From Acidobacteriaceae bacterium (GTDB lineage Bacteria; Acidobacteriota; Terriglobia; Terriglobales; Acidobacteriaceae), in assembly GCA_003138975.1 (NCBI GenBank), contig PLHQ01000118.1, positions 1 through 43,724 of the forward strand: DNA of 43,724 nucleotides, read 5' to 3'. The translations under genes and the position numbers were made by a program. Below, in pieces: positions 1 to 43,724 of the stretch. The notes under the pieces were generated by a model. The model ran no database searches, was not told the DNA's origin, and worked only from the letters and a program-made list of their open reading frames with translations. Within the stretch, counting starts at the first letter, position 1; each line of letters opens with the position of its first letter.

Positions 1-516
1 CCAGTGTTCGTCAGCGTTTGATTTCGGTTTGGGTGGTGCTAGGGGCTCGCTACTTCGTAGCGGCGACGCGCGATTGGCAATGCGGACACCGCACATCCGG
101 TTCCGTAGCTGAAACCCGTGCTGATCGGTGCTTCGAGATGATTTGGCCTATATGCGTTTTTGTACGCGCTCGCATACTAGGATTGTTCTCGCTTAACCGC
201 GACGACTCAGGCCAAAGCGAAAGAGATGAACCGTTGGGTAGTTGCTTCGTTACCAGAACGTGGCGAGGAATATCTAAATTAGCGGTTGTAGATGGGGTGT
301 CTGCCAGTTCGCGACTTCCGCGCGGATGTGAGACAACACCCCACGAGTACCTTAGATTACAGCAGAAAGACTTCCCGCCGCCGTGCTTGGAAACTTACGC
401 TCACTTCGCACTCGGCAATTCCAAAAAGGTTAGTAAGGGAAGGGCGATCTGAGTTGCTGCAATGCAGCGGAGCCAATACGTCGACTCCGCTGCGCCACAT
501 GATGATCGAAGCGTCC
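1..516. other. Region with no recognisable gene
   Basis: Open frames exist on both strands but their translations show no family motif, no signal peptide and no convincing ribosome binding site. The right part would hold the transcription end of the leftward aceA gene. I see no strong terminator hairpin. No function is assigned. Confidence 0.5.
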
Positions 517-2010
517 CTAGTCTCCCGACGGCAGCAACATCTCCTCAGGGCCGGATTCGATCTGAACAGGCGTGTGCGGGCAGTCGCCAAGGATCGGCTG
601 GCAAGCAGCATCGGGTCCGTGTTCCGGTCGGAGCAACGGTTTGGTTCCGCTAAATTGCTCGGCCTCGGTCGATCCGTTCAGCGCCATAGTTGAGGCCAAC
701 CCGCCGCTAATCACCTGCTGCACTTGATCGAAGTATCCGGTTCCGACGAAGCGCTGGTGCTTCACGGCCTCATAGCCGTACTGCGTTTCGCGACTGAATT
801 CTTTTTCCTGCAGACGCGAATAGGCCGTCATCCCGGCGAGTTTGTAGCCGCGCGCCAACTCGAACATGCTGAGGTTGAGCGCGTGGAAACCGGCGAGTGT
901 AACAAACTGGAACTTGTATCCCATGCGGGCCAGTTCCGGCTGGAAGCGCGCGATCGTTTCCTCGTCGAGCTTTTTGCGCCAATTGAAACTGGGTGAACAG
1001 TTGTAGGCTAGCATCTTTTCGGGATACTTCGCGTGAATGGCCTCGGCGAAAAGACGTGCTTCCTCAAGATCGGGATGCGAAGTTTCGCACCAGATCAAGT
1101 CGGCATACGGCGCATAGGCCAGACCGCGCGCGATGGCCGATTCGATTCCACCGCGGATGTGAAAGAAACCTTCCGAAGTGCGTTCGCCGGTGCAAAACTT
1201 ACGGTCCCGCATATCGATATCGCTGGTGAGCAAGTGAGCACTGTCGGCATCAGTTCGGGCCATGATCAGTGTGGGCACACCCATAACGTCTGCCGCAAGA
1301 CGCGCGGCCACTAACTTCTGAATGGCCTCCGTGGTCGGAACCAGTACCTTGCCGCCCAGGTGACCGCACTTTTTCGCGGATGAAAGCTGATCCTCAAAGT
1401 GCACACAGGCCGCACCCGCCTCGATCATCCCTTTCATCAGTTCGAACGCATTCAGGGTTCCGCCGAACCCGGCTTCTGCGTCGGCCACCAGCGGCGCAAA
1501 CCAGGTTTGCCCGGGGGCAACTTTGCCCTCTGCGTGATGAACCTGGTCGGCCCGTTGCAGCGCGCTGTTGATGCAGCGGCAAAGGTTGGGAACACTATCC
1601 GCCGGATACAGGCTCTGGTCGGGATACATCTGGCCTGCGTTGTTAGCATCGGCTGCGACTTGCCATCCGCTTACATAGATTGCCTTCAGCCCGGCTTGGA
1701 CCTGCTGTACCGCCTGGTTGCCCGTCACAGCACCCAGCGCGTTGACGTAGGGCTCGCTCTGCAGCAGTTCCCAGAACCGCTCCGCCCCCAAGCGGGCCAG
1801 CGAGTGCTCAACATGAATCGAGCCGCGCAAACGCAGCACATCCTCAGCTTTGTACGGGCGCTCCGCGCCCTTCCATCGGGGGTTAGTCACCCACTCGTAT
1901 TCCATGCACTCCTGTGCTAGTGCCTGCTGCGCTGTTCTCTCTTCGTCGCTCATCATTGGTGCAGTGGAGCGCTGTTGGGCATTCTTGCTTCCGTTATACT
2001 TCGTGGGCAT
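517..2010 (-). CDS. aceA: Isocitrate lyase with a C-terminal extension
   Basis: Cleaves isocitrate to succinate and glyoxylate, the first step of the glyoxylate shunt, in the cytoplasm. The 497-residue product carries the family signature KKCGH at residues 213-217, with the catalytic cysteine at 215, and the substrate-site stretch [20 protein letters not shown] near 114-133. The start is supported by AGGAGA about 10 nt upstream. Most bacterial enzymes are about 430-450 residues. Here the familiar end STEAEQF is reached at residue 453 and a further 44 residues follow that look unlike the family. The DNA at that point reads CAATTTAGC, so one extra T would create a TAG stop right after the Phe codon; the extension may be read-through after a 1-nt loss. 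It lies 55 nt downstream of the broken malate synthase gene on the same strand, the usual glyoxylate-shunt pairing. Confidence 0.95.
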
Positions 2011-2065
2011 TTTGTATTTTCTCCTGGTAAGTTGGTTGGGCTCGGGCCGATCGAATTGTGTCCGG

Positions 2066-3335
2066 TCAAACTGGGTCGAATTCTCCGTTCACGATCATCG
2101 CTTCACTTAGCTCGCGCGCACGGCGGAATCTTTTTCTTTCTTCTTCGCCCGCGGCTGCTGGAAGTTCGCGCAGCAGGCGATCGAGTTCCTCATCGAACAG
2201 CCCCGTGACAAACTCCGGCGTGTGCTCGACGTTTCGACCCTGCTCGTCCTCGATGCTGACGAGATCGCGATGCCGCACCCGTTGTGCAATCATCAGCCGG
2301 TAGATGCGGTCAGTGGCCAGATCCTCCATGTATCCATCGAGCAGGCTGGAGCCATTTCCGCGCAGCACTCCGTCACGGTATCGGATTACCGTCCGCACGG
2401 CAGCGCGCGTTCCTTTGACAGTGCGTACGCCGACGCCTGTAGGCACAGGCCGCAAATCGGGATAGCGGCTCGCATTCTTCGGACGTGCATGAATCTGATT
2501 TGGGTAAGGGAATTGCTCCACCGCAATCGTGTTCTGGTCCGGATGTCCTGTCCACGCTCCATCCATGAGGTAATCGGCTTCGTTCTTCTTGTCCTTCTCG
2601 AGAACGGCGAGAGCGCGGGCATTCAACTCAGCATCTTCGCGGCTCGGATACAACGCAGTCATCCCCCCAATGGCCAGCATGCCCCGGTGATGACAGATCT
2701 CCGGCATCAGCTCGCGTAGGTGGTTTCCGCGTCTTTGTTCGACGTAGCACGCGTTTTCTTTGGAGTTGATCCTACGGCATTGAAGCATCCGCTGTGCTTC
2801 ATTTCGTCCGCAATCAGTCCCGCTTGATTCAGATGCAGGCCGCGCGGGCGTGTGAAAATCACCGTGCTGCTCGCCTGGATCGCAACCGTCCGCAGCCGCT
2901 TCTTATCGTAGTAAGTCAGTTCGCCGCGCAGGCAAGCCAGAATGTTGGCCACGCCTGTGTGGTGATGAGTCCGATCGTTCACGCAAGAATCTTCCAGATC
3001 CAGCATCACGCCGGGAGCACCTGAGTTCAGCATCTTGACGCAAAGCTCGGCATCGTCAGCAGGCCCCGTCATCTGGTTTCGCTGGTCCTGGCACCAGGCC
3101 GGCAGTGCGATCTTCCAGCCATTGCGCACGGTTTGTTGCCGTCCACCGCCGATTGCAATACCTCGGCCCGACGGACTGCCAGTTCTTGCTGCCGCGGAGT
3201 AAAAATCTGGTGCAGTGGCAGGAAAAAGTTCCAGAACCCGCCTGGCAGATCCGTCTTCGGATCAAAGCGCGGCGGCGCGCTATTGCTCGGGTTGAGCGAG
3301 CTGCCAGTCTCTGGTAATGCGGCCGTAATGGACAT
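2066..3335 (-). pseudogene. aceB: Malate synthase, frameshifted and internally deleted
   Basis: Malate synthase A joins glyoxylate and acetyl-CoA to malate. Three pieces in different frames are recognisable. The N-terminal piece starts MSITAALPE (ATG at 3335; an in-frame ATG at 3365 is possible) and runs to about 3120. The middle piece contains DQRNQMTGPADDAELCVKML, MLDLEDS and TRPRGLHLNQAG, to about 2760. The last piece resumes at NHLRELMPEICH and contains AIGGMTALYPSR, LMDGAWTGHPDQN and TRAAVRTVIRYR, ending GEFDPV. Between GCFN and NHLREL roughly 85-90 residues expected in the family are missing, including the stretch with the PK-E-S metal-site motif and the LNLGRWDY motif. The coding span is about 425 codons against about 530 normally. 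Both frame changes coincide with lost sequence, so this is a decayed gene and not simply a base-call error. It shares a strand with aceA and is divergent from the iclR-type gene. Confidence 0.9.
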
Positions 3336-3371
3336 CGTTACGTTCTCCAACGAAAATGGCGTCATTATCTG

Positions 3372-3397
3372 TGTTCACGATAATGAACATGCATTCA
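3372..3397. promoter_or_regulatory. Operator-like repeat, copy 1
   Basis: TGTTCA (3372-3377), 6 nt, TGAACAT (3384-3390), 2 nt, ATTCA (3393-3397). The first two blocks form a perfect inverted repeat and the third adds a further half-site. The same arrangement recurs at 3445-3470. It lies immediately upstream of the aceB relic in the divergent promoter shared with the iclR-type regulator, so the adjacent regulator is the natural candidate to bind here. Binding is inferred from position and symmetry only. Confidence 0.6.
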
Positions 3398-3444
3398 CTA
3401 TACTGGCGAAGCGTATGGTATCTTCCTCATCCGGTCAATGCGAA

Positions 3445-3470
3445 TGTTCAATATGATGAACATATATTCA
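3445..3470. promoter_or_regulatory. Operator-like repeat, copy 2
   Basis: TGTTCA (3445-3450), 6 nt, TGAACAT (3457-3463), 2 nt, ATTCA (3466-3470). It has the same design as copy 1. The two centres are 73 bp apart, close to seven helical turns, which would put both on the same DNA face. It sits about 40-65 nt upstream of the preferred iclR start, which suggests autoregulation. Confidence 0.6.
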
Positions 3471-3509
3471 TTTTGTTGTCCGACTACAGTTTGTTACCAT
3501 AAAGCTGAG

Positions 3510-4307
3510 ATGTCTCTTTCGCCCGAGTCCCCGTCCGCCGCCGTCGAACGTGCTCTGGCCATGCTGGAAGCGGTAGCCCAGGAGTCCGAGGGTTTGAGCA
3601 ACGCCGAAATTAGCCGTAAACTCCAGATTCCAAAGAGTTCCGCCAGCTACATCCTGCGTACCCTGGAGACCCAGAGTTATTTGACTCGCGATGAGGAGTC
3701 GGGTAAGTACCGAGTTGGATTAAAGATCCTGAGCCTTAGCCGTGGCGCTCTCAGCGGACTCGATGTGCGCGGTGTGGCCCTGCCCATCATGCGCCATCTC
3801 ACTCACCAGACTGGCCTCACCTGCCACCTCGCAATTCTGGATGGCCCCGACGCCGTCTACATTGAAAAGGTTGAGCCTGAGGGTTTTATCAGAATGGACA
3901 CCTGGGTTGGTCGCCGCATGCGAGTGCATGCCACAAGCGTGGGTAAGGCGCTGGTGGCGCATATCACACAAGACCGCCTGGAGCAGATTCTGCGTAAGAG
4001 TGGCATGGAAAAGCGAACGCCCAAAACGATTACAACCCTGCCGCGTCTGCTCAAAGAATTGGAAAAAGTCCGCAGCCAAGGCTATTCCGTCGACGACGAA
4101 GAGAATAACCTCGGAGCTCGTTGTGTCGGAGCTCCCGTCTTTAATGACCGCGGGTTGATCGAAGCCGGCCTGGGCCTGAGTGGCACGACTCAACAAGTCA
4201 GCCCACAGACCATGCCGCGCATCGTGGAAGGGCTCAAGGATGCCGCCCGCCACATCTCCATGGGTATGGGCTACCGTGCTCCCCACCGCCGCGCCGGTGG
4301 CACCTAG
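3510..4307 (+). CDS. IclR-family transcriptional regulator
   Basis: A 265-residue DNA-binding regulator. The N-terminal winged helix-turn-helix covers about residues 5-70 (AVERALAMLEAVAQ, then LSNAEISRKLQIPKSSASYI and ESGKYRVG). The C-terminal effector domain follows, with HATSVGKALVA and ENNLGARCVGAPVF, both typical of IclR. I prefer the ATG at 3510 because the family begins just before the first helix; the 24 codons upstream would overlap operator copy 2. It is divergent from aceB-aceA, like regulators of glyoxylate genes, so it probably responds to a small acid metabolite; the ligand is not known. The stop is 14 nt before the methyltransferase start, so the two are probably co-transcribed. 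Confidence 0.9.
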   Translation: MSLSPESPSAAVERALAMLEAVAQESEGLSNAEISRKLQIPKSSASYILRTLETQSYLTRDEESGKYRVGLKILSLSRGALSGLDVRGVALPIMRHLTHQTGLTCHLAILDGPDAVYIEKVEPEGFIRMDTWVGRRMRVHATSVGKALVAHITQDRLEQILRKSGMEKRTPKTITTLPRLLKELEKVRSQGYSVDDEENNLGARCVGAPVFNDRGLIEAGLGLSGTTQQVSPQTMPRIVEGLKDAARHISMGMGYRAPHRRAGGT

Positions 4308-4321
4308 AGGAGCCCTCAGCG

Positions 4322-5143
4322 ATGGCCGACACTTCCGTCCACGAAATGATGCGGTACTATACCGCGGCTGATGAGGCCTCGCGTCTTGGCACCGGATGGT
4401 TTCAACTCGAATATGCCCGCACACAGGAGTTGATTCTTCGTCACCTTCCTCCTGCGCCGACTACGATCCTTGATGTAGGCGGCGGCGCTGGTGCCTACGC
4501 TTGCTGGCTGGCCTCACTCGGCCATGAGGTTCATCTGATCGATCCCGTGCCCAATCACGTCGAACAGGCGCGCGCCTCATCGACCCAACAACCCAACCAT
4601 CCGCTAACTTCCGCTACGCTGGGAGATGCCCGTGAGCTGCCGCACTCCAGCCAGAGCGCTGACGCAGTTTTGCTGTTGGGTCCTCTTTATCACCTGACAA
4701 AACGGGACGACCGCCTCACTGCGTTGCGCGAAGCCCATCGCGTCCTTCGCGACGGAGGTTTGGTATGGGGAGCCGGTATCAGCCGCTTTGCATCGCTGCT
4801 GGATTCTCTATCTAACGGATTCTTCGACCAGCCGGAATTTGCCCCCATCCTGGAACGTGATCTGGCCGAAGGCCAGCATCGCAATCCTACCGGCAATCTC
4901 AACTACTTTACCGACGCCTTTTTTCACCTCCCGGACGAACTTGCCGGCGAACTCACCGACGCGGGCTTTGATCTGGTCGAACTTGTCGCCGTCGAGGGAT
5001 CCGGCTGGCTGGCTCGGGATTTCGCTCACCTATGGAACGTCCCACAGCAGCGGGAGCGACTGCTCGCCGCGCTGCGCAAAGTGGAACACGAGCCCGCCCT
5101 GCTTGGCGCAAGCTCCCACATTCTCGCCATCGGGAGAAAGTGA
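4322..5143 (+). CDS. Class I SAM-dependent methyltransferase
   Basis: A 273-residue methyltransferase of the Methyltransf_11/25 type. The SAM-binding motif I, ILDVGGGAGAYACWLA, is at residues 49-64, and the acidic residue that binds the ribose is D74 in HLIDP. Further motifs are LGDARELPHSSQSADAVLLL and REAHRVLRDGGLV. AGAGGAG about 10 nt upstream supports the ATG at 4322. It follows the iclR-type gene by 14 nt. The substrate cannot be told from sequence; small-molecule methylation is likely because no RNA- or protein-binding domain is attached. Confidence 0.9.
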   Translation: MADTSVHEMMRYYTAADEASRLGTGWFQLEYARTQELILRHLPPAPTTILDVGGGAGAYACWLASLGHEVHLIDPVPNHVEQARASSTQQPNHPLTSATLGDARELPHSSQSADAVLLLGPLYHLTKRDDRLTALREAHRVLRDGGLVWGAGISRFASLLDSLSNGFFDQPEFAPILERDLAEGQHRNPTGNLNYFTDAFFHLPDELAGELTDAGFDLVELVAVEGSGWLARDFAHLWNVPQQRERLLAALRKVEHEPALLGASSHILAIGRK

Positions 5144-5207
5144 TCGCTCTCGTATCCCAACGGCTCTGGCCCTGCCAACGGATCAGCCAGCGTCCCATCG
5201 CTCGGCG

Positions 5208-5504
5208 CTAAGTGACCTCCCTATAAGCTTTCTGCTGACTCTCCCCTCCCGTCACCGCTGTCTGGGCGAGCGGGACCAATGCGATCCCCAAGGTCCCATT
5301 CTGAATCAATGTCCACACCGACGCACACCGGTCACACAGCCAGAAGTGCTCCACCCGCTGCGGAGGTTTCCGCAACAAGGGAATGTTAGGGATGGTGAGC
5401 CGTCCTTGTCTCGTCATACCAGGTGTCTCCACCAAAAATAGCCTGCCCTCACGAAGGCGCAGGAATGGTTTTGAGCACTGTGAGTTTGCGTAGTGGCTGA
5501 GCAT
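5208..5504 (-). CDS. Small zinc-ribbon-like protein, function unknown
   Basis: A 98-residue product when started at the ATG at 5504, which has GGGGAGAG about 10 nt upstream; an in-frame ATG at 5561 lacks this. One cysteine near the N-terminus (SQCSKPFLRLREGRLFLVE) and a CDRC pair in VEHFWLCDRCASVWTL could form a partial metal site. The pattern resembles small conserved acidobacterial proteins that I recall but cannot name. It is convergent with the methyltransferase gene. No enzymatic motif is visible. Confidence 0.6.
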   Translation of the reverse strand: MLSHYANSQCSKPFLRLREGRLFLVETPGMTRQGRLTIPNIPLLRKPPQRVEHFWLCDRCASVWTLIQNGTLGIALVPLAQTAVTGGESQQKAYREVT

Positions 5505-5706
5505 AGTTGCCCTAATCTCTCCCCGTCTAGATTTCCATAACCACTGCATCCGACATGCCAATCATTCTTAAAGATTCTTATTCCGTTCTCTCCAATTTTC
5601 CGTGCTTGACTCGGACCGCTCTGGTGCCGACGCATCGGCACCCTGACAAAGTGTCGTCTCTCCCGTGCCTTGCGTCCTCACGCCTTCGTCGCTACCATTT
5701 CTACGA

Positions 5707-6534
5707 ATGCCAAAGCAAGTTCTTCTATGTCCTCCTGCCTATTTCGACGTTGTTGACGTGAAGAATGCCTTCATGGCCCGAAAGTCTTCGATTGATCGTG
5801 CGAAGGCTCAGCAGCAATGGGACGCTCTTCGTTCCGCCTTGGAAGAGGCCGGATGTCAGGTCGAAACCATCGATCCGGCCCCGGGACGTGAGGACATGGT
5901 CTTCGCTGCCAACCAGGTCTTTCTAGGTTTTCACAAGGGTATCGGCAGGTTCATCGTGCCTAGCAGGATGGTGTATTCTTCACGCCAGCGCGAGGTTCCA
6001 CACTATGTGGACTGGTACCGCCAGCGCGGATTCAAAATCATCGAAGTCAATCTCGGTGACGACCACCTGGAAGGTCATGGCGACCTCCTCTGGCACCCGG
6101 ATTGGTCCCGCATCTATGCCGGCTATGGTTTTCGTTCGGCTCGGACCGGCGTCGAGAAGTTTCGCAACGCCATGTCAAAGTTGGAGATCCCGGTCGTTCC
6201 TCTCCATCTCGTGGACCCCTACTGCTATCACCTTGACACCTGTTTCTGTCCTTTAAACAACGACGCTGTTCTCATCTATCCCGGCGCCTACGCAGCCCAA
6301 TCGCTCGCTGTCCTGCGCCCGTTCTGGAAGCGTGTTTACGAACTCACCGCCGACGAGGCTCACAAATTTATGGGCAATGGCATCGTCATCAACGGAAGGT
6401 ATCTAACTCCTTACATTACGCCGCATCTCGAATCCATTCTGCATGAGGAAGACCTGGCTCCGGTTGTCATCGACACTTCGGAGTTCGAGAAGTCCGGCGG
6501 CAGCCTGTTCTGCATGAAAGCATTCCTGCCCTGA
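5707..6534 (+). CDS. Dimethylarginine dimethylaminohydrolase / amidinotransferase-fold protein
   Basis: A 275-residue protein of the guanidino-group-modifying superfamily, which acts on arginine derivatives through a covalent cysteine intermediate. The catalytic His is H175 in CYHLDTCFCPL, and the catalytic Cys is C269 in GGSLFCMKAF at the extreme C-terminus, as in DDAH. Other markers are EDMVFAANQVF near the substrate-binding acidic pair and HLEGHGDLLW. The start at 5707 (MPKQVLLCPP) fits the family; 14 in-frame codons upstream look non-coding. In bacteria it may degrade methylated arginine to citrulline or act on ornithine or arginine derivatives; the substrate is not determined. It stands alone and is convergent with the DUF4337 gene. 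Confidence 0.85.
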   Translation: MPKQVLLCPPAYFDVVDVKNAFMARKSSIDRAKAQQQWDALRSALEEAGCQVETIDPAPGREDMVFAANQVFLGFHKGIGRFIVPSRMVYSSRQREVPHYVDWYRQRGFKIIEVNLGDDHLEGHGDLLWHPDWSRIYAGYGFRSARTGVEKFRNAMSKLEIPVVPLHLVDPYCYHLDTCFCPLNNDAVLIYPGAYAAQSLAVLRPFWKRVYELTADEAHKFMGNGIVINGRYLTPYITPHLESILHEEDLAPVVIDTSEFEKSGGSLFCMKAFLP

Positions 6535-6545
6535 ACACCCGCGGA

Positions 6546-7088
6546 TCAGTGGATCATTAGTCCCGTAACAGCCACCACCACTCCCGCCACGCCAAATACA
6601 ATCCCCAGGTACCAGAAGATTCGTCTTCCGGAGAGTAAGGTGATCGAGGTAATCACCAGACCAATCTCCAAAAATACCTCTGCCAGGTCATAACGGTCCG
6701 CCCGCTTTTCTTCCAGGGTGACTTCGCGCTCCAGTTCCTTCGCCGCATCCTGAATCTCTCCCTTTTCATGCTTGTAGCGCTCTGCTTCCTGCGCATACTT
6801 ATCGCGGAATTTGTCCATGGCACCAGAGTCTTTACTGGCCACGGCCGAGCTTAGGTCGGCAAATAACTGATCCTCGTGCTCTCGAATATTCTTAGCCTGG
6901 TAATATGCCCACTGATCGGATGCCTTCGCCTGGTTGACGACCTCCTCGGTGTGCGCTCGGTGTCCCGCCAGCGACACCACGGCCACCAGCACAGCCAGCA
7001 CGGCCATCGTTAGCGACACCGGAGCCACACTGGGATTCTCGCGCGCGTGTTCGGCGTGTTCCTGCAATTCTTGCAGCTCTTCACTCAT
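6546..7088 (-). CDS. DUF4337 family membrane protein
   Basis: A 180-residue protein. The N-terminus is acidic and helical (SEELQELQEHAEHA), followed by a transmembrane segment at about 23-44, a long charged coiled-coil-like region (DQWAYYQAKNIREHEDQL, then KELEREVTLEEKRADRYD) and two closely spaced hydrophobic segments near 134-178. This is the layout of DUF4337. GGAGGA just upstream supports the ATG. The coiled coil would sit between membrane anchors. The molecular role of the family is unknown. It ends 11 nt from the convergent DDAH-like gene. Confidence 0.85.
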   Translation of the reverse strand: MSEELQELQEHAEHARENPSVAPVSLTMAVLAVLVAVVSLAGHRAHTEEVVNQAKASDQWAYYQAKNIREHEDQLFADLSSAVASKDSGAMDKFRDKYAQEAERYKHEKGEIQDAAKELEREVTLEEKRADRYDLAEVFLEIGLVITSITLLSGRRIFWYLGIVFGVAGVVVAVTGLMIH

Positions 7089-7236
7089 CGTTCCTCCAGG
7101 GCGCGACTTTGCAAGGCGATAGTCGCAGCCCTCGATAGTACGGATTCGTCATTCCGCGGGCAAGAGGCTACGCCACTCTCAATATTTGTACTAGCGCTGA
7201 ACAGACCGGATTGGCAACTGGACACGGCAACTGCTT

Positions 7237-7650
7237 CTACTCCCCCATCACTTTCACGATTAACCGCTTGTCCCGCTGCCCATCGGATTCCGCATAGAAG
7301 ATTCGCTGCCACGTCCCTAAATCAAGTTTGCGGCCTGTGATCGGGACAATCACCTCGTGATGAATCAGTAGGGCCTTCAAGTGCGAGTCGGCATTATCCT
7401 CGCCCGTTTCGTGGTGTTTGTAGTTTTTGCGAAACGGCGCCAGATGTTCCAACCACTGATCGGTGTCTTCGATGAGTCCGCTCTCATTGTCGTTCACATA
7501 TACGCCCGCCGTGATGTGCATGGCGGAAACCAGCACCATTTCTCCCTTGACTGCGCTCTTGCGCACTATTTCTTCCACCTGAGGCGTCATGTGAACGTAC
7601 GCCCGGTGTGTTTTGGTATGGAACTTCAAGTACTCGGTAAGGATTTTCAT
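7237..7650 (-). CDS. YjbQ / UPF0047 family protein
   Basis: A 137-residue protein of the compact YjbQ family, a beta-fold with conserved His residues that forms trimers. Family hallmarks are HITAGVYVNDNE, HHETGEDNADSHLKA and GRKLDLGTWQRIFYAE. Some members were linked to thiamin-phosphate synthase-like activity, but the physiological role is unsettled. AGGAG precedes the ATG at 7650. It is transcribed away from the small membrane protein gene at 7788. Confidence 0.92.
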   Translation of the reverse strand: MKILTEYLKFHTKTHRAYVHMTPQVEEIVRKSAVKGEMVLVSAMHITAGVYVNDNESGLIEDTDQWLEHLAPFRKNYKHHETGEDNADSHLKALLIHHEVIVPITGRKLDLGTWQRIFYAESDGQRDKRLIVKVMGE

Positions 7651-7787
7651 CGGTCCGCTCCTGGCTGACGGAAATCTTTCCGAGCGTGCCTCGTCATTTC
7701 AGACGATGCCTTTCGTAACCCCGCTCGTGCGCATGATTACAGCAAATCGGCAAATGCTGCTGCATACTCATTTCATGGAGGGCCCCG

Positions 7788-8012
7788 GTGTTTTTCAGAC
7801 TTGATTTCTTATCCTGCGTGCTTACGGTTCTTTCGACCATCCTGGTGGGCCGTCGTTGTTGGGAAGGCTGGATCCTCGCGGCGGTCAATAGCGTAGTCAT
7901 TTGCCTGATCGGCTTCCGAACAGCACAATTCGGTTTCATTCCTGCAAATCTTTTCTGCATTGGCCTCTACGTGTTTAATGTTCGCCGCTGGCGAAAATTT
8001 GAAGCTCGCTGA
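7788..8012 (+). CDS. Small membrane protein, PnuC-like appearance
   Basis: A 74-residue protein with three hydrophobic segments, beginning at a GTG codon with GGAGG about 8 nt upstream. The arrangement GRRCWEGWILAAVNS and PANLFCIGLYVFNVRRWRK recalls the paired helices and the Trp-rich turn of PnuC-type vitamin transporters, but the protein is too short for a full PnuC. It could be a half-size relative or an unrelated small membrane protein. Function is unknown. Confidence 0.6.
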   Translation: MFFRLDFLSCVLTVLSTILVGRRCWEGWILAAVNSVVICLIGFRTAQFGFIPANLFCIGLYVFNVRRWRKFEAR

Positions 8013-8014
8013 CA

Positions 8015-8140
8015 GAGTTCCTGCTGCTCCACTCGCCAAGGTCCATTGCGCAGGATCCGCAGAAGCTCTTGGAACTGGTGAGCGAAATCAATCGTCTCTT
8101 CGAAGCGCGAGAGCAGCATATGGCTGGACACACAACGCAA
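8015..8140 (+). pseudogene. Possible relic of a small helical protein
   Basis: In the frame read from about 8042 the translation contains QDPQKLLELVSEINRLFEARE, a helical stretch like small acidobacterial proteins I have seen with the QDPxKLxELxxEINRL pattern. A stop lies at 8000-8002 and no ATG or GTG precedes the motif, only CTG and TTG codons, and the frame then runs through the terminator hairpin at 8141-8180. The N-terminus seems lost. It may instead start at TTG 8069. Low confidence. Confidence 0.3.
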
Positions 8141-8186
8141 AACCGCCAGACAAAAAATCAACATCCTGACTCTGGCGGTTCATTTT
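8141..8186. terminator. Bidirectional hairpin terminator
   Basis: AACCGCCAGA (8141-8150) pairs perfectly with TCTGGCGGTT (8171-8180) across a 20-nt loop. On the plus strand CATTTTT follows; on the minus strand TTTTG follows. It can end both the rightward small genes and the leftward ftsK-side transcript. Confidence 0.65.
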
Positions 8187-8352
8187 TCCGACATTGGTGC
8201 TCGGCAAATTGGAACCTCAGGTTTTCCTGTGCAGCGGCTACGCGTTTCAACTCAATGAGCGGAACCCTAAACTCGCGATTGCAGTTCGTGCAGACTGCAA
8301 TCGCGGGTACAGTCCCAACCCATTTGAGTACTCGGAGATTGCGTTTCGGCAT
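8158..8352 (-). CDS. Small zinc-ribbon protein, function unknown
   Basis: A 64-residue product. It carries CTNC followed by NREFRVPL and ends with FAEHQC, so one CxxC knuckle plus a His/Cys pair could bind zinc. The opposite-strand frame has no comparable motif. It begins 28 nt downstream of ftsK in the same direction, and its stop falls in the loop of the terminator hairpin, which suggests it is the last gene of the ftsK transcript. The ribosome binding site is weak. Confidence 0.6.
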   Translation of the reverse strand: MPKRNLRVLKWVGTVPAIAVCTNCNREFRVPLIELKRVAAAQENLRFQFAEHQCRKNEPPESGC

Positions 8353-8379
8353 AACGCACTTTTCAACCCCGCAGGGTAC

Positions 8380-10791
8380 CTAACGCATCGTCTCCTCAAT
8401 TTCAGAAATCCAGTCGGGACGCTTCAACACTTCGCGTGGCTTGGGACCATCCGCGGCACCGACAATGCCATCCTGCTCCATAAGATCGATGAGATGCGCG
8501 GCGCGCCCATAACCGATGCGCAACCTGCGCTGCAGCAGGGAAGTGGATGCTTTTCCAAATTCTACTACCAACTTCACCGCATCCTGATAAAGAGGATCCT
8601 CCTCGCTGCCTTCCGATCCCCCAACGCCGTCGCTGCTGACAGTGGCCTCCCGTTCCTCTTTCGGAGCTTCCAGAAATTGCTGCTGGTATTCCGCCGAGCC
8701 CTGCTGCTTCCAGAATTCCACCACAGCCGCGATTTCTTTTTCCGTAACCAGCGGTGCATGCAATCGATGGACGCGCGCGGATCCAGAAGGCAGGTAGAGC
8801 ATGTCGCCCTTGCCCAGCAAAGCTTCTGCTCCGTTAGCGTCCAGAATTGTTCGCGAATCCACCTTCGTCGCCACGCGGAAAGAAATTCTCGCCGGGAAGT
8901 TCGCCTTGATCAATCCTGTAATCACATCGACCGACGGACGCTGCGTGGCCAGCACCAGGTGAATGCCTACAGCTCGCGCCATCTGCGCCAGACGCGTAAT
9001 CGATTCCTCCACATTGCTCGAATCGAGCATCATGAGGTCGGCCAATTCGTCAATGATGATCACGATGTAAGGAATCGGCTTGTCGTCCGAATCTTCCTCA
9101 AACAAGCTTGGTGTGCCGCCGTTGTCGAAGAGCCGGTTGTACTGGTCAATATTCCGCACGCCTTTTGCCGCCAGCAGCTTCAACCGACGCTCCATTTCGC
9201 GCACGGCGTTGCGCAACGCGTTTGCCGCCAGCTTTGGTTCGGTGATGATCGGCGTATACAGGTGCGGCACCCCTTCATAGTTGCCCAATTCCAGCCGCTT
9301 CGGATCCACCAGAATCAAGCGCACTTGCTCCGGTGTCGCCTTGTACAAAATCGACATGATGAAAGCGTTGATGGCCACGCTCTTGCCTGAACCTGTGGAT
9401 CCGGCGATCAGTAGGTGCGGCATGCCATTGAGATCAGCCGTGACGATGCGCCCGTTGATGTCCTTGCCCATCGCCATCGTCAGCTTCGATTTCGAGCCCA
9501 TGAATTCCTGCGATTCGATGTTCTCCCGCAGCCAGATGATTTCCCGCTCGCGATTCGGTACTTGAATGCCAACAGTCGATTTCCCGGCCATGCGCTCGAT
9601 CAGAATGCTTTCGGCCTTCAATGCGAGACAGAGATCGTCCGTAAGGTTCGTGATGCGGCTGTACTTGATTCCCGCGTCGGGCTTGAACTCGAACGTCGTG
9701 ACCACCGGACCAGGATTGATCTGCGTGATCTGCCCATGCACTTCGAATTCGGCATATTTCTCGGTCAGCACCTGCGCCAGAAGCTTGAGTTCGTCGGCAT
9801 CCACGGCTTGTTGTTCATCAGGGCGCTGCAACAAACTGCTCGACGGCAACTTGTAGCCGCCCGCAATTCGTGGCATGGTCGTCTTTGCCTTGTGATCGCT
9901 GTCGGCGCGCTGGGTGACTTCCGGATTCGCCGGCGATTCAACCGCGGCCAAAGATTCAGGCAGAATTCCGCCCGTCGTCGCGAGTCCGTTCGTCACCACC
10001 TCCGTGGATTCAGGGTCAAGCATGCGCTCGATGCCTGTGCGGCGAGGCTCTGGCGCAACTCTGGCCTGCACGGATGGATCGGCAGGAGCCGTTTGCCGCG
10101 ATGGAATCAACTGCGTTTTCACCTGCAGCTTGGAAACCCGGCGCTTGTCCAGTTCTTTCTGCTGACGTTTCTTGGCGCGCTCTTCCTGCCAATCCAGATA
10201 GCGATTCCACAACGCGGTTACAAAAGCGAACCTCGTCGGAACCCACAGTTGGATCGAAGAAAACGAGAACGCCGTCGAAAGATACAGCGCAACCGCGAGC
10301 ACGCTCGCGCAAACGATGTACGCGCCGGCCAGGTTCAGGTAATGGATCAGCACATCGCCAACAACTCGGCCCAGAAGGCCTTCAACGGGCATCACGTGCA
10401 GCCAGCGGATATTGCCCGGCAGTAGCGCCAGCAGTGCAGGGACGAACATAACGAGCCAGATTCCTCCCAGGCTCTTCGCTATGGGAGACTGAATCTTTCG
10501 GGAAGCAAACCAGCGCAGCCCAAGCATGGCAGGAAAAATTGGCAGCAGAAATGCTCCGACGCCAAAGAACTGCAGCATCAGGTCCGAGATCAGCGCTCCG
10601 ACCACGCCGATCCAGTTGCGGGCAGCGTGCGTGCCAGTCAGAACGGAGGCGCTGTTCAACGAAGGATCGAGCGGCGAATACGAGGCTAGCGCGAGGAAGA
10701 GGAGGAGCGCAGAGACGCACAGCAGAAAACCGATCAGCTCATTCAGCCGCCGGTTACCCGTGGGGACAAAGATGCTTGTCAGAAAATGCAT
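8380..10791 (-). CDS. ftsK: DNA translocase FtsK/SpoIIIE
   Basis: An 803-residue membrane-anchored ATPase that pumps chromosomal DNA at the division septum and helps resolve dimers at dif. The N-terminus has about four transmembrane segments (residues about 18-175), then a charged, Pro/Ala-rich linker to about 330. The motor domain has Walker A GSTGSGKS at 464-471 with K470, RLILVDPKRLELG, and Walker B IVIIIDELADLMM. The C-terminal gamma winged helix (TSLLQRRLRIGYGRAAHLIDLMEQDGIVG) would recognise KOPS sites. The length matches compact FtsK proteins. The SD sequence before the ATG is weak. Confidence 0.97.
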   Translation of the reverse strand: MHFLTSIFVPTGNRRLNELIGFLLCVSALLLFLALASYSPLDPSLNSASVLTGTHAARNWIGVVGALISDLMLQFFGVGAFLLPIFPAMLGLRWFASRKIQSPIAKSLGGIWLVMFVPALLALLPGNIRWLHVMPVEGLLGRVVGDVLIHYLNLAGAYIVCASVLAVALYLSTAFSFSSIQLWVPTRFAFVTALWNRYLDWQEERAKKRQQKELDKRRVSKLQVKTQLIPSRQTAPADPSVQARVAPEPRRTGIERMLDPESTEVVTNGLATTGGILPESLAAVESPANPEVTQRADSDHKAKTTMPRIAGGYKLPSSSLLQRPDEQQAVDADELKLLAQVLTEKYAEFEVHGQITQINPGPVVTTFEFKPDAGIKYSRITNLTDDLCLALKAESILIERMAGKSTVGIQVPNREREIIWLRENIESQEFMGSKSKLTMAMGKDINGRIVTADLNGMPHLLIAGSTGSGKSVAINAFIMSILYKATPEQVRLILVDPKRLELGNYEGVPHLYTPIITEPKLAANALRNAVREMERRLKLLAAKGVRNIDQYNRLFDNGGTPSLFEEDSDDKPIPYIVIIIDELADLMMLDSSNVEESITRLAQMARAVGIHLVLATQRPSVDVITGLIKANFPARISFRVATKVDSRTILDANGAEALLGKGDMLYLPSGSARVHRLHAPLVTEKEIAAVVEFWKQQGSAEYQQQFLEAPKEEREATVSSDGVGGSEGSEEDPLYQDAVKLVVEFGKASTSLLQRRLRIGYGRAAHLIDLMEQDGIVGAADGPKPREVLKRPDWISEIEETMR

Positions 10792-10990
10792 GTGGGCCGT
10801 TATTACACCGGACGCGTAAATGTCCCGTGGCGCAAATCGGCCAGAGCCTCATCATTATGCCAAGAAGGAGCGGCTGCCGCAATGTCGGAATTTGCCGGGA
10901 GTGTACAGTTGGCTTCCCAGCTGAATTGTCGCGTCTGACGCCGTATTACGCCCGGCTGCGTCAATCCGAATACGTGGGGTGTCTGCCTGC

Positions 10991-11863
10991 TTATTGGAGG
11001 TGCCACATATACGCCAGAGCGACGACGATTATTCCAAACACAATGCGGTATACGATGAAAACACGCAGACTATTGGACTGGAGATACCGAATGAGCCATG
11101 CGATGGTGGCGTAACCGACGATCGCGGAGACGAGAATGCCAACCAAGAAAGGCGCATGCATCCCGGCGGGTAGGCCTTCTTTGCGAAGCTCGTGCGCCTT
11201 CAGCAGCGCAGCTCCGGCAATGATCGGAGTGGAGAGCAGAAAGCTGAAGCGAACTGCCGCCTCCCGAGTCATGTTGCGAAACAAACCTGCGGTGATGGTT
11301 GAGCCGGATCGGGAAACGCCCGGGACCAGGGCAAACGCCTGCGCCACGCCCACGGTCAGCGAATCGACGAAAGAAATGCGAGTCAGTGGTTTCTCCCGTT
11401 TGCCTACTTTCTCTCCCAGCCACATGAGAAGCGCAACTACGATCAAAGCTGCCGCAATCAGTACGATGTGTTCGCGGAAATAATCCTCGGCAGAATGCTC
11501 GAGCAGTTTGCCCGCAATGGCTCCCGGAATCGTCGCCAGAGCCAGAAACCACAGAAGCATGCGTTCGTCCTTTCGCTCCTGGAGGGTTAGGTTCTCGTCC
11601 GAGCCGCCCGCCTCGGAAAAGCGCACGATTTTTCCTCCCAGAGCCGCGCGGATAATCTGAAACCAGGTGCGGCGGAAGTAGAAGAGCACGGACAGCAGGG
11701 TTCCGAAATGCAAGGCGACGTCAAATGTGAGCTCATGCGCGGGCGACAATTCGTTCCAGCCCAGCAGTCGCCGCACGATGATGAGGTGTCCTGAACTCGA
11801 GACCGGGATGAACTCCGCCAAGCCCTGAATGATGGCAAGAACTACAGCTTGATAGATGGGCAA
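10991..11863 (-). CDS. uppP: Undecaprenyl-diphosphatase (UppP/BacA)
   Basis: A 290-residue integral membrane phosphatase that recycles undecaprenyl pyrophosphate for cell-wall synthesis and gives bacitracin tolerance. Signatures are QGLAEFIPVSSSGHLII near residues 13-29 and ALVPGVSRSGSTIT, with about eight hydrophobic segments. The gene starts one base after the stop of the upstream SH3-domain gene on the same strand, so the two are surely co-transcribed and perhaps translationally coupled, tying the SH3/TPR-like protein to envelope work. Confidence 0.96.
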   Translation of the reverse strand: MPIYQAVVLAIIQGLAEFIPVSSSGHLIIVRRLLGWNELSPAHELTFDVALHFGTLLSVLFYFRRTWFQIIRAALGGKIVRFSEAGGSDENLTLQERKDERMLLWFLALATIPGAIAGKLLEHSAEDYFREHIVLIAAALIVVALLMWLGEKVGKREKPLTRISFVDSLTVGVAQAFALVPGVSRSGSTITAGLFRNMTREAAVRFSFLLSTPIIAGAALLKAHELRKEGLPAGMHAPFLVGILVSAIVGYATIAWLIRYLQSNSLRVFIVYRIVFGIIVVALAYMWHLQ

Positions 11864-11864
11864 A

Positions 11865-12848
11865 TTAGTCCGCCGCGTTTCCGAAGGTTGGAATGCCCTG
11901 TTGAATGTAGAAGATCAGCCGCTCGGTGCGCAAGGCCCAATCGCCTTGTCCATATTGGCTGACGAGTTTCTGGGCCAGCGACAGGGCGCGGTCCTTGGAT
12001 TCCGCGGATTTTTTCTGATTAGGTTCGTTCTTGTAAATCTCGATGAGTGCAGCACGGCGCCAGGCGGCGTTATACAACGCTTCCGCGGCCGCTGGAGATT
12101 GCGGGTGCTCCTTGGCGTAGTTCTCGTAGAGGTCGGCTTCTTTGTCCGGACATTTCGTCAAGCCTTCCCAGTCGCCGCAGAGCTTGTTTTCGATCAGGCG
12201 AAAAGAAGCGAGGTCCGCCCATTTTGTCGTGGGATACTTTTTGATCACTAGCTTCATCCAGTCTTCTTTCATCTGGCCGCGCATGTAAGATTCGCGTGCG
12301 CGTGCGGAAGGGCGCGTCATGATATCGGAGCGCTCGATTTGCCAGCGGATGTCTGCCGCACGATAAAGCGCCTCGGCGGCCAGTGGCGACGCGGGCATCA
12401 GATCATACACGCGGTAATAAAGGCGCATTGCGTCTTGCGCGGCATCGCGGCGGCCGCGGCGGCGGCTGGCCTGGTCTTCGGAGTCAGCCGCCTCGCCGAA
12501 GATGATTCTGTCGCCGTCTTGAGTAGTACTGCTGATTAGCGCTTGCTTTGGAACCCAGCCGGTGATGGTCTTGCCTTCGGCTTCATCTTCGGTCGCACCC
12601 TCTTCGTTGCTGGGCGGGCGCAGAATCGCTTCCACGTGAACCCAGTCACGGCTGGTGTCGATAATGATGAGTTCGTTTCCACGATTGGCTTCGCCGACTC
12701 TGGCGGCGTCCGCGCTCGGCGCGACGCGGATGGTTTCTTCGTGCACGAGCGTTCCGCGCAGGGCGTCAGCGGAAGCCAATTGAGTGATGGTGAGCGTGCC
12801 GATAAGGAGAATGCTGGCAGCGATGGTGGAGATGAGCCGGTGTTTCAT
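11865..12848 (-). CDS. Exported SH3-like / TPR-like protein
   Basis: A 327-residue protein with a signal peptide (residues 1-28, MKHRLISTIAASILLIGTL). Next is an SH3b-like domain (about 30-105: GTLVHEETIRVAPSADAARVGE, ITGWVPKQALI), then a helical region of TPR-like repeats (AAQDAMRLYYRVYDLMPASPLAAEALYRAADIR and a second copy DLYENYAKEHPQSPAAAEALYNAAWRR). This resembles periplasmic scaffold proteins such as the YbgF/CpoB type, although the SH3 domain is unusual for those. It directly precedes uppP, suggesting a role in cell-wall metabolism. Function is inferred. Confidence 0.75.
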   Translation of the reverse strand: MKHRLISTIAASILLIGTLTITQLASADALRGTLVHEETIRVAPSADAARVGEANRGNELIIIDTSRDWVHVEAILRPPSNEEGATEDEAEGKTITGWVPKQALISSTTQDGDRIIFGEAADSEDQASRRRGRRDAAQDAMRLYYRVYDLMPASPLAAEALYRAADIRWQIERSDIMTRPSARARESYMRGQMKEDWMKLVIKKYPTTKWADLASFRLIENKLCGDWEGLTKCPDKEADLYENYAKEHPQSPAAAEALYNAAWRRAALIEIYKNEPNQKKSAESKDRALSLAQKLVSQYGQGDWALRTERLIFYIQQGIPTFGNAAD

Positions 12849-13212
12849 AAGATTTTGGATGCCTGGAATATCGTTGGGCTAAGGCTTGGCTGAAGCTTGA
12901 ACCAGAAGGGAACTTGGCAGGACGCGCTTCTACGGTAATGAACTTTGGTCAGTTTTTCGCTGCAACTCCCGATATGGGAATCTCGGCTGGTGGGGGTATC
13001 CCCCTCTCCGCCCCGGTCTATTGGAATCATGGAGTTAGCGTCAAGGGTTGCAAAAAATCTAAGAGCTGCAACAGCTTGCGGGCAAAAGCTTCAATCCAAA
13101 GGAGTTAGGTCCTCTTTGAGGCTGGCCCCTGGAATGATCGACCGTTTATAGGCTAGTGCCTGGAAAATTGCAGGTCAAGTGGAATCGGAGGCTTCAGAAA
13201 TTCAAGCGCAAA
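12849..13212. other. Intergenic region without a recognisable gene
   Basis: No open frame here has a family motif. It holds the promoter region of the leftward SH3-domain gene and a short perfect G5-TAT-C5 palindrome at 12992-13004, which could fold or act as a protein site. I see nothing else. Confidence 0.5.
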
Positions 13213-13250
13213 ACAAAACGCCCCAGACTCTAGTTTGAGTCCTGGGACGT
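13211..13250 (-). terminator. Rho-independent terminator of the sugar porter gene
   Basis: Read on the minus strand, CCCAGGACTC pairs with GAGTCTGGGG across a short loop and is followed by CGTTTTGTTTT. It lies about 110 nt beyond the stop of the leftward sugar porter gene. Twelve bases of it, CGCCCCAGACTC on the plus strand, recur in the hairpin at 30027-30056. Confidence 0.7.
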
Positions 13251-13361
13251 CTGTTGATCAGCCCTCCCCCAAGTGCTGCTCACTCAGGAGCATAGGGTAC
13301 GGCCTGGATTTGGTAAATGGCACCCTCGTGCCATGGGCCCCCACTAGAGTGTAGTGAATCG

Positions 13362-15188
13362 TCACACGTCTTTTTGGTTCAAGCAGTTGCGAGGCCGGGC
13401 TTCTTGGGTGTGCCCTTCGAAATAAGCTTCGATTTCTTCCAAAGTCTTACCTTTGGTTTCGGGAAGGAAGAAAGCGGCGGTGAGAAAGTAGATCACCGTG
13501 CACGCCGCGAAGGCAAAAAACATAGTGGAGTAGCCGAATTTGCCAACGGTCGGCAGGAAGGTGGCGGCAATGCCGGTCGAGACGGCCTGGTTGATCAGCA
13601 GGGCGATGCTCATACCGTTGGAACGAATGCGTGTCGGCATCAACTCCGAGAGGGCGAGCCACACGCACACGCCGGGACCGATTGCGAAGAACGCCATGAA
13701 TACAAAAAGAGTGACGGCTACCGTCCAGCCATTATGGGTGCTCGGAACCGGGCTGATCAGTGCATTGTCGATCCTTAGCGGAGCGTCGCGCGAGGCGTCA
13801 AGATTGCTGAATGGGTTGGAGAAAAAAGCCACCACTTTGTTGACCGGCAGGCAACTTTCGCGCGTGATCTCGATGGGCTTGGCAGCCAGGTCGTCGGAGC
13901 GCACTACTTTGGTGGCGCCGCGGAAGTCTCCGCAGGAATAGATGATGATCAGCGATGTGGGTCGATTGCGGATGGCGATGGCCTTGCCAGTATCAGCGTT
14001 GACGCTGGCGGCCAGGAGTGTATTCGCAGTCTTCTCGTCGTAACGGATCACGACCTTCTGATCGGCATTGACCATGGATTGAACCGCAGTGCGGGAATCC
14101 ACGCGCAGGATTTCAGTACGACGGAAAAGTATCCCGGTACAGAGAAGCGACACGATAATGCCGGCGCTGCCGAGGGATAGCAGGAATTTGCGTCCCTTGC
14201 GATCGACCAGCACGATGCCGCCAATGGTCATCAAGAAATTCACGATGGTGAAAAGCACATAACCCCAGTGAGCCTGGACATCGGACAGACCGCTCTGCAG
14301 AAGAATGTTGGCGTTGTAGCCAATGATCGAGTTGACGCCGGTGGCTTGGTTGCACGCGAGAATCACACAGGCCAGCACGAACGGGATCACGTATTTTCGG
14401 CGCAGGAGCGATTCTTTAACTTTTGTTCCGGTTGGGGTCTGCGCTTTCTCCGCGGCAGCAGCCAGCTCCATTTCCGCGAGTTCGAGGGCGGCCTGCTGCG
14501 TGGTGCGAGAACGAAGAAGAGAGGCGTAGGCGGCATCGCGTTTGCCACGTCGAAACAGCCATCGAGGAGACTCTGCGACCATGAGGCTGCCGATGACAAA
14601 CAAAATGCCAGGCGGCAGAGAAACCCAGAAAATGCTGCGCCATGCTGTGTCTTTAAAGGCGAAAAGGCGGGCGGGATCGCCTAGCTTGGCGACCTCTTCG
14701 ACGCGAATACTGAAAAACATTCCGACGACAGCAGCGGTCACGATCCCAAGGGTCAGCAGCCATTGAAAGATACCGGTGCCTTTTCCGCGATTCGTTGCCG
14801 CCAGGCACTCTGCCAGATAGAGCGGGACGACGACACCGATTAAGCCGGCGCTAATGCCTTGCAGGAGGCGGCCGAGAACCAGCGGCTCGTAGCCGTGCGC
14901 GAGAGCGATTACAGGAATGCTGATGACAAAGAGCACACCGCTGAGGGTCATCAAAAGCTTGCGTCCCATCCAGTCGGCGAGCGTGCCGGCAAATAAAGTT
15001 GATATGACGCTGCCAAGGAGTACAGCTGCAACGACTATGGAAAGCTGTCCCGCATTCAAACCGGAAGTGGCTTCCAGGTACGGGAGAGCCCCGGCAATAA
15101 TGCCGACATCCACGCCGTAGAGCAATCCTCCCAAACCCGCTACGAGCAGGAGGAAACGATTGTAGCCGGCTTTTTCGTTTTGCGGCAC
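13362..15188 (-). CDS. MFS sugar porter with a large extra loop
   Basis: A 608-residue major-facilitator transporter of the sugar porter family, probably a proton symporter in the inner membrane. Signatures are LYGVDVGIIAGALPYL in TM1, GRK after TM2, PESPRWLFRRGKRDAA before the central loop, DRKGRKFLL in the second half and PETKGKTLEEIEAYF at the end. The family is normally 450-500 residues. Here about 110 extra residues (about 360-470, from RRTEILRVDSRTA to DNALISPVPSTHNG), with two cysteines, lie between the predicted TM9 and TM10, on the external side. The start at 15188 fits the family N-terminus. The substrate is unknown. Confidence 0.9.
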   Translation of the reverse strand: MPQNEKAGYNRFLLLVAGLGGLLYGVDVGIIAGALPYLEATSGLNAGQLSIVVAAVLLGSVISTLFAGTLADWMGRKLLMTLSGVLFVISIPVIALAHGYEPLVLGRLLQGISAGLIGVVVPLYLAECLAATNRGKGTGIFQWLLTLGIVTAAVVGMFFSIRVEEVAKLGDPARLFAFKDTAWRSIFWVSLPPGILFVIGSLMVAESPRWLFRRGKRDAAYASLLRSRTTQQAALELAEMELAAAAEKAQTPTGTKVKESLLRRKYVIPFVLACVILACNQATGVNSIIGYNANILLQSGLSDVQAHWGYVLFTIVNFLMTIGGIVLVDRKGRKFLLSLGSAGIIVSLLCTGILFRRTEILRVDSRTAVQSMVNADQKVVIRYDEKTANTLLAASVNADTGKAIAIRNRPTSLIIIYSCGDFRGATKVVRSDDLAAKPIEITRESCLPVNKVVAFFSNPFSNLDASRDAPLRIDNALISPVPSTHNGWTVAVTLFVFMAFFAIGPGVCVWLALSELMPTRIRSNGMSIALLINQAVSTGIAATFLPTVGKFGYSTMFFAFAACTVIYFLTAAFFLPETKGKTLEEIEAYFEGHTQEARPRNCLNQKDV

Positions 15189-15369
15189 AGGGGCGCGGTC
15201 CTTTCGCCGATCGAGTGACTAACTACTTTATTCCTCGCGAGGATACTACGGCACAGTGGCGGAAGTGCCGGATAAACGGAATGGGATTGAGACGGTAATA
15301 GCCGACTCTGTAAAGAGGGGCACCAGCGCGGCGCACACAGGACAATGGGAGGACTATAATAGAGTTATC

Positions 15370-15618
15370 ATGACCAGTCCTAATCTTGATACCCCCTCTG
15401 CTTCTGAAATTTGTGCCCACGTTAAACATCTTGGTTATGGCGTCTCGGGCCGCATTCGGCTCTATGGCGAGGAATTCGAAGTGGTTTCAGACCCATTCCC
15501 GGAAGATGACGGCATTGCTGTCCGCGTCAAAACGAAGAGCAATTCGATGATTCGCGTGCTGCAGCTGCCCGCGACCGTCGTTCAGAGTGTGAAAGGGCGC
15601 GGACCGAAAACTGCCTAG
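15370..15618 (+). CDS. Small conserved-looking protein, function unknown
   Basis: An 82-residue soluble protein with alternating beta-like segments (GVSGRIRLYGEEFEVVSDPFPEDDGIAVRVKTKS). The ATG at 15370 gives a compact protein; GGGAGG lies about 20 nt upstream, rather far, so a start slightly upstream is possible. It converges with the LysR gene, stops 4 nt apart. No motif suggests a function. Confidence 0.6.
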   Translation: MTSPNLDTPSASEICAHVKHLGYGVSGRIRLYGEEFEVVSDPFPEDDGIAVRVKTKSNSMIRVLQLPATVVQSVKGRGPKTA

Positions 15619-15621
15619 CGA

Positions 15622-16536
15622 CTAGGCGCTCGCCGGTGGATCTGTCTTTTTGGGATGAGTCGCAAATTGCCGCGAAACCGTAATAAATGCTTTTGCGGCG
15701 ACGGAGAGAGTACGATCGCGCCGGTAGGCTAGTCCCAGTTCGCGCCACAGTTCCGCGCCTTCGAGTTCAATCAACTTCACCCGCCCCGCCGCCACTTCGT
15801 CGCGCGCAAATGATGCGCTGATCAGCGAGATACCAAGATCGGCAGCGACAAAACTCTTGATCATCCCTATACTTGGCAGCTCCATCCTGACTTTGAGTTC
15901 GGAGTTGTACTCTCGGAAAAGCTTATCCAGCAACCTGCGCGTGTGGCCGGTCTTGGGAAGAAGCAGTGGGTGTTTCACAACTTCGCTGACGTGGGCCGCT
16001 TTCATCTTCGCGAGCGGGTTCTTGGGACTTACCATCAGCATCAACCGGTCGCGGAAGATAGGCTGAATTTTCAAGCTGGGCGACTGAATGGGCAAGCTAA
16101 GTACACCCACCTCCAGGGACCCATTCTCAAGCTTCTCGACGATCTTGTAAGTGAAATTGCGATAGATGCTGATCTGCACATCGGGATAGTGGCGACAGTA
16201 CTCCCCGAAGACCTCAGGAAGAACGTAAAGGCACGTCGCTTCGTTGGCGCCGACCATAAGCGTTCCGCGGGGTGTTTGGCCGTGGTCAGCAACGGCTACG
16301 AGGGATTCATCCCGCAGGCTCTTCAGGCGCAAGGCGTATTCGTAGAAGATTTGACCAGCCGGAGTCAGCTTAACGGTTTTGCCGGAGCGGTCTAAGAGGC
16401 GGTCGCCATATTCCTGTTCCAGTTGACGGATCTGTGCGCTGACCGCTGATTGCGAGCGGAATACTTTCTCTCCGGCGCGAGAAAAGCTGCGTTGACGGGC
16501 TACTTCCAGAAATGTAATGAGCTGATCGAAGTCCAT
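15622..16536 (-). CDS. LysR-family transcriptional regulator
   Basis: A 304-residue regulator. The N-terminal winged helix-turn-helix (MDFDQLITFLEVARQ, then FRSQSAVSAQIRQLEQEYG) occupies residues 1-60, and a periplasmic-binding-protein-like effector domain covers about 90-295 (GTLMVGANEATCLYVLPEVF). I chose the ATG at 16536 because the family begins there; 19 upstream in-frame codons would extend it to 16593. Its usual divergent partner gene is not obvious: the neighbour at 16650 is a zinc-ribbon membrane protein, so the target is unknown. Confidence 0.88.
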   Translation of the reverse strand: MDFDQLITFLEVARQRSFSRAGEKVFRSQSAVSAQIRQLEQEYGDRLLDRSGKTVKLTPAGQIFYEYALRLKSLRDESLVAVADHGQTPRGTLMVGANEATCLYVLPEVFGEYCRHYPDVQISIYRNFTYKIVEKLENGSLEVGVLSLPIQSPSLKIQPIFRDRLMLMVSPKNPLAKMKAAHVSEVVKHPLLLPKTGHTRRLLDKLFREYNSELKVRMELPSIGMIKSFVAADLGISLISASFARDEVAAGRVKLIELEGAELWRELGLAYRRDRTLSVAAKAFITVSRQFATHPKKTDPPASA

Positions 16537-16649
16537 TGAGTTTGGAAGAGGAATTATATCGGACTTTTCAGCTTGGCACGGGGAGAAATACAAGTTCGCT
16601 CGATCTACTGGGTTCTGGTAACGCGCGCGGCAACGGGTTACTCTAGCTC

Positions 16650-17111
16650 ATGTCCATTTCCTGCCCCGAGTGTGCCGCATCCATGCCCGATGCCGCTGCA
16701 TTCTGTCCGGGCTGCGGCCGTGCCATGCGCCCGGTCGAGCGCGTGCAAGGCAAAGTGGGTGCGCTACCGCAAACAATAGCTGGCGCACTAGCCTACTGCA
16801 CAATTATCCCGGCGATCATCTTTCTCCTCGTCGAACCCTACAACAAGAACCGTTTCGTGCGTTTTCATTCCTTTCAGTGCATCGGATTGTGGCTGGCGGG
16901 GTTGGTGATTGGTGCGGCGCTCAGGGTTGTCGGCTTCGTGCTGTTCTTTGTCCCAGTGGTGGGTCAATTGCTGGTGCTGCTCGTTTCCATGGTGGTGGGG
17001 ATCGGGTTCTTCGTGATTTGGCTGGTGCTGGTGGTCAAAGCGCTGCAGGGTGAGAGGTTCAGGCTACCGCTGGTGGGCGACTTTGCGGAACAGCAAGCAG
17101 CTGCGGGCTAG
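16650..17111 (+). CDS. Zinc-ribbon plus DUF4870-like membrane protein, copy 1
   Basis: A 153-residue protein. A zinc ribbon (SCPECAASM, then FCPGCGRAM) covers residues 4-26. Three hydrophobic segments follow, with the conserved sequence AYCTIIPAIIFLLVEPYN, then NRFVRFHSFQC and a C-terminal RLPLVGDFAEQQ. It is a tandem paralogue of the next gene. The role is unknown; a small membrane sensor or scaffold with a cytoplasmic ribbon is possible. Confidence 0.8.
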   Translation: MSISCPECAASMPDAAAFCPGCGRAMRPVERVQGKVGALPQTIAGALAYCTIIPAIIFLLVEPYNKNRFVRFHSFQCIGLWLAGLVIGAALRVVGFVLFFVPVVGQLLVLLVSMVVGIGFFVIWLVLVVKALQGERFRLPLVGDFAEQQAAAG

Positions 17112-17231
17112 GCTCATGTTGGGCCACTGCCGGCCACGTTATTGTTTGCTTCACAAGCCGCTTTCTGGTATTTTGCCGCAACGTCGCCCGGACGCGTTCG
17201 CGCGGCCACAACTAAGAAACGGAGGTCTTCA

Positions 17232-17669
17232 ATGGCGTTTTGCAATATGTGTGGCGCACAGATTGCCGATGGTGCGACCGTGTGCCCAGCGTGCAGCGGG
17301 CGGACCGCAACCGCGCCCGTAATCGCCAGCACGGGTTCGGGACTCGCCGATAACGTGGCTGGGGTGCTGGCCTATGTGACCATAATCCCGGCTATTGTCT
17401 TTCTCGTAGTGGAGCCATACAACAAGAGCCGTTTCGTCCGGTTTCACGCATGGCAGTGCATATTCTTCAATATAGCTTGGTGGATTTTGTGGATCGGGTT
17501 GCGCATGGTGGCTCATTTCCCTTTTCTAGGTTTCCTCACCGTGTTGGTGTGGCCGCTGGTTGCCCTCGTCGGTTTCATAATCTGGATCATTCTGCTGCTG
17601 AAGGCAAATCAGGGCCAAATGTATAAGCTGCCCGTGATCGGCGACCTGGCGGAAAAGCAGGCTGGATAG
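17232..17669 (+). CDS. Zinc-ribbon plus DUF4870-like membrane protein, copy 2
   Basis: A 145-residue protein with GGAGG 7 nt before the ATG at 17232. The ribbon cysteines are in FCNMCGAQ and VCPACSGR. The membrane part repeats the motifs of the upstream gene: AYVTIIPAIVFLVVEPYNKS, RFVRFHAWQC and KLPVIGDLAEKQ. Clear homology at the same spacing shows an old tandem duplication; the ribbons and third membrane segment have diverged most. Confidence 0.82.
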   Translation: MAFCNMCGAQIADGATVCPACSGRTATAPVIASTGSGLADNVAGVLAYVTIIPAIVFLVVEPYNKSRFVRFHAWQCIFFNIAWWILWIGLRMVAHFPFLGFLTVLVWPLVALVGFIIWIILLLKANQGQMYKLPVIGDLAEKQAG

Positions 17670-17886
17670 GCGGTGGCTAGTGGAAAATTCAACCGCTGGG
17701 AATGTGTGGAAGAACAAAGCTAGCCTCCGTTAGTGAGCGCGTGCGGGGTCCGACATGAGTTGGAACCTGTAGCCCTTGACTTTCCTTCCCTAAGCTGTCA
17801 TTCCTATTAGCTTTTACTCCGCAGCTGATTTGTGTCGACTTGTGGGCGACGCGGGTAGCGGAAATTTTGGGCAACTGGGGAATGGA

Positions 17887-18861
17887 TTGAAAGTCAAGGT
17901 TTTCTACCACGATAAGTGTTTCGATGGAGCATCGTCGGCAGCGCTCTTCTCCCGCTTCTACCGCGAGCGCATTCGCAGCGATGTTGAGTTTGAGTTTTCC
18001 GGCCTGCTGCATCGCGCCGGAGCGCTCTTTGACGAATCTCACTTCGACGGCGACGAAAATGCCATCGTCGATTTCAAATATTCGAGTTCGCGGAAGATCA
18101 CGTGGTGGTTCGATCATCATGAGAGCGCGTTTCTTTCTTCGGCAGACGCCGCTCACTTTGAGCGTGACGAGAGCAACCGGAAGTTCTACGACCCGGCCTT
18201 TAAGTCCTGCACCAGTTTTATTGCCATGATCGGGCAGCAGCGTTTTGGATTCGATCCCGCTTCGGTGACCGATCTCGTTCATTGGACCGACGTCATCGAC
18301 GGTGCACTCTATCCCGACGCCACGACGGCGGTGGAGATGCAGGCGCCCGCGATGAAGTTGACCATGGTTATCGAATCGGCGCCAGATCAGGGATTTGTCC
18401 CGCACCTGATTCCTCTTCTCGCGACCAAGCCCTTGGCTGCCATTCTGGAAGAGCCGTTTGTGGCTCCGCTTTTGCCGCCGTTGCTCAAGCGCCACGAAAT
18501 CTCCGTCGAAATACTAAGGCAGCGCGCCGAGTGCACCGATGGCACGATCTTTTTCGATATCACGGACCAAGATTTGGAGGGCTACAACAAATTTGTTCCT
18601 TACTACCTGCATCCCGAATCCATTTATAGTGTGGGACTCAGCAAAAGCAGCTTTCGCGTGAAAGTGTCAGTGGGATCAAATCCCTGGGCCCCGGAAGAGC
18701 CGGTGGTTAACCTAGCGAAGATTTGTGAGCGCTACGGCGGCGGAGGACACGCGCGCGTGGGAGCTATATCGTTCAATGTGAACCAGCACGCAGCGGCGAT
18801 CAAAGCGTCCCGGGAAATCGTGAATGAGCTGCGCGCCGCGGTGCGATCTAGCAAACGCTGA
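17887..18861 (+). CDS. DHH/DHHA1 family phosphoesterase
   Basis: A 324-residue metal-dependent phosphoesterase of the family that includes oligoribonuclease NrnA and c-di-AMP hydrolases. The N-terminal motif FYHDKCFDGASSAALF holds the first acidic residues, IVDFKYSS supplies another, and WWFDHHES is the DHH motif. The C-terminal DHHA1-type motif is RYGGGGHARVGAISF. The TTG at 17887 is the likely start, with GGGGAA a few bases upstream, because the fold begins at once with KVKVFYHD; a TTG at 17830 would add 19 unlikely residues. The substrate (short RNA, phosphorylated nucleotide or cyclic dinucleotide) cannot be told. Confidence 0.85.
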   Translation: MKVKVFYHDKCFDGASSAALFSRFYRERIRSDVEFEFSGLLHRAGALFDESHFDGDENAIVDFKYSSSRKITWWFDHHESAFLSSADAAHFERDESNRKFYDPAFKSCTSFIAMIGQQRFGFDPASVTDLVHWTDVIDGALYPDATTAVEMQAPAMKLTMVIESAPDQGFVPHLIPLLATKPLAAILEEPFVAPLLPPLLKRHEISVEILRQRAECTDGTIFFDITDQDLEGYNKFVPYYLHPESIYSVGLSKSSFRVKVSVGSNPWAPEEPVVNLAKICERYGGGGHARVGAISFNVNQHAAAIKASREIVNELRAAVRSSKR

Positions 18862-18866
18862 GACCA

Positions 18867-19853
18867 TCACTGCACAGGAATACCGCTGGCGAGGCAGGTG
18901 GCGGGGTTGCCATCGGTCGAGTAGCGGATCGCCCCTGACTGATCGGCGCAGTAGGCGCGACGCCCGAAGCTGTTCCCTCCAGGAGCGGCCGCAAGACGGA
19001 ACCCTGTCGCGGGTCTTCCCGCGCATCCAGAGAGCGTGAAGACGTAGCCGAACCTTTTCCCGCTGGCAAGCCCGCTGGGGATCAACATGGCCTGGTGTTC
19101 ATTGGGCTCGCCGCCTCCGAAGCCATCCAGGTCAAAAAGTGTACAAGTATAGCCAACCGGGCGATACGTGGCGCTGTAGGCAATCTCGGCAGTTAGAATG
19201 GAGCGCATTGCCGCCAGTATTGAAGCGTCAAAGCCTCGAGTCAACATCGCCGGCTGGCTCTGGGCTGGCTGGCTCTGGGTTTGAATTGGGGCGCTCGCTG
19301 CGGTTCGTGACTTGATCCCTTCAGTCAGGCTCTTGAGGAAGTCAGGATCGGCCAGCGGCAGGCGGACGGTGACGAGAATCTCGTTCAGCTTCCAGACGCC
19401 AGATTCCATTTTCATGGCAAAAGTAATGCGAGGCATGAACGGAGTCCGTTGGAGTTGCTTGTCCTTGTAGGTTCGAAATGAGAGTTCGATGTTGTCGTCG
19501 TCGCCTTGCCGGGAATCACTTTCGACAACGACCTCAACTTTCTGACCAGTTTTAGGGTCGTCTGTGGCCAGCAAGACCGGACCGGTTTCAAAGGTTTCGA
19601 TTTGATTCCCGGTCGTGTGGAATTGGCTGGTTAGCATCGAATACTGCTGCAATGTCTTCAGCGCGCCGGACGTCTCCAGCGCGCTGAGAGTGGCCACAGG
19701 CAAGTGCTTTACGAAAGTTCCTGATGTTTTGATGGAGAACATCTCCATCAATGCCTGCCGGGCGGTTTGCGGGGCTGGAATTTCCGATGATTGCGCCCAC
19801 GCCGAAGCGGTAGCGAGCGCCGATAATATCAGCAGAGTTGCAAGCTTTCTCAT
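18867..19853 (-). CDS. Secreted protein with a type IV pilin-like C-terminal domain
   Basis: A 328-residue exported protein with the signal peptide MRKLATLLILSALATASAWAQ. The first half (about 30-200) is an unfamiliar domain (ARQALMEMFSIKTSGTFVKHLP, then FMPRITFAMKMESGVWKLNEI). After a Gln/Ser/Pro linker the C-terminal 120 residues look like the globular head of a pilin: LAAMRSILTAEIAYSATY, then GYVFTLSG, and RRAYCADQSGAIRYS. The methylated hydrophobic pilin helix is missing, so it cannot assemble as a pilin. It is convergent with the DHH gene, 5 nt apart. Confidence 0.7.
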   Translation of the reverse strand: MRKLATLLILSALATASAWAQSSEIPAPQTARQALMEMFSIKTSGTFVKHLPVATLSALETSGALKTLQQYSMLTSQFHTTGNQIETFETGPVLLATDDPKTGQKVEVVVESDSRQGDDDNIELSFRTYKDKQLQRTPFMPRITFAMKMESGVWKLNEILVTVRLPLADPDFLKSLTEGIKSRTAASAPIQTQSQPAQSQPAMLTRGFDASILAAMRSILTAEIAYSATYRPVGYTCTLFDLDGFGGGEPNEHQAMLIPSGLASGKRFGYVFTLSGCAGRPATGFRLAAAPGGNSFGRRAYCADQSGAIRYSTDGNPATCLASGIPVQ

Positions 19854-19971
19854 GATGCCTTCCGTGCCTTCCACGATCTTGCCATTAGGAACGAATCCTC
19901 TCCAGTTACGGACGTAAGGCCAGGAAACCGCGAGCCAGCCGTGGTACCCTGAGCATTGTTAGCGCTGCGGC

Positions 19972-20505
19972 ATGTCCTCGTCTGCAACGAAACCCGGTCT
20001 CCATCCCGCACAGCGGCGTCTCCTGCGGTTGGTGGCTTCCTTCGAATTCACCAAAGGTATTTTCGTTTTTCTGATCGGCTTGAGCGCGATCCTGCTCGTG
20101 CATAAGGACGCCTGGGTGATCGCAGAGAGCCTGCTGGCACTCTTGCACATAAGCACGGACCGGCACTCCGCACAACTGTTTCTCGATTTTGCCGACGACA
20201 TAACAGATGCTCGCTTGTGGACGGCAGTGCGGCTGGCATTCGCCTATTCCGCCCTTCGTTTTGCCGAGGCTTACGGTCTGTGGAAGCAACGCAGGTGGGC
20301 TGAATGGTTCGCCTTCGGATCCGGAACGCTACTCATACCGCTCGAAATCCGTGAACTAATGCGTGGCATCACGATCCTCCGCTCCGTCGTTTTTGTGGGC
20401 AATCTGATGATCGTTTTCTACATGCTTTACTTGTTGCGCTCGGGACGCAGGGGGGCCGCGCTTCCTTCTACTGGGGCGGAAACGCCTGCGGGAAGCGGCA
20501 AGTAG
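19972..20505 (+). CDS. DUF2127 family membrane protein
   Basis: A 177-residue protein with about four membrane segments. Family features are RLVASFEFTKGIFVFLIGL near the N-terminus, ALRFAEAYGLWKQRRWAEW in the middle, and LEIRELMRGIT. The His and charged residues near the membrane are conserved in DUF2127, whose function is unknown. It stands alone, divergent from the pilin-like gene. Confidence 0.8.
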   Translation: MSSSATKPGLHPAQRRLLRLVASFEFTKGIFVFLIGLSAILLVHKDAWVIAESLLALLHISTDRHSAQLFLDFADDITDARLWTAVRLAFAYSALRFAEAYGLWKQRRWAEWFAFGSGTLLIPLEIRELMRGITILRSVVFVGNLMIVFYMLYLLRSGRRGAALPSTGAETPAGSGK

Positions 20506-20578
20506 AGCCGAACGACTCTGGCGAAACGGGCCTCATTTATTTCATAATCTTAACGACAGACTGGTTTGCGGAGGGGTT

Positions 20579-21109
20579 ATGCGCATCTCCTTTTGTTGCA
20601 TGCTGATTGTACTTGCGTCCCTGGGAGCGACTTTTGGACAGGACACAAACTTTGCCACCGGCCCGCAGTATCTGATGAACTATGGCTCACCGTTGTTCGC
20701 ACGGCCGATTTCCACGCCATCGATATCATTGTCTGGACCACCGCTTGAGGTGGGTGCCAACACTGCCACCGGAGTCCTGATTGCCGGTGCGGAAAATCAG
20801 ACCGTCTTACGGCCTTTTCCGGACGCGCTACCCCAGGTAGACTTATTCCCTATCTATTACGGCGTGATTCCGGTTAACGTGATCGAGATCAGCTTCTCTG
20901 GAGCACGCGGGGAACTTTCCTCCCCCAATGAACTTCCTGTCACCATTTTGGACACCGGCGTCTGGCAGGTGACTACGGCGCAGGCTCTGCGCGAACGCGG
21001 CTATGGAGTGACTCTGGTTGAAGCGGCAGCATATGGCAAAGCACGGGTGCGGCACGCAACCCATGTTTACACGAATGCCGACATCGAGCGTCTGCACAGT
21101 GGGAGCTAG
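20579..21109 (+). CDS. Exported hypothetical protein
   Basis: A 176-residue product with a signal peptide (MRISFCCMLIVLASLGATFGQ) and a soluble remainder. GGAGGGG stands just before the ATG. The C-terminal region (LPVTILDTGVWQVTTAQALRERGYGVTLVEAAAYGK) looks like a Rossmann-like fragment, but no family is certain. Function unknown. Confidence 0.65.
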   Translation: MRISFCCMLIVLASLGATFGQDTNFATGPQYLMNYGSPLFARPISTPSISLSGPPLEVGANTATGVLIAGAENQTVLRPFPDALPQVDLFPIYYGVIPVNVIEISFSGARGELSSPNELPVTILDTGVWQVTTAQALRERGYGVTLVEAAAYGKARVRHATHVYTNADIERLHSGS

Positions 21110-21131
21110 AGAAGAAGAAGTTCCAGAAGCG

Positions 21132-21825
21132 TTACGGTATGACAGGGCTGACGGGATTGTCGCCGCGACATAGAGCCCAGCAGGTGAGTACGCCGATCGC
21201 GGCGACTCCAGCGCCCTTCGCCCAAGGGCTGTTCAGGATAGCTCCGTTGGCGCCCAGTCCTTCGGGAGGCTTAATCGGCGCCTCACAGTGTTCGTCTCGA
21301 GTTGCCTGCTCGCCTTCTCTTACGATGACATCGGATGATGTTCCCTTTTTGATCTCCGGAGGGCTGAGCCGTGTAATTGGATCTTGACGTCATTCTTGTA
21401 AGCCACTACTTTGACTTTTCCATCGACATCCGTCGTAATTGGGTTCGGTCTGAAGTTATGGGGCTCACAGTGATGCAGCCGATGATCACCTTCATTTCGC
21501 GTGCGGTATCCAGTTGCAGGCGACCATGGTCGAGGGTGAGTTCGTCGCCCTGGAATTGCACCACGGTTTCGGGTCGCACTTGGACGCTGGACCCCTCCGC
21601 ATCGATTCTCGCGCTGTAGCCTTGCTGCGTCTGGACGAGGGAGTCGGGGAAAATCGCGGACGTCTCAGGCGCTGGATCTCCATTGAGCCAAGTTCCTCCA
21701 TCACTGTGCAGCAGGGCACGGCCAGTGCCTTGCGCGATGAGTGATGAGGGCACAATGACGATCATCATGCGGCAAACGAGATTGCGCCATTTGAGCAAAG
21801 AAACTGCCGCCCTTTCTCCGCACAA
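21132..21825 (-). pseudogene. FecR-like exported protein, frameshifted twice
   Basis: The reading frame from 21825 gives GRALLHSDGGTWLNGDPAP, then SSVQVRPETVVQFQGDELTL and HGRLQLDTAREM, typical of acidobacterial FecR-like surface proteins. It breaks near 21425-21430. The next frame continues TTDVDGKVKVVAYKNDVKIQL, then a second shift near 21355-21365 leads to PPEIKKGTSSDVIVREGEQ, then KPPEGLGANGAI and a membrane-like end GAGVAAIGVLTCWALC with a stop at 21132. Joined, the pieces make one plausible protein of about 230 residues, so the gene is disrupted and not absent. Sequencing error is possible for either shift. Confidence 0.65.
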
Positions 21826-21916
21826 ACTCCTGCGTCAAGGGTAACTGGCGAAGTTACTGAGGACTATTGCCTTGCGTGATGATCCGTCGGGGACGGAGCG
21901 TCCCATCTATTGGCGA

Positions 21917-23383
21917 TTAGGCGCGGGCAAAATCGATGTAGCCGTGCTGCACGTCGGTGCGAATCAGTTTGACGCGGAGTTTATCTCCGACGTCGATGCC
22001 TTGGGCGCCTTGCGCCAATAATCCTTCCACATGAGGTTGCAGGGCGCGGACGAAGGTTCCATGCGGAGTGACGCCGGTGACAATGGCGTCGAAGATCGCG
22101 CCGATTCGATTTTGCATGGCGATGGCGGCGAGGCGCTTGGACATTTCGCGTTCGACCTTGCGCGCGGCATCTTCTTTCTGTGTGCAGTTGGCGGCGATTG
22201 CTGTGAGCTCATTTTCCGAGTAAGGATTGGGTTGGCCCGCGAGCACAGCCTTGATCAGGCGCTGGGTCACGATGTCAGGAAATCGGCGGTTGGGAGCGGT
22301 AGAGTGAGTGTAGTCCTGAACCGCAAGACCGAAGTGGCCAGGCGAGGGATCGCCGGGGCGTTCGAGGACGTATTCTCCGGGGCCGATTAACTTGATGACG
22401 GCTAGCGAGAGGTCAGCAAAATGATCGGGGTCGGACGCTTTGCGCTTCAGGAGAAAATCGTTGAGCGCTTTGGAATCAGGGTCGGGCGGAAGTTTCTCGC
22501 CGAAGGTTGCGGCGAGTTGAACAATTCGGTCCCAGCGCTCCGGCTGTTTCACGATGCGACGCAGCGATGAAACCTTTTCCAGCATCCGCGCCACCACGCC
22601 GTTGGCGGCGATCATGAAGTCTTCAATCAACTCGGTGGCATGATTCTTCTGCTGCTTCTCCATGTCGACTACCTGGTCATTCAATATCAGGGGACGGAGT
22701 TCGTCAGTCTGGAGGTTGAGCGCACCATTTGCAAAGCGCTGGTTTTTCAGCTTCTGCGCGATTTCGTTTTGCAGGCGAAGCTGTGCCTGCAGATCGGTGG
22801 AGGCCGCTACTTTGGCTGGTGCTGTTGCTGTGCCTTCCAGCCACGCTCCGACGGAGTTGTACTGGAGTTGTGCGCGGTTGCGAGCCAGGGCGCGATAGAC
22901 GTCGCTGGAAGTGACGTGGCCGCCGGCATCGGCCACGAATTCGATGACCACGCTTAAGCAGTCTTGATTTTCGAGCAGGGAAGTCTTGCCGGTGGAAAGC
23001 TCTTCCGGCAGCATGGGGAAATTTCGGACGCCGGCATAGACGGTTGTGGTTTCTCTGGCGGCGTGCTGATCGATGGCGGTTTGCTTAGGGACAAACGCGT
23101 CTACGTCGGCTATGCCTACGAGAACCTTCATGTCGCCGTTGGGCAGACGCTCTGCAACTTCGATCTGGTCGAGGTCGCGGGAGGTGTCGTTGTCGATCGA
23201 GGACCACAGAAGATTTCGGAGGTCGCGAACATCTTTCCCGGAGGCTATTTGTGGAGGATGCGCGCGCAGGTCCGTTAGCTGTTGCAGGACGGTGGGAGGG
23301 AAGTCGGGTTGAAATCCGTGTAGCCGCATGATTTCTTTTGCGGTGGCTTGCAGATCGAGGTGAGATGGATTGGCGTTGGGCAT
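21917..23383 (-). CDS. RNB-domain (RNase II/R-like) ribonuclease
   Basis: A 488-residue 3'-5' exoribonuclease-like protein. The RNB core starts with WSSIDNDTSRDLDQIEV near residues 50-66, the metal-binding acidic cluster. It continues through SLLENQDCLSVVIEF to HSTAPNRRFPDIVTQRLI, the RNA-binding and catalytic-Arg region. An S1-like segment (IFDAIVTGVTPHGTFVRALQPHVEGLL) closes the protein. It lacks the N-terminal cold-shock domains of RNase II and RNase R (usually 640-800 residues). In E. coli enzymes the motif ends D-x-D-D; here it is D-L-D-Q, so the fourth Asp is Gln. It may be a distinct subfamily still active, or have changed activity. Confidence 0.88.
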   Translation of the reverse strand: MPNANPSHLDLQATAKEIMRLHGFQPDFPPTVLQQLTDLRAHPPQIASGKDVRDLRNLLWSSIDNDTSRDLDQIEVAERLPNGDMKVLVGIADVDAFVPKQTAIDQHAARETTTVYAGVRNFPMLPEELSTGKTSLLENQDCLSVVIEFVADAGGHVTSSDVYRALARNRAQLQYNSVGAWLEGTATAPAKVAASTDLQAQLRLQNEIAQKLKNQRFANGALNLQTDELRPLILNDQVVDMEKQQKNHATELIEDFMIAANGVVARMLEKVSSLRRIVKQPERWDRIVQLAATFGEKLPPDPDSKALNDFLLKRKASDPDHFADLSLAVIKLIGPGEYVLERPGDPSPGHFGLAVQDYTHSTAPNRRFPDIVTQRLIKAVLAGQPNPYSENELTAIAANCTQKEDAARKVEREMSKRLAAIAMQNRIGAIFDAIVTGVTPHGTFVRALQPHVEGLLAQGAQGIDVGDKLRVKLIRTDVQHGYIDFARA

Positions 23384-23505
23384 GAGTTCGATAAGGAAGC
23401 GGGCCTAACGCGCGCATATTGTGTCGCAAAGAACGCGACACATCGCGCGGCTCGGCCAGATCCTTCGGCGACGAAAGGCATGTCGCCTCAGGATGACAAT
23501 CGACA

Positions 23506-24657
23506 TTATTCGGTGACCACCGCCTTCACCAGATTTCGCGGGCGGTCCACGTTACAACCTTTTTTCGTTGCTACGTAATAGGCGAAGAGTTGAAGCGGGA
23601 TCACTTCGACGATCGGCAGCAGCAGTTCCGGAGCGGCGGGGACGAAGAATACATCGTCGGAAATGCTGGTGATTTCGCGATCGCCCTCGGTGGCCACCGT
23701 CACCAGGCGGCCGTGCCTGGATCGAACTTCCTTCATAACCTCGAGAGTGCGGCGGTAGCGCAATACGGAATCAGGATCGTGCCGGTCGCAGGTGGCTAGC
23801 ACAACTACGGGAAGTTTTTCATCGACCAGCGCGTTCGGCCCGTGTTTCAGCTCTCCGGCGGGATAACCTTCGGCGTGCGCGTATGAGATCTCCTTGAGCT
23901 TGAGCGCGCCCTCACGCGCGATGGCGTAGTGAATGCCGCGTCCGAGATAGAGGAATTTTTCTGCGTGATACTGCTTGTCTGCGAATTGGGCGGCGAGATC
24001 GTCCCAAGCGCGGAGGTTGCGGTCAATGGCTTCGGGAAGCTGTAAGAGCCGATGGAGATAGGAGCGCGTAACCTCGGAGGTCATGCGGCCGCGCTTGCGC
24101 GCGAGGAACAATGCCATCAGGTAGAGAACGGTGACCTGGGTGGTGAAACTCTTGGTGGCGGGCACGGCGAGTTCGGGGCCGGCTCCGGTGATCAAAGCGG
24201 CACTCGCTTCACGAGGAATGGTAGCGTCTGCTACGTTGGAGACGGCGATAGTCTTGACGCCGCGGGTGAGTGCCTCGCGCTGTGCGGCGATAGTGTCCGC
24301 AGTTTCGCCGGATTGCGTGACCACCATTACGATGGGATCAACCGCGGCGTGCGTGGAGCGATAGCAGTACTCGCTGGCGTACTCCACGTCGACGGCGACG
24401 CCGGAAAGATCTTCGATCATGATCTCGCCGGCCAGTCCCGCGTGCCGGCTGGACCCGCTGGCGGCGATGATCAGCTTCTCGAAAGTGAGGAGTGCGCTCT
24501 CGATCGAATGCAGCGCGCCGGGAAAAAGAATGTCGTTCTGGAGGTGCCGGTCTACAGTTTTGGCAATGGCTTGAGGCTGTTCGTAGATCTCCCGACGCAT
24601 GGCGTGGGAAAAGTGGTCTGTTGCGATGTTCGAGGGGGCTCTAGTCGGATTCATCAT
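23506..24657 (-). CDS. SIS-domain sugar isomerase, GlmS isomerase-half homologue
   Basis: A 383-residue protein with two SIS domains homologous to the C-terminal half of glucosamine-6-phosphate synthase. Features are MRREIYEQPQAI at the start, AASGSSRHAG, VTQSGETADT, AYAHAEGYPAGELKHGPNAL (as SYAHAEGYPAGELKHGP) and the terminal NVDRPRNLVKAVVTE. The glutamine-hydrolysing N-terminal domain, which needs Cys1, is absent. It could be a deaminase/isomerase using free ammonia, as in related AgaS or NagB-II enzymes. I chose the ATG at 24657, though 24654 and 24732 are possible. A full GlmS may exist elsewhere. Confidence 0.85.
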   Translation of the reverse strand: MMNPTRAPSNIATDHFSHAMRREIYEQPQAIAKTVDRHLQNDILFPGALHSIESALLTFEKLIIAASGSSRHAGLAGEIMIEDLSGVAVDVEYASEYCYRSTHAAVDPIVMVVTQSGETADTIAAQREALTRGVKTIAVSNVADATIPREASAALITGAGPELAVPATKSFTTQVTVLYLMALFLARKRGRMTSEVTRSYLHRLLQLPEAIDRNLRAWDDLAAQFADKQYHAEKFLYLGRGIHYAIAREGALKLKEISYAHAEGYPAGELKHGPNALVDEKLPVVVLATCDRHDPDSVLRYRRTLEVMKEVRSRHGRLVTVATEGDREITSISDDVFFVPAAPELLLPIVEVIPLQLFAYYVATKKGCNVDRPRNLVKAVVTE

Positions 24658-24805
24658 GGGCTGCGGCGAGGGTAAATCATTAGCGGCGTGTCGGGCAAAC
24701 CTGCGTGGGCCGGTTAAAAGGGGGCTTGCCAAGTGGGCTGTCTATACCGGGTTGTTCAGGAGATGTTGCTCGGAATTGACATGAGATAATGGACCAACTC
24801 GCAGC

Positions 24806-24882
24806 GGCCCCGTAGCTCAGTTGGATAGAGCAGCGGTTTCCTAAACCGTTGGTCGGCGGTTCGACTCCGCCCGGGGCCCCCA
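24806..24882 (+). tRNA. tRNA-Arg (anticodon CCU)
   Basis: The acceptor stem GGCCCCG (24806-24812) pairs with CGGGGCC (24872-24878) and the CCA end is encoded (24880-24882). The D arm GCTCAGTTGGATAGAGC, anticodon stem GCGGT/ACCGT with loop TTCCTAA (anticodon 24840-24842) and T arm GGCGG-TTCGACT-CCGCC are all intact. It reads AGG. GATAAT at 24785-24790 is a possible -10 box. Its 3' end directly abuts an integrase relic, the usual position of an integration site. Confidence 0.97.
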
Positions 24883-24893
24883 TTTTCAACAAC

Positions 24894-25138
24894 TTACGAG
24901 GTGTGCCTTCTGGCTGTCCCGGGTTTGTCCCGTGTTAAGCTCCGATCGAGTTTGGAGATCGCTTTGCGCACGGCTTTCGGCAGAGTCTTAGCAAAGTGCT
25001 CTTGCGTGGTTCCAATGTCGGCGAGATGCAGAATCCTCTGAATGACATCATGCGGAATTCCGAGTTCGCGCAATTTGGTCGAGAGGCCTCGGGGCGGAAG
25101 GCGTGCCACCCGTACCAGCGCGGACCTTTCGTCCTCAA
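24894..25138 (-). pseudogene. Tyrosine recombinase (phage integrase) C-terminal relic
   Basis: Two overlapping frames join near 25090 into the C-terminal part of a tyrosine recombinase. GPRWYGWHAFR carries the HxxR pair, then RGLSTKLRELGIPHDVIQRI, LHLADIGTTQEHFAKTLPKA and KLDRSLT follow. The family expects R-H before ADI and a catalytic Tyr in the EHY position; here the His is replaced and the Tyr is Phe, so it is inactive even apart from the frameshift. The stop is 11 nt from the tRNA-Arg 3' end. This marks an old integration at that tRNA. Confidence 0.85.
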
Positions 25139-25171
25139 ATATCCGACGACAGCTCGGGCTGAGATTCTGAC

Positions 25172-25342
25172 GTGAAAGGTGTTGTGGTCACTAATGTTCC
25201 AGACGATTCATTCGCCGCAGATGCGAGCCTGCAGCGTGTAGATGTGATTGGGCAAATCAAGCGGCAACCTGTAAACTCCGTAGCTGACTATAAGCGTTTG
25301 ATCGGGCAAGCCGGAAAGCAGATACTCATCCTAACTTGTTAA
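25172..25342 (+). pseudogene. HtrA/DegP PDZ-domain relic
   Basis: From a GTG at 25172 the 56-codon frame reads GVVVTNVPDDSFAADASLQR, then VDVIGQIKRQPVNSVADY and KRLIGQAGKQILI before the stop. This is the end of the second PDZ domain of a DegP/HtrA periplasmic serine protease, where the family reads RGDVI instead of RVDVI. No protease domain is nearby. It is a fragment left beside the integrase relic and likely not expressed. Confidence 0.75.
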
Positions 25343-25464
25343 TCGCAGAGGCAACAATACTTTCCTGGTCGTACAGCCCGAACAGATCGCTCGATCAGAA
25401 TGATGCGGGCGGATCGAAGCGCTCGTAGCTTATAAGGGATGTGTGCGTCCAAGGAGGAATTCCT

Positions 25465-28400
25465 ATGCCATTCCGTTCCATTCTTGCCATTATCCTTCTG
25501 ACTATTGCTACTTCGGGATTCGCCCAGACTTTGCTCGAAGGCCGTTTGCTCAGGTTCCCGGATGTTTCTAAGGACAAAATCGCCTTTAGTTACGGAGGAG
25601 ATCTGTGGCTGGTCTCGAGGGAGGGCGGGACTGCACAGCGAATCACCAGCGATCCGGGTCAGGAACTGTTTGCGAAATTTTCTCCAGACGGAAAGTGGAT
25701 CGCGTTCACCGGGCAGTATGACGGCAACCATAACGTATACATCATGCCTTCTGAGGGCGGCGATCCCAAACAGCTGACCTTTCACCCCGGCGGTGATCAC
25801 CTCAACGAACGCATGGGTATTCACAACGAGGTCATCACCTGGACGCCAGACAGCAAGCGGATCGTCTTCCTGAGCCGACGTGACACATTTAATGATTGGT
25901 TTGGCCGGCTCTATAGTGTGGGCGTCGACGGCGGCCTGCCGGAGGCGCTTCCGCTGGATAAAGGCGGGCTGACATCCTACTCTCCGGATGGAAACAGCAT
26001 TGCGTACAACCGCATCTTCCGAAACTTCCGCACCTGGAAGCGCTACACCGGAGGCATGGCGCAAGACATCTGGATCTACGATCTTAAGGCCAACCACATT
26101 GAGCAGATGCCTCACACGGAATGGACCGACACATTTCCCATGTGGCATAGCGACACGATTTATTTTGATTCGGATCGTGGTCCGGAACACCGCCTGAATC
26201 TCTACAGCTACAGCGTGACCTCGCACGACATCAAACAGCTCACCCATTTCACAGATTTTGATGTGAATTGGCCAAGCCTCGGCCCGGATGCCATCGCATT
26301 CGAAAACGGTGGCTATTTGTACTTGTTCGATTTGAATACGCAGAAGGAACATAAACTGACAATTTACCTTCCCGGCGACCGCGATTTGGCCCGCAAACAC
26401 TGGGCAAATGTCAGCAAGCTGATTACCGATTTCGATATCTCGCCGGACGGAAAGCGCGCAGTGTTTTCAGCCCGGGGTGACATTTTTACAGTGCCTGCGA
26501 AGGAAGGCAGCATCCGCAATCTCACGCGAACTCCGGGTATTCGCGAGAAATACGCGGCCTGGTCACCGGATGGCAGATGGGTCGCCTACATATCGGACCG
26601 CACGGGCGAGGACGAACTGTACATCACCCCGCAGGACGGCTTGGGGCAGGAGCAGCGAATCACCTACGACGGGAAGATGTTTCGCTTGCCTCCGGTGTGG
26701 GCTCCCGACAGCAAGAAGTTGTTATTTGCCGACAAAGAAGCGCGCCTTTTCTACGTTGACATCAACGATAAGAAGCTAGTTCAGATCGATCAAGGTAAAT
26801 ATGCGGACTTAACGGATTACAGGTGGTCGCCCGACAGCAACTGGGTGGCCTACTCCAAGACTACGGAGAATCACAACGGTGTGATTTATTTGTACGGTCT
26901 TGCTGATCGGAAGATGAGCGCTGTCACAACGAACGCCAACGATAGTTCGGGGCCATATTTTGATCCGGAAGGTAAGTATCTCTACTTCCTCTCCAATCGC
27001 GACTTCAATGAAGTGCTTGGCGTGTACGACATTGAATTTGCAAATCCGAAGGCGGCCCGCGTATATATCGCGACTCTGCGCGCCGACGAGCCTTCTCCTT
27101 TCCCCGTGCTGAGCGACGAAGTGACCATTGCCCAAGCGCCCGACATGCTCGTAACGCCGACGCTCGGAACGAAGCCCCCCGCGCAAAATCCTCCCGAGAC
27201 GCCCACGAAAAAGAACAAGCCTCCGGCCACCGCGAAACCAGAGGATGGAATAACGGAGCAAAAACCTGGCACGGAAGCTGAAAAAGAGGAGAAACCGGGA
27301 ACGCGACCAGCCCTGAAGAACTTCCGTATCGATCTCGATGGAATTCAGAACCGTATAGTGGCGCTGCCGACGCCACCTGGTAACTTGCAAACTCTCACGG
27401 CGGCAAAGGGCGTGATCTTTTATCTGTCTGCGCCCGTGCAGGGTCTGTCTGGACCATTGCCGGGCGAACCTCCCGCCATTCACGCTTATGACTTGAAGGA
27501 TCGCAAGGATCACATCTTTCTGGAAGGAGCCGACCAGTACGCGCTCTCATTTGACGGCAAGAAAATTCTATACGGAACGCCCAAACACGAGGAAGGAGCT
27601 GAAGAAATCGAAGAGGGCGGCGAAACCGCCGAACACAATTACGGAATCGTCGATGCGAAAGTACCGGAGGGGACACAAGAGGCAAGAGAAAGTGAGCCTA
27701 AGCCTCTGGCCCATGCAGGAGAAGGCGCTTTGAAGCTAGACGCGATGCGAATGGACGTAGATCCTCCGGCCGAGTGGAAACAAATCTTCAATGAGGTCTG
27801 GCGCCAGGAGCGGGATTATTTCTATGAACCCGCAATGAATGGCGTGAATTGGCAGCAGGAGCACGACAAATATACGCAATTGCTGCCATACGTGGCCGAC
27901 CGATTGAGCCTGACTTACATTTTGGGCGAACTGATCGGCGAGCTTTCCAATTCGCATACTTATGTGGGCGGAGGCGACTATCCTGAGATCGAAACTGTCA
28001 ACGTCGGACTTCTCGGCGCCGATCTTGAACCGGATGCAAAGAGTGGGATGTACCGCTTGGCCAAGATCTATCCCGGTGAAAACTGGAATCATAATCTGCG
28101 TTCTCCACTCACGGAGCCGGGTGTCATGGTAAAAGAGGGTGAATACGTGCTGGCCGTGAACGGCCGTCCACTGCGGGTTCCGCAGAACCCTGAAGAACTC
28201 TTCATCAACACCGTGAACCAGACCACCACGCTTTCGATCAACAGCAAGCCCACTGAGCAGGGAGCGCGCAACGTGGTGGTACGGCCGATTCCGAGCGAGT
28301 TCGGTCTGCACGAGTTGAACTGGATCGAGACCAACCGCCGCAAAGTGGAGCAGGCCAGCGGTGGACGGATTGGATATGTTTACCTGCCAGATATGGGTGC

Positions 28401-28983
28401 CAGCGGACTCAACGAGTTCGTGAAGCAATATTTCCCGCAGATTCGGAAAGAAGGAATGATCTTCGATGTCCGCTATAACGGCGGTGGCTTCGTCGACCAG
28501 ATTATCTTTGAGCGCTTGCGGCGCGTGCTGGCCGGCATGGAATCGGCCCGCAACTGGGAATCCGATACCGAGCCGAGCAATGTTTTTTATGGGCACATGG
28601 CCTGTGTCACGAATCACTATGCCGCTTCCGATGGTGACTTCTTCAGCTACTTCTTCAAGGTTTACAAACTGGGTCCGCTCATCGGGGAGCGCACCTGGGG
28701 CGGCGTCCGCGGCATCCGAGGAGAAATTCCTCTGATCGATGGCGGCTACATCACGCGTCCCGAATTCTCGCTCTATGGTTTAGACAGCAAGTGGCTGATC
28801 GAAAACCGCGGCGTAGCGCCTGACATCGAGGTCGATAACCGTCCTGACCTGGTGCGAGACGGGCATGATCCTCAACTGGAAAAGGCCATCGAGTTGGTGA
28901 TGAAAGAAATCCAGGAGCATCCGATGAAATTGCCAGCCCGACCGCCCGACCTGCCAGCGTACCCACAGGGGCCGGGCCTTTAG
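25465..28983 (+). CDS. Tricorn-like S41 family protease, exported
   Basis: A 1172-residue exported serine protease related to archaeal tricorn, thought to degrade peptides. A signal peptide (residues 1-21, ending GFAQ) follows an excellent ribosome site, AAGGAGG at 25451-25457. PD40/WD40-like propeller repeats (DGKWIAF, SPDGNSIAYN, SPDGRWVAYIS, SPDSNWVAYS) cover about 30-560. A Pro/Lys/Glu-rich linker runs 570-625, then a second, weaker propeller to about 765. The tricorn core region holds H831 in NSHTYVGGGDY, a PDZ-like domain (VKEGEYVLAVNGRPL), and the peptidase region FDVRYNGGGFVDQ. The likely nucleophile is S1055 in ASDGDFF, followed by GVRGIRGEIPLIDGG. It stands as a single gene. Confidence 0.93.
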   Translation: MPFRSILAIILLTIATSGFAQTLLEGRLLRFPDVSKDKIAFSYGGDLWLVSREGGTAQRITSDPGQELFAKFSPDGKWIAFTGQYDGNHNVYIMPSEGGDPKQLTFHPGGDHLNERMGIHNEVITWTPDSKRIVFLSRRDTFNDWFGRLYSVGVDGGLPEALPLDKGGLTSYSPDGNSIAYNRIFRNFRTWKRYTGGMAQDIWIYDLKANHIEQMPHTEWTDTFPMWHSDTIYFDSDRGPEHRLNLYSYSVTSHDIKQLTHFTDFDVNWPSLGPDAIAFENGGYLYLFDLNTQKEHKLTIYLPGDRDLARKHWANVSKLITDFDISPDGKRAVFSARGDIFTVPAKEGSIRNLTRTPGIREKYAAWSPDGRWVAYISDRTGEDELYITPQDGLGQEQRITYDGKMFRLPPVWAPDSKKLLFADKEARLFYVDINDKKLVQIDQGKYADLTDYRWSPDSNWVAYSKTTENHNGVIYLYGLADRKMSAVTTNANDSSGPYFDPEGKYLYFLSNRDFNEVLGVYDIEFANPKAARVYIATLRADEPSPFPVLSDEVTIAQAPDMLVTPTLGTKPPAQNPPETPTKKNKPPATAKPEDGITEQKPGTEAEKEEKPGTRPALKNFRIDLDGIQNRIVALPTPPGNLQTLTAAKGVIFYLSAPVQGLSGPLPGEPPAIHAYDLKDRKDHIFLEGADQYALSFDGKKILYGTPKHEEGAEEIEEGGETAEHNYGIVDAKVPEGTQEARESEPKPLAHAGEGALKLDAMRMDVDPPAEWKQIFNEVWRQERDYFYEPAMNGVNWQQEHDKYTQLLPYVADRLSLTYILGELIGELSNSHTYVGGGDYPEIETVNVGLLGADLEPDAKSGMYRLAKIYPGENWNHNLRSPLTEPGVMVKEGEYVLAVNGRPLRVPQNPEELFINTVNQTTTLSINSKPTEQGARNVVVRPIPSEFGLHELNWIETNRRKVEQASGGRIGYVYLPDMGASGLNEFVKQYFPQIRKEGMIFDVRYNGGGFVDQIIFERLRRVLAGMESARNWESDTEPSNVFYGHMACVTNHYAASDGDFFSYFFKVYKLGPLIGERTWGGVRGIRGEIPLIDGGYITRPEFSLYGLDSKWLIENRGVAPDIEVDNRPDLVRDGHDPQLEKAIELVMKEIQEHPMKLPARPPDLPAYPQGPGL

Positions 28984-29011
28984 CCGCTGTCGACAAGCCT
29001 GAGGCGGCCTG

Positions 29012-29690
29012 ATGGCGGATTTCCAGTCTGGCGCCTTTGTATTTTTCGGCGCCACCGGCGATCTCGCGCACAAGCAGATCTTCCCATCGCTGCAGGAACT
29101 GATTCGCGACGAAGGTTTCAATCTGCCGATCGTCGGCGTGGCCAAGGTAGGCTGGAATCTCGATCAACTTAATGCACGCGCCAAGGACAGCCTCGAGAAA
29201 CGTGGCGTTGGCCCGGCGTGCCCATCTATATCCGTGCAGCTAAGATGCTGCCGGTCACCGCGACCGAGGTCTTCGTCGAATTCAAGCGACCGCCGATGGA
29301 GACCTTTGGGGAAATCGTGCCCGGCACCTCCGTGCATCTGCGCATGCGCATCAGTCCGGACATCGCCATCGGAATGGGTGTTCGGGTGAAGACGCCGGGC
29401 GAGCGGATGACAGGCCGCGACGTGGAACTGTTACTGAACGGGGCGCCGACGACATGCCTCCCTACGAGCGACTGGTGGGCGACGCCATGCGGGGGCAGAG
29501 TGAGCTCTTTGCCCGCCAGGACCTGGTGGAAGCGCAATGGCGCGCGGTCGAGCCCATCTTGGGCAAATGTCACGCCCTTTTATCACGATAAGCCGGGGAC
29601 ATGGGGACCCGATGAGGCTGACCAACTCATCTCCAGCGACTGACCGTGGACCAATCCGAAGGTTCAGGATCGAAATAAAAAGGAGCACGG
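29012..29690 (+). pseudogene. zwf: Glucose-6-phosphate dehydrogenase with large internal deletion
   Basis: The first 65 codons (FVFFGATGDLAHKQIFPSL) are the NADP-binding start of G6PDH. Near 29205-29215 the sequence jumps to the C-terminal third (VPIYIRAAKMLPVTATEVFV, then HLRMRISPDIAIGMGVRVKT). About 270 residues are missing, including the RIDHYLGK active site. Further on, the frame shifts: the expected DMPPYERLVGDAMRGQSELF and EAQWRAVEPILGK lie in another frame between about 29445 and 29570. It then returns to GTWGPDEADQL and meets a TGA before PWTNPKVQ. It is a clear relic. Confidence 0.9.
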
Positions 29691-30382
29691 GAATAACCCA
29701 GCGACTGATTGAAACGCCGTCGAGGCATGGGCCGCAGACGCACTACGGAAAGATCGTGGTGCGGATGCGAGTCCAATCAATCCGCTTCACGTATTCCGGA
29801 GCGCGAGTACCGCCGCTAGCCGCTGATTGCCTCGTTCGGCAAGAGCCAGAGGAACAGGAAGACGATGACGGCAAAGAGGAAGACGACGATGACGACAACG
29901 GCGACGGCTACTCAGATTGCCTGGCCTGGCAGTGCCGCTACCGGTGGCACGCAGGGGCTATTCACGAAGTTTGGGACGGAGCCTAATTTGAAATTGAGCA
30001 GCACTTGGGGGAGGGCTGTTTCAACGAAGCGTCCCACTCGTTGAGTCTGGGGCGCTTTCGTTTGTAGGCTCCAGTCACGACTGATGCGTAACTCTCTAAT
30101 CTAGAGGGGGGAGCCTCGGCTCTTGCGGGAAGGTGTACCGTCGGCCACGGAATTCCGCACGCTTTCATGGTGCCCGCAATTCAGTCTGAGCTTGAGTCGG
30201 CGCTCACCGGCCACAGATTCTTTTTGCTGTTTCTTCTTCTGTTGGGGACACTCATTCTGCATCCGTATGCCGAAGCCAGTCGCTTCGGTTACCACGCATT
30301 TCGCGGGACACAGTGGCCAAGTTCTAGTTGAGGTGGGGCCGTGCCGCCTGCATCCCTTAGATACACAGAGAGGCAAGAGATA
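29691..30382. other. Region without a recognisable intact gene
   Basis: Between about 29855 and 29920 the sequence is low-complexity, made of repeated GAC/GAG-like triplets. One strand reads as an acidic tract; the other reads as a hydrophobic helix (VAVVVIVVFLFAVIVFLFLW) with no start codon. A hairpin at 30027-30056 is described separately. No gene is supported. Confidence 0.5.
30027..30066 (+). terminator. Terminator-like hairpin
   Basis: AGCGTCCCACTC (30028-30039) pairs with GAGTCTGGGGCGCT (30043-30056) with a small bulge, then TTTCGTTTGT follows. On the minus strand it contains CGCCCCAGACTC, identical to 12 bases of the terminator at 13211-13250, so both seem to be one recurrent terminator sequence. 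Confidence 0.6.
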
Positions 30383-31159
30383 ATGGCGCGAGTGTTCATC
30401 CCAGGTTCCTCCGACGGGCTTGGCCGCATGGCCGCACAACTCCTGATCGAGCAGGGGCACAGCGTAGTTTTGCATGCCCGTAACTAGCAGCGAGGACGCG
30501 AAGCGTTTGCCGCCGTTCTGGGAGCGGAGACAGTCGTCACCGGCGATCTGACGAGCATCGCTCAAACCCGCAACGTGGCCGAACAGGTCAAGGCACTCGG
30601 CTCCTTCGATGCAGTGATTCACAATGCAGGAATCGGATACAGGGAGACCCGGCGCATCGCGACCGAAGACGGTTTGCCTCAGGTATTTGCCGTCAATAAG
30701 CTCGCACCGTACATCCTGACCGCGCTGATTCAGAAGCCGAAGCGCCTTGTCTACCTGAGTTCCGGCCTCCACCAGAGCGGCGATGCAAGCCTGAAGGATC
30801 TCGCATGGGAGCACCGCCCATGGCGGGGACAGCAGGCTTACTCCGATACCAAGCTGCACGATGTGCTTCTGGCCTTCGCGATCGCACGCCGCTGGCCGGA
30901 AGTTCTCTCCAACGCTCTCGAGCCGGGCTGGGTGGCAACCAAGATGGGAGGTTCGGGAGCGCCGGATGACCTGGACGCCGCGCATCGCACTCAAGCGTGG
31001 CTCGCGGTCAGCGGCGACCCGGCCGCGACGGTTGCGGGAGGGTACTTTTATCACATGCGACCTCGTAGCCCGAACCCAGCCACCCGCGATGCGGAGCGGC
31101 AGGAGGAGCTGCTCGATGCCTGCAAACACTTCTCTGGAGTTGATCTGCCCACAAACTGA
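30383..31159 (+). pseudogene. Short-chain dehydrogenase with an in-frame amber codon
   Basis: The 259-codon frame from ATG 30383 encodes an SDR-fold NAD(P)-dependent oxidoreductase: VFIPGSSDGLGR (nucleotide-binding glycine motif), VIHNAGIGYR (NAG motif), VYLSSGLHQ and the catalytic YSDTK. The only lesion is TAG at 30485-30487, codon 35, in HARN-stop-QRG, where the family would carry a polar residue. AGAGAGG precedes the ATG. Either a single nonsense mutation inactivated the gene, or the base is a sequencing error, or an internal restart is used. The substrate is unknown. Confidence 0.8.
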
Positions 31160-31473
31160 AGAGGGAACGCCGCTTCTATCCCGGGAAGTGGGATCCCCGT
31201 TACAAGATGCTCTGGAAAGTGGCCGCCATCGATTTCGGGAGGTCGAGATGGGCCCGGGAAGGCCCCAAATGTCATGCAATGCCCTGAGATGTCCTATCTT
31301 GTCCCTTGCCGGTGTAGGACTAGCCACCTAATATCCTTCGATAGGCATCAGCGAGAAGAAGCGCAAACAAATGCGCGTCCGCCTGCTGGTTGCGCCGACG
31401 TAATCGAGTTGGGAGCCCCCAAACGGCCTTACGAAGCCAAGTCAATCACCGTCATCTGAAAAGGGGAAACCGA
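31160..31473. other. Promoter-containing gap without a recognisable gene
   Basis: No frame has a family motif. The right end carries AAGGGGA, the ribosome site of the next gene. I see no clear hairpin. Confidence 0.45.
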
Positions 31474-32106
31474 GTGCCTTCTGCTCCAGCCCGGCCGGGT
31501 ATGATCGTGGTAGATTCGTCGTTGCGGGTAGTTGCTTCCAATGCGGAGGTGCTTCAGATACTCACATTTCCGGAACAACCAGAAAAAATTAACAATCTGG
31601 ACATCTGGCTCGCCAAAAAAGTCCATGCCTCTCTCGCAGAGAGCGATTCACCTTCCGGGCTCGCGGGCAAAGTTCAATCGGCCAGGAGGACGTATCTTTG
31701 CCGCTCTTTTCCCCTCGACGTCGCGGCAAGTCATAAGAATGTTTCGGCTCAATCCGGAAGCTTGGCGATCGTCATGATCGAGAGGAAAAGCAGCGGATCA
31801 GCAACGATTGCCGAGATTTCTGAACGTTTTGGATTGACCGCCCGCGAGCAGGAAACCGTGCAGTTCCTGCGGCAAGGCTTTACCAGCAAAGAGATTGCCC
31901 AGCGCATGAATATCAGCCCTAATACGGTAAAGGCGTTTATTCGGCTGGTGATGGTTAAGATGGGTGTTTCGACGCGTTCGGGCATTATCGGCAAGGTCGT
32001 CTGTCCCGATCCAGGATCCTGCGCACCTCGGCCACTTCCGCAAATTTTGCCGGTCGCTCCACGAAAGCCTCGACCCTTCGTGGGGGAAGTACAAAATCGG
32101 TATTGA
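31474..32106 (+). CDS. LuxR-type regulator with PAS-like N-terminus, copy 1
   Basis: A 210-residue regulator. I chose GTG 31474, since AAGGGGA lies about 8 nt upstream and the resulting start (PSAPARPGMIVVDSSLRVV) aligns with the start of the paralogue at 35638. Residues about 8-115 are a sensory region of PAS-like appearance (RVVASNAEVLQILTFP, SLAIVMIERK). The LuxR helix-turn-helix covers about 125-185 (GLTAREQETVQFLRQGFTSK, EIAQRMNISPNTVKAF) and ends MGVSTRSGIIGKVV. There is no phosphorylatable receiver domain, so it probably senses a ligand or redox state. About 25 extra residues follow the normal end. Confidence 0.88.
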   Translation: MPSAPARPGMIVVDSSLRVVASNAEVLQILTFPEQPEKINNLDIWLAKKVHASLAESDSPSGLAGKVQSARRTYLCRSFPLDVAASHKNVSAQSGSLAIVMIERKSSGSATIAEISERFGLTAREQETVQFLRQGFTSKEIAQRMNISPNTVKAFIRLVMVKMGVSTRSGIIGKVVCPDPGSCAPRPLPQILPVAPRKPRPFVGEVQNRY

Positions 32107-32171
32107 ACGCTGCAAGTGGCCGGCGCATAACGAGTGGCGCTCCGCTGCAATCAAGCTACCGGTTTCTCTTG

Positions 32172-32534
32172 TCATTCTCCCGTATGCTCAGCGCTAAGTG
32201 CTTCGCTAGTAAGCGAGGGCGATAACACAGGTGAGGCTGGTTGTTTGACGTCCGAGCCTGCCAGGTTCATGTCTCGGGTCGCGGATTGTCGTTGCCAAAC
32301 GGGCGTCGGCTCAGAGGACTGGGCCGATCTTTGTAAATGCGCTCGGGGCCAACGATCCAAGATCCTGCTGATGTGCGAAAGCGCCAGAGTATGGGCCGTG
32401 TTCAGAGCTTCTCGGACCCTCATGGAAAGTGACTGCTCAACTGGCGCGTCCTTTGGCGCGTCCTTTAGTGGAGCTCTATACTTCGCGATCCACGCCTCGT
32501 CTGCATCCTTCAAGTGAGTCCGATCCCTTGTCAT
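32172..32534 (-). CDS. Hypothetical helical protein
   Basis: A 120-residue frame with coding-like character in its first half (THLKDADEAWIAKYRAPL, then REALNTAHTLALSHISRILD). It contains a 12-bp tandem duplication giving KDAPKDAP (GGCGCGTCCTTT twice on the plus strand near 32441-32466). The second half looks less protein-like. I recognise no family. The ribosome site is weak, so this may be decaying. Confidence 0.4.
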   Translation of the reverse strand: MTRDRTHLKDADEAWIAKYRAPLKDAPKDAPVEQSLSMRVREALNTAHTLALSHISRILDRWPRAHLQRSAQSSEPTPVWQRQSATRDMNLAGSDVKQPASPVLSPSLTSEALSAEHTGE

Positions 32535-32775
32535 CTCGCAACCCCACGTCCGGTGTGTGCCTGTTTTTGGGGCCTATACACCATCGAACGGCACGAGGCA
32601 CCACTCCGAAGCTCCGAAGGAACTAGTCTCTTGGTTGATAGCAGCACAAATGCAGTCCTGAAGCTCAAGGAGCGCCAGCTCCGGAACCTCTGTGATGCTC
32701 TTTGGCGAGTCATCCCACGTCCCATCAATTGCCACAAGAATGGTGGAAGTGGCTGTCCGCTACCGACACAAAGCT
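32535..32775. other. Short region without a supported gene
   Basis: On the minus strand one frame reads VAIDGTWDDSPKSITEVPEL and ends at a TAG, beginning only from a GTG codon; it is too short and motif-poor to call. Nothing else is seen. Confidence 0.35.
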
Positions 32776-34506
32776 CTATTGACGTTTGCCAGAAGGTGGG
32801 GTTGTAAGTCGTTGCAGGTGGGTTGCCCAAGCCGACAGTTCCCCTCCGGGGGCAACATTGCTTGCATCGCAGGATTGATTACTGACACTTTCTGCTGAGA
32901 CAATCTCGATCACACCAGCTTCTGGTCTGATACCAGTGGCGGGATGATTCGTCAGATCATGGTTCACCGACAGGGTCAGGAGGCCATCTTGGGAAACCGG
33001 ACATCCACAGCACTCAGTCATTTCTTGCTGCGCGTCAAAGACGTAGACCATTGCGCAGAGGGGACCGCTCGTCATTCCGACGTTGGCGACACGCACGGTT
33101 GCATCTAGATTTGTTGCGGAGTTGTTGGCATTGCTGAAGTAGTTCAGTAACAACCGCGGCTCCACTGTTGAGTCAGAGCTACTGTCCGTGGGCCCATCAA
33201 CTCCCACTCCTCCTTCAACCGTGCCACAGGTGCAGATACCCTTAGTATTTGCCTTCAAAAATCCGCATAGGCCTTGAAGTACTGCCAAGTGGGTTCCACT
33301 TAGTGCCAAGACGTCAAATGGCGATTCTGTAAACGTACTTCCTTCCTGAACCTTGACGTTTGCCGACCCACTCAGCCCATTCAAGTTGGCCGAAATGGTG
33401 GTGGAGCCGACGGCGTCCGCGACCGCCACTCCTGCGGGACTAATACTTACCAGGGACGAATTCGCAGAAGACCAAGCCGTCGAATTCGTAAGACCTTGAG
33501 TGCTCCCGTCACTGAAGGTGCCGGTCGAGGTGAATTGTTCCGTCGCCCCCAGCACAATCGATGAATTCGCTGGAGCCACTGCAATCGACACCAAGATAGC
33601 TGGCGAGACGGTCAGTGTATCGCTTCCGCTGACGGAAGCTGAGGCAACGGTGATCGTGGCAGAACCCACCGCCTGGGCCGTGACTACTCCAGTGGCGCTC
33701 ACGGTTGCAATGCTGGATGAAGCAGAGGACCAGGTCGCCGAGTTGGTAATGTTTTGCTGGGTGCCGTCGCTGAAGGTAGCGATCGCATTGAGCTGTTGCG
33801 TCCTGCCCTTTGGGACCGAGAGACTCTGCGGGCTCACGGCGATCGCGACCAGGACGGCGGGCGAGACGGTTAGGGTGGCGCTTCCACTCACGGATGCCGA
33901 GGCAGCGGTGATCGTGGCAGAACCCACCGCCTGGGCTGTGACTACTCCGGTGGCGCTCACGGTCGCAATGCCGGATTGAGCAGAGGACCAGGTCGCCGAG
34001 TTGGTAATGTTTTGCTGGGTGCCGTCGCTGAAGGTGGCGATCGCATTGAGCTGTTGCGCCGCGCCCTTCGGGACCGAGAGACTCTGAGGGCTCACGGCGA
34101 TCGAGACCAAGGCGGCTGCAGAGATGGTAAGAGTGTCCGAAGACGTGACTGAGCCTGAAGTTGCGGTAAGTTTGGCGCTTCCGATTTGTTTGCCCCACGC
34201 CAGTCCTGACTTGCTGATACTCGCGACTGCAGGTTGTGTACTAGCCCAGGCAACTGTTTGCGTCATATCTTGCTTGCTGCCATCGCTGAACAAACCCGTC
34301 GCGGTAAGCTGCTGCCTTTGATCCAGCGCAACGGTCGGAGCAACGGGAGAAATCAAGATTGATGTTAGAGTCCTACTCGAAGGTGTGCTCATCGCTGGCG
34401 GGCTGCCGCCACATCCTGACACACCGACGGTGAATGAAAGCAACAAGACAAGGCATATATGCGCAGCCGCGCCGCGCGAAGTTCCTCCTGCGCTTGCAGG
34501 TTCCAT
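32776..34506 (-). CDS. Lipoprotein with Ig-like (Big_2) repeats and a cysteine-rich tail
   Basis: A 576-residue surface lipoprotein. The N-terminus has a hydrophobic segment ending in a lipobox-like GVSGCGG, so the Cys would be acylated. Four Big_2-type Ig-like domains follow (about 45-390), each with FSDG, WSS and the VGSATIT pattern. Domains 2 and 3 are almost identical (86-residue period). The tail has a short module with C414, C425 and C427 (LQGLCGFL, GICTCG), then a second with C499, C500 and C502 (YVFDAQQEMTECCGCPVSQD). The same two modules occur, reversed in order, in the secreted protein at 36488. It likely adheres to partners at the cell surface. Confidence 0.85.
   Translation of the reverse strand: MEPASAGGTSRGAAAHICLVLLLSFTVGVSGCGGSPPAMSTPSSRTLTSILISPVAPTVALDQRQQLTATGLFSDGSKQDMTQTVAWASTQPAVASISKSGLAWGKQIGSAKLTATSGSVTSSDTLTISAAALVSIAVSPQSLSVPKGAAQQLNAIATFSDGTQQNITNSATWSSAQSGIATVSATGVVTAQAVGSATITAASASVSGSATLTVSPAVLVAIAVSPQSLSVPKGRTQQLNAIATFSDGTQQNITNSATWSSASSSIATVSATGVVTAQAVGSATITVASASVSGSDTLTVSPAILVSIAVAPANSSIVLGATEQFTSTGTFSDGSTQGLTNSTAWSSANSSLVSISPAGVAVADAVGSTTISANLNGLSGSANVKVQEGSTFTESPFDVLALSGTHLAVLQGLCGFLKANTKGICTCGTVEGGVGVDGPTDSSSDSTVEPRLLLNYFSNANNSATNLDATVRVANVGMTSGPLCAMVYVFDAQQEMTECCGCPVSQDGLLTLSVNHDLTNHPATGIRPEAGVIEIVSAESVSNQSCDASNVAPGGELSAWATHLQRLTTPPSGKRQ
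33610..34125 (-). repeat. Near-identical tandem 258-bp repeats inside the lipoprotein gene
   Basis: Two neighbouring units of about 258 bp share long identical DNA stretches (for instance both contain GGTAATGTTTTGCTGGGTGC and both encode GTQQNITNSATWSS). They encode Ig-like domains 2 and 3. The low divergence even at silent positions points to recent duplication or gene conversion. The repeat could change copy number by slippage. Confidence 0.8.
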
Positions 34507-34576
34507 GCTTCACCACCTGTGAATGGCCATCAATCTGCTGGAGGAGGATTGGAAAACGCCCGACGAACGCCCAACT

Positions 34577-34591
34577 ATACTCTGAGAGTAT
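34577..34591. promoter_or_regulatory. Short inverted repeat upstream of the lipoprotein gene
   Basis: ATACTC and GAGTAT flank TGA, a perfect 6-bp inverted repeat about 70-85 nt upstream of the lipoprotein start. It could be a regulator site; nothing beyond its position and symmetry supports this. Confidence 0.3.
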
Positions 34592-34695
34592 TCTATCAGA
34601 CACTCTTCTTCGCGGCTAAGCCAAAAGCAGTAGGAAAACAGTCCTAGTCCGTATGTACTAGCCAATCAGGTTAATCACGCTGGATCACGCAACGA

Positions 34696-35010
34696 TCAAA
34701 ATAGGAATTGCAGTCCGGAAAGATAGTTGTTTCCTCGCACCTTCGGCTTCTTCGTCCAACGGACAAGCAAGAGAGTGGGGATTGGCACAGGGACATCCAC
34801 AGCGCACATTTCGCAGCGCAAGAGGGATGATTGTGAAATGGGCTGCTGACTCAAGAAGCAAAGGCCGCCTTTGCTAATATTCTGGGCCCGCCCGAGGATT
34901 GGGCTCATGGCACTTTCGGCGGAATCGAAAGGAGGGACAGGGTTGACCTCAATCTCCAATGTCTGGGGGACTCGAGGGTATCTCCTCCGCTCTAAGTCGT
35001 AAGATCGCAT
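34696..35010 (-). CDS. PilZ-domain protein (c-di-GMP-binding type)
   Basis: A 104-residue single-domain PilZ protein. It has the RxxxR motif in ERRRYPRVPQ near residues 7-16 and the second motif as NISKGGLCFLS near 44-54, both needed for c-di-GMP binding. The GGNNYLSGLQF end matches the fold. It probably links c-di-GMP to surface or motility behaviour. The ATG lies inside a perfect 12-bp inverted repeat (34998-35029), and the nearest good ribosome site, GAGGAG at 35050-35055, is 39 nt upstream, which is unusual. Confidence 0.85.
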   Translation of the reverse strand: MRSYDLERRRYPRVPQTLEIEVNPVPPFDSAESAMSPILGRAQNISKGGLCFLSQQPISQSSLLRCEMCAVDVPVPIPTLLLVRWTKKPKVRGNNYLSGLQFLF

Positions 35011-35045
35011 GACGAACTGCGATCTTACGTCAGTGCAATCTTAAG
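34998..35045 (-). promoter_or_regulatory. Inverted repeat over the PilZ start codon, plus a third copy
   Basis: CGTAAGATCGCA (34998-35009) and TGCGATCTTACG (35018-35029) form a perfect 12-bp inverted repeat around an 8-nt spacer. TGCAATCTTAAG at 35034-35045 is a third, 10/12 copy in direct orientation. On the coding strand the A of the start ATG is the last loop base and the TG is in the stem. It could be a translational hairpin or an autoregulatory operator. Confidence 0.65.
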
Positions 35046-35116
35046 TAAACTCCTCAAATGGGTTAGTTCACGACGGCTAACTTCTTGACTTCAGGAATAG
35101 CTACTGTCAGCACTGG

Positions 35117-35638
35117 CTATAGAGGCCCGACAATTCTGCCCACGATTCCAGACCGTGTGGAGACGCCCATTTTTACCATTACTAGGCGCAAGAAAGCTTT
35201 TACAGTGTTTGGGCTGATGTCCATTCTGGCGGCGATTTCCTTGCTGGTGAGGCCCTGTAGCAGCAATTGGACCGTCTCCTGTTCCCGGACGGTTAAATCA
35301 AACTCCTGCGACAGCTGCGACAAAGCCGCCGAGCGCGACGAGTAACGCTCCAATATGAGCACTACCAGGTTGCCTTTGTCTGGGGAGTCCAGGTGAAAAA
35401 CCCGACAATTGTAGCGACGATTGCCAGACCTGAATTCCTTCACGAATTCCAGCGAATTTATCGACTGCCGATTGACTAGACTGAAGCGGATCTTGTCCGC
35501 AAGAAAAACACTTACTCGCTTAACCTGGTCGGCCAGGTTGGGAAATGTAAGAATCGTGATCGCTTGCTGATTGCAGGCTATAGGATTCAACTTGTAGTCC
35601 AAGATTAGGAAACCAGGTTCTGATATCCCAATGGTCAT
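35117..35638 (-). CDS. LuxR-type regulator with PAS-like N-terminus, copy 2
   Basis: A 173-residue paralogue of the regulator at 31474. AAGGAG just upstream supports the ATG. The sensory part (EPGFLILDYKLNPIACNQQ, then FLADKIRFSL and GNLVVLILERYS) is diverged, while the DNA-binding part (LTVREQETVQLLLQGLTSKE, IAARMDISPNTVKAF, VKMGVSTRSGIVG) is nearly the same as copy 1, so they may bind similar sites. It lies next to the PilZ gene on the same strand. Confidence 0.88.
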   Translation of the reverse strand: MTIGISEPGFLILDYKLNPIACNQQAITILTFPNLADQVKRVSVFLADKIRFSLVNRQSINSLEFVKEFRSGNRRYNCRVFHLDSPDKGNLVVLILERYSSRSAALSQLSQEFDLTVREQETVQLLLQGLTSKEIAARMDISPNTVKAFLRLVMVKMGVSTRSGIVGRIVGPL

Positions 35639-36487
35639 AGCTTACTCCTTATGAGCTTGAGGAATCTCTCGCCATTGCTTTCGAATTCGTGGTCCACAGA
35701 CGGATCCTCTCGTGTCTCGACCGCAAAAATCCCTGGATGATGCTGCTAACCTAAGCTTAAAACTGTTCACAACGATGCGCCTTCGGGAAAAAAGCCCGCG
35801 ACGTTTAGGCTGTTGGGACTAACCAGGTTTGTTAGCAGCGGAGGGGGAGTTGTACACACCGCCACCATCGAACCGGTAGGGGAGAAAACGAGTAAGTTTC
35901 CCACTGAATGCGCCTATTGTCAAGGCAAGGCGAAGCGCAGGTCAAGAAATTCATTAAGAGCTTCCGCGAAACGGATCGTCCTACCAAAGAACTAATACAC
36001 ACGGACTAATTCGTCTTGACGTCGCCTGGTACCCCGCCGACAATAACCAAACGTTGCGCGACTGATACTGACGAACTAGCCAAAATGACTAGCACATGGG
36101 CAGTATTGCAGAAGCGGTGTTTGCTGTTTTAATGTCTTAGGCGTTCTGACCTTTGCCTGCAGCTCGGGAATAGACCGTTCAGCGTCAAGCACACGGCGGC
36201 AGGAGGGCACTTTGGCACCGTGCAAGCCGACAGGAAAGCACGAAAGTTGATCAGTGATTTGCGTGCCCGATTCTGACTCGGTCGAGCTCGGACCGACGCG
36301 TACTGGGCCACCGGTCGAGGAACTACTCCATAAGGACTAGCTCCCAGATCTAGTGTTTCCGACTAAGCCACGTGGGTAATTGTAAAGGACTCCAAAAAGG
36401 TTGAGAGTTCGGCAAGCGCGCTCATAGCTGATTCTCCCCCCAGCCGCCGAGGCGCCACAACAAAAAGAGTAACGGAGGATGTATACA
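35639..36487. other. Long gap without a recognisable gene
   Basis: About 850 bases between the leftward regulator and the rightward secreted protein. No frame shows a family motif or a good ribosome site apart from GGAGG at 36474-36478. The length leaves room for a regulatory RNA or a long leader but I see no diagnostic structure. Confidence 0.45.
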
Positions 36488-37075
36488 ATGAAGATTGGAA
36501 CTTTGCTGTTTTCGATACTGGCCATCAGCCTGATGCTGGGAATCGCTTCAGGAAATGCCGTAGCTCAGAATGTTGGTGACAACAGCACCTATTTCACCAC
36601 CTACTATTCCAATGCGAACACTTCTGGAGCGCCGGATAGTACCGTGCGCATCATCAACGATGGCGACACCGGGGGGAACCTGTGGGCGTCCATCTATGTG
36701 TTCGATGACAGCCAGGAGTTGCAGGAGTGCTGCAGCTGCGAAGTAACGCCAGACGGGCTGCTCTCGGAAAGTGTGAACGCAAACCTGACGGCCAATGCCC
36801 TCACCGGCAAGAAGCCCACACGCGGCGTCATCAAGGTCATTTCTTCTTCATCGAGTGACCCGACCTCCGACGTGCCAACGACTGGGCTACGCGTATGGAG
36901 CACCCACGTCCAGAGAGCCACGGCTACCGCCGGAGCTTTCTACGTTACCGAAACCAAGGCGGCCGACTCTAACCTGTCGTCCGGCGAACAAGCATTGTTG
37001 CAGAATCTTTGCTACTATGACTCGCTGCTGAGCGGTCTCCCCTGCAGCTGCACGCTGGAAGATCACGACTTTTAA
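36488..37075 (+). CDS. Secreted cysteine-rich protein
   Basis: A 195-residue exported protein. GGAGG (36474-36478) touches the ATG at 36479 and so fits the ATG at 36488 better. A signal peptide (MKIGTLLFSILAISLMLGI) ends near residue 26. The first module (YYSNANTSG, TVRIINDG, ASIYVFDDSQELQECCSCEV) holds C81, C82 and C84. The second (LLQNLCYYD, LPCSC) holds C175, C186 and C188. Both modules also occur in the lipoprotein at 32776-34506 in the other order. No enzyme motif is visible; with six cysteines it is likely disulfide-stabilised. It is followed by a DsbA-like gene. Confidence 0.8.
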   Translation: MKIGTLLFSILAISLMLGIASGNAVAQNVGDNSTYFTTYYSNANTSGAPDSTVRIINDGDTGGNLWASIYVFDDSQELQECCSCEVTPDGLLSESVNANLTANALTGKKPTRGVIKVISSSSSDPTSDVPTTGLRVWSTHVQRATATAGAFYVTETKAADSNLSSGEQALLQNLCYYDSLLSGLPCSCTLEDHDF

Positions 37076-37171
37076 TCATCAAAGGAGTGGCCTTCGGCTT
37101 GGGGGGTAAGGCTGAAAACGGCTGAAGTTGCTTTCGTTGGGAGCTCATTCGGCCGGACAAAAACGGACATC

Positions 37172-37201
37172 CCGGACGCCGGGGTTACAACTGGCGTCCG
37201 G
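37172..37201 (+). terminator. Strong GC-rich hairpin, possible terminator
   Basis: CCGGACGCC (37172-37180) pairs perfectly with GGCGTCCGG (37193-37201) across a 12-nt loop. It lies about 100 nt after the secreted protein stop. The following bases (ACTTCTAGATCATTCT) are only mildly T-rich, so it may attenuate rather than end transcription into the DsbA-like gene. Confidence 0.45.
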
Positions 37202-37309
37202 ACTTCTAGATCATTCTCATGTTCTGATTGCCTCTAAACCTATCTCATGTTCTAATATTCTCCTCCCCCAAAGACACGTTCTCAATTCCTAAAGAGGGGA
37301 AATTCCACA

Positions 37310-38365
37310 ATGTCGACCAAGGACACTCTGATTGCGCTCGGACTGGGGATAGCTCTGTGCGCTTTTTCCATCCCGGCCATCGGCCAGGATAGCTCCAGCG
37401 TAGTAGCCGAGATCGCTGGCCAAAAGGTGACGGCAGACGAGTTGGAGCAAAAAGAAGCAGGCAAACTGCTTCAGGCCAAATACAAGTATTACCTTGCCGA
37501 ACGCGATGCGCTTGAGCAATTCATTGACGATCAGCTATTGGAAATGCAGGCGAAGAAAGAAGGCGTGACCCTTGACGAATTATTCAAGCGTCATGTTGCC
37601 ATTCACGTGCCAGAACCGACGGAGGATCAGCTCCGCTTCTACTACGAGGGCGTTCAAACCGACGAACCTTACGAGACCGCGCGACCCAACATCATCGATA
37701 CAGTACACCAGCTTCGTACGAAAAAAGCACGGGACGCGTATATCGCTGAACTTCGAGCGCAATATGGTGTGGTAGTTGAGCTGAATCAGCCCAGTGCTCA
37801 CGTCGAGGTTGCGAATGCTCCGCGGCTTGGACCTGAGAGCGCTCCGGTCCAGATCATCGAATTCGCGGACTATGAGTGCCCTTACTGTCAAAAAGTGAAC
37901 GAGGATCTTAACCGGCTGCGGGAACAATTCGGCAATCAGGTCTCAGTGGTTTACAAAGACTTTCCTCTTCCCATGCACCCACTTGCTCCAAGAGCCGCTG
38001 AGGCCGCGCACTGTGCGGGCGCGCAAGGGAAATTCTGGGAGTTTCACGATGCTTTGTTTCAGACCAAACGACTTCAAACGTCCGACCTGAAACAGCAGGC
38101 GCGCACGTTGAAACTCGACACCGCCCGTTTCGATCAATGCCTCGATGGCGGAGAAGAAATTGCCGTCGTGAAGAAGGATGCCCAGGAAGGCCAGCGGCTT
38201 GGATTACAGGGCACACCGAGCTTTTTCATAAATGGCCACTTCATGAGTGGCGCCATTGGATTCATGAAATTGCGGGATACGGTGCTGCAAGAACTGGGGG
38301 CGGTGACCACCGCAAGAAAGCAAACTGCTGCTCTCGTGCCGGCGAAAGATGCAGGGAAGAAGTGA
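37310..38365 (+). CDS. DsbA-like thiol oxidoreductase with a SurA-like N-terminal domain
   Basis: A 351-residue exported protein with AGAGGGGA before the ATG. A signal peptide (residues 1-25) precedes a helical SurA-N-like chaperone region (about 28-150: VVAEIAGQKVTADELEQKEA, ALEQFIDDQLLEMQAKKEG). A DsbA-type thioredoxin fold follows (about 165-335: VQIIEFADYECPYCQKVNED, active site C190-P-Y-C193; DFPLPMHPLAPRAAEAAHCA; cis-Pro in GTPSFFING). It would introduce or rearrange disulfides in exported proteins while holding them unfolded. The cysteine-rich secreted protein just upstream is a likely client (inference). Similar fusions are annotated as DSBA oxidoreductases. Confidence 0.9.
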   Translation: MSTKDTLIALGLGIALCAFSIPAIGQDSSSVVAEIAGQKVTADELEQKEAGKLLQAKYKYYLAERDALEQFIDDQLLEMQAKKEGVTLDELFKRHVAIHVPEPTEDQLRFYYEGVQTDEPYETARPNIIDTVHQLRTKKARDAYIAELRAQYGVVVELNQPSAHVEVANAPRLGPESAPVQIIEFADYECPYCQKVNEDLNRLREQFGNQVSVVYKDFPLPMHPLAPRAAEAAHCAGAQGKFWEFHDALFQTKRLQTSDLKQQARTLKLDTARFDQCLDGGEEIAVVKKDAQEGQRLGLQGTPSFFINGHFMSGAIGFMKLRDTVLQELGAVTTARKQTAALVPAKDAGKK

Positions 38366-38366
38366 T

Positions 38367-38400
38367 GCCTCAGAGGAGAAGCGCGTAGGCTTCTCTGAGC
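38367..38400 (+). terminator. Hairpin after the DsbA-like gene
   Basis: CTCAGAG with GAAGC on the left pairs with GCTTC and CTCTGAG on the right (38369-38399), with a small bulge. It begins just after the stop codon. The T-run is weak. Confidence 0.45.
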
Positions 38401-38460
38401 GTCCGGCAGTTCGTTCTTAAAAGGAGAGGGGTAGATCTAGAACCGGGACATGCGTTGTGC

Positions 38461-39171
38461 CTAGTTCCTGTCAGGCGGTGAACTAGCAACGGCTGCAGCG
38501 GTCTTGAAAGCGGCCATGCCCATGCAGAAACTACCCGCGGCCCTCCCCCCGGTTAGTGTCGGTTGATAAGTTCCTGATGGTGCATTTAGGAAGTACACAT
38601 AAGAAGTGCTGTACTTCCATCCCGCAGGAGTGACGCCGGTTGGAAGAGGGGCGGTAGAAAAGTAACGGGCAATTATAAAATCCTTTGTTGTCGTCGTGAT
38701 ACTAGGGCCAACCTCTAGATCACCGCTCGTTGCAGTCCCGTTGCTCACTTGCGCTCCGGTTCCATCCAGGACGGAGGACAACGCCATGCCTGAAACTTCA
38801 AGAAAAGCATTAAGACTACCTTTAACGTGATCTGACAGATGGAATTTGAGCTCGGTCACACCTGGGTTGCAATTCTCACAGTACCAAATATCAAGAGACT
38901 TCTCCGCGCAAGACGAACTTGTCCCTGGGACTTGTTTATACGTGTTACCCCCATCGGGTGCATTGTCGGAAACGCTCAAGACCTTGACACCAGGGGAAAG
39001 AAGCACCGGCATGGCGATGAGGACACTGCCCTTGCCGCTTGGCTTAGGCAGATCCATGTCCGAGACCGTGCCCGCACCGGCACTAACCGCGACAAACTGT
39101 TGAACTACGGTTTGAGCAGATAACTCGACTCCTCCACAAAATAACATGAAAACCAGTAGCTTCCTCCCCAT
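38461..39171 (-). CDS. Exported hypothetical protein
   Basis: A 236-residue product with a short signal peptide (MGRKLLVFMLFCGGVELSAQ) and GAAGAGG upstream. The mature part is beta-rich and Ser/Thr/Gly-rich (TVVQQFVAVSAGAG, GSVLIAMPVLLSPG, IWYCENCNPGVTELKFHLSD, VSGMALSSVLDGTGAQ). Two CxxC-like cysteine pairs occur near residues 88-100. The pattern resembles repeat units of large secreted acidobacterial proteins and may be a single beta-sandwich domain. Function unknown. Confidence 0.65.
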   Translation of the reverse strand: MGRKLLVFMLFCGGVELSAQTVVQQFVAVSAGAGTVSDMDLPKPSGKGSVLIAMPVLLSPGVKVLSVSDNAPDGGNTYKQVPGTSSSCAEKSLDIWYCENCNPGVTELKFHLSDHVKGSLNAFLEVSGMALSSVLDGTGAQVSNGTATSGDLEVGPSITTTTKDFIIARYFSTAPLPTGVTPAGWKYSTSYVYFLNAPSGTYQPTLTGGRAAGSFCMGMAAFKTAAAVASSPPDRN

Positions 39172-39321
39172 ATCTGACCTCTTCCATGACTATACGTGAT
39201 ATGTTTTCCGTGGTTCCATGGACTCATGCTGCAATAACCAAGAATAACGGTCCCGCAGCCAGAAGAGTCGTTGACTGCGAGCCTCGCGGTTTTCAAGTCG
39301 CCTCTGGTTTGCGGCCTCCCG

Positions 39322-39735
39322 CTACTTATTTTCCGCTTGAGGCTTAATCTGGGAGCGGTCCTTTGCCAAGATGAATGGCCCGCTGGATGCCTGTGTGATC
39401 TTGCCGGTCACGCATACTTGCTTCCCCTGGTAGGCGGCAATGGCCTCTTGGGGTCCTCCTGGCTGTGTTCCGAATGCTACGAAGTAGAACACCGGATTCG
39501 GTCCCGGCTCATCGAGATCGAAGTTTACCGGTTTTCCGTGGCCTGCGAGTCCATACCTGGAAGTCATGGTGTCTACCACCTTTCCGCATACAGTTGCCGT
39601 CTCTCCGATGTGGTTCTTGGCATCGGCGGGGGCTACGCGCGGGGGCGTCGCGCTCGGAGCGCTCTGAGCAAAAGCGAGGGCCGATAGCCCCGACACACAA
39701 AGCATAACGATCAGCATATTCATAATATTTGTCAT
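39322..39735 (-). CDS. Exported OB-fold-like protein
   Basis: A 137-residue protein with a signal peptide ending SALAFAQ. The mature part (HIGETATVCGKVVDT, VFYFVAFG, GKQVCVTGKITQASSGPFI) has the strand pattern of an OB-fold, including the common ETATVCGKV and VTGKI segments of exported single-domain OB proteins. Two Cys could pair. The ATG at 39735 is chosen; ATGs at 39723 and 39717 are also possible. Function unknown. Confidence 0.7.
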   Translation of the reverse strand: MTNIMNMLIVMLCVSGLSALAFAQSAPSATPPRVAPADAKNHIGETATVCGKVVDTMTSRYGLAGHGKPVNFDLDEPGPNPVFYFVAFGTQPGGPQEAIAAYQGKQVCVTGKITQASSGPFILAKDRSQIKPQAENK

Positions 39736-40190
39736 GTTGTTCCAATCGCGTTGATTTGGTTTGGCCCGAAAGCCAGCAGATTCAGGAAATCAGCACTATC
39801 CGGCCAATCATCCCGGCCAACATCTAAACTCAAATACTGCAGCCCGTCAATTCCACTTTTGGTTAGGCCAGCCCGGAGCTCGTCCCCAATTGGCCTAATC
39901 CGAAACCCTAAGTCTTTTGGCTAAGCCAGCTGGAGGATTGTGAGAAGAGGTACTTAAGGAGTAATTGCTTAAAGGCGAGAGAACTTGATCGAAGCGCTGC
40001 TTGAAAATGAGGCGGCGTCGCTGCAACGCGTCTCGATAACGGCCCTCCCCCGTGACTGCCATCAAGCACTCGAGCTACTCAGAGAGCGTGGCTTCTCCGC
40101 GTCCAGGGGGATTCGTTGACTAGTCCGGCATTTCCTCACTGCGCCCGCCAACTGTTTAGCCTTATCCCGGAATCAGTCAGCGCGAGGTTT
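39736..40190. other. Promoter region with repeated TTGGCC/GGCCAA elements
   Basis: Copies of GGCCAA or TTGGCC-like words recur between 39755 and 39930: two CCGGCCAA copies (39800-39820), TTAGGCCA (39863-39870) forming an inverted repeat with TGGCCTAA (39891-39898), and TTGGCTAAGCCA near 39920. They lie upstream of the leftward OB-fold gene. A 44-codon TTG-started frame at 39985-40119 is not well supported. Confidence 0.4.
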
Positions 40191-40483
40191 GTGAAGGTTG
40201 GTTGCGTTTCAGTGTGCATCCTAGCGTGTCTGGTCTCTAGTGTGTTTGCGTTGGCGCAAGTGGATGGACAGCAATTGCCTTCCCCGGCGCCTACGGCGCC
40301 CGTGCCTCGGTTAATTCTTATTCGGGGGACCGTGCGTGATGAGACAGGACAGCCGCTGACCGCGAGCACTGGGATCACGTTTACCCTGTACAAAGAGAGA
40401 ATGATCGGGCTGCGGGCTGGCAGGAAAACCAGAACGTGCAATTGGACTCCACCAGCCGCTATAGCGTGCTGCTTGGACAATGA
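40191..40483 (+). pseudogene. Exported protein N-terminal relic, frameshifted
   Basis: A GTG at 40191 opens a signal peptide (KVGCVSVCILACLVSSVFAL) and then LILIRGTVRDETGQPLTA and ITFTLYKE. After 40397 the sense moves to another frame: ENDRAAGWQENQNVQLDSTS, then RYSVLLGQ and a stop at 40481-40483. Joined, this is the typical first domain of large secreted acidobacterial proteins, but nothing of the rest remains. Confidence 0.6.
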
Positions 40484-40484
40484 C

Positions 40485-40819
40485 GAAGTTAAGAAGCAGG
40501 TTGACGCCGTGGTCGAACCGGTAGAGCGCAACTACGAAAGTGTCATCCGCCAACTTTGCGATAAGAATGTGGTAGGCATCGTAGTTGCCGTGAACAGAGA
40601 AATTGTCTGGGCTGATATTTTCGCGAGCACTCAGTTGCTGCAAAAGTATTGGCCGAAACCCGTTCCTATGCTTCCGAGGCCGTGGTGACGCGCGGAGAGG
40701 CCAGCAGCAAAGACGCAGAGAAGTTTCTCGCGGATCTTGAAGGCTGTCACGAAACGGCTGAAACTGAACCCGGCATCTATCGCCAAACGGAAATCACCGG
40801 CGACGGGCGTAGTTGGTGA
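40485..40819 (+). pseudogene. ARPP-1/DUF6569-like C-terminal relic, frameshifted
   Basis: Directly after the previous relic the frame reads DEVKKQVDAVVEPVERNYES, then NVVGIVVAVNREIVWADIF and STQLLQKYWPK. It shifts near 40660 and continues RSYASEAVVTRGEASSKDAE and HETAETEPGIYRQTEITGDG, ending at TGA 40817-40819. This is the end of a protein type I recall as ARPP-1/DUF6569-like; the family name is tentative. The N-terminal part is absent. Two unrelated fragments sit end to end. Confidence 0.6.
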
Positions 40820-41267
40820 AATGTATGGTCCGCCGCCAGACAGCAAGGGAGATGATTGGGACGAAGGGTAGTCTGCGTAAATGTATCCGGCCGTAGTAGG
40901 AGAGGGATCTCCGGGCCATGATGATGATCCGCGCGTGCCGGTTCTGATAAATCGCTCGGTTACCAAGAGCCATTTTTCGCCCCAGGTTTTCTGGCTCGGG
41001 TTTGTCATGGGTGCTCGTGAGAACAGGGGAAACTAATTGAAAACACGCAGAGAGGTTGAATCCAAAGAATGTTTGACGCGAGGAAGTTTTTGGCTCGGCC
41101 TCCAACCGCATCGGGGTAACGTTTATCTACACGAATTTGACACCGCTCGAGCTTTTTGTGGTATATGCTCTGCGCAGCCGCGCGAAAACCGTGTGGGCGG
41201 TTCAGCCCGTTCTTGGATAGAAGGGGGTGGTTTTTGTTGAGTCTCTCCCTCCCAGACAGGAGTTTCC
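40820..41267. other. Gap without a recognisable gene
   Basis: Frames on both strands show no family motif. The right end holds AGGAG (41257-41261), the ribosome site of the sedolisin gene. Confidence 0.45.
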
Positions 41268-43724
41268 ATGCGTCGTGAAATGTTTTTCGCGTGCCGTCTA
41301 TTGGCTGTGCTCGCTTCTCTATTCCTGTTTGCTGTTCCCCCCGCGGAAGCTGAAAACGTCCGGCCCGTTCTCATCACACAAACTGTGGATGAAAGCAATT
41401 TGGTAACACTGGGGGGCAATACGCGGCCCGAGGCGAAGGCAGAATACGATCGCGGGCGTGTGGACGACAACCTTTTGATGGAGCACCTGCTGCTCCTATT
41501 GAAGCGCTCCCCGGAGCAGGAGCGAGAACTGGAAGAGTTCATTGATGACCTTCACGACTCGTCCTCGCCCACCTTTCATCGCTGGCTCACGGCCGAGGAA
41601 TTCGGAGAGAGATTCGGGGTGGCGAAACAGGACCGCGACACGATTAAGAATTGGCTGCAGTCGCATGGTCTCAAGATCAATGTGGATTACACGAACGACC
41701 TGCTCATTGACTTTTCCGGGACAGCCGGTCAGGTACGAAAGGCCTTCCACACTGCGATTCACAACTTGAACGTGAAGGGCGTGAAGCACATCGCCAACAT
41801 GAGCGATCCGCAGATTCCGGCCGCTCTGGCGCCAGCGGTAGTGGGAGTGGTGTCATTGCATGACTTCCGGCCCTATCCCATGTACAGGCCACGGGCAGAT
41901 TACACCGTCTCTGAAAATGGAGCGAAATATTACCTGATAGTTCCCGGCGATCTGGCGACGATTTACAACCTGAATCCACTTTTCAGTGCGGGCATTTCAG
42001 GACAAGGCCAAACGATTGTCGTGATCGAGGACACCGACGTCTACACCACCGCTGATTGGATGTCGTTCCGTTCCGTATTTGGTCTTTCCTCGTACACCGA
42101 TGGCTCGTTCACGCAGATCCATCCCGCGCCTCCGAGTGGCACGAATAACTGTTCCGATCCGGGAGCGGCCGGTGACGAAAGGGAAGCGATCATTGACGCC
42201 GAATATGCCAGCGCGGCCGCACCGAGCGCGGCCGTCGTACTGGCTTCGTGCACGAACACGGGAACCTTTGGCGGCCTGATCGCGCTGCAAAACCTTCTGA
42301 ACGAAAGCAGCACACCGCCGGGGCTCGTGAGCATGAGCTATGGGGAGTGCGAAGCCGGAAACGGCGCATCGTCCAATGCAGCTTTCAACTCAACCTTCCA
42401 GCAGGCGGTCACTGAAGGTGTCTCGGTCTTCGTTTCCTCGGGCGATCATGCGGCGGCGACTTGCGACGTATCCGACGAAGATGCCATTTACGGTATCGGA
42501 ATCACCGGCTTCGGATCGAGTCCCCATAACGTGTCCGTAGGCGGTACCGACTTCGGTGACACTTTTGCCGGGACCAACGACAGTTACTGGGGCGCCACCA
42601 ATTCGAAGACGTATGAATCGGCCAAGTCCTATGTCCCCGAGATTCCCTGGAACGATTCCTGCGCCAGTTTGCTGCTCGCGGAGTTCGAAGGTTTTAGCCA
42701 AACTTACGGATCGAGTGGGTTCTGCAATAGCAGCAAAGGAGAAGCGGATTTCCTGGATACGGTTGGAGGCGGCGGTGGACCAAGCGGCTGCGCGACGGGA
42801 ACGCCCTCCCAATCTGGCGTTGTCGGCGGAACGTGCGCCGGTTGGCCAAAGCCGTCGTATCAGTCGCTGCTCGGAAATCCGAGCGACGGTGTGCGCGATA
42901 TTCCCGATGTGTCGCTCTTTGCCGCCAGCGGACTTTGGTTGCACTATTATCCATACTGCTTCTCCGGACCCGGAGGTGCTCCCTGTACCGAGCCACCCGT
43001 TGACTGGCCGGGAGCAGGAGGCACATCGTTCTCCTCACCGATCATGGCTGGCATTCAAGCTCTGGTGAACCAGAAAGTCGGCGCACGCCAAGGCAACCCG
43101 AATTTCGTCTACTACAGCCTGGCGGCCACCGAGTACGGCGCCGCCGGCGACAGTGCCTGTAATTCAACTCTGGGGAATACAGTAGGCAGCTCGTGCATTT
43201 TCTATGACGTGAGGCAGGGCGACGATGATGTGGATTGTATCGGCACGCAAAATTGCTACCTACCCTCCGGCGCCAACGGCGTGCTCTCCACTTCCGATAG
43301 TGCTTATCAGCCGGCTTTCAGTACTACAACCGGCTGGGACTTCGCGACCGGAATCGGGACAGTGAACGCTTACAATCTGGTGAATAACTGGCCGGCAGGC
43401 TTCACGCTTACAGCCAGCCCAAGCTCCGTCACCATCACGCAAGGCGGAGCCAGCGGCAAGAGCAACATCACCATAACTTCGGTTAACGGATTTTCAGGCA
43501 ATGTGACGCTGGCCGCTTCCGGACTACCGACGGGCGTGACGGCAGCGTTCAGTCCCAATCCTGCCACCAGCAGCAGTACGCTGACCTTGACGGCCAGCGC
43601 TACGGCTGCCACGGGCACGGCTACGGTAACGATCACCGGCACGTCGGGTAGTACGCTGAGGAATACCACGGTGCTCAGCCTCACCGTGAATACTCTGAAG
43701 GCCTTCAGTCTCTCGGCCTCACCG
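41268..43724 (+). CDS. Sedolisin (S53) serine-carboxyl protease, partial at the window end
   Basis: An exported acid protease that starts at ATG 41268 (AGGAG upstream) and remains open for 819 codons to the last base. A signal peptide (MFFACRLLAVLASLFLFAVP) precedes the pro-kumamolisin propeptide (about 30-215: LEEFIDDLHDSSSPTFHRWL, FGERFGVAKQD). In the catalytic domain the pair E306 and D310 (EAIIDAEYA), the oxyanion Asp D393 (VSSGD) and the nucleophile S587 (GGTSFSSPIMAG) are all present. The calcium-site region GWDFATGIGTVNAYNL follows. From about residue 710 an Ig-like/Ser-Thr-rich tail (GFTLTASPSSVTITQGG, GFSGNVTLAASGLP) begins and a further repeat starts at the window edge. Likely secreted for protein degradation. 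Confidence 0.95.
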   Translation, partial: MRREMFFACRLLAVLASLFLFAVPPAEAENVRPVLITQTVDESNLVTLGGNTRPEAKAEYDRGRVDDNLLMEHLLLLLKRSPEQERELEEFIDDLHDSSSPTFHRWLTAEEFGERFGVAKQDRDTIKNWLQSHGLKINVDYTNDLLIDFSGTAGQVRKAFHTAIHNLNVKGVKHIANMSDPQIPAALAPAVVGVVSLHDFRPYPMYRPRADYTVSENGAKYYLIVPGDLATIYNLNPLFSAGISGQGQTIVVIEDTDVYTTADWMSFRSVFGLSSYTDGSFTQIHPAPPSGTNNCSDPGAAGDEREAIIDAEYASAAAPSAAVVLASCTNTGTFGGLIALQNLLNESSTPPGLVSMSYGECEAGNGASSNAAFNSTFQQAVTEGVSVFVSSGDHAAATCDVSDEDAIYGIGITGFGSSPHNVSVGGTDFGDTFAGTNDSYWGATNSKTYESAKSYVPEIPWNDSCASLLLAEFEGFSQTYGSSGFCNSSKGEADFLDTVGGGGGPSGCATGTPSQSGVVGGTCAGWPKPSYQSLLGNPSDGVRDIPDVSLFAASGLWLHYYPYCFSGPGGAPCTEPPVDWPGAGGTSFSSPIMAGIQALVNQKVGARQGNPNFVYYSLAATEYGAAGDSACNSTLGNTVGSSCIFYDVRQGDDDVDCIGTQNCYLPSGANGVLSTSDSAYQPAFSTTTGWDFATGIGTVNAYNLVNNWPAGFTLTASPSSVTITQGGASGKSNITITSVNGFSGNVTLAASGLPTGVTAAFSPNPATSSSTLTLTASATAATGTATVTITGTSGSTLRNTTVLSLTVNTLKAFSLSASP

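Follow-up and report, generated by a model that had tools for sequence, protein, structure and literature searches.

The C-terminal head of a predicted lipoprotein (LIPO) in an acidobacterial genome appears to be a circularly permuted form of an exported domain whose two cysteine-bearing modules, A and B, are stapled together by disulfides, a reading to which we give a probability of about 85% from comparison of sequences. The window, by which is meant the whole analysed stretch of 43,724 nucleotides, also encodes a small secreted protein (SEC), and the SEC protein and the head of LIPO are one and the same unnamed exported domain. A search of Pfam, NCBIfam and the PDB sequences with this domain returned no relative, so that the statement of the first-pass annotation that no described domain has this pattern is borne out for these three collections.

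The head represents a small and testable case in which a fold may survive permutation with its swapped halves joined by what are probably three disulfides. A further outcome is the definition of an exported domain lacking a Pfam or NCBIfam model and provided, within one acidobacterial family, with its own likely foldase, regulator and surface anchor.

The locus and its two exported proteins

Table 1. Positions in the window of the genes and modules discussed.
Feature	Positions	Strand	Content or basis
LIPO, lipoprotein, 576 aa	32776..34506	-	signal peptide, lipobox, four Big_2 stretches, C-terminal B-linker-A head
LIPO module B, residues 391-429	33220..33336	-	C414, C425, C427 and preceding segment
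Probable remnant of duplicated Big_2-to-A junction, SSSDSTVEPRLLLN, LIPO residues 442-455	33142..33183	-	PSSM
LIPO module A, residues 446-569	32800..33171	-	C484, C499, C500, C502, C546
SEC, secreted single-domain protein, 198 aa	36479..37075	+	signal peptide, then A-B
SEC module A	36596..36916	+	C84, C85, C87
SEC module B	36938..37072	+	strand, helix, C178, C189, C191
DSB, SurA_N-like and DsbA/Thioredoxin_4 protein with CPYC	37310..38365	+	profile matches
PilZ-domain protein, upstream of LIPO	34696..35010	-	RxxxR...[DN]xSxxG motif present
LuxR-type (GerE) regulator, heading the LuxR-PilZ-LIPO run	35117..35638	-	

Both open reading frames are present as first described. The residue numbers originally given for LIPO module B are correct, and those for SEC are three too low, having been counted from the second Met; in Table 1 the SEC cysteines are numbered on the ORF as listed. 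LIPO contains two further cysteines, C18 in the signal peptide and C32 in a lipobox, VSGC, recognised by pattern match after the signal peptide (position 33 of the stop-to-stop frame). The four Big_2 stretches (E 7.5e-45, 151.2 bits against a cut-off of 22.8) would form a stalk, as in other Big_2 lipoproteins, and the predicted lipid would tether it; the head, which matches no Pfam or NCBIfam model, sets LIPO apart from them. The locus would yield the head in two forms, free as SEC and lipid-tethered on the Big_2 stalk of LIPO.

The run LuxR-PilZ-LIPO is divergent from SEC-DSB, and the motif found in the PilZ-domain protein of the window is one which we take to be that of PilZ. Among the 20 LIPO-bearing stretches compared, LuxR was present in 19 and PilZ likewise in 19; SEC and DSB were both found in 11, and in each of these DSB lies 3' of SEC and is read from the same strand. 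In places SEC occurs in tandem copies, with four on contig G008:C95, three on G031:C38 and two on G007:C43.

Permuted module order and its origin

The swapped order of the modules proved real, SEC having A then B and LIPO having B then A after its Big_2 repeats. In the pairwise comparison of SEC and LIPO, module A showed 47% identity (E 1e-28), and module B alone gave 17.7 bits (E 0.41), which is not significant. Separate profile searches indicated that each module is homologous across the two proteins: the A profile scored 158.8 bits at residues 446-567 of LIPO (best scored shuffle, 9.4 bits) and the B profile 26.7 bits at 391-429, where the best of 2000 shuffles of this segment, 1893 of which gave a score, reached 8.8 bits. 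When LIPO was rotated to the order A-B it gave a single match of 192.0 bits (positions 25-188), compared to two matches of 17.1 and 162.9 bits in the native order, and in the control for rotation, module A followed by 200 shuffled B segments, the best score was 168.4 bits. The circular permutation suggested by the first-pass annotation is supported by the single match on rotation and by the A-B order of the relatives. A chance match of module order is ruled out by the profile scores and the shuffles.

The C-x10-C-x-C spacing described as identical in the two B modules is indeed present in both proteins, although it carries no weight as evidence of kinship, since x12 is the common spacing of the family (90 of 117 rows, against five with x10) and is found in all 19 parseable rows of the LIPO type, of which there are 20. 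Because the relatives mostly have x12, the SEC and LIPO of the window probably gained x10 independently.

Of the 123 distinct family members compared, 117 are continuous A-B domains, five are fragments and one, the LIPO of the window, is the sole permutant recognised so far. All of the 20 other LIPO-type ORFs that were placed end in an A-B head, which indicates that the permutation arose within the LIPO lineage; A-B being the common order, the direction of change would be from A-B to B-A. The set of 117 rows leaves out the permuted LIPO and the five fragments, two of which derive from a single broken copy (L032); a remnant of that copy was included in the set of 81 rows used for module profiles, LIPO-type spacing and cysteine parity. 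The small fragments G010:C670 and G173:C38 lie outside the 123 members, and a weak match in G051, with six internal stops (E 7.6e-4), belongs to another family and was left uncounted.

Among the 45 genomes of the genus the permutant stands alone, and the draft assembly from which it comes is in 223 contigs. These two circumstances would suit an assembly artefact in which two head-bearing stretches were misjoined, but B, linker and A share one open frame, the linker seems to hold a diverged remnant rather than a clean joint, and neither module has a near copy found in the genome, where the LIPO head shares 45-48% and 38% identity with the two further members of the family. An artefact is regarded as very improbable.

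LIPO is orthologous to unpermuted proteins encoded in the same order of LuxR, PilZ and Big_2 lipoprotein. Its module A clusters with the LIPO-type heads in a group supported at 99/98, in which the row of the window is a long end branch (0.83) of unsure placement, and its module B scores 29.8 bits with the LIPO-type B profile against 18.8 bits with the SEC-type one. The latter comparison speaks against domain shuffling, that is, insertion ahead of A of a module B taken from the neighbouring SEC gene, as does the stretch before module A, which scores 7.8 bits as a LIPO junction and -32.9 bits as a SEC one. Shuffling would fit the x10 spacing common to the two proteins of the window, and also the tree at two other loci (L109 and L113), where the LIPO heads cluster with the SEC of their own locus as if the two kinds of head swapped sequence; on balance it is considered unlikely.

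The permutation more probably occurred inside the lipoprotein, in whose linker the stretch SSSDSTVEPRLLLN keeps the register of the canonical LTVxPLxAVxYF junction between Big_2 and A. The junction score of this stretch was equalled or exceeded by 37 of 100,000 shuffles and is the third best in LIPO, behind two Big_2 ends; 17 of the 19 canonical junctions outscore it (11.9 bits or more against 7.8). The presence of this second Big_2-to-A junction suggests duplication followed by deletion. Judging from the leftover junction, the stretch comprising the Big_2 end, A and B was most likely duplicated in tandem within the lipoprotein lineage, and the B-linker-A head would have remained once the leading A and the final B were lost. 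The swap would have been tolerated if disulfides, rather than chain order, hold A and B together.

Circular permutations are mostly recognised among distant proteins, in which the origin is already erased. The LIPO head would represent the same kind of event as the natural permutants named in PMC2395249 (plant lectins, swaposins, SLH domains and C2 domains), where duplication/deletion is among the mechanisms given. It differs from them in that a single ortholog is permuted at a conserved locus, the others being found unpermuted, in that the duplicated junction seemingly can still be read, and in that three disulfides probably join the swapped halves.

Cysteine pairs and the predicted fold

Losses of cysteines in pairs among the family members serve to map the disulfides. 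Cysteines A2 and B2 were lost jointly in four of the 117 rows and singly in none, and A3 and B3 were lost jointly in three. B3 was lost without A3 in a further four rows, all of which have another cysteine near the C-terminus; we read these as a moved partner, which is not proof, and they were set aside as evidence against the A3-B3 pair. An extra pair inside module A is complete in 92 rows, absent from 23 and discordant in two. In a quick tree built after masking of the four columns, the losses correspond to four changes for A2/B2 (at least three of them forced), two for A3/B3 and three for the extra pair, the count for which therefore rests on few events. Counted from the first strand, as cysteines of the signal peptide distort a count over the whole protein, the number of cysteines is odd in both modules in 72 of 81 rows and otherwise in nine.

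These natural co-losses, rather than chemistry, point to three disulfides, all running from A to B, and they support in substance the earlier proposal of modules able to pair whichever of them comes first, since with such bonds the order of the modules may be free to change. The predicted pairs are C499-C414, C500-C425 and C502-C427 in LIPO, with C484-C546 inside its module A, and C84-C178, C85-C189 and C87-C191 in SEC. The eight corresponding cysteines are all retained in LIPO.

Structure prediction was informative for one of the two proteins. For SEC, the best of five AF2 models had a pLDDT of 81.3 and a pTM of 0.80 (the other four, pLDDT 70.3 to 43.8) and is a compact monomer, in which most of the module B helix lies at pLDDT 80-85 and the CxC tail is low, with blocks of 69 and 52. 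The domain is modelled with module A as a beta-sandwich and module B as a strand, a helix and the CxC segment at the C-terminus. The LIPO model was poor (pLDDT 54.9) and was left out of the fold comparison; the alignment behind it comprised four B and five A fragments, the B rows being misplaced at their C-terminal end, and MAFFT misaligned B with A fragments to LIPO in 499 of 500 random fragment mixes.

The low confidence of the LIPO model, together with alteration of six of the 35 strongly conserved positions and the length of the end branch, would agree with a head that is a decaying, unfolded leftover in a protein whose only working part is its Big_2 repeats. Missing from LIPO are the GSG-type turn ahead of CxC and three other conserved residues. 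Against decay, the structural cysteines are intact, the frame is open and the 29 conserved positions retained fall inside the range of the canonical rows (minimum 26, 5% point 28, median 33), and we give the idea little credence.

Co-loss shows which cysteines pair and not whether the bond lies within one chain or between two. The disulfides could accordingly be inter-chain, B of one head closing onto A of the next, in chains of SEC anchored by LIPO; the order of modules along the chain would then be irrelevant and the permuted LIPO anchor would be one chain end. The tandem copies of SEC, the occurrence of the same head in LIPO and the clustering of heads within loci L109 and L113, as if heads had to match, are in keeping with such chains. 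The compact monomeric SEC model and its mostly confident B helix argue against them, and so do the co-losses themselves, which fall within one chain and are most simply taken as a sign of intra-chain bonds. Inter-chain bonding is judged improbable. A covalent coupler of two parts is slightly less probable still: B would lock by three disulfides on module A of the next protein, and a dedicated DsbA/SurA-type foldase would carry out the assembly. In that case SEC would assemble into chains joined by disulfides, or into a surface layer, with LIPO as the anchor, and the permuted protein would show that the two halves behave as a separable plug and socket.

Resemblance to known domains and possible function

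In Foldseek comparisons of the SEC model, none of the matches reached E <= 0.001; ASRT came first (best E 1.6e-3; TMt 0.53-0.68, TMq 0.34-0.43), followed by FlgD and carbohydrate-binding modules (CBMs). The ASRT/ASRAH proteins (DUF1362; PDB 2II7, 2II8, 1NC7) are beta-sandwiches as well, and the Asn conserved where strand 2 ends, a hallmark of ASRAH according to PMC2739507, has its counterpart here in an N present in 109 of the 116 rows, on the strand assignment of the SEC model. The two families are also alike in having a cell-surface lipoprotein version, reported for ASRAH in the same paper (PMC2739507). The differences are that the head family has no sequence match to PDB chains or to a Pfam ASRT model, that an ASRT-type Trp starting strand 1 is absent among the positions conserved in 85% of the family rows (strand 1 holds Tyr in 113 of 115 rows), and that the helix-CxC tail is a feature of the SEC/LIPO family instead. 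The text of the ASRAH paper (PMC2739507) lacks the word 'disulfide', and three or four such bonds are proposed here.

Among CBMs, the Ruminococcus flavefaciens modules 5FU2 and 5AOT were matched weakly by fold. The CBM_2 profile stayed below threshold (E 0.0088, 16.8 bits against a gathering cut-off of 24; two of 18 members at E <= 0.1), as did every CBM sequence score, and neither the cysteine pattern nor module B found a match among CBMs. The last strand of CBM4 is described as permuted relative to ASRAH in PMC2739507.

Our preferred reading of the function, with somewhat less than an even chance of being right, is that the heads attach to a glycan of the surface or matrix, or to one another, under the control of LuxR and c-di-GMP/PilZ. 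The notion of sugar binding comes from the weak fold resemblance to ASRT and CBM domains, which bind sugars, and from the gene context, and no ASRT or CBM sequence score passes its cut-off.

The head disulfides are likely formed by DSB, a foldase of the SurA/DsbA type, as suggested by its linkage to and co-occurrence with SEC. Its Thioredoxin_4 part, containing CPYC, is well matched (E 7.9e-28, 98.2 bits, cut-off 23.2), and its SurA_N-like part scores slightly under the cut-off of Pfam. Close orthologs of DSB were found in 15 of the 16 SEC-positive genomes of the genus as compared to none of the 21 SEC-negative ones. One SEC-negative genome, G002, has a single DSB-like match (35%).

Homologous modules in swapped order

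The secreted single-domain protein SEC and the C-terminal head of the lipoprotein LIPO were shown by sequence comparison to share two homologous cysteine-bearing modules, A and B, in swapped order, as the first-pass annotation had claimed. The A modules were 47% identical in a pairwise comparison (E 1e-28), and LIPO residues 391-429 matched a module-B profile with 26.7 bits, the top score for shuffles of this region being 8.8 bits (1893 of 2000 shuffles scored). A profile of 18 relatives gave two matches on LIPO in inverted order, positions 124-189 on residues 368-431 (18.0 bits) and positions 28-143 on residues 452-569 (142.8 bits); in the head, 16 residues separate the B and A profile matches. 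The circular permutation proposed at first pass was borne out when the LIPO modules were rearranged to A-B, which gave a single match of 192.0 bits over positions 25-188 of a profile of 117 other members, the best of 200 versions with B shuffled reaching 168.4 bits. By eye, Big_2 repeats 2 and 3 of LIPO are almost identical in protein sequence, a sign of recent repeat duplication within the gene.

Features of the locus and their coordinates in the window
Feature	Coordinates	Strand	Description
LUXR2	31390-32106		second LuxR-type gene, past the LIPO stop
LIPO	32776-34506	-	576-aa lipoprotein; four Big_2 stretches, then C-terminal head with B ahead of A
LUXR1	35117-35638	-	LuxR-type regulator
SEC	36479-37075	+	198 aa; signal peptide, then module A (ECCSC, DGLL, THVQR), then module B (LC-x10-C-x-C)
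DSB	37310-38365	+	SurA_N-like and DsbA-type protein
Unnamed	38461-39171		likely signal peptide, several cysteines, no Pfam family above cut-off; convergent with DSB

A-B was shown to be the common order among 123 distinct members read in the fetched loci: 117 were continuous A-B, five were fragments (three truncated by contig ends, two derived from a single broken copy), and the window LIPO alone was B-A. Reading frames of at least 400 aa carry 23 of the 117 A-B members; the head is one C-terminal A-B match in 20 of these, while L127 and L148 have a LIPO-type start and junction, and in L154 the domain lies towards the N-terminus of a 772-aa frame, starting among its first 80 residues, which makes a third architecture. 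No second B-A head was found among 45 genomes of the genus; the only other match starting well inside B (G286, contig C164) belongs to the LIPO type, with A-B order in the reading from L109. A third SEC-like copy, apparently split across two frames, lies at approximately 3102-3607 of L032.

Sampling across the order gave 39 positive genomes out of 397, and sampling across the taxonomic family gave 45 out of 398; these two samples overlap, and their positives all fall in one family. Among 396 genomes sampled from the phylum the sole positive was the window's own. All members found belong to this phylum, the search outside it being one pattern scan of a species collection, aimed at close relatives, which returned ten loci, all Acidobacteriaceae, Terriglobales or Acidobacteria/Acidobacteriota records. 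LIPO is not obligatory: a family member occurs in 18 of the 45 genomes of the genus and LIPO was seen only in G000, G016 and G286.

Cysteine pairing and predicted fold

Six cysteines occur in nearly every row: A1, A2 and A3 (ECCxC), and B1, B2 and B3 in module B. All six are kept in 106 of 117 rows. A2 and B2 are lost jointly in four rows and singly in none; on a quick tree built with the A2, B2, A3 and B3 columns masked, these losses require four changes, at least three of them forced by starred branches. A3 and B3 are lost jointly in three rows (two changes), and B3 is lost without A3 in four (four changes, at least two forced), each with a further cysteine a few positions later, close to the C-terminus. 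In these four (L012, L087, L132, L151) the final cysteine of CxC is missing and the later one lies within an altered C-terminal tail. A1 and B1, kept in all 117 rows, are paired by elimination. The pattern of co-loss strongly suggests the pairing A1-B1, A2-B2 and A3-B3, by which each nearly universal disulfide would link A with B; co-loss identifies partner cysteines equally for bonds within one chain or between chains. The bonds thus predicted are C84-C178, C85-C189 and C87-C191 in SEC, and C499-C414, C500-C425 and C502-C427 in LIPO, plus C484-C546. For a fourth cysteine pair, within A, 92 rows have both members, 23 have neither and two are discordant, a pattern needing only three tree changes.

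The best of five AlphaFold2 models of SEC (12-row alignment; pLDDT 81.3, pTM 0.80) was a beta-sandwich with a C-terminal helix, the remaining four having mean pLDDT values of 70.3, 62.2, 55.5 and 43.8. The LIPO head gave a poor model (pLDDT 54.9), in which helix and strands were seen in swapped order. The initial remark that no described domain has this pattern held for the databases searched: neither SEC nor the LIPO head had a match above cut-off in Pfam or NCBIfam, or a sequence relative in the PDB (a lone entry at E 0.03). Foldseek returned nothing at E <= 0.001 for the SEC model, the top matches being ASRT chains (E 1.6e-3, TMq 0.34-0.43), followed by FlgD and several CBMs. ASRT-type domains are argued in PMC2739507 to be sugar-binding, one such family being a surface lipoprotein. 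Like them, the SEC/LIPO head family has an Asn ending strand 2 (109 of 116 rows), but it lacks their strand 1 Trp.

Lineage and origin of the permuted head

In a tree of module A (81 rows) the window LIPO was grouped with 17 other LIPO-type heads (support 99/98), on a long branch whose placement was flagged as unsure by the tool. Its module B scored 29.8 bits against the LIPO-type B profile and 18.8 bits against the SEC-type. By these comparisons the permuted head was shown, subject to the long-branch caveat, to be akin to LIPO-type heads. Given this grouping, the LIPO-type fit of B and the predominance of A-B, the permutation most likely occurred in place, inside the LIPO lineage; the permutant is known from a single draft genome. 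Three LIPO-type heads (L109, L110, L113) fall among SEC proteins in the tree; for L109 and L113 the sister is the SEC protein encoded at the same locus. These positions suggest that SEC sequence has overwritten the LIPO head. One or more of the initial strands also seem to be missing from the heads of L109 and L110.

In canonical LIPO proteins the last Big_2 repeat passes into A via a junction such as LTVxPLxAVxYF. The window LIPO has two such ends in the same register, ANVKVQE ahead of B and STVEPRLLLNYF ahead of A. When compared with a table of 19 LIPO junctions, the 14 residues preceding A scored 7.8 bits, and with SEC they scored -32.9; a shuffled linker reached 7.8 bits in 37 of 100,000 trials, and the linker is the third-best place in LIPO, behind two Big_2 ends. 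If a junction copy, it would be a worn or partial one, since 17 of the 19 canonical junctions outscore it, at 11.9 or above. Two junction-like ends are the residue expected if the Big_2-end/A/B stretch had been tandemly duplicated and the first A and last B then lost, leaving a B-A head. Duplication and deletion, among the mechanisms of circular permutation listed in PMC2395249, is thus the probable origin, though other mechanisms may have acted; the A-B disulfides would have let the permutation be tolerated.

Locus and proposed function

Twenty stretches from other genomes, picked for holding LIPO, were surveyed. A LuxR-type regulator was found in 19, and a PilZ protein also in 19, with the c-di-GMP motif in 18; in L119, whose scaffold contains a gap, LIPO is on the strand opposite to both. 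SEC and DSB occur together in 11, in all of which DSB follows SEC on the same strand at a distance of at most 400 bases, with LuxR on the opposite strand; the other nine have neither SEC nor DSB, and several of them stop at a contig end or close to one. DSB comprises DsbA, a CPYC motif and a SurA_N-like domain just under the Pfam cut-off. Its close orthologs (at least 49% identity) are present in 15 of 16 SEC-positive genomes of the genus, the exception (G010) being 72% complete, and in none of 21 SEC-negative ones, where the best match is 35% (G002). This co-occurrence, partly expected because of linkage, fits a dedicated foldase, and DSB would oxidise the cysteines of SEC and LIPO. The heads, LIPO on a stalk with a putative lipid anchor and SEC free, may bind matrix or surface glycan, or each other, under LuxR and PilZ control.

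The LuxR gene adjoining SEC in L008 is closer to LUXR2 (73%) than to LUXR1 (52%), a pattern that would fit two related loci having come together. Homologs of the unnamed protein convergent with DSB were found in L004, L031-L033, L038, L039, L107 and L113.
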